In this document: one piece after another, positions 1-49,572 of the stretch
Layout of the letters: every line of letters starts with the position of its first letter
How positions within the stretch are numbered: the first letter of the stretch is position 1
Assembly (NCBI RefSeq): GCF_017814435.1
Contig: NZ_JAGJCB010000024.1
Coordinates: forward strand, 1-49,572
Source: Mariniflexile gromovii
Lineage (GTDB): Bacteria > Bacteroidota > Bacteroidia > Flavobacteriales > Flavobacteriaceae
Reading direction: 5' to 3'
Length of the DNA: 49,572 bases
Program-made: the position numbers and the translations under genes
The notes under the pieces: generated by a model
The model's database searches: none
Seen by the model: the letters and a program-made list of their open reading frames with translations, nothing else
Told to the model about the DNA's origin: nothing

Positions 1-87
1 ATAAAGTATTATAATAATGAAAGAATTAAACTAAATTTAGAAGGTATGAGCCCGACTGAATATCGAGCTCATTATTATCAAAATTAA
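1..87 (+). CDS. IS3-family transposase OrfB, C-terminal end only
   Basis: The window opens inside a reading frame that runs to TAA at 85-87. The 28 visible residues include YYNNERIKLNLEGMSPTEYR, the usual C-terminal tail of the integrase (rve/DDE) domain of IS3-family OrfB proteins, IS150-like. OrfB, made as an OrfAB fusion by frameshifting, cuts and joins the element ends. Only the tail is visible, so intactness cannot be judged. The next ~30 bases (about 95-118), read in reverse complement as TGAACCCAAAAGGTTAGACA, resemble an IS150-type terminal inverted repeat, so the element probably ends near 118. Exact boundary and subgroup are inference. Confidence 0.75.
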   Translation: MKYYNNERIKLNLEGMSPTEYRAHYYQN

Positions 88-154
88 TTATAAATTTGTC
101 TAACCTTTTGGGTTCACTCTAAATGTGGTAGGAAATATACTAAATATTTGAATG

Positions 155-199
155 TTCCAAACACGGATTTTAGCAAAAATCCGTGTTTCATGTTTGGAA
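155..199. terminator. Strong hairpin between the IS end and apaG
   Basis: AAACACGGATTTT (159-171) pairs perfectly over 13 bp with 176-188 around a 4-base loop. An alternative outer pairing, TTCCAAAC (155-162) with GTTTGGAA (192-199), overlaps the left arm. It lies downstream of minus-strand apaG and of the plus-strand IS, so it could end transcription from both sides. There is no clear U-run, so terminator function is inferred. Confidence 0.45.
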
Positions 200-219
200 A
201 ATTGCATTTCGTTAGAAGT

Positions 220-310
220 GCGTTAGCGATAGTAGTGGATAGCTTTTGGCGAGTATGCGCAGCGAGCAAAAACTAGTAACGGATAGCGCGACCCTTGTGG
301 TAGCGCCCAA
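220..310. repeat. Dispersed ~90-bp structured repeat, copy 1
   Basis: This stretch matches 14570-14659 over about 90 bases. The shared cores are GTTAGCGATAG, TAGCTTTTGGCGAGTA, GCGCAGCGAG and GATAGCGCGACCCTTGTGGTA (one base differs in the last). TTTTGGC and the GCAAAA downstream of it can form a stem. Both copies lie just 3' of a minus-strand gene (apaG here, rsmG at the other), so the RNA made is the reverse complement. It looks like a REP-like 3'-end element of Flavobacteriaceae; function unknown. Confidence 0.7.
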
Positions 311-357
311 AATATAATTAAAGGATGGCTTTGTTGTTTGCTCTTTACAATTAAATA

Positions 358-744
358 TTAATTGATGGCAAACGGTGCGCTTAATTTAAACGTAGGTATG
401 GTAACATTAAAGTTTTTGGTGGTGGTAAAATTTACCATGCTGTAATACCCTTGCATGGCGCCAAATGGCGAGGTTAATAAACAGCCCGATGTGTAAGTGT
501 GCGATTCGCCCGGTTTTAAAACGGGTTTTTTGCCTATAACACCTTCGCCAGAAACTATTTCAACATTATTTAAAGCGTCTAGAATTTCCCAGTGGCGTGC
601 ATTAAGTTGAACGGAGTCTTTACTTTGGTTTTCTATGGTTACGGTATAACCAAAGGCGTACTGTATTTTATAGTTTTTATAAAATGAGCCTTCGTAGGTG
701 GTTTCTACCGAAATTTTTATGCCTCTTGTAACTTGTTGAACCAT
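358..744 (-). CDS. apaG: ApaG protein
   Basis: The 128-residue product is the usual length for ApaG, a single fibronectin-III-like beta-sandwich. The hallmark is GEGVIGKKPVLKPGESHTYT followed by SGCLLTSPFGAMQGYYSM. ApaG is linked to Co2+/Mg2+ homeostasis in enterobacteria, but its biochemistry is unsettled. It stands alone here, with a T9SS plug gene ~85 bp upstream on the same strand and the structured repeat at 220-310 downstream. The ATG at 744 gives the canonical N-terminus (MVQQVTRGIKISVETTY). Confidence 0.9.
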   Translation of the reverse strand: MVQQVTRGIKISVETTYEGSFYKNYKIQYAFGYTVTIENQSKDSVQLNARHWEILDALNNVEIVSGEGVIGKKPVLKPGESHTYTSGCLLTSPFGAMQGYYSMVNFTTTKNFNVTIPTFKLSAPFAIN

Positions 745-829
745 GTTGAGTATGGATGTTCCCTGTATTTATGTTGCTAAAATACTAAATTTAAACGGGA
801 TTGATTAAAATATTAGTTAAACGGTAAGT

Positions 830-2083
830 TTAATTGGAAATATTAACCGAACTGCCTTCGCCTATGCCTATAATTTTGTCGTAGCGGGCACCCAAATCTC
901 TATAATAAACAATTACCTTATAATTATTTTCGGTTTGGTAGAAGTTGCCACTTATGGCACCTTCATCCAGACTTCCGTTTTTGTTTTTTACAACAAATTT
1001 GTAGTTGTAAAACCCTTGTTTTAATAGGATGGCGTTTCTAAAAACATCATTACGCTCATCGTACATTAATTTTGTGCTATCGTCAATAACATAATTATTA
1101 AAATTTCCGTACACATGTATGTTTTTGTTTTTAAGCCATTCGGTTGGTGCTAACGAAAAATGGACCCAAACATAATCGGCTTCAATACTTGGGTTGTCGG
1201 CATCTAAAATGGTTATTACATAATTTCCGTTTATATCGGGGTTGTAAGTATATGGTTTGCTGGCACGTTCTACATTTGTGAACAAATAGTTGTGATACAG
1301 ATCTTGTAAATCGATGGCACGAATGCCAGTGTTGGCAGCACGTACATCTTTGTTTTCAAAAAACAAATATTCATTACCGCCCCAAAAACTGGTTTCGCTG
1401 TCGTATTTGTAAATTAACTGATTGCCTAAAGTGTATTGTGGCTTTAAATTATAAATGGCAGTGTTTAAATTGTTGTTTTGAACGATTACCGTTTTTACCG
1501 TTTGTGTTGGGTTGTTAAGTTGCCCGCTGTTTGGGGTAATGAGAATTTCAACACGCTGTTTTTTTTCGATAAATTGAATGTCGCGTGCTCGTTTTATGCT
1601 AACGCCAACGGCAGCTTGGTCTTCGTAAATCATGAATTTTCTGGAAAATACAAGTTCATCATTATTGTTGAAGACCCTTAATAAATAGTTGCCCGATACT
1701 TTTAAGCGTTTGGTTTGCTCGTTTGGGATGGTGAGTTGGTAATGTGAATATATTTGATAGGTGTTGAATGAGTTTTCATAATTTCGGATGCGTTGGTTAT
1801 CAAAACCATCCATAAATTCAGATTTCATTAAAATTGATGGCGTCCAGTCGTAATTATAATGGTCTATTTTGTAGTAGTAATCATCCTCGTTTCCGTTAAG
1901 GGCATCAAATTCTAAAACTACATATTCGCCCAATTTTAAAATGGGTAGTTGGGTTTCGGGCGTATTGCCTTTAAAATTGATGGTTTTAATATAGTTTGGC
2001 GGGTTCACTTCTTTCACTTGGGCAAATAAGGTTGTAGAAACCAACAGTAAAAGAAGAAAATATTTATATTTCAATAAAGGCAT
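830..2083 (-). CDS. Type IX secretion plug-domain protein (DUF5103)
   Basis: The 417-residue product starts at the ATG at 2083, where MPLLKYKYFLLLLLVSTTLF ahead of AQ makes a clean Sec signal peptide; the longer frame from 2116 would add 11 residues before it. The rest matches the DUF5103 / 'T9SS plug protein' family of Bacteroidota, beta-rich with many Tyr, Asp and Asn and a C-terminal part around YVWVHFSLAPTEWLKNKNIH and DERNDVFRNAILLKQGFYNY. In Flavobacterium the Plug protein closes the periplasmic side of the SprA translocon; whether this paralogue does so is inference. PorT at 35.8 kb is a second T9SS gene in the window. Confidence 0.75.
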   Translation of the reverse strand: MPLLKYKYFLLLLLVSTTLFAQVKEVNPPNYIKTINFKGNTPETQLPILKLGEYVVLEFDALNGNEDDYYYKIDHYNYDWTPSILMKSEFMDGFDNQRIRNYENSFNTYQIYSHYQLTIPNEQTKRLKVSGNYLLRVFNNNDELVFSRKFMIYEDQAAVGVSIKRARDIQFIEKKQRVEILITPNSGQLNNPTQTVKTVIVQNNNLNTAIYNLKPQYTLGNQLIYKYDSETSFWGGNEYLFFENKDVRAANTGIRAIDLQDLYHNYLFTNVERASKPYTYNPDINGNYVITILDADNPSIEADYVWVHFSLAPTEWLKNKNIHVYGNFNNYVIDDSTKLMYDERNDVFRNAILLKQGFYNYKFVVKNKNGSLDEGAISGNFYQTENNYKVIVYYRDLGARYDKIIGIGEGSSVNISN

Positions 2084-2195
2084 TTTTAAAAGCAGTTTTT
2101 TTGTAAATATAAACAAATTTTATGCCTAACTCCTATATTCTATTTGGCTCAAAAAAAATCTAAGTATTTATTATGTAAACTGCATATTTAATTTG

Positions 2196-2203
2196 TATTT
2201 TTG
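2196..2203 (+). promoter_or_regulatory. Candidate -7 element of the nqr operon
   Basis: TATTTTTG followed by CACCG fits the Bacteroidota sigma-A -7 consensus TAnnTTTG, 38 bases before the nqrA ATG. No clear -33 TTG is seen at 19-23 bases upstream, so the call rests on the -7 octamer and position. Confidence 0.5.
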
Positions 2204-2240
2204 CACCGATTTTTAGACAAATAATTTCAATATATATAAT

Positions 2241-3596
2241 ATGTCAAACGACATTCGCATTAAAAAAGGTCTAGACATTAAACTTAAAGGTGAAGCTGAA
2301 AAAACCTTGGAAAAGGCGATTTTAAGCAACTTTTATACTTTAAGGCCTGAAGATTTCCATGGCGTTATCCCTAAATTAATTTCTAAAGTTGGAACTAAAG
2401 TGAAAGCGGGTGAACCTGTTTTTTTCGATAAATCCAACGAAAACATCAAGTTTGTTTCTCCAGTTTCTGGTGAAATTATAGAAATTGCCCGTGGTGAAAA
2501 ACGCAGAATTTTATCAATTAAATTTCAAGCAGATAAAGAGCAAACATACCAAGATTATGGTGTGTTTAATGTAGATGCCGCCAAACCAAATGAGGTGAAA
2601 GCGCATTTATTAGCTTCTGGTTGTTGGCCTTTTATAAAGCAACGACCGTACGATGTGATTGCAAGCCCTGATAGAGCGCCAAAAGCTATTTTTATTTCAG
2701 GTTATGCCAGTGCTCCTTTAGCAGCCGATTTGGATTTTACACTAAAAGGAAAAGAAGCAGCATTGCAAGCAGCAGTTACGGCACTAGGTAAACTTACCGA
2801 AGGTAAGGTGCATGTATCGGTTGGAGCTAAGTCTACATCGCCATTAGCAGGTTTGTCTGGTATTACGCTTCATAAAGTGTCGGGTCCGCATCCGTCTGGA
2901 AATGTGGGAACTTTGATTAATAAAGTAGATCCCGTAAATAAAGGCGAAGTAGTTTGGACGGTTGCAGCACAAGATTTAGTTATTATTGGTGAATTGCTTT
3001 TAACAGGTAAGTTTAATGCTGAGCGTATCGTGGCTTTGGCTGGTTCTTCAGTAGAAAAACCAAGATATTTTACTACTAAAATTGGTAGTGAAGTGGCTAC
3101 CATGATTTATGATAAAGGCATTACCCAAAGAGCACGTGTGCGTGTTATTTCCGGGAATGTATTAAGCGGTAAACATATTAAACCAGATGGTTATTTAGAT
3201 TATTACAGCAATGTGATTACGGTAATTCCTGAAGGTGACGATTACGAACTTTTCGGTTGGAATAAACCTGTATTTAATAAAGTTTCAACATCAAGAGCAT
3301 TTACATTTTCTTGGTTAAACCCAAATAAAAAATACGATTTAAATACCAATACCAATGGTGAGCATCGTGCTTTTGTGGTTACAGGTGGTTATGAAGAAGT
3401 TTTCCCATTAGATATATATCCGATGCAAATTCTAAAAGCTTGTATGTATAAAGATCTAGACGAAATGGAAGCTTTAGGTATGTATGAAGTTGCACCTGAA
3501 GATTTTGCTTTAACCGAATTTGTATGTGTATCTAAACAACCACATCAAGAGATTATTAGAAAAGGATTAGATGTAATGCTTAAAGAGATAGGGTAA
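2241..3596 (+). CDS. nqrA: Na+-translocating NADH:quinone reductase subunit A
   Basis: NqrA is the peripheral quinone-associated subunit of the six-subunit sodium pump that passes electrons from NADH to quinone. The 451 residues match the family length, with the N-terminal biotin-lipoyl-like segment (KAGEPVFFDKSNENIKFVSP) and the SLBB-type middle. The last base of the TAA stop is the A of the nqrB ATG, so the two are translationally coupled. It is the first gene of the operon, behind a TAnnTTTG promoter at 2196. Confidence 0.95.
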   Translation: MSNDIRIKKGLDIKLKGEAEKTLEKAILSNFYTLRPEDFHGVIPKLISKVGTKVKAGEPVFFDKSNENIKFVSPVSGEIIEIARGEKRRILSIKFQADKEQTYQDYGVFNVDAAKPNEVKAHLLASGCWPFIKQRPYDVIASPDRAPKAIFISGYASAPLAADLDFTLKGKEAALQAAVTALGKLTEGKVHVSVGAKSTSPLAGLSGITLHKVSGPHPSGNVGTLINKVDPVNKGEVVWTVAAQDLVIIGELLLTGKFNAERIVALAGSSVEKPRYFTTKIGSEVATMIYDKGITQRARVRVISGNVLSGKHIKPDGYLDYYSNVITVIPEGDDYELFGWNKPVFNKVSTSRAFTFSWLNPNKKYDLNTNTNGEHRAFVVTGGYEEVFPLDIYPMQILKACMYKDLDEMEALGMYEVAPEDFALTEFVCVSKQPHQEIIRKGLDVMLKEIG

Positions 3597-4822
3597 TGAA
3601 TTTAAAGACACGATTACATATTTTAAAAAGAAAGTATAGAGGGTCTAAATGGGCTCCAGCGTTCAATGCGCTTCACACTTTTTTATACTTACCAGATGAG
3701 ACCACGCATAATGGAACTCATATTAAAGTTGCCGATGATTTAAAACGTACCATGAACACCGTAATAATGGCTATGGTACCATGTTTAATCTTCGGAATGT
3801 TCAATGCTGGTTACCAACACAACTTAGCTGTTGGAGATATTCAAGCAGTAGCAGGAAGTTTTTTTAGTTCGGAATTTTGGACCTTAGATAACTTCTTAAT
3901 TGGCTTCTGGAAAATAATTCCATTGGTTATTGTTTCTTATGGTGTTGGTTTAGGAATTGAATTCTTATTCGCCATCATTAAAAAACACGAAGTAGAAGAA
4001 GGATACCTTGTAACAGGTATGTTAGTGCCACTTATTGTTCCTGTTGATATTCCACTTTGGATGTTGGCTGTAGCCGTTGCATTTGGTGTGGTAATAGGAA
4101 AAGAAGTATTTGGTGGTACAGGTATGAATATCTTAAATCCGGCATTAACTATTAGAGCCTTTTTATTCTTCGCATATCCAACTTGGATGTCTGGAGATAA
4201 AGTTTGGGTTGAAGGTGCGGTTGAAAGAACCAATGAAATTGCAGCAGGAGCTAACTTAGATGCTATTTCTGGTGAAACCATTTTAGGTAGTTTGGCTCAA
4301 GGAAAAGAAGTTGCTTTTTCAACTTGGGATATGTTTATGGGCTTTATACCTGGTTCCGTAGGTGAAACTTCCACTTTATTAATCCTTTTAGGTGGGTTAT
4401 TTTTAATATTCGCTAAAATAGGAAGCTGGAGAATCATGTTGTCATCAGTATTAGGTGCTTCGGTAATGGGTTTAATATTCAATCAAATTGTTGATGCAGG
4501 TGTTATTACTGAAACTAGTAAATTTTATTCATTAATGAGTACCCCTTTTTGGGAGCACTTAATTATTGGTGGATTTGCTTTTGGTACCGTGTTTATGGCT
4601 ACCGATCCTGTTACAGCATCACAAACCAACAAAGGAAAATGGTACTACGGATTTTTAATAGGATTCATTTCTATTTTAATTCGTGTATTCAACCCTGCAT
4701 ATCCAGAAGGTGTTATGTTGGCTATTCTTTTAATGAATGTGTTTGCTCCAACTATAGATTACTATGTAATTCAAGGCAACGTGAAGAAAAGATTGAAACG
4801 TTTAAAAGTAAAAACGGCTTAA
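3596..4822 (+). CDS. nqrB: Na+-NQR subunit B, membrane flavoprotein
   Basis: The 408-residue protein has about ten membrane segments and builds the core of the Na+ channel with NqrD and NqrE. It carries covalent FMN on a threonine of a conserved SGxT motif; here this reads DAISGETILGS (nt ~4258-4290), with Glu where many homologues have Ala. NqrB also binds riboflavin. The ATG overlaps the nqrA stop by one base, and nqrC starts one base after its stop. Confidence 0.95.
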   Translation: MNLKTRLHILKRKYRGSKWAPAFNALHTFLYLPDETTHNGTHIKVADDLKRTMNTVIMAMVPCLIFGMFNAGYQHNLAVGDIQAVAGSFFSSEFWTLDNFLIGFWKIIPLVIVSYGVGLGIEFLFAIIKKHEVEEGYLVTGMLVPLIVPVDIPLWMLAVAVAFGVVIGKEVFGGTGMNILNPALTIRAFLFFAYPTWMSGDKVWVEGAVERTNEIAAGANLDAISGETILGSLAQGKEVAFSTWDMFMGFIPGSVGETSTLLILLGGLFLIFAKIGSWRIMLSSVLGASVMGLIFNQIVDAGVITETSKFYSLMSTPFWEHLIIGGFAFGTVFMATDPVTASQTNKGKWYYGFLIGFISILIRVFNPAYPEGVMLAILLMNVFAPTIDYYVIQGNVKKRLKRLKVKTA

Positions 4823-4823
4823 G

Positions 4824-5573
4824 ATGGAAAGTAGAACAGATAAAAATTCATATACCATAATATTTGCGATAGCAATGGTACTTATTGTAGGGGCTTTATT
4901 AGCATTTACAGCATCTTCATTGAAACCGCAAATTTCTGAAAACCAACGTATAGAAAAGCAACAAAACATTCTATACGCCATGGGTGTAAATAATAATGAT
5001 GAAAGTAGTGCGTCTTTCGTATCTACCCAAGAAGCTGCCGCTTTGTTTTCAAAACACATTAAAAAACAATTGGTTATTGATGGAGGCGATGTAAAGGAAG
5101 ATAGCGAAGCTTATTTAATTGATGTTAAAAAAGAGCAAGCGAAAGCTAAAACCGGAGGCGTAAGAAGGTTGCCTTTGTTTGTTGGTGAAAAAGACGGTAA
5201 AACGTTTTATGTTGCACCAATATATGGTAAAGGACTTTGGGATGCTATTTGGGGCTATGTGTCTTTAGATGAAAACATGGTAATTCAAGGTGCTTATTTT
5301 GACCATAAAGGGGAAACTCCTGGTTTAGGTGCCAATATTAAAGAGCGTTTCTTTATGGACGATTTTATTGGTGAACACCTATTAACAGATGCTGGCGATT
5401 TTGCAGGTGTTACCGTAGCAAAAGGAAATGCCGATCCAAAAAACGATATTAAAACAGATAATGAGGTGGATGCTATTGCTGGAGCTACTATTACGGGCGA
5501 CGGTGTAACAGCTATGATTAAAAGCGATTTAAAGCTTTACAAACCTTATTTTGATAATTTAAAAAACAATTAA
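4824..5573 (+). CDS. nqrC: Na+-NQR subunit C, periplasmic flavoprotein
   Basis: NqrC has one N-terminal membrane anchor (residues ~10-30, IFAIAMVLIVGALLAF) and a periplasmic FMN_bind domain. The flavinylation site near the C-terminus reads DAIAGATITGDGV; by comparison with DALSGATxT, the FMN-bearing residue should be Thr224, and the usual Ser is Ala. The product is 249 residues. The FMN transferase ApbE that attaches the cofactor is not encoded in this window. Spacing to neighbours is 1 base (nqrB) and 4 bases (nqrD). Confidence 0.94.
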   Translation: MESRTDKNSYTIIFAIAMVLIVGALLAFTASSLKPQISENQRIEKQQNILYAMGVNNNDESSASFVSTQEAAALFSKHIKKQLVIDGGDVKEDSEAYLIDVKKEQAKAKTGGVRRLPLFVGEKDGKTFYVAPIYGKGLWDAIWGYVSLDENMVIQGAYFDHKGETPGLGANIKERFFMDDFIGEHLLTDAGDFAGVTVAKGNADPKNDIKTDNEVDAIAGATITGDGVTAMIKSDLKLYKPYFDNLKNN

Positions 5574-5577
5574 TCTT

Positions 5578-6222
5578 ATGGGACTTTTATCAAAAAAAGA
5601 CACGAAGTTAATTACTGATCCGTTAGCGGATAACAACCCAATTACCATTCAGGTATTAGGTATTTGTTCAGCTTTGGCTATTACAGCGCAATTAAAAGCA
5701 TCTATTGTAATGGCAGTGTCGGTAATGGCGGTTCTAGGAATAGGAAACGTGGTTATTTCATTAATGAGAAACATCATCCCATCTAAAATTAGGATTATTG
5801 TTCAATTGGTTGTGGTTGCTGCTTTAGTAATTATAGTAGACCAAGTATTAAAAGCGTACTCTTACGAGTTAAGTAAAACCTTATCGGTTTTTGTAGGTTT
5901 GATTATTACCAACTGTATCATCATGGGGCGTTTTGAAGCGTTCGCTTTAGCAAACGGTCCTTGGCGTTCGTTTTTAGATGGTATTGGTAATGCTGCTGGT
6001 TACGGATTGATTCTTGTAATTGTTGGTTTCTTTAGAGAATTGTTAGGTTCTGGTACTTTGTTAGGATTTAAGGTTTTAGGAGATCCTATCGAAAAAACAG
6101 GATTATACGCTATTGGTTACGAAAATAATGGTTTCATGTTATTGTCTCCTATGGCATTAATAGTAGTTGGAATCATCATTTGGGTACAACGTTCAAGAAA
6201 TAAAGCATTAATAGAAGATTAA
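5578..6222 (+). CDS. nqrD: Na+-NQR subunit D
   Basis: This is a 214-residue, six-helix membrane subunit of the RnfA/RnfE/NqrD/NqrE family. Conserved stretches are NNPITIQVLGICSALAIT, LIITNCIIMGR and NGPWRSFLDGIGNAAGYG. The NCIIMGR cysteine is the type of residue that coordinates the intramembrane iron centre shared with NqrE. A 74-base spacer with a repeat hairpin follows before nqrE; every other junction in the operon is between an 8-base overlap and 4 bases. Confidence 0.95.
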   Translation: MGLLSKKDTKLITDPLADNNPITIQVLGICSALAITAQLKASIVMAVSVMAVLGIGNVVISLMRNIIPSKIRIIVQLVVVAALVIIVDQVLKAYSYELSKTLSVFVGLIITNCIIMGRFEAFALANGPWRSFLDGIGNAAGYGLILVIVGFFRELLGSGTLLGFKVLGDPIEKTGLYAIGYENNGFMLLSPMALIVVGIIIWVQRSRNKALIED

Positions 6223-6223
6223 T

Positions 6224-6287
6224 CAGTATACAGTTTGCAGTTGCAGTAAACAGTAGTCACTGTAAACTGAGACTGAGACTGAAAACT
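6224..6287 (+). repeat. CAGT/ACTG repeat hairpin inside the nqr operon
   Basis: The spacer between nqrD and nqrE is almost wholly CAGT units every 6-7 bases (CAGTATACAGTTTGCAGTTG...), which switch at about 6256 to the inverse, ACTG units (ACTGAGACTGAGACTG). The RNA can fold into one long interrupted hairpin of CAGT/ACTG pairs, with ACAGT-agtc-ACTGT at its tip. Related CAGTCTCAGT units occur at 11872-11900, 35659-35683 and 35809-35833. It could stabilise or attenuate the distal nqr message, or be a passive intergenic repeat. Confidence 0.7.
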
Positions 6288-6296
6288 TAAAAGAAT

Positions 6297-7013
6297 ATGG
6301 AACATTTAGAATTATTTTTAAAATCAATATTTATAGATAACATGGTGTTTGCCACGTTCCTAGGAATGTGTTCTTACCTTGCTGTATCAAAAAAAGTAAG
6401 TACAGCAGTTGGTTTGGGAGCTGCCGTTATTTTTGTATTGGCTATTACAGTCCCTTTAAACTGGTTATTGGATCAGTATTTATTACAACCAGGTGCATTA
6501 GCTTGGTTAGGTGCTGAGTATGCCGATTACGATTTAAGTTTCCTATCATTCATCATGTTTATTGCTACCATTGCAACTATGGTACAATTGGTAGAGATTG
6601 TTGTAGAGAAATTTTCACCATCATTATACAATTCACTAGGTATCTTTTTACCACTTATCGCGGTAAACTGTGCTATCCTTGGTGGATCGTTATTTATGCA
6701 ATCGCGTGAAATTCCAACATTAGGTTTAGCCACCACATACGGTGTTGGTTCTGGTATTGGATGGTTTTTAGCTATTCTTGCTATTGCCGCCATTCGTGAG
6801 AAAATTAGATATTCAAATGTACCACCTGCCTTAAGAGGGTTGGGTATTACATTTATCATTACGGGCTTAATGGCTATTGGATTTATGAGTTTTGGAGGTA
6901 TGTTAACTGGTGGTGATGAAGGTGCAAAACAAGAAGAAAAAACAGCCAAAGTTGATTCGGAAGTAGAAAAAGGAGATAAAGTGTTAGCTAATAATATAAA
7001 AGACAATGAGTAA
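6297..7013 (+). CDS. nqrE: Na+-NQR subunit E
   Basis: This is the six-helix membrane partner of NqrD ([18 protein letters not shown]..., [13 protein letters not shown] with the Fe-centre cysteine, [22 protein letters not shown]). At 238 residues it is longer than the ~200 usual for NqrE: a charged tail of about 30 residues ([20 protein letters not shown]...) follows the last helix. The tail may be typical of Bacteroidota forms. Its stop lies inside nqrF, an 8-base overlap. Confidence 0.95.
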
Positions 7014-8322
7014 TATAATTTTAGCCGCAGGTACATTAGGAACAATCATAGCTACAGTAACAGCTTTTTTAATTATTACTATTTTATTGGTAACATTATT
7101 ATTAGTTGTAAAACAAAAATTATCACCATCAGGACCGGTAAAAATCACGATCAATGGTGAAAAGGAAATTGAAGTAGCTTCAGGAGGTAGTTTACTATCT
7201 ACTTTAGGAAATCAAAAAATATTCTTGCCATCAGCTTGTGGTGGTGGAGGAACTTGTATTCAATGTGAATGTCATGTATTATCTGGTGGAGGTGAAGCAC
7301 TTCCAACTGAAACTCCTCATTTTACTCGAAAAGAGTTACAGCATGGAGCACGTTTAGCTTGTCAAGTTAAAGTGAAACAAGACATGAACATTACCATTCC
7401 AGAAGAAGTTTTTGGTATTAAAAAATGGGAAGCAACGGTTGTTCGTAATTATAACGTAGCATCGTTTATTAAGGAATTTGTAGTTGAAATTCCTGAAGAT
7501 ATGGGTTACAAAGCAGGTGGATATATTCAAATTGAAATTCCTCCTTGTGAAATAAAATATTCAGATATGGATATTACGGCGCATCCTGAAGAACATGAAA
7601 CACCAGATAAATTTCAAGCAGAATGGGATAAGTTTGGTTTGTGGAGTTTAACAATGAAAAACGCCGAAACTGTTGAGCGTGCCTATTCTATGGCTTCTTA
7701 CCCAGCTGAAGGACGTGAAATTATGTTGAACGTTCGTATTGCAACGCCACCTTGGGATAGAAATAAAAATGGTTGGATGGATGTAAACCCTGGTGTAGCT
7801 TCATCATATATTTTCAACCAGAAAAAAGGAGATAAAGTAACTATTTCAGGACCTTACGGTGAGTTCTTTATCAACGAATCAGATTCTGAAATGCTTTATG
7901 TTGGTGGTGGAGCAGGTATGGCGCCAATGCGTTCGCACTTATACCACTTGTTCAAAACCTTAAAAACCGGTAGAAAAGTAACCTATTGGTACGGTGGACG
8001 TTCTAAACGTGAGTTATTCTATTTAGATCACTTTAAACAATTAGAGGATAGTTTCCCTAACTTTAAATTCTATTTAGCTTTATCGGAGCCTTTACCAGAA
8101 GATAACTGGAAAGTAAAAGCAGATATCGATTCGCCAGGTGATGGGTTTGTAGGATTCATTCATAACTGTGTTATTGATAATTATTTAAGCAAACACGAAT
8201 CGCCAGAGGATATAGAACTATATTTCTGTGGACCTCCATTAATGAACAAAGCTGTTCAAAAAATGGGTGAAGATTTTGGTATTCCAGATGAACACATCCG
8301 ATTTGATGACTTTGGAGGATAA
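7006..8322 (+). CDS. nqrF: Na+-NQR subunit F, NADH dehydrogenase entry subunit
   Basis: NqrF takes hydride from NADH. In order: one membrane helix (residues ~8-32), a ferredoxin-like 2Fe-2S domain ([12 protein letters not shown] with the fourth Cys in ARLACQVKV), an FAD domain (RAYSMASYP) and an NAD domain ([22 protein letters not shown] near the C-terminus). The 438 residues are full length. The ATG at 7006 overlaps the nqrE stop. A hairpin-plus-T-run follows at 8342. Confidence 0.96.
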
Positions 8323-8341
8323 TTTTCCAATAAAATAAAAG

Positions 8342-8371
8342 CAGAATCTTAAATTAAGGTTCTGTTTTTTT
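8342..8371 (+). terminator. Rho-independent terminator of the nqr operon
   Basis: CAGAATCTT pairs with AAGGTTCTG (one G-U) around a short AT loop, followed by seven T. It lies 20 bases after the nqrF stop. It overlaps the end of a small minus-strand frame at 8354-8440. Confidence 0.8.
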
Positions 8372-8440
8372 ATTGACACTAAATACCAAAAGAATAAGGT
8401 TTACAACTATAAGAGCACTGATAATGAGAATTATATTCAT
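8354..8440 (-). CDS. Possible 28-residue single-helix membrane peptide
   Basis: A minus-strand frame from ATG 8440 encodes MNIILIISALIVVNLILLVF plus SVNKKTEP, an almost unbroken hydrophobic helix with a short basic tail. TAACTAAAATC stands before the ATG as a possible AT-rich ribosome site. Against it: it is very short and its 3' end is the nqr terminator. No family recognised; tentative. Confidence 0.3.
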   Translation of the reverse strand: MNIILIISALIVVNLILLVFSVNKKTEP

Positions 8441-8601
8441 GATTTTAGTTATGTTAGTTACTTAATAGATGCACAACTTTAAAAAAGGTTGCGTCAAATA
8501 TTCAAACTAATTATAAAACAGCTAAAAAAAGTTTTTTCCCAGTGAGAAAAGTACACTTTTTTATCATTCACCAATTGTTTATAATTAGTAATAATTCAAT
8601 T

Positions 8602-8635
8602 TGATGTCAGGTCGAGCGCAGTCGAGACCTCATTA
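8602..8635. repeat. Dispersed palindrome (GTCGAGCGCAGTCGAGAC type), copy A
   Basis: The core GGTCGAGCGCAGTCGAGACC lies in a 28-base unit (8604-8631) that is identical, in inverted orientation, to 42107-42134. AGGT-CGA pairs with TCG-ACCT, with an AG bulge. The rest of the gene-free stretch 8441-8709 shows only AT-rich sequence and no other gene. Confidence 0.8.
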
Positions 8636-8709
8636 TCACTCGGGTTATTTGGTATACTTTTGATTGTAATTAAAGTAACATCAGATAATGAGGAATAACA
8701 AATAATTGA

Positions 8710-8895
8710 TTACTTAAATATAAACTTAATAGCGGCAATCAACAATATAAAACTTACAAAAGCGATGAGTACCCATATGCTGCCAGAGTAAAAGCGTTTG
8801 TGCAGTTTAAAATCTTTTCGGTAAGTATAACCAATAACGATGGTGAACACAATAAAAAATAAAACTCCGAAAATGATTTGACCTTTACTAAACAT
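8710..8895 (-). CDS. Small two-helix membrane protein
   Basis: The chosen start is ATG 8895 (MFSKGQIIFGVLFFIVFTIV), giving 61 residues: two membrane helices (about 7-24 and 38-58) separated by a basic loop (YRKDFKLHKRFYSGS). The open frame extends to 8994, but those 33 residues would overlap the next gene's start and promoter. A TATTTTTG promoter octamer sits at 8911-8918 on this strand. No function recognised. It is divergent to the MazG-like gene. Confidence 0.6.
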   Translation of the reverse strand: MFSKGQIIFGVLFFIVFTIVIGYTYRKDFKLHKRFYSGSIWVLIAFVSFILLIAAIKFIFK

Positions 8896-8910
8896 ATGAT
8901 TAATTTTATG

Positions 8911-8918
8911 CAAAAATA
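8911..8918 (-). promoter_or_regulatory. Candidate -7 element of the small membrane protein gene
   Basis: The minus strand reads TATTTTTG, a match to TAnnTTTG, 15 bases before the ATG at 8895. This position supports the shorter start and implies a very short leader. Confidence 0.4.
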
Positions 8919-8983
8919 ACAATAATGATGAGATTCCTTCTCGATAGTTTTCGAGATTCACCGGAATGAGAAAATAAGTATTT

Positions 8984-9370
8984 ATGAAAAACAAAATAGA
9001 AGCTGTAAAGGCATTTCATACGGCATTTAAAATTGGACATAGCGAAACTCCAAAGGCCCATTTAGGTATTGAAAAAAACACGCTGCGTTTTAATTTAATG
9101 AAAGAGGAAAATGAAGAATATTTAGAAGCAGCCAATAACAACGATTTGGTTGAAGTAGCCGATGCCCTTGGCGATATGCTTTACATTTTATGCGGAACCA
9201 TTATAGAACACGGTATGCAGTACAAAATTGAAGAAGTGTTTGATGAAATACAGCGTAGCAATATGAGTAAATTAGGTGAAGATGGTTTGCCTATTTACAG
9301 AGAAGACGGTAAGGTGCTAAAAGGACCTAATTATTTTAAACCAAATATTGCATCTATTTTAGACAAATAA
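8984..9370 (+). CDS. MazG-like nucleotide pyrophosphohydrolase
   Basis: This 128-residue protein is of the all-alpha NTP pyrophosphatase superfamily (MazG / PRA-PH / dUTPase-like). The metal-binding helices are seen as NLMKEENEEYLEAA (ExxE-type) and VEVADALGDMLYILCG (ExxD). The C-terminal part (SNMSKLGEDGLPIYREDGKV, GPNYFKPN) is that of the phage- and bacterium-encoded 'pyrophosphohydrolase domain' group, which probably hydrolyses (d)NTPs to monophosphates; the substrate is not predictable from sequence. It is a single gene with terminator at 9430. Confidence 0.8.
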   Translation: MKNKIEAVKAFHTAFKIGHSETPKAHLGIEKNTLRFNLMKEENEEYLEAANNNDLVEVADALGDMLYILCGTIIEHGMQYKIEEVFDEIQRSNMSKLGEDGLPIYREDGKVLKGPNYFKPNIASILDK

Positions 9371-9381
9371 AATAGTGGTTA

Positions 9382-9409
9382 TCGTCATTTTGAACTTGTT
9401 TCAGAATCA
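9382..9409. repeat. Dispersed 'GTCATTTTGAACTTGTTTCAGAATC' type palindrome
   Basis: CGTCATTTTGAACTTGTTTC followed by AGAATC is one of the short intergenic palindromes widespread in Bacteroidota (consensus GTCATTCTGAACTTG..., from memory). TTTTGA pairs with TCAGAA across ACTTGTT with one G-U. It lies between convergent genes. One copy was found in the window. Confidence 0.5.
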
Positions 9410-9429
9410 CATAATTATAAAGACAAAAA

Positions 9430-9459
9430 AAAGAGAAGCCAATTAGCTTCTCTTTTTTT
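9430..9459. terminator. Bidirectional terminator between the MazG-like gene and ilvE
   Basis: AGAGAAGC - CAATTA - GCTTCTCT makes a perfect 8-bp stem with A-run before and T-run after, so it can stop transcription from both convergent genes. Confidence 0.9.
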
Positions 9460-9477
9460 AATATATCATTAAATGTT

Positions 9478-10545
9478 TTAATCTAATTTATAACGCCATC
9501 CAAACGGGTCTTCAGTTTTATTAGTTTGAATATCGGTAATACGCTTTTTTAAATAGCTTGCGTAAGTATCTTCTAATTCGGGTAAATCATAATCGTTGTC
9601 TTTGTATCCAAATCCTGAAATTGGCGAAATAACCGCCGCAGTACCTGCACCAAACATTTCTTTTAAAGCCCCGTTTTTAGCTGCTTCAACAACTTCATGT
9701 ACCGATAATTTTCTTACTTCAACATTAATACCTTCGGCTTTAGCCAATTCAATAATGCTTTTTCTGGTAATACCATCCAAAATTCTATCACTCGTTGGTC
9801 CTGTAATAAGTGTATCGTTTATACGTACAAAAATATTCATAGCACCAGCTTCTTCAATATATTCATGAGTGGTATCATCAGTCCAAATAACTTGTTGGTA
9901 TCCTTTTGCAACTGCTAATTGTGTTGGGTAAAATTGACCTGCGTAGTTACCACCAGCTTTAGCAAAACCTACACCACCATTGGCAGAACGCGAATAGGTT
10001 TGTTCAATTAGCACCTTTACTTTACCTGAAAAATAAGCACCTGATGGAGCTGTACAAATTAAAAATTTATACTCGTTGGCAGGTGATGCATGAAAACCGT
10101 TTCCAGATGCAAAAATGAAAGGACGGATGTATAAAGAGCTGCCTTCGTTTTTAGGAATCCAATCTTTATCAACTTCCAATAAAGCTTTTAAGCCTTCCAT
10201 AAAATGGCTTTCCGGCAATTCAGGAATAGCTAAACGTTTAGAAGAAATATTCAAACGTTTGAAATTTTCTAACGGACGGAATAACCAGACATCTTCATTG
10301 GCGTCTTTATATGCTTTCATACCTTCAAAAACCGATTGTCCGTAATGGAAAATCTTAGCAGAAGGGTCTAAAGTAAGGGCTTGGTAAGGAACCACTTTAG
10401 GCGCTTCCCACTTCCCATCTTTAAAATTACATTCAAGCATATGGTCTGAAAATACACTTCCAAAAGCCAAATTATCAAAATCTACCTCGTTTATTTTTGT
10501 AGCTTTTGATTTTATAATCTCGATGTCGTTGATTATAGAGTTCAT
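9478..10545 (-). CDS. ilvE: Branched-chain amino acid aminotransferase
   Basis: This is a fold-type IV PLP enzyme that transfers the amino group between glutamate and the 2-oxo acids of Leu, Ile and Val. The 355 residues match the long BCAT type. The PLP lysine is in FAKAGGNYAGQFYP; also seen are FHYGQSVFEGMKAY, YIRPFIFASG and EAGAMNIFVRI. It stands alone, divergent from the DUF4920-mnmD pair. Confidence 0.95.
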   Translation of the reverse strand: MNSIINDIEIIKSKATKINEVDFDNLAFGSVFSDHMLECNFKDGKWEAPKVVPYQALTLDPSAKIFHYGQSVFEGMKAYKDANEDVWLFRPLENFKRLNISSKRLAIPELPESHFMEGLKALLEVDKDWIPKNEGSSLYIRPFIFASGNGFHASPANEYKFLICTAPSGAYFSGKVKVLIEQTYSRSANGGVGFAKAGGNYAGQFYPTQLAVAKGYQQVIWTDDTTHEYIEEAGAMNIFVRINDTLITGPTSDRILDGITRKSIIELAKAEGINVEVRKLSVHEVVEAAKNGALKEMFGAGTAAVISPISGFGYKDNDYDLPELEDTYASYLKKRITDIQTNKTEDPFGWRYKLD

Positions 10546-10566
10546 AAATCTTGTTATTTTAAGTTA

Positions 10567-10574
10567 CAAATTTA
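10567..10574 (-). promoter_or_regulatory. Candidate -7 element of ilvE
   Basis: TAAATTTG on the minus strand matches TAnnTTTG, 22 bases before the ilvE ATG. In the same 94-base divergent gap TATATTTA at about 10600 could be the plus-strand -7 of the DUF4920 gene. Confidence 0.45.
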
Positions 10575-10639
10575 AGTAAAAACGTTTTTAAAAAAGCGGT
10601 ATATTTACAACAAATCATCCAAAAATTAAATTTTATTGT

Positions 10640-11104
10640 ATGAAACATCTATTATTCGCAACTTTTTGTCTGTTCTTGCTAAATTCTTGTAAAGATAAAG
10701 ATACATACAATTCCTTTGGAGAAAAAATATCTGCCGATGAAGCTAAAGAAGCGTCTTACATGACAACACAATATAAGCGCATGCAGGTTGGGGATAGCGT
10801 GAATTCTAAAATAAAAGCTAAAGTGATGGATGTGTGTCAAGCAAAAGGCTGTTGGATGACTTTAAATTTGGAAGATGGACGTGAAGTGATGGTGAAATTT
10901 AAAGATTATGGGTTTTTTGTACCGAAAGACATTGCAGGAAAAGAAGTGATTGTAAACGGAAAAGCTTTTGTAAACGAGGTTTCGGTAGGTGAACAACGCC
11001 ATTATGCTGAAGATGCCGGAAAAACTTCTGAAGAAATTGCAAGCATTACCCAACCGAAACGAACCTATTCTTTTGAAGCCGATGGCGTTTTAATAAAACA
11101 ATAA
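10640..11104 (+). CDS. DUF4920 lipoprotein
   Basis: The 154-residue product has a lipoprotein signal (MKHLLFATFCLFLLNSC, Cys17), followed by KDKD, which resembles the Lys plus acidic export signal of surface lipoproteins in Capnocytophaga and Flavobacterium. The body is the DUF4920 beta domain (VGDSVNSKIKAKVMDVCQAK, GCWMTLNLEDGREVMVKFKD, YGFFVPKDIAGKEVIVNG). Family function is unknown. Its TAA is two bases before the TTG start of mnmD, so the two are probably cotranscribed. Confidence 0.82.
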   Translation: MKHLLFATFCLFLLNSCKDKDTYNSFGEKISADEAKEASYMTTQYKRMQVGDSVNSKIKAKVMDVCQAKGCWMTLNLEDGREVMVKFKDYGFFVPKDIAGKEVIVNGKAFVNEVSVGEQRHYAEDAGKTSEEIASITQPKRTYSFEADGVLIKQ

Positions 11105-11106
11105 AT

Positions 11107-11835
11107 TTGGAAAGAGAAGTAGTTATTACCGGAGATGGATCATCAACCATTCACTTACCGCAATGGGATGAGCAATACCACTCCAAGCACGGCGCCATAC
11201 AAGAAGCGTATCACGTATTTATAAAACATGGCTTGCATTTTTTTTGTTCTGATAACGAGGTTTCTATTGATGTAACTTCGAGCACAGTCGAGAAGTCTCA
11301 GAAAGTAAGGAATGAGCAAATTTCAATCCTAGAAATAGGCTTCGGCACAGGATTAAACGCCTTTATAACTTTACTAGAAGCCGAAAAATTAGGTGTTAAA
11401 ATTGATTATGTTGGTGTTGAAGGCTATCCCGTAGGAATGAATGAAATTGAGCAACTCAACTATCCCAATCAATTGGAGGCAAACGGAAAAGAACCTCTTT
11501 TTAAAATCATGCACGAGGTTTCTTGGGAAACCCCACATGCTATTTCCAATAACTTTTCACTTGCTAAACAAAACCGTTTTTTTTCAGAAATTGAAGAAAC
11601 CAATAGCTATAACCTCATTTATTTTGATGCTTTTGGCGCCCGTGTTCAACCCGAATTATGGACGGAAACCATCTTCAAAAAAATGTATGAAGCCTTAAAA
11701 GAAAATGGTGTATTAGTAACTTACGCCGCCAAAGGCAGTGTACGTCGCGCTATGCAAGCCGTAGGTTTTAAAGTAGAAAAACTCCCTGGGCCACCGGGTA
11801 AACGTGAAATGTTGCGGGCTTCTAGAGAAGCGTAA
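11107..11835 (+). CDS. mnmD: tRNA-modifying methyltransferase MnmD
   Basis: MnmD methylates the aminomethyl group of wobble U34 in tRNA, the last step of mnm5s2U synthesis; it is the stand-alone counterpart of the N-terminal half of MnmC. The hallmarks are [33 protein letters not shown] (SAM motif I), [17 protein letters not shown] and [19 protein letters not shown]. The start is TTG at 11107, two bases after the upstream stop. Residues ~54-72 (about 57 nt) interrupt the usual [14 protein letters not shown] junction and include a dispersed palindrome at 11275-11296 read in frame. Confidence 0.92.
11275..11296. repeat. Dispersed palindrome within mnmD, copy C
   Basis: ACTTCGAGCACAGTCGAGAA plus GT is the same hairpin design as copies A and B (8602, 42107). 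The outer pairs change together: AGGT/ACCT there, ACTT/AAGT here. The inner CGA-loop-TCG and the AG bulge are kept. It encodes residues ~57-64 of MnmD (TSSTVEKS). Confidence 0.75.
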
Positions 11836-11871
11836 CATTCAACGAAGTTAAATGCTCAGAGCCACGAAATA

Positions 11872-11900
11872 GTTTTCAGTCTCGGTGAACAGTCTCAGTT
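11872..11900. repeat. CAGT-unit repeat downstream of mnmD
   Basis: AGTTTTCAGTCTCGGTGAAC followed by AGTCTCAGT is a short copy of the CAGT repeat found at 6224-6287 and 35659-35833. About 20 bases downstream, 11919-11947 holds a second simple pattern, (T)TTGCG-CCTC-TGCG-TCT-TTGCGAGA, also typical of flavobacterial intergenic DNA. Confidence 0.55.
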
Positions 11901-11956
11901 TTTACTCAAAATATTTGCTTTGCGCCTCTGCGTCTTTGCGAGATTTTTAGTTTTAC

Positions 11957-11990
11957 ATTATCAATTATCAATTATCAATTATCAATTATC
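11957..11990. repeat. Heptamer tandem array TCAATTA x4
   Basis: Four exact TCAATTA units (11961-11988) with partial units at each end. It lies in the 265-bp gap between mnmD and the TIGR01777 gene. Confidence 0.9.
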
Positions 11991-11996
11991 GACTAA

Positions 11997-12031
11997 CACC
12001 TAGCACCCAATACCCAACACCCAATACCTAT
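11997..12031. repeat. Heptamer tandem array YACCCAA x5 (degenerate)
   Basis: Five consecutive 7-base units: CACCTAG, CACCCAA, TACCCAA, CACCCAA, TACCTAT. It follows the TCAATTA array after six bases and has the same 7-bp period but an unrelated sequence. Confidence 0.85.
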
Positions 12032-12100
12032 TCTGTTAAACCTAATACAAAACCTTAGCAAATGCCTTTTTCGTTTCGTAACTTTAAATAAAAAAGAAAA

Positions 12101-13006
12101 ATGCGAGTTTTAATTACAGGAGCAACGGGACTTATAGGGCAAGAGATTGTAAAACTTTGTCATAAAAAAGATATTGCGGTAAATTACTTAACCACGAGTA
12201 AATCTAAAATAAACCAATCCGATAAAACACAGGGCTTTTATTGGAACCCCAAACAACAGGAAATTGATATCAATTGTTTTAAAGGTGTTGATGCTATTAT
12301 TCATTTAGCGGGCGCTACGGTGTCAAAACGGTGGACTTCCTCATACAAAAAAGAGATTATTTCAAGCCGAAAAGAAACCACACAGCTATTGGTTGCCAGT
12401 TTAAAAACCATTGGGCATACGGTAAAACAAGTTATTTCAGCAAGTGCCATTGGTATTTATCCAGATTCGTTGATTAATTATTATGATGAAACCTTTAAAG
12501 ATTTTGACGATTCGTTTTTAAGTAGCGTTGTGCAAATTTGGGAGCAGGAAGTAGATGCTTTTTCCGAATTAAATATTACGGTATCTAAAATTAGAATAGG
12601 CTTGGTGCTTTCCCATAAAGGTGGTGCGCTTACCGAAATGCTTAAACCCATAAAATTAGGCATGGGTGCTGCTTTTGGCGATGGAAAACAATGGCAATCG
12701 TGGATACATATCTCCGACTTGGCACAACTATTTTTATACGTATTAAAGTATCAACTACCTGGAGTGTATAATGGTGTAGCGCCCAACCCGGTAACCAACC
12801 AAGAATTAACAAAAACCATAGCGAGTACATTAAATAAACCTTTGTTTTTACCCAACATTCCAAGGGTTTTTATGAAATTGGTTTTAGGCGACATGCACAC
12901 CTTGCTGTTTGATAGCCAACGCGTCAGCAATAAAAAAATAGAAGATAAAGGCTTTTATTTTGAATACCACCACTTACAGCCTGCTTTGGAGGTTTTGTTG
13001 TGTTGA
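12101..13006 (+). CDS. TIGR01777-family NAD(P)-dependent oxidoreductase
   Basis: The 301-residue protein is an extended short-chain dehydrogenase / epimerase of the YfcH (SulA-like) type. The nucleotide-binding motif GATGLIGQEI is at the N-terminus, followed by IIHLAGATVSKRWTSSYKKE and VISASAIGIYP. The C-terminal DUF1731 segment is seen as PRVFMKLVLGDMHTLLFDSQ. The natural substrate of the family is not established. AAAAAAGAAAA precedes the ATG. The neighbours are repeats and IS debris, so it looks monocistronic. Confidence 0.85.
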   Translation: MRVLITGATGLIGQEIVKLCHKKDIAVNYLTTSKSKINQSDKTQGFYWNPKQQEIDINCFKGVDAIIHLAGATVSKRWTSSYKKEIISSRKETTQLLVASLKTIGHTVKQVISASAIGIYPDSLINYYDETFKDFDDSFLSSVVQIWEQEVDAFSELNITVSKIRIGLVLSHKGGALTEMLKPIKLGMGAAFGDGKQWQSWIHISDLAQLFLYVLKYQLPGVYNGVAPNPVTNQELTKTIASTLNKPLFLPNIPRVFMKLVLGDMHTLLFDSQRVSNKKIEDKGFYFEYHHLQPALEVLLC

Positions 13007-13286
13007 TTTGAAGATCTCGTTTAACGGTCTCGGCTCGTATGTTTACGACATGGTTGTTAATTGAATTTAAAAATAGTAAATTTCTGATTAATAATACAAG
13101 TAAAAATAGAAGGGATAGAGAGGTCTCGGCTAGATACACAGCTTTATTGTGATATCGTTTCATAGAAATCCCACCCTTCTATCATTCTCTTGGAATCTGG
13201 ACAGTACCTAGGTCCTATGGCAAGAGACCGAATAAAGTGCGAGCAAAGATGCATAAGGAAATTAACCATGTTAAAAATAAATAGAT
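13007..13286 (+). other. Gene-free stretch, probably IS110 left flank
   Basis: No credible gene. ATAGAAGGG (13106-13114) and CCCTTCTAT (13174-13182) form a 9-bp inverted repeat about 105 bases before the IS110-like start codon. The stretch with ACCTAGGTCCTATGGCAAGA may be the left end of that element; IS110 elements lack classical terminal repeats, so the edge cannot be fixed. Confidence 0.35.
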
Positions 13287-13388
13287 ATGGATACAAAACT
13301 AAAGCAATGTTTAGGGATAGATGTTTCTTAAAGGAATGTATCTATTAGTTTAGGACTGTTAAATTCCAATCTAGAAAAGGAATTTACC
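13287..13388 (+). pseudogene. IS110-family transposase, N-terminal remnant with nonsense codon
   Basis: From ATG 13287 the frame reads MDTKLKQCLGIDVS, stop, then RNVSISLGLLNSNLEKEF. This is the DEDD-type IS110 N-terminus (IGIDVSK motif), with the Lys codon AAA apparently mutated to TAA at 13329-13331. After about 34 codons the IS110 similarity ends and, in the same frame, IS1182-type sequence begins. The remainder of the transposase is missing. Confidence 0.7.
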
Positions 13389-13721
13389 GTAACCTATTAC
13401 CGCGCCGAGTATGAGCGAAATATTGCCAGAGTAAATAGCCCACAGGGACGCTACATGAAAGGCAAGCGGCAAAGTACGGTAGAGCCTGTATTTGGCACCC
13501 TAACCCAGTTTATGGATCTAAGCAAGGTTAATACCTTCGGTATCAAGCAGGCCAATAAATGTATGCAGATCTCTGCCATAGCCTACAATCTTAAAAAGTA
13601 CCTGAAATTTACAGAAAGAAGCAGCAAAAGTGGTGCAGAAAGCCTAGGCGCCCATATACAGACCATTAAAGGAATGCTATCGCTAATTTTAGCACCATAC
13701 AATCCCTCTAATTTTGTTTAA
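13389..13721 (+). pseudogene. IS1182-family transposase, C-terminal remnant
   Basis: The frame continues from the IS110 fragment into YYRAEYERNIARVN, MKGKRQSTVEPVFGTLTQFM and QISAIAYNLKKYLKF, the C-terminal part of an IS1182 (DDE_Tnp_1-type) transposase including its E-containing VEPVFG motif. It ends at TAA 13719-13721. An internal ATG at 13455 gives an 88-residue frame that is not a functional gene. The start of the transposase is missing. GGGACTTGTGCAACG at about 13787 could be the element's right end. Confidence 0.75.
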
Positions 13722-13744
13722 AAGGTACTTAATCCAAAAAATAA

Positions 13745-13767
13745 ACGCCCTTAAAGGGCGTGTTTTT
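13745..13767 (+). terminator. Terminator-like hairpin after the IS1182 remnant
   Basis: ACGCCC - TTAAA - GGGCGT followed by GTTTTT. It probably belonged to the IS1182 element. Confidence 0.6.
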
Positions 13768-13842
13768 AACTTGTTTTTTTCAAATTAGGGACTTGTGCAA
13801 CGGCTACTCGTGCTGTAGTGCGTTTTTTTATTTTATTCCAAT

Positions 13843-14388
13843 CTATTTTTCAAGTTTCGATTTATTTTCGTCGACAGCCACCCAAGTGTTTAAAGTTTCA
13901 GTATTTTGTCTGTTGTAAGCACTCAAATATTGCAAATTAATTTTTTCTCCAGTTTTTAATTCAGGAACATTCGTTTGGATTGAGGACTTGTTTAACTCGG
14001 TTATTTCTTGCCAATGGTTTTTTGTATTCAAAAGTCGAGTTGGAAACCAATCATTATTTTAGCTCTATAATTCAATACTTCTCCATCTTCAGTTCCAATG
14101 TGTAATTTGCATTGGTCATTTGTGATTTCGAAAGCATCTAAATTTTCGTCAGTGATAAAGTCAAATCCAACATTTAGAATCAGATATTGTTTCTCCAAGA
14201 TAATTGGGTTGTTTTATTTTAAATTCAATCAGTTCAATGTCGAATGCAGAAGTTTTAAACTTTTCATAAGTTCCGTTTTCATAACGTCTAGCGTTATGAG
14301 TTTCAATAAATGAGAAGTTTGATTTTAGAGCACAAGAAATTATTTCTAATGGTGTTTTAAATGTTCTATTTGTCAATGTGTTTTTCAT
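13843..14388 (-). pseudogene. Broken gene with two frameshifts, function unknown
   Basis: Three minus-strand pieces line up. ATG 14388 gives MKNTLTNRTFKTPLEIISCA... through ETISDSK; a shift near 14165-14185 leads to NVGFDFITDENLDAFEITND...KIMIGFQ; a second shift near 14030-14050 returns to the first frame, giving LLNTKNHWQEITELNK... to the stop at 13843. Together they make about 180 residues of one acidic protein with consistent codon use, so this is one gene damaged by two compensating indels (or sequencing errors), not separate genes. No family was recognised. It neighbours the IS debris. Confidence 0.6.
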
Positions 14389-14569
14389 TTCTCAAATGCA
14401 ATACAACAATTGGATGTAAACAACTGTCTATATCAATATTATATTTACGAATATGCAAATATTCACTTATAAAAACAATGGATTTTTTACGCCTCTTTAG
14501 CTCAATTTTATCCAAAATTTAGCAAATACTCGTGGTTCTATTAAAAAGTAACTAACATTGGTTGCAGGT

Positions 14570-14659
14570 GGGTTAGCGATAGAAACGGTTAGCTTTTGGC
14601 GAGTAGGCGCAGCGAGCCAAAACTATTAGTGTATAGCGCGACCCTTGTGGTAACACCCT
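14570..14659. repeat. Dispersed ~90-bp structured repeat, copy 2
   Basis: This is the counterpart of 220-310. TTTTGGC (within AGCTTTTGGCGAGTAGGCGC) pairs with GCCAAAA, perfect here but damaged in copy 1. It ends right at the rsmG stop, so it forms the 3' end of the rsmG transcript. The 180 bases before it (14389-14569) hold no gene. Confidence 0.75.
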
Positions 14660-15294
14660 TATACTAACCTCTTAAACTTTAAAGGCAAGTGAACCACTTT
14701 TTTGGTTTCGTAAAAATCTTCGGTATAAAAATCGCTTAAATTATAAATGGTTACAGTTTTGTAATCTTGAAGTTCTTCGGTTAAATCGCCGCCTTTTAAA
14801 TATAAAATACCATTTTTAAGGGCGTTTTTTTGTTCTTTGGCAATTTTGCCTTTTACCCAGTGTGTAAAAGTTGGCATAAAGGCTACGGCTCTGCTTACTA
14901 TAAAATCGAAAGTATCATTAATTTCTTCAACCCTGCTGTGGGTTGTTTTTACGTTGGTTAAGCCTAAACCTTCAACAACTTCATCAACCACTTTTAATTT
15001 TTTGGCAATACTATCAACCAAATGAAACGAACAGTTTGGGAACAAAATGGCTAAGGGAATGCCAGGGAAACCTCCACCGGTACCAACATCTAAAATCTTG
15101 CTGCCATCTTTAAATTCAACAACTTTTGCAATGCCTAAAGAATGTAGAACATGTCTTAAATAAAGTTCATCAATATCTTTACGAGATACCACGTTTATTT
15201 TCAAATTCCAATCTTGATAAAGCGCTTCTAATTTTTGGAATTTACTTATTTGATCGTCGGTAAGATTCGTAAAGTATTTTAGTATCAGGTCCAT
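14659..15294 (-). CDS. rsmG: 16S rRNA (guanine527-N7)-methyltransferase
   Basis: RsmG (GidB) methylates G527 of 16S rRNA. The 211 residues show the family N-terminus (NLTDDQISKFQKLEALYQDW, NLKINVVSRKDIDELYLRHV), the SAM motif ILDVGTGGGFPGIPLAILFP and the motif FDFIVSRAVAFMPTF. It is a single gene with a good upstream promoter at 15312-15345. Confidence 0.95.
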   Translation of the reverse strand: MDLILKYFTNLTDDQISKFQKLEALYQDWNLKINVVSRKDIDELYLRHVLHSLGIAKVVEFKDGSKILDVGTGGGFPGIPLAILFPNCSFHLVDSIAKKLKVVDEVVEGLGLTNVKTTHSRVEEINDTFDFIVSRAVAFMPTFTHWVKGKIAKEQKNALKNGILYLKGGDLTEELQDYKTVTIYNLSDFYTEDFYETKKVVHLPLKFKRLV

Positions 15295-15311
15295 TCTTGT
15301 TAAATTTTCAA

Positions 15312-15345
15312 CAAAAATATACTTTTTAAGTACATATTTTTACAA
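15312..15345 (-). promoter_or_regulatory. Candidate promoter of rsmG
   Basis: On the minus strand TTG (15343-15345), 23 bases, then TATTTTTG (15312-15319) fit the Bacteroidota -33/-7 pattern, 17 bases before the ATG at 15294. Confidence 0.5.
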
Positions 15346-15359
15346 AAAAACGTTATTAC

Positions 15360-15410
15360 TTAAGTTGGTTTATGCCTATCTTTGCGGCGTATTTAATAAA
15401 GCCAACTTAA
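15360..15410 (+). promoter_or_regulatory. Desaturase promoter inside a long inverted repeat
   Basis: TTAAGTTGGTTTAT (15360-15373) is repeated in reverse complement at 15396-15410 (14 matches with one extra base). The -7 octamer TATCTTTG (15377-15384) lies between the arms, so one arm covers the region just upstream of the promoter core and the other lies at or just after the expected start of transcription. The arrangement suggests a repressor operator or a 5' RNA stem. Confidence 0.55.
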
Positions 15411-15436
15411 TTATATACAAACATTAAATTAATAGC

Positions 15437-16537
15437 ATGACAAAAGAAACGCTTTCATTTTCGAGAATAGACTCTGCAAAGTTTTTTAGAACACTAAACA
15501 AACGTGTTAACGATTACTTTAAAGATAATGACATTAAAAGAACAGGAAACTGGAAATTATGGGCCAAAACCATTGTTATGTTTTCTCTGTTTTTAACACC
15601 TTATTTTTTGCTTTTAACATTAAGCATTCCTGGGTGGGCGCAATTATTACTTACCATTGTAATGGGAATAGGTATGGCTGGTGTTGGTATGAATGTGATG
15701 CATGATGGAAACCACGGCTCTTTTTCCAACAAAGAATGGATAAACCGTTTAATGGGAAGCAGTATTTATATTCTTGCGGGCAATGTTTATAACTGGAAAG
15801 TGCAACACAACGTTTTGCACCATACATACACAAATATTCATGGGCATGATGAAGATTTAGAAGCGGGACGCATTATGCGTTTTACCGAGCATTCTGAATG
15901 GCGTTGGTACCATAAATTTCAACAATATTATTCGGTTTTACTATACGGGTTGTTAACCATTAATTGGGCTATTACTACCGATTTTCAACAAATGAGACGT
16001 TACATGAAACGTAAATTGTCTTATGGAAAATTCCCAAACCCCGTTTGGAACTGGAGTAAACTGGTTATTTCAAAAATTATTTATGTGGCTGTTTGGATTG
16101 TGCTGCCTATGTTGATTTTAGATATTGCTTGGTGGAAAATTTTAATTGGCTTTTTTGTAATGCACTATACTGCTGGTTTAATTTTAAGCGTGGTGTTTCA
16201 ATTAGCTCACGTTATGGAAGATGCTGAAATGCCTCTGCCAGAATCTGACGGCACTATGAAAAACACTTGGGCTGTTCATCAACTTAGAACCACCATCAAT
16301 TTCAGTACCAAAAACAAAATAGTAAATTGGTTTACTGGCGGATTGAACCACCAAGTAGAGCACCATATTTTTCCGCATATTAGCCATGTTCATTACACTA
16401 AAATTTCAAAAATAGTTAAGGAAACCGCTAAAGAATTCAACTTACCATACAACGAATATAGAACTACCCGTAAAGCTATTATGGCACATTTCAAACATTT
16501 AAAAGAAATGGGCATGAAACCCGCTTTACACGTCTAA
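15437..16537 (+). CDS. Membrane fatty acid (acyl-CoA type) desaturase
   Basis: The 366-residue integral membrane di-iron desaturase has all three histidine boxes: HDGNH (nt ~15701), HNVLHH (with HTYTNIHGHDED after it) and QVEHH (NHQVEHHIFPH). The Gln in the third box is typical of front-end (delta-5/6, linoleoyl-CoA type) desaturases, but no cytochrome b5 domain is present. Two hydrophobic helix pairs flank the boxes (about residues 37-75 and 205-255). It introduces a double bond into acyl chains and adjusts membrane fluidity; position and substrate are not predictable. An inverted-repeat promoter lies upstream, and it may read through to the aminotransferase 20 bases downstream. Confidence 0.88.
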   Translation: MTKETLSFSRIDSAKFFRTLNKRVNDYFKDNDIKRTGNWKLWAKTIVMFSLFLTPYFLLLTLSIPGWAQLLLTIVMGIGMAGVGMNVMHDGNHGSFSNKEWINRLMGSSIYILAGNVYNWKVQHNVLHHTYTNIHGHDEDLEAGRIMRFTEHSEWRWYHKFQQYYSVLLYGLLTINWAITTDFQQMRRYMKRKLSYGKFPNPVWNWSKLVISKIIYVAVWIVLPMLILDIAWWKILIGFFVMHYTAGLILSVVFQLAHVMEDAEMPLPESDGTMKNTWAVHQLRTTINFSTKNKIVNWFTGGLNHQVEHHIFPHISHVHYTKISKIVKETAKEFNLPYNEYRTTRKAIMAHFKHLKEMGMKPALHV

Positions 16538-16557
16538 CAATTATTATTTATTTATAA

Positions 16558-17742
16558 ATGCAATTACTATCAGATAGGATTTTAAACATGGCGCAGTCTG
16601 CAACTTTGGCAATGGCTGCAAAAGCAAGAGAGTTAAAAGAAGAAGGTAAAGATATTATAGGCTTAAGCCTTGGTGAACCGGATTTTAATACTCCAGATTT
16701 TATAAAAGAAGCCGCTATTCAAGCAATTAACGACAATTACAACTCATACTCACCTGTTGATGGATATGGCGATTTAAAACAAGCCATCATCACGAAGTTT
16801 AAGCGTGATAACGGTTTAACTTATACACCAAACCAAATTGTGGTTTCTACCGGTGCTAAACAATCGTTAGCTAATATTGCCGCGGTTATGACCAACAAAG
16901 GTGATGAAGTTATTATGCCTTGCCCATACTGGGTTAGTTATGCCGATTTGGTAAAATTAAACGATGGTATTCCTGTTGAAGTTAAAACAACGATTGATAC
17001 CGATTTTAAAATGACACCTGCACAGTTGGAAGCGGCCATAACACCAAAAACTAAAATGATTTGGTTTAGTTCGCCTTGTAACCCAAGTGGATCTATTTAT
17101 AGTAAAGAAGAATTGCGTGGTTTAGCTGATGTACTGGTGAAATACCCAAATATTTATGTGGTTTCTGATGAAATTTATGAACACATAAACTATGTTGGTG
17201 GTCATTCAAGTATGGCACAGTTTGAAGATATGTACGATAGAACCATTACCGTAAACGGTGTATCAAAAGCGTTTGCTATGACGGGATGGCGTATTGGATA
17301 TATTGGTGCTCCTGAAAAAATTGCGCGTGCATGTAACAAAATGCAAGGACAAATTACAAGTGGTGCTAACTGTATTGCACAACGTGCTACCATTACAGCG
17401 CTTAACGAATCTCCAAGTCGTGTGCAATATATGATTGATGAGTTTAAGGTACGTCGTGATTTAATCTTAGGATTACTAAACGAAATTGAAGGTTTTAAAA
17501 CCAATATTCCTGAAGGTGCTTTTTATGTATTCCCGAATATTTCTTATTTCTTTGGAAAAACCATAAAAGGACATAAAATTAACAATGCCTCTGATTTTTC
17601 ATTGTTTTTATTAAGCGAAGCTTTAGTGGCTACTGTTGATGGGGAATCGTTTGGAAATCCAGATTGTATCAGGATTTCATACGCTGCATCTCAAGAGCAA
17701 ATTATAGAAGCTATTAAACGTATTAAAGCAGCTGTAAGTTAA
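16558..17742 (+). CDS. Class I PLP-dependent aminotransferase (aspartate aminotransferase type)
   Basis: The 394-residue fold-type I aminotransferase has GLSLGEPDFNTPDFIKEAA, FSSPCNPSGSIYSKEEL, VSDEIYEHINY and the PLP lysine in VNGVSKAFAMTGWRIGY. It is closest to the AspC Ib type, which moves amino groups between aspartate and 2-oxoglutarate; some relatives act on prephenate or other acids. The gap to the desaturase is 20 bases, so they may be cotranscribed. The terminator is at 17763. Confidence 0.9.
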   Translation: MQLLSDRILNMAQSATLAMAAKARELKEEGKDIIGLSLGEPDFNTPDFIKEAAIQAINDNYNSYSPVDGYGDLKQAIITKFKRDNGLTYTPNQIVVSTGAKQSLANIAAVMTNKGDEVIMPCPYWVSYADLVKLNDGIPVEVKTTIDTDFKMTPAQLEAAITPKTKMIWFSSPCNPSGSIYSKEELRGLADVLVKYPNIYVVSDEIYEHINYVGGHSSMAQFEDMYDRTITVNGVSKAFAMTGWRIGYIGAPEKIARACNKMQGQITSGANCIAQRATITALNESPSRVQYMIDEFKVRRDLILGLLNEIEGFKTNIPEGAFYVFPNISYFFGKTIKGHKINNASDFSLFLLSEALVATVDGESFGNPDCIRISYAASQEQIIEAIKRIKAAVS

Positions 17743-17762
17743 AGAACTTAGATTTTATAAAT

Positions 17763-17791
17763 AAAAAAGACTGCTTTTGGCAGTCTTTTTT
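17763..17791. terminator. Bidirectional terminator between the aminotransferase and stress operon A
   Basis: AAAAAAGACTGC - TTTTG - GCAGTCTTTTTT makes a perfect 12-bp stem ending in a T-run on both strands, serving the convergent transcripts. Confidence 0.9.
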
Positions 17792-17810
17792 ATTTATGCT
17801 AAATATATTA

Positions 17811-17975
17811 TTAATCTACAGCGTCTTCAACGTCATCTGCTGCATCTTCAATTCCATCTCCTACTTCTTCAACGCCATCTTCAATTTTTTCACCTGCCGT
17901 TTTTTTCTCTCTACAGCCTGTGAAAATTGTTCCCGCTGCTGCTAATATTAAAAATGTATATGCTAATTTTTTCAT
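17811..17975 (-). CDS. Small acidic lipoprotein, last gene of operon A
   Basis: The 54-residue product starts at ATG 17975: signal MKKLAYTFLILAAAGTIFTG, lipidated Cys21, then REKKTAGEKIEDG and a tail of repeating acidic heptad-like units (VEEVGD GIEDAADD VEDAVD). Such short acidic helical lipoproteins are common beside stress genes in Flavobacteriaceae; no function is known. It lies 34 bases after the PA2169-type gene and just before the terminator, so it closes the operon. Confidence 0.75.
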   Translation of the reverse strand: MKKLAYTFLILAAAGTIFTGCREKKTAGEKIEDGVEEVGDGIEDAADDVEDAVD

Positions 17976-18009
17976 TTTTTATGTTTTTTAGTTAATTAAT
18001 TTTTTTTTA

Positions 18010-18468
18010 CTACTTTGAAATATCTTCAAGTCTTTTTACAGTATTTAAGGCTGTTTTTACACTAACCATTTGATTGTAAACTACATTGTTCACATCTGAA
18101 AAGTTACTAACTTTTTCAAGTTGTTTTTCATATTCGTTTACACTGGCTTTTTCACCTCTGATGCATTCTTCAAGAATTGCTTCGTCTGTGTTAGAACTTA
18201 AAGTGGTTTTTACATCAATCCATGCTCTATGTGCAGATCCTAAAAGCGAACCATCTTTAACAGGTGTTGCATGTAAGTTTCTTATTAAGCCATCTAATTC
18301 ATTTGCAAATTGGCTTCTTTGTTTCGCTTTATCTTGCAACCACTGTTTCAAAACTGTATTCTCAGCTTTCTGCATTATTTGTTTGTAACCTGCTTCAGCA
18401 TCGTAATTTTTCTGAAGCAATTCTTGTAATATATTTACGGTTTCTTCGTTTGCTTTTGTAATTTCCAT
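18010..18468 (-). CDS. PA2169-family four-helix-bundle protein (DUF2383)
   Basis: This 152-residue all-helical, ferritin-like protein has ETVNILQELLQKNYDAEAGY, ENTVLKQWLQDKAKQR, GSLLGSAHRAWIDVKTTLSS and ILEECIRGEKASVNEYEK. This is the PA2169/DUF2383 family, often upregulated in stress or stationary phase; biochemical role unknown. No signal peptide, so cytoplasmic. It is cotranscribed with its neighbours (27 and 34 bases). Confidence 0.85.
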   Translation of the reverse strand: MEITKANEETVNILQELLQKNYDAEAGYKQIMQKAENTVLKQWLQDKAKQRSQFANELDGLIRNLHATPVKDGSLLGSAHRAWIDVKTTLSSNTDEAILEECIRGEKASVNEYEKQLEKVSNFSDVNNVVYNQMVSVKTALNTVKRLEDISK

Positions 18469-18495
18469 AATTTTAATTTTTAAAATTTATTTAAT

Positions 18496-18999
18496 TTAAA
18501 ACTGATATCTAACGCCTAGGGCAATATCAAAATCCAAGTCATTGTTATCATAAACTTCGTCACCAAATCCTATTTCGGGTCTGAAATCGAGGGATAATAA
18601 TAAAGGAAAATCGAAATTATATTCTATACCAATGTCACCAGCGGCAAATACAAACGTATCACTACGGTCATTACCATTGCCATTATTAAAATCATCGTTA
18701 AAACTATAAGATCCTAAACCGCCACCAACACCAGCGTACCAATTAAAGCCGCCATCGATATTCCACACCCATTGGTGTAATGCTGCTAGTTTAAAACCAT
18801 CATAGTATCTACTATCTCTCCAACCAAGGTCAAACTCTAATCTTTTATTAGCGTTTAAAGCTCTTTGGTAGGAAACTTCGGCTCCAAAACCATCACTATC
18901 ACCTAAACGTAATCCTAATGCGTTTTTTGAAATATCTTGCGCATTCATTGATACTGTTGCTATTAATATTAGAATACCAGTTATTAAATATGTTTTCAT
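18496..18999 (-). CDS. Small predicted outer-membrane beta-barrel protein
   Basis: The 167-residue product has a signal peptide (MKTYLITGILILIATVSMNA, then Q), alternating aromatic strands such as ALGLRLGDSDGFGAEVSYQR and WNIDGGFNWYAGVGGGLGSY, and a C-terminal GVRYQF ending in Phe, the usual beta-signal for outer membrane insertion. No specific family recognised; length suggests an eight-strand barrel. It sits in operon A. Confidence 0.65.
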   Translation of the reverse strand: MKTYLITGILILIATVSMNAQDISKNALGLRLGDSDGFGAEVSYQRALNANKRLEFDLGWRDSRYYDGFKLAALHQWVWNIDGGFNWYAGVGGGLGSYSFNDDFNNGNGNDRSDTFVFAAGDIGIEYNFDFPLLLSLDFRPEIGFGDEVYDNNDLDFDIALGVRYQF

Positions 19000-19038
19000 T
19001 TTTTTCTTTTTGGTTTTTTAGTCTTTATAAACTAATAA

Positions 19039-19701
19039 TTATTTTTTTGCCTCGGCGTTTTCATCTGATTTTGCGCCCATTCTATTTACTGTGTACATAG
19101 GTGCAAATTTCAATTTTAAAGCGGCAATTTTTCTGTTATCTTCACTAGACAAACCTTCTTTTTCGACGGTGTTTTTTCTAGTGTCGATGGCTTCGTAAAT
19201 CAATTTAATTTCATCCCAATCTTCACGAGAATATGAATCTTTGTTTTTATCAACGGTATCAACAAAATTTTGGTAAACACCTAAAATATTATCTTTGTTA
19301 ATCCATGCAAACTGCATGTCGCCACCTGTGTATTCACTTCCTAATAATGATTTGCGAATCATCATTTTTGAATTTTCGGCTTTCATTATTTCATGTTCAG
19401 CAATCACTTCCGATTTAAATTTTTCATATTTTAAGGTTGCTTGATCCACGTCATTTTGCAATACTGAATTCTCTTCTACAGATGTGATAGAATTATCCAC
19501 ATCAGCTTTCATTTTTTGATAGTTTGCTTCAATAGCTTCCCAATTTTCAGCGGCCTCATCAACTGCTTCACGACTAACGGAATCTATATAAAATTCGAAA
19601 TTGTCTACTTTTTTTTCAGCCACATTTTTCTGGCTATCGTTACATGCAACAAACATTGCTGATGCTACAACGAGTCCTAATGTTATTTTTAATGTTTTCA
19701 T
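19039..19701 (-). CDS. Helical lipoprotein of operon A, function unknown
   Basis: The 220-residue lipoprotein has signal MKTLKITLGLVVASAMFVAC (Cys20) followed by NDSQKN. The mature part is mostly alpha-helical and highly charged (DEAAENWEAIEANYQKMKAD, YEKFKSEVIAEHEIMKAE), with a short conserved-looking ISxAW-like stretch DMQFAWINKDNILGVYQNF. No named domain could be assigned. It follows YtxH by 74 bases and precedes the barrel gene by 39. Confidence 0.65.
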   Translation of the reverse strand: MKTLKITLGLVVASAMFVACNDSQKNVAEKKVDNFEFYIDSVSREAVDEAAENWEAIEANYQKMKADVDNSITSVEENSVLQNDVDQATLKYEKFKSEVIAEHEIMKAENSKMMIRKSLLGSEYTGGDMQFAWINKDNILGVYQNFVDTVDKNKDSYSREDWDEIKLIYEAIDTRKNTVEKEGLSSEDNRKIAALKLKFAPMYTVNRMGAKSDENAEAKK

Positions 19702-19775
19702 TTTACTTTTTTTTTATTTGATTAATTACTTCTTACTTGAAGACGATTCAGTTCTTTTGGTTTGCTTTTTTAAGC

Positions 19776-20030
19776 TTAAGAATTCGTCGTTTTTTTTACT
19801 TCTTTTTTTCCTTTTTCAAGAATTTCTTCCCCACTTTTAACTGCCGTTTCATACTTTTTAGATACGGTATCTAAAAAATTATCAAACTCTTCTTTTAGTG
19901 TTTCTTTAGCTTCAATAGTTTTGTTTTTAATTTTTTTTCTTGTTTTTGATCCTTTATCTGGTGCAAATAACACCCCTAATATGGCTCCTGTAGCAATTCC
20001 TGCTAATACGCCTAATACATTTGATTTCAT
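19776..20030 (-). CDS. YtxH-domain protein
   Basis: The 84-residue protein has one glycine-rich membrane segment (GVLAGIATGAILGVLFAPDK) followed by GSKTRKKIKNKTIEAKETLK and a charged helix, the standard YtxH domain. YtxH is part of the general stress group in Bacillus; its molecular role is unknown. It is in operon A between the lmo0937-type gene and a lipoprotein. Confidence 0.88.
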   Translation of the reverse strand: MKSNVLGVLAGIATGAILGVLFAPDKGSKTRKKIKNKTIEAKETLKEEFDNFLDTVSKKYETAVKSGEEILEKGKKEVKKTTNS

Positions 20031-20102
20031 AATTTGTTTTTTTAAATTTATAATTAGTCATCATGTTGTTGATGCTTTTGTTTTTTTAAGTTGGAATTGA
20101 AA

Positions 20103-20255
20103 CTATACGCCTCTACCACCAATTAATCTTAGTAGTATGGCTATTACAGCTATTACTAATAAAATATGTATCAATCCTCCTGCACTGTAAACGAAGAACC
20201 CTAAAGCCCAACCTATTATAAGTACAACCGCTACTAGATATAATAAACTTCTCAT
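20103..20255 (-). CDS. lmo0937-type small membrane protein
   Basis: The 50-residue product (ATG 20255) starts MRSLLYLVAVVLIIGWALGF: two membrane helices joined by FVYSAGGLIH, ending in RLIGGRGV. This matches the lmo0937 / DUF5670 family of tiny membrane proteins, often near stress genes. It starts 19 bases before the stop of the upstream lipoprotein gene's downstream edge (20274). Confidence 0.8.
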   Translation of the reverse strand: MRSLLYLVAVVLIIGWALGFFVYSAGGLIHILLVIAVIAILLRLIGGRGV

Positions 20256-20273
20256 AATATTTAATTTTAATGG

Positions 20274-20843
20274 TTAATAATTTGTTTTTAGAATTTTTTG
20301 TGTTTGATTTAAATTATAATTTAAATTCACTAATATTTTTACAGTTAGTACCTTAAAATCTACATCATTTGTAATGTTTGATAAATATTCCAATTGTGTA
20401 ATTTGATTTTTTAATAAGGCTTCAATTTTTTTTAAATAGATTTCAGAAAAATCAGCTTTTTCATTTTCATGTAGCTCGAGTATTTCATTTTCATCTATTT
20501 TGTTTGGTAATAGAATCAATTTTTTTTCTGCTAATTCATTTAAGCTTTTTTTAATTTTTAGGTTGTCTTTTTTTAACTTATTTGATATGTTTTTAACATG
20601 ATAATTATTGCTTTTTCCTTTTACGGAATCACTCATAGCTATTAGAGTTTCGTTCAATATTGCTATGTCTGACATTATTTTGGCTTCTTCTATATTAACT
20701 TGAACTCTTTTGTTTATAGCTTCATTATTGTATAGATTGTTTTCGTTTTCATCTCTATCAAAATCGCAAGAAAATATGCTGACACCTACTGAAATGATTA
20801 ATGTAAGCGTTAATTGTTTTTTTATGTTTTTATTAATTATCAC
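20274..20843 (-). CDS. Helical lipoprotein, first gene of operon A
   Basis: The 189-residue lipoprotein has a signal ending ISVGVSIFSC (Cys26), followed by DFDRDENEN, an acidic stretch that may act as a surface export signal. The mature part is helical and rich in Asn, Lys and Leu, like a four-helix bundle (DUF4142-like in layout, not assigned). The start at 20843 lies 20 bases from the TACAAAG promoter core of the shared box region. Confidence 0.65.
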   Translation of the reverse strand: MIINKNIKKQLTLTLIISVGVSIFSCDFDRDENENNLYNNEAINKRVQVNIEEAKIMSDIAILNETLIAMSDSVKGKSNNYHVKNISNKLKKDNLKIKKSLNELAEKKLILLPNKIDENEILELHENEKADFSEIYLKKIEALLKNQITQLEYLSNITNDVDFKVLTVKILVNLNYNLNQTQKILKTNY

Positions 20844-20862
20844 TTCTATTTCTTTTCTACAT

Positions 20863-20931
20863 TACAAAGATGCAACCCATACCGAGGTTTTGCGTTACAG
20901 CATTTTTAAGGTTTGTTATAGAATTTCAATA
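20863..20931 (-). promoter_or_regulatory. Operon A promoter with shared upstream box
   Basis: Plus-strand view: TACAAAG at 20863-20869 (minus-strand -7 CATCTTTG at 20865-20872, one mismatch to TAnnTTTG) and GTTTGTTATAGAATTT + CAATA at 20911-20931. The same two blocks, with the same 48-base offset, occur at 25688-25756 before operon B. The box edge is 38 bases upstream of the -7 octamer, a position suited to an activator. TGTAA on the minus strand between them is also shared. Confidence 0.7.
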
Positions 20932-20945
20932 CTGTAGGTTTGAAA

Positions 20946-20982
20946 TAAAAAAAAGCCCTAAAGAATTTTACTTTAGAGCTTT
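20946..20982 (-). terminator. Terminator of operon B (after the CHASE3 kinase)
   Basis: On the minus strand AAAGCTCTAAAG pairs with CTTTAGGGCTTT around a 7-base loop (one mismatch or G-U-like position), followed by eight T. It separates operon B from the operon A promoter. Confidence 0.8.
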
Positions 20983-21012
20983 AAATGTACTTTTTAGAGT
21001 TTGTTAAACTAC

Positions 21013-22797
21013 TTATATGGGAAGGTAAATAGTGAAAATGGCCCCTATATTAGGCTCGCCATTGGCTATAATGATTCCGTTATGATTATCTATAATTTTT
21101 TTACAGATGGAAAGTCCAACGCCAGTTCCTGAATATTCTTGTTTGTTATGAAGTCTGTTAAATAATTCGAATATTTGATTGGCATATTGTTGTTCAAAAC
21201 CAATACCGTTATCAGAAAAGGTTATTTTATGATATTCGTTTTTGGGTATATTTATTAAATTAATATCGTCTTTTGAATGGACTAGTTCATAGGTTATTTT
21301 AATAACAGGAGCCTCTGCAACTTTGCTGTACTTTAAGGAATTGCTTAACAAATTCAAAAACAATTGATGCACTTGAAAAGGGATTACAGAAACCGTAGGC
21401 AAAACATCGCTTGTAATAATGGCTTGTTTTTCTATAATTGTTTCGGCCACATCTTGTTTTGCTTGTTCTAAAAGTTCATTCAAATTGGTTAAAACAAATT
21501 CTTTATCGGGTTTGTTGGTTCTTGAAAACTGTAGCAAATCATCAATTAACAAACGCATTCTGGTAGCAGATACTTTTATGCGTTCTAAATATTGGTTGCC
21601 AGAAGCTGAAAGGTTTTTTGCTTCTTTATCTTCTAATCTGGAAATGAAGGTTTGGATTTTTCGTAAAGGTTCTTGTAAATCATGGCTGGCAACATAGTTG
21701 AATTCTGATAGTTCGGCGTTGTTTTTTTCCAATTCCAAATTACGTTCTTCAAGTTCTAGAAAACGCTCAATTTCATCAGATATATCCGTAATATTGCCAA
21801 CTATTCGTTTTTCACCATCATTATTTATCAATAGTTTTCCGTAGCCTTTTATATGTTTAACTGTTCCATCTTTTTTTATAATTCGATAGTAAGTAAAAGG
21901 CAGATCCTCTTCTTTCATCATCCTTTCAACATCAGCAGAAAACTTTTTCCGGTCGTCTGGATGCACAAATTCTAAAAAGGCCTCAAAAGTAGGTTCAAAA
22001 GCTCTTGGTTTTTCGCCTAAAACCCTGTATAGATTATCTGAAAAGGTATATTTATTACTTTCTACATACCACACCCAATTACCATGTTTACCTACGGTTT
22101 CCAACTGAATGGTAGCTTCTTTAAATATGGATAATTGGTTGTTTATTATTTTAATATTCTTAAAGTCATTATTTATTTTACTATATGAAACTATAATCAA
22201 CACAAGCGTTAACAATAGCATTAAATACAAAAATAATGGTGTGAATTCTAAATTGGATTGGTATTGTTTTTGGCGCTCTTGGAGGTGACGGTTTTCAAGA
22301 TCCATCATCTCGCTGATTTTATGCCTGATGGAATCCATAATTATTTTTTCTTCAAAAAAATTGGATTTAAACTCTTCAGTTAATGCAAATCCATTTTCAA
22401 CAAAAGCACTGGTTTGTGTAAAGTTTCTAAAAAGCGAATCGATGTACTTGCTTAATGTCTTTAAATTCTCTTCCTGTACAGGGCCGTGGTTTGCTATTTC
22501 TTTCAACTCAGCAAAAGACTCGTTAACTTTTTCCCTGGCTGTTAAATAAGGTTCTAAATGCGTTGTGTCTTTTGTTAGAATGTAATTTCTATGACCATTT
22601 TCAGCATCTTTTAAATAAGACATGACCTTCTCTAACTCAACGTTAACTTTAAAGGTGGTAACAACCAGTTTACTGGAGTTTGTTAAATTAGAAATATGCT
22701 TATATGTAAAACCGCCTATTAAAAGAATAAGAAAAACACTTATTAAAAAGATGATCCTTAAAAATATCGCGGATTTTGAAATTATGCGTTTAATCAT
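21013..22797 (-). CDS. CHASE3-PAS sensor histidine kinase
   Basis: The 594-residue kinase has TM1 (~12-32), a CHASE3-type extracytoplasmic helical domain (~40-180; YLKDAENGHRNYILTKDTTH), TM2 (~186-206), a PAS domain with PAC tail (~225-340; KDGTVKHIKGYGKLL, VGNITDIS), HisKA with H372 in ASHDLQEPLRK, and HATPase_c (FLNLLSNSLKYS; FSDNGIGFEQQ; YSGTGVGLSICKKI). It should sense an envelope or osmotic cue and phosphorylate a response regulator. Its ATG directly follows the stop of the response regulator gene (TAAATG), so the two are coupled. It ends operon B. Confidence 0.9.
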   Translation of the reverse strand: MIKRIISKSAIFLRIIFLISVFLILLIGGFTYKHISNLTNSSKLVVTTFKVNVELEKVMSYLKDAENGHRNYILTKDTTHLEPYLTAREKVNESFAELKEIANHGPVQEENLKTLSKYIDSLFRNFTQTSAFVENGFALTEEFKSNFFEEKIIMDSIRHKISEMMDLENRHLQERQKQYQSNLEFTPLFLYLMLLLTLVLIIVSYSKINNDFKNIKIINNQLSIFKEATIQLETVGKHGNWVWYVESNKYTFSDNLYRVLGEKPRAFEPTFEAFLEFVHPDDRKKFSADVERMMKEEDLPFTYYRIIKKDGTVKHIKGYGKLLINNDGEKRIVGNITDISDEIERFLELEERNLELEKNNAELSEFNYVASHDLQEPLRKIQTFISRLEDKEAKNLSASGNQYLERIKVSATRMRLLIDDLLQFSRTNKPDKEFVLTNLNELLEQAKQDVAETIIEKQAIITSDVLPTVSVIPFQVHQLFLNLLSNSLKYSKVAEAPVIKITYELVHSKDDINLINIPKNEYHKITFSDNGIGFEQQYANQIFELFNRLHNKQEYSGTGVGLSICKKIIDNHNGIIIANGEPNIGAIFTIYLPI

Positions 22798-23244
22798 TTA
22801 AAGCCTCATTAAAAAATTATCTTTATTTAAACTATTTGTATGGTATTGCCAATTCATAGACACAACTTCGGCCAATACTTTTTTAAGTTGTTTAAAGCTG
22901 CTTGGTTTTTTTATGTAAATATTAGCCCCCAGCACAAAGGTTTCTTCAATATCTTCTTCTGATGCTGAAGTGGAGTAAATAGCAATGGCGATATCAGACA
23001 TTTTGCTATTGGCTTTAATTTCGTTTAAGCACTCAATACCATTTTTTAAGGGCATGTTTAAATCTAAAAAAAGCACGTTGGGCAATATGGCATCTTCGCT
23101 GTTTAAATAGTCCATAAGTTCTACACCATCATTAAACGTGTTTACTTTGGTGTTCATCTTTAACTCATCAAAAGCATCGGTAAAAAATAGTCTGTCATCT
23201 TCATCGTCATCAGCAAGAATAATATGTATATAATCGTTAGGCAT
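22798..23244 (-). CDS. Single-domain response regulator
   Basis: The 148-residue REC domain has no output domain: acidic pocket DDDEDD (11-17), phosphoacceptor D61 in VLFLDLNMPLKNG, switch Ser/Thr in IYSTSASEEDIEE, and Lys in YIKKPSSF (112-113). This is the Rcp1-like type that often works with PAS histidine kinases. The next gene, the kinase, starts immediately; the AraC-type gene upstream ends 21 bases before its start. Its output is probably another protein rather than DNA. Confidence 0.9.
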   Translation of the reverse strand: MPNDYIHIILADDDEDDRLFFTDAFDELKMNTKVNTFNDGVELMDYLNSEDAILPNVLFLDLNMPLKNGIECLNEIKANSKMSDIAIAIYSTSASEEDIEETFVLGANIYIKKPSSFKQLKKVLAEVVSMNWQYHTNSLNKDNFLMRL

Positions 23245-23265
23245 AAGGGATTTTGTAAAAATTGG

Positions 23266-23829
23266 TTAGTTTTTTTGTTGAGCAATACTTCGCCTTTTAG
23301 AAATGATACGCTGAAAAGCAGAAGGCGTAATACCCGTAGCATTTTTAAATTGGGTACTTAAATGTGCTACACTAGAATAATTAAGTTTGAAGGCTATTTC
23401 GGTTAAGCTTAAATCGGTTGTTAACAACAATTGCTTAGTATATTCTATTTTTTGAATGATGATGAAGTTTTCAATAGAGGTATAAGTAACCTCTGAAAAC
23501 AGGTTGGAAAGGTAGCCGTAACTGTGTCCTAATTTTTCGGATAAATACACAGAACTTTTAACGTTTACAGTAGAATCTTCATTAAAAACCATATCAATAA
23601 TAGCGTCTTTAATTTTTTGGACCAGAATGCTTTTTTGATTTTCAACTATTTCAATTCCGTAACTGTTTAAAGCATCATTTAAAGCTTCGTATTTTTCTGA
23701 AGGTACTTTTTCCAGTAACTCAACTTCTCCAAAAGCAAGAATTCTGTATTTTATGTCGAGTTCTTCTAACTTCGTTTCTAGAACTTTTTTACAAATGGTG
23801 TTAAAGTCAAACTTTATAAATAATTTCAT
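23266..23829 (-). CDS. AraC-family transcriptional regulator
   Basis: The 187-residue protein has a small N-terminal domain (1-80) and a C-terminal AraC double helix-turn-helix (~85-180), with LSLTEIAFKLNYSSVAHLST as HTH1/HTH2 linker and QFKNATGITPSAFQRI as the family signature. Flavobacteriaceae often carry such short AraC proteins next to REC and kinase genes. It is the only DNA-binding protein in the stress block, so the best candidate reader of the 21-nt box at 20911 and 25736; that link is inference. A weak box-like stretch (TTTTGTTATA) lies at 23864. Confidence 0.88.
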   Translation of the reverse strand: MKLFIKFDFNTICKKVLETKLEELDIKYRILAFGEVELLEKVPSEKYEALNDALNSYGIEIVENQKSILVQKIKDAIIDMVFNEDSTVNVKSSVYLSEKLGHSYGYLSNLFSEVTYTSIENFIIIQKIEYTKQLLLTTDLSLTEIAFKLNYSSVAHLSTQFKNATGITPSAFQRIISKRRSIAQQKN

Positions 23830-23992
23830 ATGTAGATAATATCTGTTTTCTCAATGGGCGTGGTTTTGTTATATATTCTATTAACATCCTTTTGCACATT
23901 TCATATAAACTTTTAATTATTGTAAAGTTAATAAAGCATTTTGTTTTAATCTCGATTTATTTAACACTAAAAAACATTTATGTAACTATTAT

Positions 23993-25105
23993 TTATTTAG
24001 CATTTCTAATGCTTTTCCATTTTTTTAATCGCATCCGTGCTTTACTTTGAAGGTGTTTATTTACAGGTTCTCCTATAAGGAATCCGTACGCTTCATAGCC
24101 AGGTGTATTGTCAAACAGTATTTTTAAAGTTGCTGTTATTGGTAAGGCTAGAATCATGCCTGTTATACCCCAAAGCATGGAAAACAAAACCAATGAAGAA
24201 ATAGCTACAAATGCATTGACACTTACTTTTGAGCCTGTAATTTTAGGAGTTATAAAATTGCCTTCTAAAAATTGAATAAACCCGAAAACAGCAATAACAC
24301 CAAAAGCGTACCAAGCAGAATCCTTAGTCGCCAAAGCGATGATGGCAGGCAATAACGACCCTATAATAACACCTATGTAAGGTATTAATAGTAAAAATGC
24401 TGCTAAAAACCCGAAGAAAAACGGATTGCCTATACCTAAAAGCAATAAGCCTAGACTATTTAAACAGCCAACAATTACAATAACTATAATTAAACCTAAC
24501 AGATAATTCTGCTGAATTTCTACGATTTTTTTTAGAATTTTGTTGATAAATGATTTGTCTCTCGTCCTAAAAACTTTATAAAGAAACGTTCTAAAAAAAG
24601 CCCTGTAGTAAAGGAAAAAAAATATGTAAATGGGGATTAACACCAAATCACTTAAAAGACTACTGGATTCAGATAATAGAACGCCTATTTTATCTAAATT
24701 GTCTTTTATGATATTTTCTGCTTTAAGTTCGTTTTGCGAAAAAAGCCTGTTGTTACCTATATTAAATATGTGTTCTAAACTATTTACCGAATTATGAAAT
24801 AGCTCTCCCAATTTTTGCGAGTACACTTCGATATTATCCATAAAATACATTAATCGTGTGCTAATTAATGTGAATATTAATGCAGTTATGAAAAATAAGG
24901 TAGTTAAAGACGTTAATGTTGCAAACAATCTATTGCAACGCCATTTTTTTTCTAGAAACCTTTGAATGGGAAATATCATTACGCTAAGTATAATAGCGAA
25001 TAATATAGGTACAATAAAAGGCTTAATTATATATAAAATAAAAACCACAGCAATTAGTGACAATAAACTTAATGCACTGTGACTCACGTGGCTTTTTGTA
25101 TTCAT
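23993..25105 (-). CDS. AI-2E family transporter
   Basis: The 370-residue, eight-helix membrane protein of the AI-2E (PerM/TqsA) family has YIIKPFIVPILFAIILSVMI at the N-terminus, FFFGFLAAFLLLIPYIGVII and LEGNFITPKITGSKVSVNAF. Members export small molecules or Na+/H+ in various hosts; substrate here unknown. It ends in a basic tail (KSKARMRLKKWKSIRNAK). It belongs to operon B between the decayed CsbD gene and the AraC gene (163-base gap). Confidence 0.88.
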   Translation of the reverse strand: MNTKSHVSHSALSLLSLIAVVFILYIIKPFIVPILFAIILSVMIFPIQRFLEKKWRCNRLFATLTSLTTLFFITALIFTLISTRLMYFMDNIEVYSQKLGELFHNSVNSLEHIFNIGNNRLFSQNELKAENIIKDNLDKIGVLLSESSSLLSDLVLIPIYIFFFLYYRAFFRTFLYKVFRTRDKSFINKILKKIVEIQQNYLLGLIIVIVIVGCLNSLGLLLLGIGNPFFFGFLAAFLLLIPYIGVIIGSLLPAIIALATKDSAWYAFGVIAVFGFIQFLEGNFITPKITGSKVSVNAFVAISSLVLFSMLWGITGMILALPITATLKILFDNTPGYEAYGFLIGEPVNKHLQSKARMRLKKWKSIRNAK

Positions 25106-25137
25106 TTATTAAATAAAAGTTTTAGTAAAAATAAAAA

Positions 25138-25210
25138 ACTGTCTAGAGATTACAAAGCACGATTTCACTAACCAACCAAACAACCATAATTTGCAACAAT
25201 TCTAGACAGT
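25138..25210. repeat. 10-bp inverted repeat flanking a TACAAAG core upstream of the AI-2E gene
   Basis: ACTGTCTAGA (25138-25147) and TCTAGACAGT (25201-25210) are exact reverse complements, 53 bases apart. TACAAAG at 25151-25157, next to the left arm, reads GCTTTGTA on the minus strand, like the promoter cores of operons A and B. It may be a secondary promoter or operator for the AI-2E gene. Confidence 0.5.
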
Positions 25211-25249
25211 ATGCTTTTTCTTTAAATTTGAAATAATTTTGTATGTTTC

Positions 25250-25408
25250 TTATTTACTTTTACCAAGTTTTTCTTGGAATCTACCAACTAACTCATCTTT
25301 TCTTTTTCTTCTAATTAGAAGTAAATCATCATCTGTTAAGGTAGCGTATTTTTGTTTTAATTTTCTTTTTAACCTATTTTAGTTTCCTTTTGTTTCTGTA
25401 GGGTGAAA
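25250..25408 (-). pseudogene. Decayed CsbD-family stress protein gene
   Basis: On the minus strand the frame ending at TAA 25250-25252 encodes LKQKYATLTDDDLLLI, then RRKRKDELVGRFQEKLGKSK, clearly the CsbD core (normally GKLKQKY..LTDDDL...EGKEDELxGRxQ). The expected GNW tryptophan is a stop (TAA at 25379-25381), the EGKE stretch reads RRKR, and no start codon precedes TETKGN. CsbD is a short general stress protein of unknown mechanism; this copy cannot be made in full. Confidence 0.7.
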
Positions 25409-25437
25409 GATTTTAAAAAGTTACAATTCTGTTTTTT

Positions 25438-25644
25438 TTAAGCCTTCTTTCCACCTAAAAAATTAATAAGAATAGCAAAAAGTCCTAAGCCCATAGTTAT
25501 AAACGCATTGGTGTTGTCTTGTGCCTCAACAAGATCTAAATCGCCAATACTAATTTGTGTTTCTGGTATAATCATGTTATAAATACCGTAACCCAACATT
25601 ACAATACCTATTATCATTAAAATTGATTTTATACTCTTGCTCAT
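25438..25644 (-). CDS. DUF3185-family small membrane protein
   Basis: The chosen start is ATG 25644 (MSKSIKSILMIIGIVMLGYG), giving 68 residues with two membrane helices (about 6-24 and 46-63) joined by a loop YNMIIPETQISIGDLDLVEA. The open frame upstream to 25692 would run through the promoter octamer at 25690-25697, so the shorter start is preferred; AAAGG precedes it. DUF3185 members are small membrane proteins of unknown function. It is the first gene of operon B. Confidence 0.75.
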   Translation of the reverse strand: MSKSIKSILMIIGIVMLGYGIYNMIIPETQISIGDLDLVEAQDNTNAFITMGLGLFAILINFLGGKKA

Positions 25645-25687
25645 ACCTTTATTTTTTAATTGGTTGTAAGGCTGCTTAACTATATAA

Positions 25688-25756
25688 TACAAAGGTATGG
25701 TGGATGGAAGCGTTCGCTATTACATAATTACTGCCGTTTGTTATAGAATTTTAATA
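25688..25756 (-). promoter_or_regulatory. Operon B promoter with shared upstream box
   Basis: TACAAAG at 25688-25694 (minus-strand -7 TACCTTTG at 25690-25697, exact TAnnTTTG) and GTTTGTTATAGAATTT + TAATA at 25736-25756, 48 bases apart as in operon A. The box is 38 bases upstream of the -7 octamer. 20 of 21 box positions are identical to operon A, and similarity continues weakly for ~25 bases into the terminator A/T run. Confidence 0.72.
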
Positions 25757-25773
25757 AATGTATGTTTTGAGAT

Positions 25774-25805
25774 AAAAAAAACCTGTCTCAAATGATGAAA
25801 CAGGC
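25774..25805 (-). terminator. Terminator of pnp
   Basis: On the minus strand CCTGTTTCA pairs with TGAGACAGG (one G-U) around a five-base loop, then eight T. Confidence 0.85.
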
Positions 25806-25832
25806 TTTTCTAAATTATAGATTTTAAAAAAC

Positions 25833-28085
25833 TTAATCGTCTTTTCTATCTTCTCTTGGTTTTCTATCGTCTCTGCGGTTATCGCGTCCACGATTATCTC
25901 TACCTCTGTTATCACGTCCACCACGATCGTTATTATCTCTTGGTGGTCTAGCAACATAACCTTCTGGTTTTTCTAATAAGGCTTTACGAGATACTTTTTC
26001 TTTGCGTGTTTTTGGGTCTACACCAAAATACTTCACATTAAAAACGTCACCCATATTTACTACATCAGATACATTTTCAGTACGTTCCCAAGCTAATTCA
26101 CTTACGTGTAATAAAACTTCGTTTCCAGGCGCTTGTGTGTATTCAACAACCGCACCAAAATCTAACATCTTAATTACTTTCACTTCGTAAGTACCACCAA
26201 CTTCTGGTTTGAACATTAACGAATCAATTTTAGCTAACACAGCATCAATGCCTGCTTGTCCAGTTCCTAAAATTTCAACAATACCTTCTTCGGTAATTGG
26301 ATCTTCGTTAATAACAATCGTTGTTTTTGTAGCTTTTTGTAATTCTTGGATAACTTTTCCACCAGGTCCAATTAAGGCTCCAATGAATTCATTAGGAATC
26401 ACTCTTGTAATCATTTTAGGAGCATGTGGTTTTACGTCTGCATTTGGCGCAGCAATAGTTTCAACCAATTTACCTAAGATATGTAAACGTCCAGCTTGTG
26501 CTTGTTTTAAAGCATTCACTAAAATTTCATACGAAAGACCTTTTACTTTAATGTCCATTTGGCAAGCGGTAATACCATCGGCAGTACCAGTTACTTTAAA
26601 GTCCATATCACCTAAGTGGTCTTCATCACCTAAAATATCAGAAAGCACCGCATATTTACCAGTATCAGCATCCGAGATTAATCCCATTGCAATACCAGAA
26701 ACTGGTTTTTTTATTTGAACACCCGCATCCATTAACGCCATAGTACCAGCACAAACAGTAGCCATAGAAGACGAACCGTTTGATTCTAATACTTCTGACA
26801 CTACTCTTACAGTATAAGGGCAATCTGCAGGCACCATACCTTTTAAGGCACGCTGTGCTAAGTTTCCGTGTCCAACTTCACGACGAGACGTTCCTCTTAA
26901 TGGACGTGCTTCACCAGTTGAAAAAGGAGGGAAGTTATAATGTAAATAGAAACGCTCTTCACCTTCAAAAGATGGCATATCTATTTGGTTTGCTTCTCTA
27001 GAAGTTCCTAAAGTTACGGTTGCTAATGCTTGCGTTTCTCCACGTGTAAAGATTGACGAACCGTGTGTTGATGGTAAATAATCAACTTCACACCAAATTG
27101 GTCTGATGTCGGTTGTTTTACGTCCATCTAAACGTAAACCTTCATTTAAGGTTAAATCTCTAATCGCTTTTTTCTCAGCTTTGTAGAAATATTTAGAAAC
27201 TAAACTACCAAAATCTTCTAATTCTTCTTCTGTAAATGTTGCTTTTACTTCTTCTTTAATGGCTTCAAAAGCAGCACTTCGTTCGTGTTTTGCCGATGCA
27301 GCTCCTGCAACAGCATATACTTTATCGTATGTTAAGTCATGAACTTTTTTCGCTAAATCTTCATCTTCGCGTTCTGGTTCATATTCACGAGTTTCTTTTT
27401 TGCCAAATGCTTCAGCTAATTTTACTTGTGCAGCACATTGTACTTTAATAGCATCGTGTGCAAACTTAATAGCGTCTACCATTTCTTCTTCCGAAATCTC
27501 TTTCATCTCACCTTCAACCATCATCACAGAATCGGCAGATGCGCCAATAACCATATCGATATCAGATTCTAATAATTGAGATTGTGTTGGGTTGATGATG
27601 AATTTATTATCAATTCTTCCAACGCGTACTTCAGAAATAGGCGTTTCAAAAGGTATATCACTTAATTGAATCGCTGTTGAAGCTGCTAAACCTGCCAAAG
27701 CATCTGGCATAACTTCTTCATCATGAGACATTAACTGAATCATTACTTGTGTTTCAGCATGGTAATCTTTTGGGAATAACGGACGTAAAACGCGGTCTAC
27801 TAATCGCATCGTTAAAACTTCGCCGTCACTTGGTCTTGCTTCTCTTTTAAAGAAACCACCTGGGTATCTTCCTGCAGCAGCAAATTTTTCTCTGTAATCT
27901 ACCGTTAACGGTAAAAAGTCAACATCACTTTGTTGGTAGTTGGAAACAACTGTACATAACAACATACATTTTCCAGATTGCACAACAACAGACCCATGTG
28001 CCTGTTTTGCTAATTTTCCGGTTTCAATGGAGATTTCTCTTCCATCACCAAGGTCTATGACCTCTTTAAAAACTTTTGGAATCAT
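25833..28085 (-). CDS. pnp: Polynucleotide phosphorylase
   Basis: The chosen start is ATG 28085 ([20 protein letters not shown]), 750 residues; the open frame extends 30 residues further upstream into what reads as leader. PNPase degrades RNA 3' to 5' with phosphate. Two RNase PH domains ([20 protein letters not shown] in the first; [20 protein letters not shown] in the second), KH ([15 protein letters not shown]), S1 ([20 protein letters not shown]), then an Arg/Asp/Gly-rich tail with [12 protein letters not shown] repeats typical of Bacteroidota. It follows rpsO in the usual order, with a terminator between them. Confidence 0.96.
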
Positions 28086-28200
28086 AAATTTTTTAATTCT
28101 AATTAAACAATGGTCGTTGTGTTGTTGTGTGTAGTTGTTGTATGACCAATGAAAAACTATAATAAGCTTCTTCAATACGGGTTTAGACTCTGCGCAGAGT
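28086..28200 (-). promoter_or_regulatory. Structured leader of pnp
   Basis: On the minus strand the perfect palindrome ACTCTGCGCAGAGT (28187-28200) stands just after the rpsO terminator. Further down TTGGTCATACAAC and GTGTTGTGTTGT/ACGACCA can pair GGTC with GACC around an A/C-rich, unstructured loop. PNPase represses its own mRNA through leader structure in Escherichia coli; a similar role here is inference. Confidence 0.35.
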
Positions 28201-28211
28201 TATAATTAAAT

Positions 28212-28241
28212 CAAAAAAGAGGCTGAAAAGCCTCTTTTTTT
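28212..28241 (-). terminator. Terminator between rpsO and pnp
   Basis: AAAGAGGCT - GAAA - AGCCTCTTT with T-runs on both sides makes a perfect 9-bp stem just after the rpsO stop. Confidence 0.9.
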
Positions 28242-28511
28242 TTATTTTCTTAATCCTAATTCTTTTACTATTGCACGATATCTTAAGATATCTTTCTTAG
28301 TTAAGTAATCTAGTAAAGCACGACGCTTACCTACTAATTTCACTAAAGAACGCTCCGTATTAAAATCTTTACGATTGTTTTTTAAATGCTCAGTTAAGTG
28401 ATTTATTCTGTAAGTGAATAATGCAATTTGTCCTTCTGCAGAACCTGTGTCTTTAGCACCTTTACCATGTTTTGTAAAGATAGCTTCTTTCTCTTTTTGA
28501 TCTAAATACAT
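28242..28511 (-). CDS. rpsO: 30S ribosomal protein S15
   Basis: The start at ATG 28511 gives MYLDQKEKEAIFTKHGKGAK and 89 residues, the standard S15 length; the open frame upstream to 28568 has no family similarity. It contains DTGSAEGQIALFTYRINHLT and HLKNNRKDFNTERSLVKLVG, which bind the central domain of 16S rRNA. The order rpsO-pnp is conserved across bacteria. Confidence 0.96.
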   Translation of the reverse strand: MYLDQKEKEAIFTKHGKGAKDTGSAEGQIALFTYRINHLTEHLKNNRKDFNTERSLVKLVGKRRALLDYLTKKDILRYRAIVKELGLRK

Positions 28512-28656
28512 GCTAATATTATTGTAAATAATTGTTATGTAAACGAAAGTCTTTCTTTCGAGCGGCAAATATAGTAATTAATTATGATTGTACAACGCTT
28601 CTTTTTTTGGGATTTTTTCACTAAATTAACGTAATCAATTTTTTACTTATTTTTTT

Positions 28657-29817
28657 ATGGAAAGAATAATTGCAGATGCATTAGACGCTAATTTGCTTCC
28701 AGATATTTTTAATCATGCTTATCATGGCATTGCTATAGTAGGGTTGGATGGTAAATGGTTGTTGGTAAGTAAAAGTTTGTGCGACATTTTGGGTTATAAA
28801 GAAAATGAACTTCTAAAACAAAGTTTTGATAAAATAACACACAAAGAGGATTTAAAAATAGATTTACGAAAACTTAAAAGGCTTTTGAAGGGAGATATTG
28901 AAAGCTATAAGATGGAAAAGCGTTATTTTAAAAAAAACGGAACCATTGTTTGGGCACAATTATCGGTGTCTTTAGTAAAAGATAAAGATGATAAGCCTAA
29001 GTATTTTATAAGTCAAGTACAGGATATTACAGAACAAAAAGAAGAAGAAAGGGAAAAGGAATTAATAGCCAATGTTGTAAAAGAGCAAAATGAAAGACTT
29101 TTAAACTTTTCTAGAATTATTACCCATAATTTAAGAACCCATGCAGGAAACTTAATGACTTTGATGGGGTTTGTTGAAGATGAAATTGAAGAAACAAAAT
29201 CAAGCGATAGTTTTGAATTTTTGAAACAAGCCATTAATAACCTACAAGAAACCGTAACACATTTAACTGAAATAGCAAAGTTTTCAAAATACGATACTAC
29301 CGAATTAAAAGCGCTCAACCTCCATGATTATGCTACTAATGCTATATATAACGTAAGCGCTTTGGCAAAAAACAGCAATTGTATTATTGAAAATAATATA
29401 CAAGACATCTTGTATGTTACGGGAATTGAAGCATACTTGGATAGTATTCTTCTCAATTTATTAACAAATGCCATTAAATACAAGGCAGATGATAGGGTTT
29501 GTAATATTGTATTAAGTGCGAAATTGGAATGTGATTTTGTTGTGTTAAGTGTAAAGGATAATGGCCTAGGTTTAGATTTAGAAGCTTATGGGACAAAATT
29601 GTTTTCACTTTATCAAACATTTCACAAAAACAAAGATTCTAGAGGTGTTGGATTATTTATTACAAAAAATCAAGTAGAATCTTTAGAAGGTAAAATTGAA
29701 GTTAAAAGTGAAGTAAATAAAGGATCGGAGTTTTTAGTTTATTTAAAACATCCCAAAAAAAATATAACCAAAAACAAAAAAAAAGACCCACTTGATTTTG
29801 AAAACAAGCAGGTCTGA
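28657..29817 (+). CDS. PAS sensor histidine kinase, cytoplasmic
   Basis: The 386-residue kinase has no membrane segment: PAS with PAC (15-130; GIAIVGLDGKWLLVSKSLCD, YFISQVQDITEQKEEE), phosphoacceptor H157 in ITHNLRTHAGNLMTL, a variant H-box seen in many Flavobacteriaceae, then HATPase_c (NLLTNAIKY, VKDNGLGLDL, RGVGLFITKNQVE). Partner regulator not adjacent. The last ~15 codons (KKKDPLDFENKQV) overlap the accD terminator, giving the tail its unusual Lys-rich composition. Confidence 0.88.
   Translation: MERIIADALDANLLPDIFNHAYHGIAIVGLDGKWLLVSKSLCDILGYKENELLKQSFDKITHKEDLKIDLRKLKRLLKGDIESYKMEKRYFKKNGTIVWAQLSVSLVKDKDDKPKYFISQVQDITEQKEEEREKELIANVVKEQNERLLNFSRIITHNLRTHAGNLMTLMGFVEDEIEETKSSDSFEFLKQAINNLQETVTHLTEIAKFSKYDTTELKALNLHDYATNAIYNVSALAKNSNCIIENNIQDILYVTGIEAYLDSILLNLLTNAIKYKADDRVCNIVLSAKLECDFVVLSVKDNGLGLDLEAYGTKLFSLYQTFHKNKDSRGVGLFITKNQVESLEGKIEVKSEVNKGSEFLVYLKHPKKNITKNKKKDPLDFENKQV
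29776..29815 (-). terminator. Terminator of accD, inside the 3' end of the kinase gene
   Basis: On the minus strand AGACCTGCTTG pairs with CAAGTGGGTCT over 11 bp (two G-U) and is followed by nine T. On the plus strand the same positions are A/C mismatches, so it favours the accD transcript. Confidence 0.7.
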
Positions 29818-29836
29818 AATTTTATAATAAAGTAAA

Positions 29837-30694
29837 TCAAGCTCTTAATGGCTGATTTAAAATTAAATCTAAGTACTGGTTTACTTTTGTTTTTAAATCT
29901 TTTCTCATCGTAATAAAATCCAAGAAACCGTGTTCTAGTAAAAATTCTGATGTTTGAAAACCTTCAGGTAAATCTTTACCTGTAGTATCTTTAACAACAC
30001 GAGGTCCTGCAAAACCAATCAAAGCTCCAGGTTCGGCAATATTAATGTCTCCCAACATAGCAAAAGATGCCGTAGTACCTCCCGTTGTTGGGTCGGTACA
30101 TAATGAAATGTAAGGAATATTTGCTTCAGCCAATTGAGCCAATTTAACCGAAGTTTTTGCTAATTGCATCAATGATAAAGCAGCTTCCATCATTCGTGCG
30201 CCTCCAGATTTTGAGATAACCATTAATGGAATGTTTTTCTTTAACGAATAATCTGCAGCACGTGCAATTTTTTCGCCTACAACACTACCCATAGAGCCAC
30301 CAATAAAAGCGAAATCCATACAGGCAACAACTAAGTCTTTACCCTTAGATTTACCAACGCCAACACGTATAGCATCTTTTAATTTGGTTTTATCTTGTGC
30401 CGCTTTTAAACGATCGGGGTACTTTTTGGTGTCAACAAATTTTAAAGGATCTTTAGATTCTAAATCAGCATCAAGTTCTTTGAACTTATTATCATCAAAA
30501 AGAATCTCAAAATATTCTTTACTGCCAATTCGAACATGGTATCCATCTTCTGGACTTACATAAAAGTTTTTTTCAAGTTCTTCTGTGTCTACAATTTTTC
30601 CAGTAGGCGATTTGTACCAAAGTCCTTTAGGGGTATCCTTTTTTTCCTCTGTTGTAGTTGTTATTCCTTTTGTTTTTCTTTTAAACCAAGACAT
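29837..30694 (-). CDS. accD: Acetyl-CoA carboxylase carboxyltransferase subunit beta
   Basis: AccD and AccA transfer CO2 from biotin to acetyl-CoA, the first step of fatty acid synthesis. The 285 residues keep the crotonase-like core ([55 protein letters not shown]-like [20 protein letters not shown]). The N-terminal zinc ribbon, normally KCPxC...CPxC, here reads [11 protein letters not shown] and [13 protein letters not shown]: all four cysteines are absent. AccA is not in the window. Confidence 0.94.
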
Positions 30695-30888
30695 AAGATA
30701 TACAATTTATGATTCACGATTTAAAGGTTGAAAACCTCTACATCGTTATTTTTTAGTGTTTTAGATACTTTTTTATTCAGCAAAAAGTAAAAAGCTAGAT
30801 TACAAAATTAAAGCTTTATTTTAATTTTGGTATCACAGGCTTGTTTTTTTATTGATGAAATTACTTTTGTAAGTATTTATAAATGAAA

Positions 30889-30917
30889 AAAATCCTGCTT
30901 TGAACAGGATTTTTTTT
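30889..30917 (-). terminator. Terminator of fbaA
   Basis: AAATCCTG - CTTTGAA - CAGGATTT flanked by A- and T-runs, 24 bases after the fbaA stop. The rest of 30695-30888 shows no gene. Confidence 0.88.
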
Positions 30918-30940
30918 CTGAATTTAAAAATGTCTATTTT

Positions 30941-32008
30941 TTATAATGTGTTCACATTGTTAAGGTCCTCAAAAGCCTTTTTTAAACGCTCAACAAACGT
31001 TTTTTCACCTTCGCGTAACCAAACACGTGGGTCGTAATATTTTTTGTTTGGAGAATCTTCGCCTTCAGGGTTTCCAATTTGGCCTTGCAAATAATCTTTT
31101 TTGCTGCTCATATAATCACGAATACCGCTCATAAATGCATATTGTAAATCGGTATCGATGTTCATTTTAATTACACCGTAGCTAATACCTTCGCGAATTT
31201 CTTCAACTGTAGAACCTGAACCACCGTGGAAAACAAAATCGATGTGGTTATGGCCTACACCATATTTTTTTGAAATATAATCTTGAGAATTTTTTAATAT
31301 TTTTGGAGTTAATTTTACGTTACCTGGTTTGTAAACACCATGTACATTTCCAAAAGCGGCTGCAATAGTAAATTGGTCGCTCACTTTGCTCAACTCTTCG
31401 TATGCATAAGCAACCTCTTCTGGCTGTGTATATAATTTAGAATCATCCACATCGCTATTATCTACACCATCTTCTTCACCACCAGTAATACCTAGTTCAA
31501 TTTCTAAAGTCATTCCCATTTTAGACATTCTTTCTAAATAGGTTTTACAGATTTCTATGTTTTCTTCAATAGGCTCTTCCGAAAGGTCAATCATGTGCGA
31601 GCTGAAAAGCGATTTTCCAGTTTCAGCAAAATGTTTTTCACTAGCGTCTAGCATACCATCTATCCAAGGCAATAGTTTTTTAGCACAGTGGTCTGTATGC
31701 AAAATTACAGGAACACCATAAGCTTCAGCTAAAGTGTGTACGTGTTTTGCACCGGCAATAGCACCAGCAATTGCTGCTTTTTGCCCATCATTATTTAAGC
31801 CTTTTCCAGCGTTAAATTGAGCGCCACCATTTGAAAATTGAATAATTACAGGTGCATTTAATGATGCAGCAGTTTCTAATACGCCATTAATAGTGTCCGA
31901 CCCAATTACGTTTACAGCAGGTAAAGCAAATCCTTTTTCTTTAGCAAGTTTAAAAATGGCTTGTACTTCTTTTCCTGTAGCAACGCCTGGTTTTATGTTG
32001 TGTCCCAT
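30941..32008 (-). CDS. fbaA: Class II fructose-bisphosphate aldolase
   Basis: The Zn-dependent aldolase cleaves fructose 1,6-bisphosphate to two triose phosphates. Metal and active-site motifs are visible: VILHTDHCAKK, LEIELGITGGEEDGVDNS, FGNVHGVYKPGNVKL and DFVFHGGSGST. The 355 residues match the class IIA type. The catalytic Cys/His pattern is complete. It stands alone with its own terminator. Confidence 0.95.
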   Translation of the reverse strand: MGHNIKPGVATGKEVQAIFKLAKEKGFALPAVNVIGSDTINGVLETAASLNAPVIIQFSNGGAQFNAGKGLNNDGQKAAIAGAIAGAKHVHTLAEAYGVPVILHTDHCAKKLLPWIDGMLDASEKHFAETGKSLFSSHMIDLSEEPIEENIEICKTYLERMSKMGMTLEIELGITGGEEDGVDNSDVDDSKLYTQPEEVAYAYEELSKVSDQFTIAAAFGNVHGVYKPGNVKLTPKILKNSQDYISKKYGVGHNHIDFVFHGGSGSTVEEIREGISYGVIKMNIDTDLQYAFMSGIRDYMSSKKDYLQGQIGNPEGEDSPNKKYYDPRVWLREGEKTFVERLKKAFEDLNNVNTL

Positions 32009-32044
32009 AATTAATTGAAATTTTTTATTTTAGTTTGTGAATTT

Positions 32045-32052
32045 CAAAAGTA
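32045..32052 (-). promoter_or_regulatory. Candidate -7 element of fbaA
   Basis: TACTTTTG on the minus strand fits TAnnTTTG, 37 bases before the ATG. No convincing -33. Confidence 0.4.
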
Positions 32053-32144
32053 ATCAATTTTTAAATCATTTTTGTTGTTTTTAGGGGTTGAAAATGCTAA
32101 AAAATTACTAAAACGTTATAGTTTAAGAGGAATAATTAGCATGT

Positions 32145-34676
32145 TTAAAACGGATAGTTAATACCAATGTTGTAAACGGCATTTGAAAAATTATAGTCGT
32201 TAAACCAACGGTTTTGGTCTTGGTAAGAAGGGTCGTAAGTTTTAAATCCAATATCAAAACGGAAAACAAAAAAGCTAAAATCATAGCGCAAACCAAAACC
32301 AGAACCCACAGCAATATCTTTTAGAGAGCTAAAATTTGTAAAGGTGGAGTTTTCATCAGTAACATCATCAAGCACATTCCATATGTTTCCAGCATCAACA
32401 AAAACAGCACCGTTCAGTTTTCCAAAAACATTAAAACGCTGTTCAACACTTAGGGCCAATTTTAGATTGGCTTCGTTAAATTCGTTCGAGGATTCGGAAC
32501 TTCCGGGGCCTAATCGATAAGCGGTCCAAGCGCGATTGTCGTTAGCGCCTCCAGCAAAAAAACTTTTAGAAAAAGGAATGTTGTTAGAATTTCCATAGGG
32601 GATGGCTATACCAAAATAACTTCTAGTGGCTATGATGTTTTTTTTGCCCAAATTCCAATGTTTAATATAATCCAATTCTGTTTTCACATATTGTGAATAG
32701 GCAACATTGAAAAGTTCATATTTATCATTTGCGTTTTTTTTAAGCCCCATTACATCCGATAAGCTTGATGCCAAATTTCCTGCCAATTCTAATTTGAAAC
32801 GAAAAATAGAAAAATCTTCATCAAACAAACTTGATCGTTCATCATTGGTTAAGCTGAAATTGGAAGCTAAGATTAAGTTGTTTTCTGTTAATCTGTTTTT
32901 ACGTTCGTTTATGGCATTTACTGTTGATAATTGTGATGATGAAACTTCGCTTGGGGTGCTGCCTGCCAAAACATAGTTTAAAAAAGCATCGGTTCCGGAA
33001 GGAATATCTAAGTCACTTTCACTATAGCCTATATCAAGTGAAACATCATTTAATGAATTATAGGAGGTTTTATATACGTTAAAATAATTTTGAATGTTTA
33101 AGTTTCTAACATATTGGATATTAAAAACATCCAAACTGTTAGTTACTTTGGCCGAAGGTTGCCAATTGTAATTGAAAATACCTGTAAAAGTTTGTTTGTC
33201 TAACCCTATGTTGGTTTGACTGGTGGTAGCCAAACTCATTCTAGTGCTTGGCGACATATATTTTGGGATAATTTTTTCGGTATTGAATGGAAAAAAGAAT
33301 CGGGGGATGGTTAATTTTAAATTGGCTCCAATTTCGTTAATATCAAAAAATGGGTCTTCAGTATTGTTCCTTGAAGCACTTTTTGAAGCTCCAATAGCTC
33401 CAATGGCAGATATTTCTAGAGTTTCTGCACCTCTAAAAAGGTTTCTAATTATTAAACTTGGGTTTAATGAAAAGCCTATGGTTTGTATGTTGCTTTGAGA
33501 CACATCGGCACTAAAATCCAAACTGAATTTTTTTAGAGGGGTTAGCCTAATGGTGTCTGTTAATGTGTTGTCTGCGTTTTCTATGTACTCAATATTGGGG
33601 TATTTAAAAGTTCTTAATTCGTTAAGGTGTCTGTAAGTTAAGGTTCGGTCGCTGTCTTTGAAAATAGTGTTCGGTGTAATAAAAACGGCATTGGTTAAAG
33701 CTTTGGGGCGGTATTTTATCTTGTTGTAACCATAAATTTTGTAACCTTCATAAATTATGGAATCTTGAAAAGGTTTACCTCTATTTTCAAATGAATAATC
33801 GGTTATAATATTTACATCTTTAATTTTATAAATTTTAAAAGGAACACGATTTATGGAATCTTGTGTTCTAATGGATCTGTTTTGAATTTGAACTTCAATA
33901 TTTACCTTTTTATTGGTGCCAATCGTGTCCATTTCAAAAGTAATATAATCTTGATTGAAATGATACACGCCCGAGTTGCGCATTACATTCGCTATACGAT
34001 CCCTTTCTTGTGAAAAGTTTGAAGATCTGTATTGGTCGTTATGCTTAACTAAAGTATGCTTTTTAGATCTTTGATATATGGAATCTACAATAGGTGATTT
34101 TATTTTTTCTGAAATTGTATCTAAAACATACGGAACATCGGTTTCAACTTGATATTCTACATCTGCACGTTTATTATCTTTTTTGTTGATTTTGTAAGTG
34201 GCTTCAACATCAAACCATCCGTTGCTTATGTGGTAAGCTTTAAGTCTATCAACCGATTTTTTAGCTTTGTTTTCGTTAACAATTACGGGGGCTTCCCCTG
34301 TTTTTCGTAACCAATCATTAAAACCTACAGCAGATTTTTTTAATTTGTCTAGTTGTTTTTTCGATAATCGTTTTGTTAAGCGTTCTCTTCGGTTCGGGGT
34401 TTTGTCCAACCAAGCTTCAAACAGGGAGTCTCTATTATTTCGAGCTAAATTATAAATATGTAAGCGCAGCGGTGTTCCAATTACCGGAATTTTGATGTTT
34501 GGTTCTTGGTATAATAAGTTGTTAATCAATTCGGTTTGCTCTTTTTTGCCATTTATCAAAACGGTATTCTTGGTAAGTAAATGTTGGTTTTCAGGAACGC
34601 GTTTAACCGCATCACAGGAAATGAGAAGCGTAGTAATTAAAACTAAAAGTGTTATTTTTGGGAATTGTAGTTTCAT
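32145..34676 (-). CDS. TamL, BamA/TamA-like outer-membrane lipoprotein
   Basis: The 843-residue product has a lipoprotein signal (ITLLVLITTLLISC, Cys21), POTRA-like domains (about 25-350) and a C-terminal Omp85 16-strand barrel (about 400-843), with a conserved barrel-end region SKSFFAGGANDNRAWTAYRL, FVDAGNIWNV and a final strand NIGINYPF. The lipidated TamA homologue of Bacteroidota is called TamL and works with TamB in outer-membrane assembly. TamB is not beside it here. It is divergent to a TrmH-family methyltransferase, a common arrangement in the family. Confidence 0.88.
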   Translation of the reverse strand: MKLQFPKITLLVLITTLLISCDAVKRVPENQHLLTKNTVLINGKKEQTELINNLLYQEPNIKIPVIGTPLRLHIYNLARNNRDSLFEAWLDKTPNRRERLTKRLSKKQLDKLKKSAVGFNDWLRKTGEAPVIVNENKAKKSVDRLKAYHISNGWFDVEATYKINKKDNKRADVEYQVETDVPYVLDTISEKIKSPIVDSIYQRSKKHTLVKHNDQYRSSNFSQERDRIANVMRNSGVYHFNQDYITFEMDTIGTNKKVNIEVQIQNRSIRTQDSINRVPFKIYKIKDVNIITDYSFENRGKPFQDSIIYEGYKIYGYNKIKYRPKALTNAVFITPNTIFKDSDRTLTYRHLNELRTFKYPNIEYIENADNTLTDTIRLTPLKKFSLDFSADVSQSNIQTIGFSLNPSLIIRNLFRGAETLEISAIGAIGASKSASRNNTEDPFFDINEIGANLKLTIPRFFFPFNTEKIIPKYMSPSTRMSLATTSQTNIGLDKQTFTGIFNYNWQPSAKVTNSLDVFNIQYVRNLNIQNYFNVYKTSYNSLNDVSLDIGYSESDLDIPSGTDAFLNYVLAGSTPSEVSSSQLSTVNAINERKNRLTENNLILASNFSLTNDERSSLFDEDFSIFRFKLELAGNLASSLSDVMGLKKNANDKYELFNVAYSQYVKTELDYIKHWNLGKKNIIATRSYFGIAIPYGNSNNIPFSKSFFAGGANDNRAWTAYRLGPGSSESSNEFNEANLKLALSVEQRFNVFGKLNGAVFVDAGNIWNVLDDVTDENSTFTNFSSLKDIAVGSGFGLRYDFSFFVFRFDIGFKTYDPSYQDQNRWFNDYNFSNAVYNIGINYPF

Positions 34677-34940
34677 CTGCTAATTTCTATTTTTTTAAAT
34701 GAGTCAGATGCAATTCGTAATATGTAAACTAATGATATGTTTTGGAGTTTTTTATCACTCATTTCAAATGAATTAAAAATTATTCAGGTTAAAGATGTTC
34801 ACTTTTTTTGATTAAAAAAACAAGACCTTTGTGGACTCAAAAATACATTATTTTTAAGTGAAAATAATATTTTAAAAATTTATGTTGGAAACAAGGGTGT
34901 TTTCATTTCTTTATAAAAATCAATATTAATAAAAAGCGCC

Positions 34941-35660
34941 ATGCTATCTAAAAATCAAATCAAATTAATAACGGGTTTAAAGCAAAAAAAACAGAGGCAG
35001 CAACATGGTTTTTTTGTTGTTGAAGGCGTCAAAACAATTAAAGAATTATTACAATCTCAATTTGTGCTACACGAATTATATACTACTGAAACCTTCAATA
35101 TTGATGCCAAAAAAGAAGTTTTAATTTCTGAAGCCGATTTAAAGCGAATCAGTTTTTTAACGACACCCAATACAGCACTGGCAATTTTTAAAATACCTAC
35201 ACCAAAACCAATAGAAGCTAAGGGACTTATTGTTGCTCTTGATGCTGTGAGAGATCCAGGTAATTTAGGGACCATCATAAGGCTTTGCGACTGGTTTGGT
35301 GTGGAAAATTTAGTATGTAGCCATGAAACCGTAGATTGTTTTAACCCTAAAGTAATTCAGGCTACCATGGGTTCTATTACAAGAGTTGCCATTAATTATG
35401 TTAATTTGGGTGATTTTTTAAAATCGACCAACTTACCTGTTTTTGGTGCTTTTATGGAAGGTGAGAATGTTTATAAAACGAAACTTCCGGAAAACGGGGT
35501 TTTAGTTATGGGGAATGAAGCCAATGGGGTTTCAAAAGAAGTTGAAGCTGTAATAACCAATAAAATTTCCATCCCAAGGTTTGGCGATTTACAAGCAACC
35601 GAAAGTTTGAATGTAGCAACCGCCACGGCTATTTTGTTGAGCGAATTTAGACGGGGATAG
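34941..35660 (+). CDS. TrmH-family RNA 2'-O-methyltransferase
   Basis: The 239-residue SpoU-type SPOUT methyltransferase has an N-terminal substrate-binding domain (QHGFFVVEGVKTIKELLQS) and a catalytic knot with motifs 1-3: DAVRDPGNLGTIIRLCDWFG, GVLVMGNEANGVSKEV and RFGDLQATESLNVATATAIL. It methylates ribose in 23S rRNA or tRNA; the exact site is not predictable (RlmB-like). Confidence 0.9.
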   Translation: MLSKNQIKLITGLKQKKQRQQHGFFVVEGVKTIKELLQSQFVLHELYTTETFNIDAKKEVLISEADLKRISFLTTPNTALAIFKIPTPKPIEAKGLIVALDAVRDPGNLGTIIRLCDWFGVENLVCSHETVDCFNPKVIQATMGSITRVAINYVNLGDFLKSTNLPVFGAFMEGENVYKTKLPENGVLVMGNEANGVSKEVEAVITNKISIPRFGDLQATESLNVATATAILLSEFRRG

Positions 35661-35833
35661 TTTTCAGTCTCAGTCGCAGTTTTCAGTTAGTTGCGTTAAG
35701 TTTTTGAGTGTTTAGGTTTTTGATGGGAAATTGTTATACCGAAAACTCTTTTTTTGAATACTGATTTCGGTAACTAGTAAAACTATAAAATCACTTCTGA
35801 ATTCTCATAAAACTGCGACAGAGACTGAAAACT
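35659..35833. repeat. 175-bp unit bounded by 25-bp inverted CAGT repeats
   Basis: AGTTTTCAGTCTCAGTCGCA... (35659-35683) and its reverse complement (35809-35833) match at 24 of 25 positions. The 125-base interior holds no gene and is AT-rich. The unit lies between convergent genes (TrmH-type and porT), and its outer sequences are the same CAGT-unit family as at 6224 and 11872. It could be a bidirectional terminator or a small mobile (MITE-like) unit. Confidence 0.7.
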
Positions 35834-35836
35834 AAA

Positions 35837-36565
35837 TTATTGAAACGTGAAATTCACAAAAACACCTCTGGATTTCATGCTATTGATATTGCTGGTCCAA
35901 GGACTATCTGGGTTTTCATCTCTAACCAATTCATCATTTATTCCAAACAATCCACGGATAGAAGGTGTAAATTTGAAGTTGTGTAAGTAAAAATCAATGC
36001 CGAAACCTAACTCATAAAACAGGTTGTTTTTGGTGGTTCTAAATTGCCCATTTGAATTGTCATCTGGATTCGTTTCGTTGCTCGATAAGTTTAAAGCTGT
36101 AGAAACACCACCTACAATGAAGGGTTTAAAGTTGTTAACGCGTTTGGTTGAAACTTTAAGGAGTAAAGGTAGGTGTATGTAGGTAGATTTAACTTCTCGG
36201 GTTAAATCAGATTCTTTAACAGCAAGACCTTCAAAATATGTTTGGCTATAATATAATTCTCTGGTGGTGATAAATAAACCAGGTTCTAAGCGTAAATCCA
36301 AAAATTGGTTGATACGTAAATTTCCTATCAAACCAACACTAAAACCGGGGTTTCGTTTTACATAGATATCACGTAAATCTTCATTGTAATCGAAATTGAA
36401 ATCGTAATTATTAATACCCAAAAAGTAACCCCAACGCAATAAGTTGTAATCTGTAGAGCCTCTTCCTGAGTTTGCGTCATAGATAACTTTTTCTTTTCTA
36501 AATAACTGTGCATTAGAATTTTCAGTAATAAGCAGACATATAATTAATGCAAAAAAGTACTTCAT
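35837..36565 (-). CDS. porT: PorT-family T9SS outer-membrane protein
   Basis: The start at ATG 36565 (MKYFFALIICLLITENSNAQ) gives a clean signal peptide and 242 residues; the frame extending to 36640 overlaps ubiE. It is a beta-barrel with RWGYFLGINNYDFNFDYNED, NPGFSVGLIGNLRINQFLDL and a final VFVNFTFQ. PorT is needed for gingipain export in Porphyromonas and for T9SS and gliding in relatives. The ubiE-porT order with a 4-base gap is conserved in Flavobacteriia. Confidence 0.85.
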   Translation of the reverse strand: MKYFFALIICLLITENSNAQLFRKEKVIYDANSGRGSTDYNLLRWGYFLGINNYDFNFDYNEDLRDIYVKRNPGFSVGLIGNLRINQFLDLRLEPGLFITTRELYYSQTYFEGLAVKESDLTREVKSTYIHLPLLLKVSTKRVNNFKPFIVGGVSTALNLSSNETNPDDNSNGQFRTTKNNLFYELGFGIDFYLHNFKFTPSIRGLFGINDELVRDENPDSPWTSNINSMKSRGVFVNFTFQ

Positions 36566-36569
36566 AGTT

Positions 36570-37295
36570 TTATTTTGACGATTTATAAATAGTCGCAACC
36601 CCAAAAGTTTGCGGAAAATCTTCAACATTAATAAACCCAATTTTACGTAAAATATTGTTTAAAGCTTCACCATAAGGAAAAACAGATGCCGATTCGCATA
36701 AATATTTATAAGCACTTCTATCTTTTGAAAATAGTTTTCCTATAAGTGGTAATATGTTTTTGGTATAAAATTTATACCCTTGTTTATAAGGCGTTTTAGT
36801 TGGGATAGAGGTTTCTAAAATTACAAATGTACCGTTGGGTTTCAGTACTCTATAAATTTCTTTTAAGCCGTTTTCAAGCGTTTCAAAGTTTCTAACACCA
36901 AAAGCAACGGTAATGGCATCAAAGCTATTGTCTTCAAAAGGCATGTTTTCACTGTCGCCTAAAACCATATCTATTTTAGAATCTAGTGCCTTCTTTTTAA
37001 TTTTTTCTTTGCCAATCTCAAGCATGCCACTACTAATGTCCAGCCCAATAATTTTGGTAGCATTGGTTTCGGCCAGATTGATAGCTAAATCACCCGTTCC
37101 GGTAGCAATATCTAATATGGTTTCAGGGTTTGTTTCCTTCACCAATTTCACTACTTTTTTTCGCCACTTAATATCAATTCCAAAAGAAATAACGCGGTTT
37201 AACCCATCATAATCTCCAGAAATGGTGTCAAACATTTTAGTTACTTGCTCTTTTTTTCCTAAATCGCTGTCTTTGTAAGGCTTAATTTTTGTCAA
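36570..37295 (-). CDS. ubiE: Demethylmenaquinone methyltransferase
   Basis: This SAM-dependent methyltransferase makes the last step to menaquinone, the quinone that Na+-NQR would reduce in this organism. The 241 residues show [40 protein letters not shown] (motif I), [20 protein letters not shown] and [13 protein letters not shown]. It is cotranscribed with porT. Also called MenG. Confidence 0.95.
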
Positions 37296-37311
37296 TGCAA
37301 TGTTTTTTTGG

Positions 37312-37319
37312 CAAACCTA
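37312..37319 (-). promoter_or_regulatory. Candidate -7 element of ubiE-porT
   Basis: TAGGTTTG on the minus strand fits TAnnTTTG, 17 bases before the ubiE ATG. Confidence 0.4.
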
Positions 37320-37511
37320 CATAATTTATTTCTACTTTAAAATATCAATTAAAATCTAAATACATTTATGGCTTGAATAATTTTATCTTTAAAGTAATAT
37401 ATAACTGCAACTTGTAGCCTTTATTGGTTGCGTAAAGCTATTTTAATGTACAAATTGTAAATTATAGTATATTGCACTACCTTTAAAGGTGTTTTAAAAT
37501 AATGTTAGCAC

Positions 37512-38861
37512 ATGAAAATAATTATAGCTGGAGCTGGTGAAGTAGGGTTTCATTTGGCTAAGTTGTTATCTTACGAATCTCAAGAAATTACTTTAATAGA
37601 CCCAAACAAAGTAAGTTTAGCCTACGCCGATACTCATTTAGATATTAGGGTAATTAGGGGTGATGCTACATCAATAGCCATTTTAAAAGAAGCTCGTGTT
37701 GATTCTTGCGAATTGTTTATAGCCGTAACATCAAGTGAAACTACTAATATTACTGTATGTGTCTTGGCCAAACAATTGGGAGCCAAAAGAACCATTGCCA
37801 GAATTTCAAATACTGAATTTATACATCATAAAGAAGAAGTTGGCTTTACAAAATTTGGTATTGATGAATTGATTTCTCCAGAAGCTTTAGCAGCATCAGA
37901 GATTGAATTATCATTAAAACAATCATCATTTAATGAAAATTACGAGTTTGAGAATGGTGCGCTTACCATGGCGGGTTTAACGCTATCCAAATCGGCGTCT
38001 TTTGTTGGAAAAACAGTGAAAGAAGCTGCTGAAATTTTCCCGGAATTACATTTTGTACCTATAGCCATACAGCGTTTTGGAACACAATTTACCATAATCC
38101 CACGTGGAGATACTAAGTTTAAACGTGGTGATAATGTGGTGTTTATAACCTCGGAAGGTGGCGGTGATGAGTTGTGCAGGCTTACCGGAAAAACAAATAG
38201 AGCCTTAAAAAATGTGATGATTTTAGGAGGAAGCCAAATAGGTTTTAAAACCGCTAGAGATTTAAGTGAAAAAGGCTTTAATGTGAAACTTTTAGAAGGC
38301 AATAGAGATCGTGCTTTTGAACTTGCCGAAATACTAACCAAGGTGTTGGTTATAAATAGCGACGGACGAAATGTTGATTTACTGGACGAAGAAAACCTTA
38401 GCGATATGGATGCTTTTATTGCTGTTGGAGGAAATTCTGAAACCAATATCATGTCTTGTTTGGTGGCAAAATCAAAAGGTGTTAAAAAAACCATTGCTTT
38501 GGTTGAGAATATGGATTATTTTGAACTGTCGCATTCCATAGGAATTGATACATTGGTGAATAAAAAGCTATTGGCTGCCAATAATATTTTTAGATATATA
38601 CGAAGAGGTGATGTGGTGGCCATGACAAAACTGAACAATTTAAATGCGGAATTGTTGGAGTTTGAGGTAAAAGGCACCTCTGCAATTTGTAATAAAACTA
38701 TTAAAATGGTAGATTTTCCACGGTCTGCGATTGTTGGAGGCGTTATTAGAGACGGCGTTGGTATGATTGCGCTGGGTAATTTTAAAATTCAAGAAGGCGA
38801 TAGAGTTGTGGTGTGTTGTTTGCTTCAATCTATAAAACGGGTTGAAAAATTATTCCTTTAA
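37512..38861 (+). CDS. trkA: Trk system potassium uptake regulator TrkA
   Basis: The 449-residue cytoplasmic gating ring subunit has two RCK modules: Rossmann fold 1 (MKIIIAGAGEVGFHLAKLLS), TrkA_C (~140-225), Rossmann fold 2 (NVMILGGSQIGFKTARDLSE) and TrkA_C (~365-449). It binds NAD(H)/ATP and controls TrkH. The trkH TTG starts 12 bases after its stop. Confidence 0.95.
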   Translation: MKIIIAGAGEVGFHLAKLLSYESQEITLIDPNKVSLAYADTHLDIRVIRGDATSIAILKEARVDSCELFIAVTSSETTNITVCVLAKQLGAKRTIARISNTEFIHHKEEVGFTKFGIDELISPEALAASEIELSLKQSSFNENYEFENGALTMAGLTLSKSASFVGKTVKEAAEIFPELHFVPIAIQRFGTQFTIIPRGDTKFKRGDNVVFITSEGGGDELCRLTGKTNRALKNVMILGGSQIGFKTARDLSEKGFNVKLLEGNRDRAFELAEILTKVLVINSDGRNVDLLDEENLSDMDAFIAVGGNSETNIMSCLVAKSKGVKKTIALVENMDYFELSHSIGIDTLVNKKLLAANNIFRYIRRGDVVAMTKLNNLNAELLEFEVKGTSAICNKTIKMVDFPRSAIVGGVIRDGVGMIALGNFKIQEGDRVVVCCLLQSIKRVEKLFL

Positions 38862-38873
38862 AAATATCAAGAA

Positions 38874-40367
38874 TTGAAACTCAACTATAAAATTATTTTT
38901 CATTTTTTAGGACTGCTGTTAGTGTTTAATGGTGGTTTTATGCTATTGTCATCACTTGTAAGTTATTTTTATGATGATGGTGTTACGTTGCAAATATTTT
39001 TTGCGGGTTTGTTTACCATCATCATTGGTATGGTAACCATGTTATTTACTAGAAAGCATAAAAAAGAAATGAACAAGCGGGAAGGTTACATTGTGGTTAC
39101 CTTTGGCTGGATTATTATGTCTTTGTCTGGCACCTTGCCATATGTGTTAACCCAAAGCATTCCAAGTTTTACGAATGCGTTTTTTGAAACCATGTCGGGT
39201 TATACCACAACGGGCGCATCTATTTTAAACGATATTGAAATAATGCCCGAAGGGATTTTGTTTTGGCGAAGCACCACACATTGGATTGGCGGCATGGGAA
39301 TTATTGTGCTGGCCATTGCTATTCTGCCGTTATTGGGCATAGGAGGGATGCAGCTTTTTGCAGCCGAAGCACCAGGACCCAGTGGCGACAAATTACACCC
39401 TAGGATAACCGATACAGCCAAACGTTTATGGCTTATCTATTTTGGTTACACCGCAGCCGAAACCCTATTTCTTAAATTGGCAGGTATGTCTTTTTTCGAT
39501 GCCATCAATCATTCCATGGCAACCCTGTCAACCGGCGGTTTTTCAACAAAAAATGCTAGTGTAGCCTATTGGAACAACCAACCCATTATCCAATATATCA
39601 TCATATTATTTATGTTTTTGGCGGGTTCAAATTTTGTATTGAGTTATTTTGCATTTAAAGGAAGGGTTCAAAAAATAATTAATGATGAAGAGTTTAAACT
39701 CTACTTTAAGTTTGTAGTTGTTTTTACCATCATAGCGGCACTTATTATTTATTTTAAGGCAGATATGGAAGCTTCATCAATAAACCACCCCATGGTATGG
39801 GGCAAAGCGGAAAGTGCTTTTAGACATTCCTTATTTCAAGTATTAACAGTTATTACAACTACTGGTTTTATAAGTGCCGACTATACGCTCTGGACACCCT
39901 TTTTAGTGGTTTTCTTTTTCGGACTTATGTTTCTGGGTGGTTCAGCAGGAAGTACCTCGGGTGGTGTAAAAGTAGTGCGCCATTTAATACTTATAAAAAA
40001 TGGTTTTTTAGAATTTAAACGAACACTGCACCCCAACGCCATCGTGCCGGTAAGGTATAATAATAAAGCCATTAACAGGTTTATTGTATTTAATGTATTG
40101 GCATTTTTTATACTGTATATGCTGTCGTTTATTGTGGGGGCTTTGGTGTTTTCCATGTTCAAAATAGATTTTGAATCTGCTATTGGTTTATCTGCTTCCA
40201 GTTTGGGAAATATTGGGCCAGCACTAGGCAGTTTTGGTCCAGTAAATAACTATGCAGCGTTACCGCCGCTAGCACAATGGTGGTCCTCTTTTTTAATGCT
40301 AATTGGGCGTTTAGAATTGTTTACGGTACTAATTTTATTTACACCTTTCTTTTGGCGAAATAGGTAA
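38874..40367 (+). CDS. trkH: Trk potassium channel TrkH
   Basis: The 497-residue K+ channel has four pore loops, each with its selectivity glycine: SGYTTTGAS, ATLSTGGFST, VITTTGFIS and SSLGNIGPAL. The start is TTG at 38874 and gives a normal N-terminus (MKLNYKIIFHFLGLLL); no nearby ATG replaces it. With TrkA it makes a K+ uptake system for osmotic balance, in the same window as the sodium pump. Confidence 0.93.
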   Translation: MKLNYKIIFHFLGLLLVFNGGFMLLSSLVSYFYDDGVTLQIFFAGLFTIIIGMVTMLFTRKHKKEMNKREGYIVVTFGWIIMSLSGTLPYVLTQSIPSFTNAFFETMSGYTTTGASILNDIEIMPEGILFWRSTTHWIGGMGIIVLAIAILPLLGIGGMQLFAAEAPGPSGDKLHPRITDTAKRLWLIYFGYTAAETLFLKLAGMSFFDAINHSMATLSTGGFSTKNASVAYWNNQPIIQYIIILFMFLAGSNFVLSYFAFKGRVQKIINDEEFKLYFKFVVVFTIIAALIIYFKADMEASSINHPMVWGKAESAFRHSLFQVLTVITTTGFISADYTLWTPFLVVFFFGLMFLGGSAGSTSGGVKVVRHLILIKNGFLEFKRTLHPNAIVPVRYNNKAINRFIVFNVLAFFILYMLSFIVGALVFSMFKIDFESAIGLSASSLGNIGPALGSFGPVNNYAALPPLAQWWSSFLMLIGRLELFTVLILFTPFFWRNR

Positions 40368-40386
40368 TTCCTGCGCAGGCAGGAAT
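40367..40386. repeat. Dispersed palindrome ATTCCTGCGCAGGCAGGAAT
   Basis: An 8-bp stem (ATTCCTGC/GCAGGAAT) with loop GCAG starts within the trkH stop. Related ATTCCTGCxx..GCAGGAAT palindromes are common between flavobacterial genes (from memory). It may end the trk transcript. Confidence 0.6.
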
Positions 40387-40389
40387 CTC

Positions 40390-40814
40390 ATTATTTTAAG
40401 TTTCTTAGGGTGTGAATGTTACTATTACCCTGAAATTAGGTTGTAAAACCAATACGTAAAGACTTGTAATACAACGTAATTTCCTTGAGATAGCATCTAC
40501 GATTATAAAGTCATTGATTATATAAATATTGTTGAAAATTGAGAGGCTAAATTGGAACTTATAGGAAAAAGAATTTATGTGACACTTTTTTATGTAAACA
40601 ACTGAATTTACCAACTCAAATCTGACTTTTAAAAAGATCGATGAAATGAAATGTGCAAACTGAAATGTAAACGTTTAGCCTCAAAAAACTAACCTCTAAA
40701 ATGGTTCTTTTTAAATCATTTTTTGAAACAAAGTTATAATAAGATAATCGTGATTTAGCAATTACTAAAACCAAAAAGGCAGTTCATTTAACTTTAAAGA
40801 ATAATGGTAATATT
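40390..40814. other. Gene-free stretch between trkH and the TPR gene
   Basis: About 425 bases of AT-rich sequence between convergent genes. A minus-strand frame of 69 codons (40405-40614) has no ribosome site and no family features, so it is left out. No repeat, tRNA or hairpin stands out. Confidence 0.5.
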
Positions 40815-41771
40815 TTACAGTTTAGACATCGTATTGAAATTAGCATTAAATAAATAGTATTGATTTTGATACCAATAGGTATTTTTAAATTCGTCAATAG
40901 ATTCTGCGTTTCCTTCTGGTGATATAATTGCTTTTGCTTTCTGGAAATATAATTTAGTATTATTTAAATCGTTCATTTTGTAATAGGTTAGGGCTAAACC
41001 TAAAAGTGCATCAAAATCTAAAGAATCAAATCGCAAAGCATTATTGTAATCTAAAATAGCTTCATTGTATTTTCCTAATAATAAAAAAGAAGTTCCTCTA
41101 TAAAAATAGGCATAAGCATTGTTTTCATTTAATTTTAAAGCGGTTGTAAGGTCTAAATTGGCCTTTTCGTAATAATTAATGCCCAAATAAAACACCCCTC
41201 TGTTGTAGTAGGAATCTGAACTTGGGTCTGCCAAAATAGCAAGCGAATAATCATTCAGTGCTAACGGATATTTTTCTAAGGCATTATAGGCGGCAGCTCT
41301 TAAAAAATATGTTTTAGGCTCGGTAGGTACCGCTCTAATTACCAATGTAAAATCTTTAATGGCTTCTTCAAAATTACCTAAATCGAACTTTACACATCCA
41401 AGACTATAAAGGGCATCAATAAAATTAGGGTCTAGTTTGTAAGCGTTTTCATAATCTTCTTGAGCGCCTACATAATTTTTTAAATTGTAACGCGAATTTC
41501 CTCTGTTGTAATAAGTGTCAGCATCTGGCTGCAAAACAATTATTTTAGAATAATCTACTATAGCGCCAGAATAATCGCCTAAATCATTTTTAGCAAGTCC
41601 TCTATAAAAATAAGCATCCAAATTTTTAGGTTCCAGTTCTATAATTTGGGTGTAAAGCTCTATTTTTTCGGTTAAATTGGTTGTTTTGTTGGCTTGCCTG
41701 AACAATTTATTAACTTGAGAAAAAGCTAATAGTGGACAAATAAGGAGTATTAAAATTATATTTTTTTTCAT
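40815..41771 (-). CDS. Secreted TPR-repeat protein
   Basis: The 318-residue product has a signal peptide (MKKNIILILLICPLLAFSQ) and about seven tetratricopeptide repeats covering residues 30-285, recognisable by recurring DAYFYRGLAKNDLGDYSGAI, DTYYNRGNSRYNLKNYVGAQ and NAYAYFYRGTSFLLLGKYNE. TPRs bind protein partners; it is probably periplasmic. No partner is adjacent. Confidence 0.85.
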   Translation of the reverse strand: MKKNIILILLICPLLAFSQVNKLFRQANKTTNLTEKIELYTQIIELEPKNLDAYFYRGLAKNDLGDYSGAIVDYSKIIVLQPDADTYYNRGNSRYNLKNYVGAQEDYENAYKLDPNFIDALYSLGCVKFDLGNFEEAIKDFTLVIRAVPTEPKTYFLRAAAYNALEKYPLALNDYSLAILADPSSDSYYNRGVFYLGINYYEKANLDLTTALKLNENNAYAYFYRGTSFLLLGKYNEAILDYNNALRFDSLDFDALLGLALTYYKMNDLNNTKLYFQKAKAIISPEGNAESIDEFKNTYWYQNQYYLFNANFNTMSKL

Positions 41772-41934
41772 GTATATTTTATCGTTTTATAATGGATACA
41801 TGTTGTTCGCTATTGATTATTTCGGTGTGGAATAAACATTGTAACATGCTCGTTTTATAAATAAGTAGTTATCAAATAATATGCCTTACTATCTTTTAAG
41901 ACCAATGAAAGGTAATTAAATTTTCAATAAAAAG

Positions 41935-41964
41935 AATAAACCCAACAAAATTGTCGGGTTTATT
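41935..41964. terminator. Hairpin between pruA and the TPR gene
   Basis: AATAAACCCAACAA and TTGTCGGGTTTATT pair at 13 of 14 positions with only AA between the arms, so the closing pairs must open. It could end the pruA transcript, whose stop is ~215 bases away, or insulate the TPR promoter. Confidence 0.6.
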
Positions 41965-42050
41965 AATTGAAAAATTTATTTTACTTGTTATCTGTATCAA
42001 TCATAAATTACTGTCCCTTGGAGCATTGCCGAAAACAAAACAAGTTTTGG

Positions 42051-42103
42051 TTGAAGTTAGCTCGCAAAGCGAATCGAAAGGTAATAAACCTTAATAACTT
42101 CAA
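42051..42103. ncRNA. Possible three-way junction structure downstream of pruA
   Basis: TTGAAGTTA (42051-42059) pairs with TAACTTCAA (42095-42103). Inside it two hairpins fit: TCGC-AAA-GCGA and AAGGT-AATAA-ACCTT. A closing stem with two internal hairpins is an RNA-like three-way junction, directly followed by a dispersed palindrome. No known RNA family was recognised. Confidence 0.35.
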
Positions 42104-42106
42104 AAC

Positions 42107-42134
42107 GAGGTCTCGACTGCGCTCGACCTGACAT
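42107..42134. repeat. Dispersed palindrome, copy B
   Basis: These 28 bases are the exact reverse complement of 8604-8631, with core GGTCTCGACTGCGCTCGACC. Confidence 0.85.
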
Positions 42135-42180
42135 GGTTAATTTTATTATGATTGATTAAGGATAATATTCAATTTATTTT

Positions 42181-43809
42181 TTATTCCCCTAAAAACGGGT
42201 AACGATAATCTGTTGGTGTTACAAAGGTTTCTTTTATTAATCTCGTGGATACCCAACGTAATAAGTTTTGTGGACTTCCAGCTTTATCATTCGTTCCAGA
42301 AGAACGTGCGCCACCAAAAGGCTGTTGCCCTACAACGGCACCCGTACATTTATCGTTAATATAAAAGTTTCCTGCACAATTTTGTAATGCGGTTGTTGCC
42401 TGAGTAATCGCGTATCTATCTGTAGCTAAAATTGCTCCTGTTAGGGCATATTCGCTGGTGCTATCTACTAATTCTAACGTGTCTGCATAGGCATCATCTT
42501 CATAAACGTAAATAGTAATTACAGGGCCAAATAACTCGGTATGCATGGTTGTATAATTCGGATTGCTTGTTACAATAATCGTAGGTTCTATAAAATAACC
42601 TTTGCTTTTATCGTAATTGCCACCAGCAATAATTTCAACATCGGCATCTTTTTTGGCAGCATCAATATACTTAGCTAATTTATCAAAAGAACCTTCATGA
42701 ATTACGGCTGTTATAAAATTACCCATATCTTCCGGTGAACCCATTTTGAATGATTTTACATCTTCAATGATCAGTTTTTTTACTTCAGCCCATAGGCTCT
42801 TCGGAATATAAGCCCTGGAAGCAGCACTACATTTTTGGCCCTGAAACTCAAAAGCACCGCGAACAATAGCTGTAGACACCTGTTTGGGTACCGCGCTTTT
42901 GTGGGCCATGATAAAATCTTTTCCGCCAGTTTCCCCAACAATTCTTGGGTAGGTTTTATAGTTGTGTATATTGTTGCCTATTTGTTTCCAAAGTTCTTTA
43001 AAAATAAAGGTAGAACCTGTAAAATGTAATCCCGAAAAATCTGGACTTGACAATACGGTTTCAGATATCATAACAGGGTCGCCAAAAACCACGTTAATAA
43101 CTCCAGGAGGTACTCCGGCTTCTTCAAAAATATCCATAATTACCTTGGCTGAATACACTTGGCTATCACTTGGTTTCCAAATTACAACATTTCCCATTAA
43201 CGCCATACATGCGGGTAAATTTCCGGCAATGGCAGTGAAATTAAAAGGTGTCACTGCATAAGTGAACCCTTCTAAAGGTCTGTATTCAACGCGGTTCCAA
43301 GCATCACTGGTACTTTTAGGTTGCTCACTGTAAATCTCCGTCATGTATTGTACATTAAAACGTAAAAAATCTACAAGCTCACAAGCCGAATCAATTTCTG
43401 CTTGAAATATGTTTTTTGACTGCCCTATCATGGTAGCAGCATTAATTTTATAACGGTAAGGGCCTGCAACCAATTCGGCTGCTTTTAAAAATATGGCAGC
43501 ACGTTGTTCCCAAGGCATTAAGGACCATGCTTTTCTTGCTTCTAAAGCAGTCGCAATGGCATCTTCTACATGTTTTTTTTCAGCTAAATGATAAGTTCCT
43601 ACCACGTGTTTATGGTCGTGTGGAGGCGACATGGTTCTGGTATTTCCTGTTGTTATATGCTGCCCGTTTATATATAAAGGTACATCTACTTTGCTGGTGT
43701 ACATCTCTTTATAAGCCTTTAATACAGCGTCGCGTTCAGGTGTTCCCGGTGCGTAACTTTTAATAGGTTCGTTAATAGCAATTGGTACATTAAAAAAACC
43801 TTTTCCCAT
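42181..43809 (-). CDS. pruA: L-glutamate gamma-semialdehyde dehydrogenase
   Basis: The 542-residue NAD-dependent aldehyde dehydrogenase (delta-1-pyrroline-5-carboxylate dehydrogenase) oxidises glutamate semialdehyde to glutamate, the second step of proline use. Family motifs: RIVGETGGKDFIMAHKSA (general base Glu), FEFQGQKCSAASRAYIP (catalytic Cys), HTELFGPVITIYVYED and QPFGGARSSGTNDKAG. It is the stand-alone type; the proline dehydrogenase gene is not in the window. Confidence 0.94.
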   Translation of the reverse strand: MGKGFFNVPIAINEPIKSYAPGTPERDAVLKAYKEMYTSKVDVPLYINGQHITTGNTRTMSPPHDHKHVVGTYHLAEKKHVEDAIATALEARKAWSLMPWEQRAAIFLKAAELVAGPYRYKINAATMIGQSKNIFQAEIDSACELVDFLRFNVQYMTEIYSEQPKSTSDAWNRVEYRPLEGFTYAVTPFNFTAIAGNLPACMALMGNVVIWKPSDSQVYSAKVIMDIFEEAGVPPGVINVVFGDPVMISETVLSSPDFSGLHFTGSTFIFKELWKQIGNNIHNYKTYPRIVGETGGKDFIMAHKSAVPKQVSTAIVRGAFEFQGQKCSAASRAYIPKSLWAEVKKLIIEDVKSFKMGSPEDMGNFITAVIHEGSFDKLAKYIDAAKKDADVEIIAGGNYDKSKGYFIEPTIIVTSNPNYTTMHTELFGPVITIYVYEDDAYADTLELVDSTSEYALTGAILATDRYAITQATTALQNCAGNFYINDKCTGAVVGQQPFGGARSSGTNDKAGSPQNLLRWVSTRLIKETFVTPTDYRYPFLGE

Positions 43810-43851
43810 GATTTGTTTGTTTTTGTTATTGAATTATCAGTAAATTGGCCA

Positions 43852-43859
43852 CAAATTTA
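43852..43859 (-). promoter_or_regulatory. Candidate -7 element of pruA
   Basis: TAAATTTG on the minus strand fits TAnnTTTG, 43 bases before the ATG. Confidence 0.4.
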
Positions 43860-43960
43860 CGAATTTTCAAACGATTTATTACGGTGATTCGCTCTTAAAA
43901 ACACGTTAAAGTTTATTTGTTTTTTGTAAGTTGCTAATCTGTTTTCAGACTATAGTTTTT

Positions 43961-44686
43961 ATGTGTACAGTAACAATTATTCCAAAAGGAGGAAATGATT
44001 TTGTATTGACCTCCAATAGAGACGAGGCTCCTAATAGAATTTCGCTACCTCCAGATTTTTATATGAATGAAGATATCAATCTTTTGTTTCCTATGGATAA
44101 ACGTTCCGGTGGTACATGGATTGGTTTAAGTGAGAAAAATAGAGTGGTTTGTGTTTTGAATGGGGCATTTAGTGTACACGAACGTAAGGAAGATTATTCA
44201 AAAAGTAGAGGTATTATTGCTTTAGATTTTTTGACTTCTGAAAACATTTTAACAGCTGTTGAAACCTATAGTTTAACCAATATAGAGCCATTTACCATGA
44301 TTATTGTAGATTGGAATTCTACACTCAAGTTTTACGAATTGGTTTGGGATGGTGTTAAAAAACATTTTAAGGAATTACCCTTAGAGCCCAAAATTTGGTC
44401 GTCTTCCACATTATATACAACTGAAATGAAACTAGAACGCCAGCAGTGGTTTGAAGCTTTTAGAGATGATCATATTTTGAATGCACAGTCGTTGTTGGCA
44501 TTTCATAAAAAAACAAAACCGGAAAATAAGGATTATGGTGTTATTATGAATCGTGGTTTTGTGAAAACAACTAGCATCACACAAATTGAAAAATTTGGTG
44601 ACTCCCTTGAGATGTACCATGAAAATCTTCAAAATAAAACCATTTCAAGTAAAACTTTTCAACTTCCTACAGCAGTAAATGACTAA
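43961..44686 (+). CDS. NRDE (TANGO2-like) protein
   Basis: The start at ATG 43961 places Cys2 at the N-terminus (MCTVTIIPKGGNDFVLTSNR, then DE), the invariant feature of NRDE proteins, which may be Ntn-type hydrolases; the frame from 43931 would bury it. The product is 241 residues, with the NRDE motif at ~19-22 and GGTWIGLSEKNRVVCVLNGA. Eukaryotic TANGO2 is linked to acyl-CoA or heme handling; bacterial function is unknown. The last 8 bases overlap the next gene. Confidence 0.82.
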   Translation: MCTVTIIPKGGNDFVLTSNRDEAPNRISLPPDFYMNEDINLLFPMDKRSGGTWIGLSEKNRVVCVLNGAFSVHERKEDYSKSRGIIALDFLTSENILTAVETYSLTNIEPFTMIIVDWNSTLKFYELVWDGVKKHFKELPLEPKIWSSSTLYTTEMKLERQQWFEAFRDDHILNAQSLLAFHKKTKPENKDYGVIMNRGFVKTTSITQIEKFGDSLEMYHENLQNKTISSKTFQLPTAVND

Positions 44687-45671
44687 TACTGGCATTATTT
44701 TAACTTTAGCTTACCCAGAAACTATTGTAATGGTGTCTAAAGAATGGTTTTCTCCATTTTTAAGATTTTTAGGTGTGGGCAAAAAGAATTATTTACGAGC
44801 AGGTCATGCGGCTTTGGTGCTTATAAATAAAGAAACGGGCATTTTAGAGTACCATGATTTTGGACGTTACATCACACCCGAACCTACTGGTCGAGTTAGA
44901 GGGGCAGATACCGATAATGAGTTGCATTTCCCGTTAGTTGCAGAAATAAAAAACGATAAAATTGTTAACTTAAATACTATTTTAGGGTTTTTGGCTACCC
45001 ATCCTAAACTAACACACGGCGATGGAAAAATGATAGCTTCAGTTTGTAATGCTATTGATTATGGTAAGGCAAGAACCCATATTACCAGCATGCAGGAAAA
45101 ACACTTTATACGTTATGCTGCTTTTATAAAAGATGCTTGCAATTGTGCACGCTTTGTAACCGATACTTTAATAGCTTCACTTACTGATAAAACGATTAAA
45201 AAGAACCTTGAAACCTCCAAATGGTTTACGCCAAGTACCGTTGGAAATGTATTATTGGCAAATACGGAAGCATGTGCTTTTGAAGTGAGTGAAATGGGTG
45301 TGGTTTCAACATTTAAGGGTTCTCAAAAAAGTGAGAACATACGTTGTTTTTTAGATAAACTTAAAACCCACACACCTAATTTTATTGGCACTTTACAACC
45401 TAAACCTCTTCATGATTTACACGAAAATGCACAATGGTTACCAGGTATTGCCGCAGGAGCTTGGTTTGAGCTGCATAAAACAGATAATAATTTAGAATAT
45501 TTTTTTAGAAGGATTTCACCTGTTGGAAATGTAGATGTACAAGCGCTTTTTAAAGTTGATACGGATGCTTTTAATTATCATGAAGCTTTTGAGTTTGTAC
45601 ATTATTCCAACTGTAAATTCTTTCATGTGAAACAGGGCGATGTTGTTTTTAGGTTTGAAAGATTGGATTGA
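44679..45671 (+). CDS. DUF6695-like protein, possible permuted papain-fold enzyme
   Basis: The 330-residue product overlaps the NRDE gene by 8 bases, so the two are cotranslated. It matches the flavobacterial DUF6695 group as I remember it. RAGHAALVLINKETG and, ~90 residues later, KDACNCARFVTDTLIASL place a His before a Cys, the order of circularly permuted NlpC/P60 (LRAT- or YaeF-like) and Lnb-type enzymes. If so it would be a cysteine amidase or acyltransferase; the catalytic assignment is inference. No signal peptide. Confidence 0.65.
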   Translation: MTNTGIILTLAYPETIVMVSKEWFSPFLRFLGVGKKNYLRAGHAALVLINKETGILEYHDFGRYITPEPTGRVRGADTDNELHFPLVAEIKNDKIVNLNTILGFLATHPKLTHGDGKMIASVCNAIDYGKARTHITSMQEKHFIRYAAFIKDACNCARFVTDTLIASLTDKTIKKNLETSKWFTPSTVGNVLLANTEACAFEVSEMGVVSTFKGSQKSENIRCFLDKLKTHTPNFIGTLQPKPLHDLHENAQWLPGIAAGAWFELHKTDNNLEYFFRRISPVGNVDVQALFKVDTDAFNYHEAFEFVHYSNCKFFHVKQGDVVFRFERLD

Positions 45672-45753
45672 TTTATGGTTTTCTTCTTTTTCGAAACTGG
45701 TTTTTAGTCCTTTGGCCTTTTGTGATTCAGTATTTTCAATACAATTAAAAACT

Positions 45754-46119
45754 TCACTTCACCAAAAACATACCCAAAAACACGGCTAAAAAACCAACCG
45801 TAAAACTCGCTATGGTGTAAATGGCAAAGCTTAAAAAATCGCCCGATTTTAAAAACACGTGGTTTTCATAAGCAAAGGTTGAAAATGTTGTGAAACCACC
45901 ACAAAATCCTGTGGCAAGCAGTAAGGTTTGATTTTGGGTTAACGAATCGTTTTTAGCGGCAAAACCTAAAATAAGTCCTATAAGTAAACTTCCTAAAATG
46001 TTTGCTAAAAAAGTGCCGTAAGGAATCCCGTTTTCAGGATTGTTTAGGTATTTTCCAATAAGGTAACGAAGTACACTGCCAAAACCGCCGCCAAAAAAAA
46101 CAAGTAAAATGCTCTTCAT
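45754..46119 (-). CDS. crcB: Fluoride exporter CrcB (Fluc)
   Basis: The 121-residue, four-helix membrane protein forms a dimeric F- channel. It shows GGGFGSVLRYLIGKYL at the N-terminus and ATGFCGGFTTFSTFAYE (the TFSTF fluoride path). The ATG directly follows the stop of the SRPBCC gene (TAAATG). No fluoride riboswitch was found upstream. Confidence 0.94.
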   Translation of the reverse strand: MKSILLVFFGGGFGSVLRYLIGKYLNNPENGIPYGTFLANILGSLLIGLILGFAAKNDSLTQNQTLLLATGFCGGFTTFSTFAYENHVFLKSGDFLSFAIYTIASFTVGFLAVFLGMFLVK

Positions 46120-47160
46120 TTATTCAATGGTATCTTTTTCTTTTACGGCTATGTAAATTTCGGTTAGCAAATCGGCAGGATTTGGTGTGTTTGTTGGGTC
46201 ATTTAAGTAAGTTTCTATCATAGGCCCATTTTCAGCAAATTCTAAACCGTTTTTTGGAATATAAGCCATAGCAGTTTCCCATGCCTCTTTTAAATGGCTA
46301 TAGTTTCCTTTAAGCGTTGTTTTAACGGCTTTAAAACTTTCCATTTTTCCTGTAATGATATCGTCTCCTTCAGCAGTAATCACTTGTTCTGCAGTTGGAA
46401 TACAGCACGAAAATATAACGGCATTGTTTTCTTCATCCCATTTCATATAATTTATAAAAGGAGTACCGGCTATATTAATGTGGTTTTTCTTGGCATAGGC
46501 TATTACTTTAGGTAACATGTCGTCAATTTTGCTTTCCAACTCGCTTATTTTACATGATGTGGTATTGTATAAATAGTAGCCGCCACTGTGGTTGGTTATG
46601 CCATTTACGGTAATGCTATATTTTTTCATTTCTGCAACAACAATGCTGTCCAATTTTTCCAAACTGCGTTCGTAATGTGGGCCAATTTGTTTGTCCATGC
46701 CACCTGTAAAAACATTGTAGGCTTTAAAGCCAAATGGTAAATCTTTGCCGGAAATAGTCCAAGTTACATCGGTACTGCCATCATTATTGGGTTGAAAAAC
46801 CCAAGTGATGTCAGATGCAGGAAATTCTGCAATCTGCATTTGTTGTTTAATAAATGCATTGGCAATGGCTTCCATCGTTTTCATGGTGCCAACACCATCT
46901 TTATCTTCCCAAGTGTACGAACCGCCAACACCCTTAGTTTGGTTCGGGTAGGTAATTTTCATGTTAGGGTCTGCTTCAACCCAAGACGACCAATCTTTCC
47001 AGTTTTTAAAATCTATAACGTTATTATAAATAACCGCGGCAGGAGCTTTCATGGTTCGGGTTCTGCTAACCTCAAACGTGTTAGGTTGCACCGAAATGTA
47101 TATGGCGGTTCCAATGATGGCAATTAATAATAAAAATGCGATGTACTTAAAAACTTTCAT
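46120..47160 (-). CDS. SRPBCC - GyrI-like fusion protein
   Basis: The 346-residue product has an N-terminal membrane anchor (KYIAFLLLIAIIGTAIYISV), a polyketide-cyclase/START-type (SRPBCC) domain about residues 25-175 (TRTMKAPAAVIYNNVIDFKN, WVFQPNNDGSTDVTWTISGK) and a GyrI/AraC effector-binding domain about 185-340 (YYLYNTTSCKISELESKIDD, LKGNYSHLKEAWETAMAYIP). Both folds bind hydrophobic small molecules; ligand unknown. It is cotranscribed with crcB. Confidence 0.85.
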   Translation of the reverse strand: MKVFKYIAFLLLIAIIGTAIYISVQPNTFEVSRTRTMKAPAAVIYNNVIDFKNWKDWSSWVEADPNMKITYPNQTKGVGGSYTWEDKDGVGTMKTMEAIANAFIKQQMQIAEFPASDITWVFQPNNDGSTDVTWTISGKDLPFGFKAYNVFTGGMDKQIGPHYERSLEKLDSIVVAEMKKYSITVNGITNHSGGYYLYNTTSCKISELESKIDDMLPKVIAYAKKNHINIAGTPFINYMKWDEENNAVIFSCCIPTAEQVITAEGDDIITGKMESFKAVKTTLKGNYSHLKEAWETAMAYIPKNGLEFAENGPMIETYLNDPTNTPNPADLLTEIYIAVKEKDTIE

Positions 47161-47188
47161 TTTACTTTTTTTTTGAAAAGATGATAAT

Positions 47189-47196
47189 CAAAGATA
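47189..47196 (-). promoter_or_regulatory. Candidate -7 element of the SRPBCC-crcB operon
   Basis: TATCTTTG on the minus strand, an exact TAnnTTTG, 29 bases before the ATG at 47160. Confidence 0.45.
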
Positions 47197-47226
47197 AACA
47201 AATTTAAATTCTCGTTAATAAATTAT

Positions 47227-47234
47227 TACATTTG
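47227..47234 (+). promoter_or_regulatory. Candidate -7 element of the M49 peptidase gene
   Basis: TACATTTG on the plus strand fits TAnnTTTG, 108 bases before the chosen ATG, which would give a leader of about 100 bases. Confidence 0.4.
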
Positions 47235-47341
47235 TAGTGATAAAAATAAATATTCAATAATTTAAAACGCAGAAATCAATATAATCAACAATTTAGATTG
47301 ATTAATTGCCGTTTTTTATAAGAAAAAATAATTTAAAACAA

Positions 47342-49378
47342 ATGAAACTAAAATCAATATTGAGTTTTGTGCTTATTGGAGCACTGGTATTTTCCTGTGG
47401 AAATGATAAAACTAAAGAAAATAGTGAAGATTTAAAAGCAAGTGAGCCAACATTTGAATATAATGTTGATCAATTTGCCGATGTTAAAGTATTGCGCTAC
47501 CAAATTCCGGGTTGGGAAAACTTAACCTTAAAAGAAAAAAAATTGGTTTATTATTTAACCCAAGCAGGTTTATCTGGACGCGATATTATGTGGGACCAAA
47601 ATTACAGACACAACCTTAAAATTAGAAAGGCTTTAGAAAACATCTATACCAATTTTAAGGGCGATAAATCTTCTGAAGCATGGAATGCTTTTGAAGTTTA
47701 TTTAAAGCGGGTTTGGTTTAGTAATGGTATTCATCACCATTATTCAAACGATAAAATTAAACCCGAATTTTCAGCCGATTATTTAAAACAATTACTAGCT
47801 GAAACCAATACGGTTTTAGAAGGTGAAGCATTTGATGTTATTTTTAACGACGTGGATGCAAAAAAAGTAAATCAAGCTAAAGGAGTTGATAATGTAGCGC
47901 TTTCGGCAGTTAATTTTTATGGAGTAGGCGTTACCAATAAAGATGTTGAAACATTTTATGCAGCTAAAAAATCTCCAGATCCAGCTAAACCTTTGTCTTT
48001 TGGTTTAAACTCTCAGTTGGTTAAAGAAAACGGTGTGCTTAAAGAACGCGTTTACAAATCGGGAGGGTTATACGGTTCAGCCATTGATGAAATTATCAAA
48101 TGGTTGGAATTGGCAAAAGGTGTTGCCGAAAACGAGGCGCAAGGCAATGCGCTAGGTTTGTTAATTGAATATTATAAAACAGGCGATTTACAAACTTGGG
48201 ATGATTATAATGTGTTATGGACAGCTGCCACCGAAGGCAATATCGATTATATAAATAGTTTTATTGAAGTGTATAACGATCCTTTAGGATATAGAGGTTC
48301 CTATGAAACTATTGTGCAAATTAAAGATTTCGATATGTCGAAAAAAATGGAAGTGCTTTCAAAAAACGCCCAGTGGTTTGAAGACAATTCACCTTTAATG
48401 GAACCTCATAAAAAGAAGAATGTGGTAGGTGTTTCCTATAAAACGGTTAATGTGGCGGGTGAAGCGGGTGATGCCTCACCAAGTACGCCTATAGGTGTTA
48501 ATTTACCAAATGCCAACTGGATTCGTGCCGCTGTAGGAAGCAAATCGGTGTCTTTAGGGAATATTGTAGATGCCAGTAATAACGCAGGAAGTTCCGATAG
48601 ATTGAAAGAGTTTGTGAACGATGAAGAAGAGTTGGCTTTAGAGGAAGTTTACAGTAAGTTGGCCGATAAATTACATACGGCTTTACACGAAGTGGTTGGG
48701 CATGCATCGGGTCAATTAAACCCTGATGTTGGCGAAACCAAAGAAACTTTAAAAAATTACGCGTCTACACTTGAAGAAGGTCGTGCCGATTTGGTGGCGC
48801 TATACTATTTGTACGATAGTAAAATTCAAGAGTTGGGACTAACCGATGATTGGAAAAAAACCGGAAAAGCAGCTTATAACGATTATATTAGAAACGGACT
48901 TTTAATGCAACTAATTCGCTTAAATTTAGGCGATGATATTGAAGAAGCGCACATGCGAAACAGACAATGGATTTCTGCTTGGGTTTTTGAAAAAGGAAAA
49001 GCCGATAACGTCATAGAGAAAATTACCCGAAACGGAAAAACCTATTTTAATATAAACAACTATGTAAAACTTCGTGAGCTTTTTGGAGAATTATTGCGCG
49101 AAACACAACGTATAAAATCTGAAGGCGATTTTAAAGCGGCTGAAACTTTAGTTGAAACTTATGGTGTAAAAGTAGATCAAAAAATACATGCTGAAGTTTT
49201 GGAGCGTAACAAACAATTTAAATCGGCACCATATACGGGTTATGTAAATCCTGTGTTGGTTGCAAAAACAAACGACGCAGGCGAAATAATTGAAGTGAAC
49301 GTAGAGCATCCTAAAACATTTGTTGAACAAATGCTAGATTACGGTAAAAAATATAATTTTTTGCCAGAAGTGAACTAA
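47342..49378 (+). CDS. M49-family (dipeptidyl peptidase III-like) lipoprotein metallopeptidase
   Basis: The start at ATG 47342 gives MKLKSILSFVLIGALVFSCG, a lipoprotein signal with Cys19 and 678 residues. The zinc site is visible: HEVVGH at 449-454 (the HExxGH form of bacterial M49) and the second Glu motif EEGRADLVALYYLYD (Glu478 or 479). M49 enzymes remove N-terminal dipeptides from oligopeptides. The lipidation would anchor it in the envelope. Homologues in this phylum are sometimes mislabelled 'dihydrofolate reductase'. Confidence 0.9.
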   Translation: MKLKSILSFVLIGALVFSCGNDKTKENSEDLKASEPTFEYNVDQFADVKVLRYQIPGWENLTLKEKKLVYYLTQAGLSGRDIMWDQNYRHNLKIRKALENIYTNFKGDKSSEAWNAFEVYLKRVWFSNGIHHHYSNDKIKPEFSADYLKQLLAETNTVLEGEAFDVIFNDVDAKKVNQAKGVDNVALSAVNFYGVGVTNKDVETFYAAKKSPDPAKPLSFGLNSQLVKENGVLKERVYKSGGLYGSAIDEIIKWLELAKGVAENEAQGNALGLLIEYYKTGDLQTWDDYNVLWTAATEGNIDYINSFIEVYNDPLGYRGSYETIVQIKDFDMSKKMEVLSKNAQWFEDNSPLMEPHKKKNVVGVSYKTVNVAGEAGDASPSTPIGVNLPNANWIRAAVGSKSVSLGNIVDASNNAGSSDRLKEFVNDEEELALEEVYSKLADKLHTALHEVVGHASGQLNPDVGETKETLKNYASTLEEGRADLVALYYLYDSKIQELGLTDDWKKTGKAAYNDYIRNGLLMQLIRLNLGDDIEEAHMRNRQWISAWVFEKGKADNVIEKITRNGKTYFNINNYVKLRELFGELLRETQRIKSEGDFKAAETLVETYGVKVDQKIHAEVLERNKQFKSAPYTGYVNPVLVAKTNDAGEIIEVNVEHPKTFVEQMLDYGKKYNFLPEVN

Positions 49379-49408
49379 ATCCAGTCAGTAAATTACTTAT
49401 AAAACTAA

Positions 49409-49438
49409 AAACCCAACTTATTCAGTTGGTTTTTTTTT
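49409..49438 (+). terminator. Terminator of the M49 peptidase gene
   Basis: CCAACT - TATTC - AGTTGG stem extended by AAA/TTT, followed by eight T, 31 bases after the stop. Confidence 0.85.
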
Positions 49439-49449
49439 ATTGAAAAAAA

Positions 49450-49490
49450 TGTCCCGTCCGGCAATAGCGATACACTCAAACCTTAGTGTA
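49450..49490 (+). promoter_or_regulatory. Left end of an IS3-family element with hairpin before OrfA
   Basis: TGTCCCGTCCGGCAATAGC starts with the TG usual for IS3 ends; TACACT - CAAACCTT - AGTGTA (49471-49490) is a hairpin that abuts the OrfA ATG and would cover its ribosome site. The terminus does not match the right-end sequence at 95-118, so the two edge elements may be different ISs. Confidence 0.4.
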
Positions 49491-49572
49491 ATGAAAACAC
49501 CAGAAAACAGTGGGTATGTAAAGCGTACTCAAAAAGATTATTCGATTTCTTTTAAGCTTCAGGTTGTTCAAG
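49491..49572 (+). CDS. IS3-family transposase OrfA, N-terminal start only
   Basis: The frame MKTPENSGYVKRTQKDYSIS then FKLQVVQ runs off the window end. This is the start of an IS3-type OrfA, a helix-turn-helix DNA-binding protein (HTH_Tnp_1) that binds the element ends. Only 27 residues are visible. Confidence 0.75.
   Translation, partial: MKTPENSGYVKRTQKDYSISFKLQVVQ

Follow-up and report, generated by a model that had tools for sequence, protein, structure and literature searches.

How might two stress-type operons of Mariniflexile gromovii come to be read by the same regulator? The window, that is the whole stretch of 49,572 nucleotides analysed here, contains GTTTGTTATAGAATTT(C/T)AATA at 20911-20931 and again at 25736-25756, with 20 of 21 letters identical, and both boxes have a TACAAAG 48 bases below them, beginning at 20863 and 25688. 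On the minus strand, which carries the genes, the octamers read CATCTTTG at promoter A, one letter off TAnnTTTG, and TACCTTTG at promoter B, which fits it; at both operons the box lies 38 bases upstream of the octamer (Table 1). The two boxes and their equal 48- and 38-base distances, reported in an earlier note on this DNA, were found again. With up to 3 mismatches allowed, none of 100 dinucleotide shuffles of the window contained the box twice (mean 0.04). The box is not scattered at random either: at the same tolerance the whole genome has 4 matches versus 1 for the pattern read backwards, and the only two copies beyond the window pair both carry 3 mismatches. The comparisons described below show the box as half of a rigid two-part site, most likely for an AraC-type switch.

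The box described in the earlier note turned out to be only half of the site. Each copy forms the distal part of a tandem repeat, AAATTCTATAACA-N8-AAATTNTRTAACA-N20-TAnnTTTG, with a period of 21 bp; a weaker second core copy begins 21 bp past the first in both operons, and the claim that the intervening DNA is otherwise different holds only outside this second half-site. Across 81 sequences, the window and 80 named AraC loci, 207 sites reach a score of at least 23 with a period of 21 and a gap of 33, each allowed to vary by 1 either way, against 15 on reversed sequence, 7-19 with other periods and 10-27 with gaps outside 32-34. At a score of at least 24 the layout is present in 75 of the 81. 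Score cut-offs were chosen after the fact, and counts at other cut-offs are given as well; the scan demanded 5 of the 6 letters of TAnnTTTG and would have passed over other promoter cores. The conserved columns line up as direct repeats, which led us to drop an inverted-repeat reading, and an alternative sigma factor with a SigB-type, non-housekeeping core was rejected because each site has TAnnTTTG, a -7 element of sigma-A type, at its downstream end.

The pair in the window is part of a larger set. A profile scan of the genome returned eight further sites, which precede YtxH, DUF1328, beta-barrel, lipoprotein and regulator genes and bring the total to ten at E<1e-3; the two-operon system suggested in the earlier note gives way to this wider group. 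One more match (G000:C24:222, E 0.0015) was discarded because it lies inside a coding ORF, and the scan is not fully sensitive: it missed a site in G353, 1.16 kb downstream of the AraC gene, with a locus-scan score of 28. Could a pair of almost identical boxes, separated by 4.8 kb of the same genome, simply be the remnant of a recent local promoter duplication, with no trans-acting regulator involved? We regard this as very improbable, as the note did: the sequence between box and -7 element differs save for the second half-site, the same layout recurs at the eight other genome places and in most of the 81 sequences, and a downstream motif in 18 of 60 AraC loci chosen regardless of motif contradicts it.

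Table 1. Features of the two operons and their promoters in the window
Feature	Position	Strand	Basis
Operon A, whole	18010..20822	-	Pfam; single-operon grouping inferred
Operon A, DUF2383	18010-18468	-	Pfam
Operon A, 167-aa protein, no Pfam match	18496-18999	-	
Operon A, DUF6565-like, just below Pfam cut-off	19039-19701	-	
Operon A, YtxH	19776-20030	-	Pfam
Operon A, DUF5670	20103-20255	-	Pfam
Operon A, DUF4142	20274-20822	-	Pfam
Promoter A -7 element CATCTTTG (1 off TAnnTTTG)	20865..20872	-	sequence scan
Operon A proximal half-site AAATGCTGTAACG, 21 bp downstream of distal	20893..20905	-	sequence scan
Operon A distal half-site, core AAATTCTATAACA	20914..20926	-	sequence scan
Terminator-like hairpin, past kinase gene, just upstream of promoter A	20952..20982	-	
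CHASE3-PAS-HisKA-HATPase sensor kinase	21013..22797	-	
Single-domain response regulator (REC)	22798..23244	-	
AraC-type regulator, 187 aa, without CxxC; proposed binder of tandem site	23266..23829	-	
AI-2E family transporter	23993..25105	-	
Broken CsbD-like gene (in-frame stops, no start)	25223..25408	-	
68-aa protein, first gene past promoter B, no Pfam match	25438..25644	-	
Promoter B -7 element TACCTTTG	25690..25697	-	sequence scan
Operon B proximal half-site TAATTATGTAATA	25718..25730	-	sequence scan
Operon B distal half-site, core AAATTCTATAACA	25739..25751	-	sequence scan

Does the site accompany the AraC-type gene of operon B in other genomes? The exact 16-mer core matched only 2 of 199 family genomes (its own and G107), so it is the tandem consensus and not the literal box that is conserved; in tandem form it precedes the equivalent operons of related species, and Mariniflexile fucanivorans (L038) has both exact boxes. 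Among named loci with enough flank, the motif lies 1.5-3.5 kb downstream of the AraC gene in 59/74 and within 3.5 kb upstream in 53/69. At E<1e-4 it occurs in 12/12 relatives with an AraC ortholog versus 3/47 without, where the ortholog cut of 165 bits was set after both lists had been seen (the best-per-genome scores leave a gap between 169 and 144 bits) and the 12/12 is partly in-sample, because the profile was trained on sites including those of the window, M. fucanivorans, M. maritimum and strain AS56; nor do the relatives count as independent of one another. Among the 19 carriers of DUF2383 the motif is present in 12/12 with the ortholog and in 0/7 without it, so that the motif tracks the regulator and not this target gene. 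Across the phylum sample, an AraC homolog at E<=1e-20 is found in 52 of the 57 genomes that bear the motif and in 82 of the 239 others. In two of the remaining five a weaker AraC homolog is present, followed by the motif after 190 and 93 nt, and in the motif-bearing G327, G371 and G406 (motif E 1e-4 to 5e-4) no homolog was found at E<=1e-10.

Distant loci extend this picture. We took the best AraC match of the first 60 class- or phylum-level genomes in rank order, regardless of motif, which left outside G276, G440, G464, G283, G489, G291, G401 and the genomes without listed places. At a score of at least 23 the motif lies downstream of the AraC gene in the 18 loci mentioned above, and in none upstream, on the opposite strand or in reversed sequence; at a score of at least 22 these counts become 22, 0, 4 and 1, and with 40 shuffled cores at most 5 of the AraC loci matched. 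Within the fetched flank, 42/60 loci lack a downstream site at score 23 and only 3/15 loci of the SxxC class reach score 22, so many of them must have a diverged motif, a motif at another place or none; in seven more motif-bearing genomes, all outside the order (G227, G283, G343, G353, G375, G404 and G438), the profile gave no match at E<=1e-3 within 2 kb downstream of AraC. A separate set of 20 loci was kept out of these counts because it was mostly hand-picked for nearness of motif and AraC; eight of its members (G343, G484, G417, G301, G273, G269, G243 and G375) recur among the 60. Comparison of sequences establishes the architecture of the predicted operator, its conservation and its genomic link to the AraC family of the window, in agreement with the earlier suggestion of a shared regulatory box before stress-type operons, tied to the AraC-type protein of operon B. 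One might object that the tandem site is recognised by another DNA-binding protein, for instance a response regulator of the LytTR type, and that the AraC gene is merely a fellow target: AraC is the first ORF past the motif at 19/175 sites, from which the linkage could arise, and a spacing of about 21 bp between direct repeats, which LytTR proteins use too, suits both families. We judge this unlikely, as the motif follows the AraC gene in the distant loci instead of preceding it, the gene after the motif there is often one for HMA or a P-ATPase in place of a stress gene, BLAST in the 20 hand-picked loci found the window REC protein in L243 only and its kinase in L247 only, and the motif tracks AraC even among DUF2383 carriers. 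In the linked REC protein, the regulator so tested, Response_reg is the only domain and LytTR is absent. The abundance of other AraC-type genes in the genome (19 matches) counts against AraC of operon B as the reader.

The AraC-type protein itself has a C-terminal double HTH domain (Pfam HTH_18, 9.7e-17), and the eight best Foldseek matches of its model (E<=0.001) are all AraC-type DNA-binding domains. The regions YxYLSxLFSE and SSVxHLSxQFK, which we take for the two recognition helices, are alike in three AraC classes. At its N-terminus the protein has what looks like an HMA (metal-binding) domain in degenerate form. Of the 60 class- or phylum-level homologs, 45 have an N-terminal part that is HMA-like and contains CxxC, and 30 of these 45 lie close to genes for HMA proteins or P-ATPases. 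CxxC is missing from the window protein, which reads KFDFNTICKKV there, and the first 40 residues contain CxxC in none of the 81 proteins of its class (80 named loci and the window). In hhalign comparisons, CxxC AraC N-termini match HMA domains at 97.9%, both sets having been picked by CxxC, and the window class matches the CxxC AraC N-termini at 98.7% and HMA directly at only 7.9%. Pfam HMA appears at 0.029, below the cut-off, in the CxxC paralog of the same genome and does not appear in the window protein. As the N-terminal domain appears degenerate, metal sensing has probably been lost.

We propose an operator made of two direct repeats with a period of 21 bp, of which the proximal copy sits at the -33 position, upstream of the sigma-A type -7 element. 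The AraC-type protein would occupy both half-sites side by side and recruit RNA polymerase as a class II activator at operon A, operon B and some eight more promoters (small proteins, YtxH, beta-barrels, lipoproteins and another regulator); that it does so at about ten promoters is, on the sequence evidence, quite probable. Once switched on, operon B would also raise AraC itself if araC is co-transcribed, which would amount to self-regulation. With metal sensing by the N-terminal domain probably lost, the linked REC protein and CHASE3-PAS kinase would be the likely signal input. The predicted geometry is of class II type, with tandem direct repeats over -35/-33 at fixed spacing (period 21, gap 32-34). 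As the proximal half-site covers the -33 region, a bound protein could block polymerase, and AraC would then be a repressor released by a signal. This seems improbable: no TTG is conserved at the -33 element position (presumably alignment columns 41-43), so these promoters would appear weak when unaided, like those under class II activation, and the near-constant spacing to the -7 element would be expected if the protein touches polymerase. We infer binding of AraC to the site, activation over repression, input through REC and kinase, and a stress signal.

Known systems place this activator in context. E. coli AraC at araI1-I2 and MarA/SoxS are class II activators of the AraC/XylS family, with which the window protein shares HTH_18, the modelled AraC-type DNA-binding domain and 21-bp direct repeats whose promoter-proximal copy lies over -35/-33; the half-site sequence and the Bacteroidota sigma-A type promoter with TAnnTTTG are different, and the N-terminal domain is apparently HMA-derived, unlike the cupin of E. 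coli AraC. The CxxC HMA-AraC homologs of Bacteroidota, beside HMA, P-type ATPase or CzcA-like genes, have similar length, domain order and recognition-helix regions, and part of their loci show the same 21-bp tandem layout before a -7 element; in the locus of the paralog from the same genome (L334) the repeats read AAATTG(G/T)ATACAA. The window protein differs from them in lacking CxxC, in its REC protein and sensor kinase, and in sites that precede stress and envelope genes. The Bacillus SigB general stress regulon includes CsbD-like and YtxH-like small proteins, similar in kind to the targets here, whereas the -7 element here is ordinary sigma-A type with no sign of an alternative sigma factor. 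In the accessible part of PMC9723704, which describes the Flavobacterium psychrophilum sigma-factor motif classes SM1-6, the same TAnnTTTG element is found at -12 to -5 and no tandem upstream box is reported. The open-access literature searched yielded no description of the tandem motif or of an HMA-AraC regulator, which does not by itself make them unpublished.

What are the implications for Bacteroidota? To our knowledge these bacteria lack SigB and RpoS, and the control of their general stress genes is poorly known. The findings are best read as a family of HMA-AraC activators whose operator is conserved and which is predicted here to drive a stress and envelope regulon. They point to an undescribed switch family across the phylum, the site lying ahead of stress genes in this marine species and its relatives and ahead of genes for copper-type pumps in more distant ones. 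On the fuller scenario we are evenly divided: a Bacteroidota-wide regulator-operator pair in which an HMA-AraC sensor lost its metal site in Flavobacteriaceae/Weeksellaceae (CxxC to SxxC to none), kept the operator, gained kinase and REC input and became a master activator of stress and envelope genes. What emerges is a specific candidate regulator, an operator whose predictions reach down to single bases, and an initial regulon, ten sites strong, for one genome. It also appears that a metal sensor has here come under another input without much change in its DNA site.

The box shared by the two promoters is real and conserved, and the observation is bigger than first reported. As the earlier note had described, the boxes agree at 20 of 21 positions, TACAAAG is offset from each by 48 bases and the octamer lies 38 bases away; two matches at ≤3 mismatches arose in 0 of 100 shuffles of the window. 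A random scatter through the genome, raised there as a possible refutation, is not what is seen: the 4.28-Mb genome holds four matches at ≤3 mismatches, the window's two included, versus one for the pattern read backwards. Across 80 named loci that were collected with the AraC protein as query, and of which those of M. maritimum, Mariniflexile sp. AS56 and M. fucanivorans are nearest in AraC (89-95%), the literal box fades; its core recurs, several times with a second core at 21 or 22 bp. We scanned these loci and the window for two cores at a period of 21 bp with TAnnTTTG 33 nt beyond the second (±1). As the 81 sequences are mutually related the sites are not independent, and they number 207 in 77 sequences at score ≥23 (reversed sequence, 15), 175 in 75 at ≥24 (reversed, 2) and 147 in 69 at ≥25 (reversed, 0). 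In the same scan alternative periods from 15 to 29 give 7-19 sites each, and gaps outside 32-34 give 10-27. At score ≥24, 165 of the 173 non-window sites and the window's two are oriented as AraC. The column profile, drawn from 131 of the 175 sites, reads AAATT-N-TRTAAca twice, then TAnCTTTGTA, and has no conserved TTG at columns 41-43, which we take to be the place expected for a -33 element. Two complete tandem sites stand ~96-123 bp apart in three named loci (Table), as if two promoters of the tandem type were stacked. According to a study of F. psychrophilum (PMC9723704), start-site mapping puts TAnnTTTG at -12 to -5, so that the proximal half-site would lie at about -45 to -33.

Table. 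Coordinates of the sites and genes discussed
Feature	Position	Strand	Remark
Box, promoter A	20911-20931		holds the distal half-site; the proximal one, 21 bp downstream, reads AAATGCTGTAACG
Box, promoter B	25736-25756		holds the distal half-site; the proximal one, 21 bp downstream, reads TAATTATGTAATA
AraC gene	23266-23829	-	187 aa
CsbD-like gene of operon B	25223-25408	-	broken: in-frame stops, no start
Site L121	G000:C45:113632-113701		47-aa ORF and 338-aa AraC-type regulator follow
CxxC paralog locus L334	G000:C1:56000-61500		variant tandem site AAATTG(G/T)ATACAA twice at 21 bp
Paired sites, L043	12914 and 13037		
Paired sites, L056	12888 and 12984		
Paired sites, L111	17900 and 17999		

Which regulator reads this site? 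Motif and AraC gene occur together, in counts that are weakened by relatedness at every level. Among 59 relatives, the genome itself aside, an AraC ortholog of at least 165 bits is present in 12; the motif at E<1e-4 is found in all 12, versus 3 of the 47 without the ortholog (Fisher 4e-10). The motif profile R1, a sequence-only profile built from 79 sites, was trained in part on sequences from no fewer than three of the twelve, the same-genus relatives G002, G003 and G004. In two of the three exceptions (G028, G050) a more remote AraC homolog lies immediately upstream of the motif, and in the third (G052) motif and homolog are on separate contigs. DUF2383 is present in all 12 ortholog genomes and in seven without the ortholog; none of these seven has the motif at E<1e-4, and one (G022) has a match at 0.005. 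Of 296 genomes sampled across the phylum, 134 contain an AraC homolog at E≤1e-20 and 57 the motif at E≤1e-3, with 52 containing both. Five genomes carry the motif without such a homolog. In two of them, G236 and G240, a weaker homolog precedes the motif by 190 and 93 nt, respectively; in G327, G371 and G406 no homolog reaches E≤1e-10.

The position of the motif downstream of AraC in distant genomes, a matter of gene neighbourhood across families, is the stronger argument. Outside the order, and counted by hand, 18 of 28 motif-bearing genomes have a same-strand match at E≤1e-3 in the 2 kb that follow the AraC match, in 11 cases no further than 140 nt away; ten have none there (G227, G283, G327, G343, G353, G371, G375, G404, G406, G438). 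Sixty AraC loci, picked from class- and phylum-level genomes regardless of the motif, show it downstream at score ≥23 in 18, and upstream, on the opposite strand or in reversed sequence in none; at ≥22 the respective counts are 22, 0, 4 and 1. On these loci period 21 gives 18 and the runner-up seven, while 40 shuffled cores give no locus in 31 cases and at most five. In named loci with enough flank, 59 of 74 have the motif at 1.5-3.5 kb downstream of AraC, which corresponds to the position following REC and kinase in the window; 53 of 69 have it within 3.5 kb upstream, and 40 on both sides. The named loci have 13 sites of score ≥23 in the 500 bp before AraC.

When the first ORFs after the 175 sites of score ≥24 (named loci and window) are clustered, the largest cluster covers 45 sites, 39 of which match the window's DUF4142 protein. 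AraC itself follows 19 sites, a 50-aa protein (DUF5670 in the window) 18, AI-2E 12, DUF6565-like proteins eight, the 68-aa protein seven and DUF2383 six; by our reading, Dps-like and outer-membrane-like proteins follow eight each, MlaE-like and CsbD-like proteins six each. The remainder are smaller clusters, many of them singletons. Intact counterparts of the window's CsbD-like gene lie between motif and AraC in L038, L039 and L040. R1 matches the M. gromovii genome ten times at E<1e-3. Two of these sites are the window's own; the other eight lie outside the training set, and an ORF begins within ~55 nt after each of them. By Pfam, the predicted targets are YtxH, DUF1328, a lipocalin-like protein, an outer-membrane beta-barrel, a second beta-barrel, and a 47-aa ORF followed by a 338-aa AraC regulator, possibly a second cascade layer (L121); a 56-aa ORF and an 85-aa lipoprotein-like ORF are without Pfam match. 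An eleventh match (E 0.0015) was rejected as it falls within a coding ORF.

In the AlphaFold2 model of the window's AraC protein (mean pLDDT 87, pTM 0.65) the N-terminal part is alpha-beta, and there are seven more helices. Eight Foldseek matches at E≤0.001 are each an AraC-type DNA-binding domain, and no significant match covers the N-terminal part. Sorted by N-terminal metal motif, 60 homologs of the phylum set carry CxxC (45) or SxxC (15); neither motif occurs in 79 of the 80 proteins from named loci, and the SxxC match of the remaining one looks like chance. Profile comparison links window-class to CxxC N-termini at 98.7% and CxxC N-termini to HMA domains at 97.9%, both of the latter sets being selected by CxxC; the direct link from window class to HMA reaches only 7.9%. 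A quick tree of 105 proteins gives the window class as a single fully supported branch of 44 rows; all 15 SxxC and four CxxC rows fall on its side of the tree (support 93). Because the root was placed at the midpoint, the direction of change is only inferred. The presumed recognition-helix regions, in helices that we assigned, are similar across the three classes. By our motif search an HMA or P-type ATPase signature occurs among the next five ORFs at 30 of 45 CxxC loci and at none of 15 SxxC loci, several of which show, by eye, DUF5670-like, Dps-like or CsbD-like proteins. In L236, L238 (same genome as L282) and L284 an extra gene separates the CxxC AraC gene from the tandem site belonging to the HMA/ATPase genes; the AraC-site link can therefore survive gene insertion. 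A CxxC paralog in M. gromovii itself (L334) directly precedes a variant tandem site and a copper-type P-ATPase (TIGR01511 above cut-off), so the two paralogs of this cell may each read a different half-site variant of the common layout.

As judged from sequence, the AraC protein would most likely act as a class II activator, bound head to tail at two half-sites and taking the place of the -33 contact. Control would probably run through its REC and CHASE3-PAS kinase partners, a guess made because the metal motif is lost and the genes for REC and kinase come next in the same orientation. Transcription of AraC may start at promoter B, which lies 1.9 kb upstream, but a 163-nt gap precedes the gene and leaves room for a promoter of its own. 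No description of this system was found in the open-access literature searched, which is weak evidence of novelty. AraC-type activation itself is of a known kind, and what is new here would apparently be a sensor derived from HMA, an operator that is phylum-wide and a shift from metal to stress.
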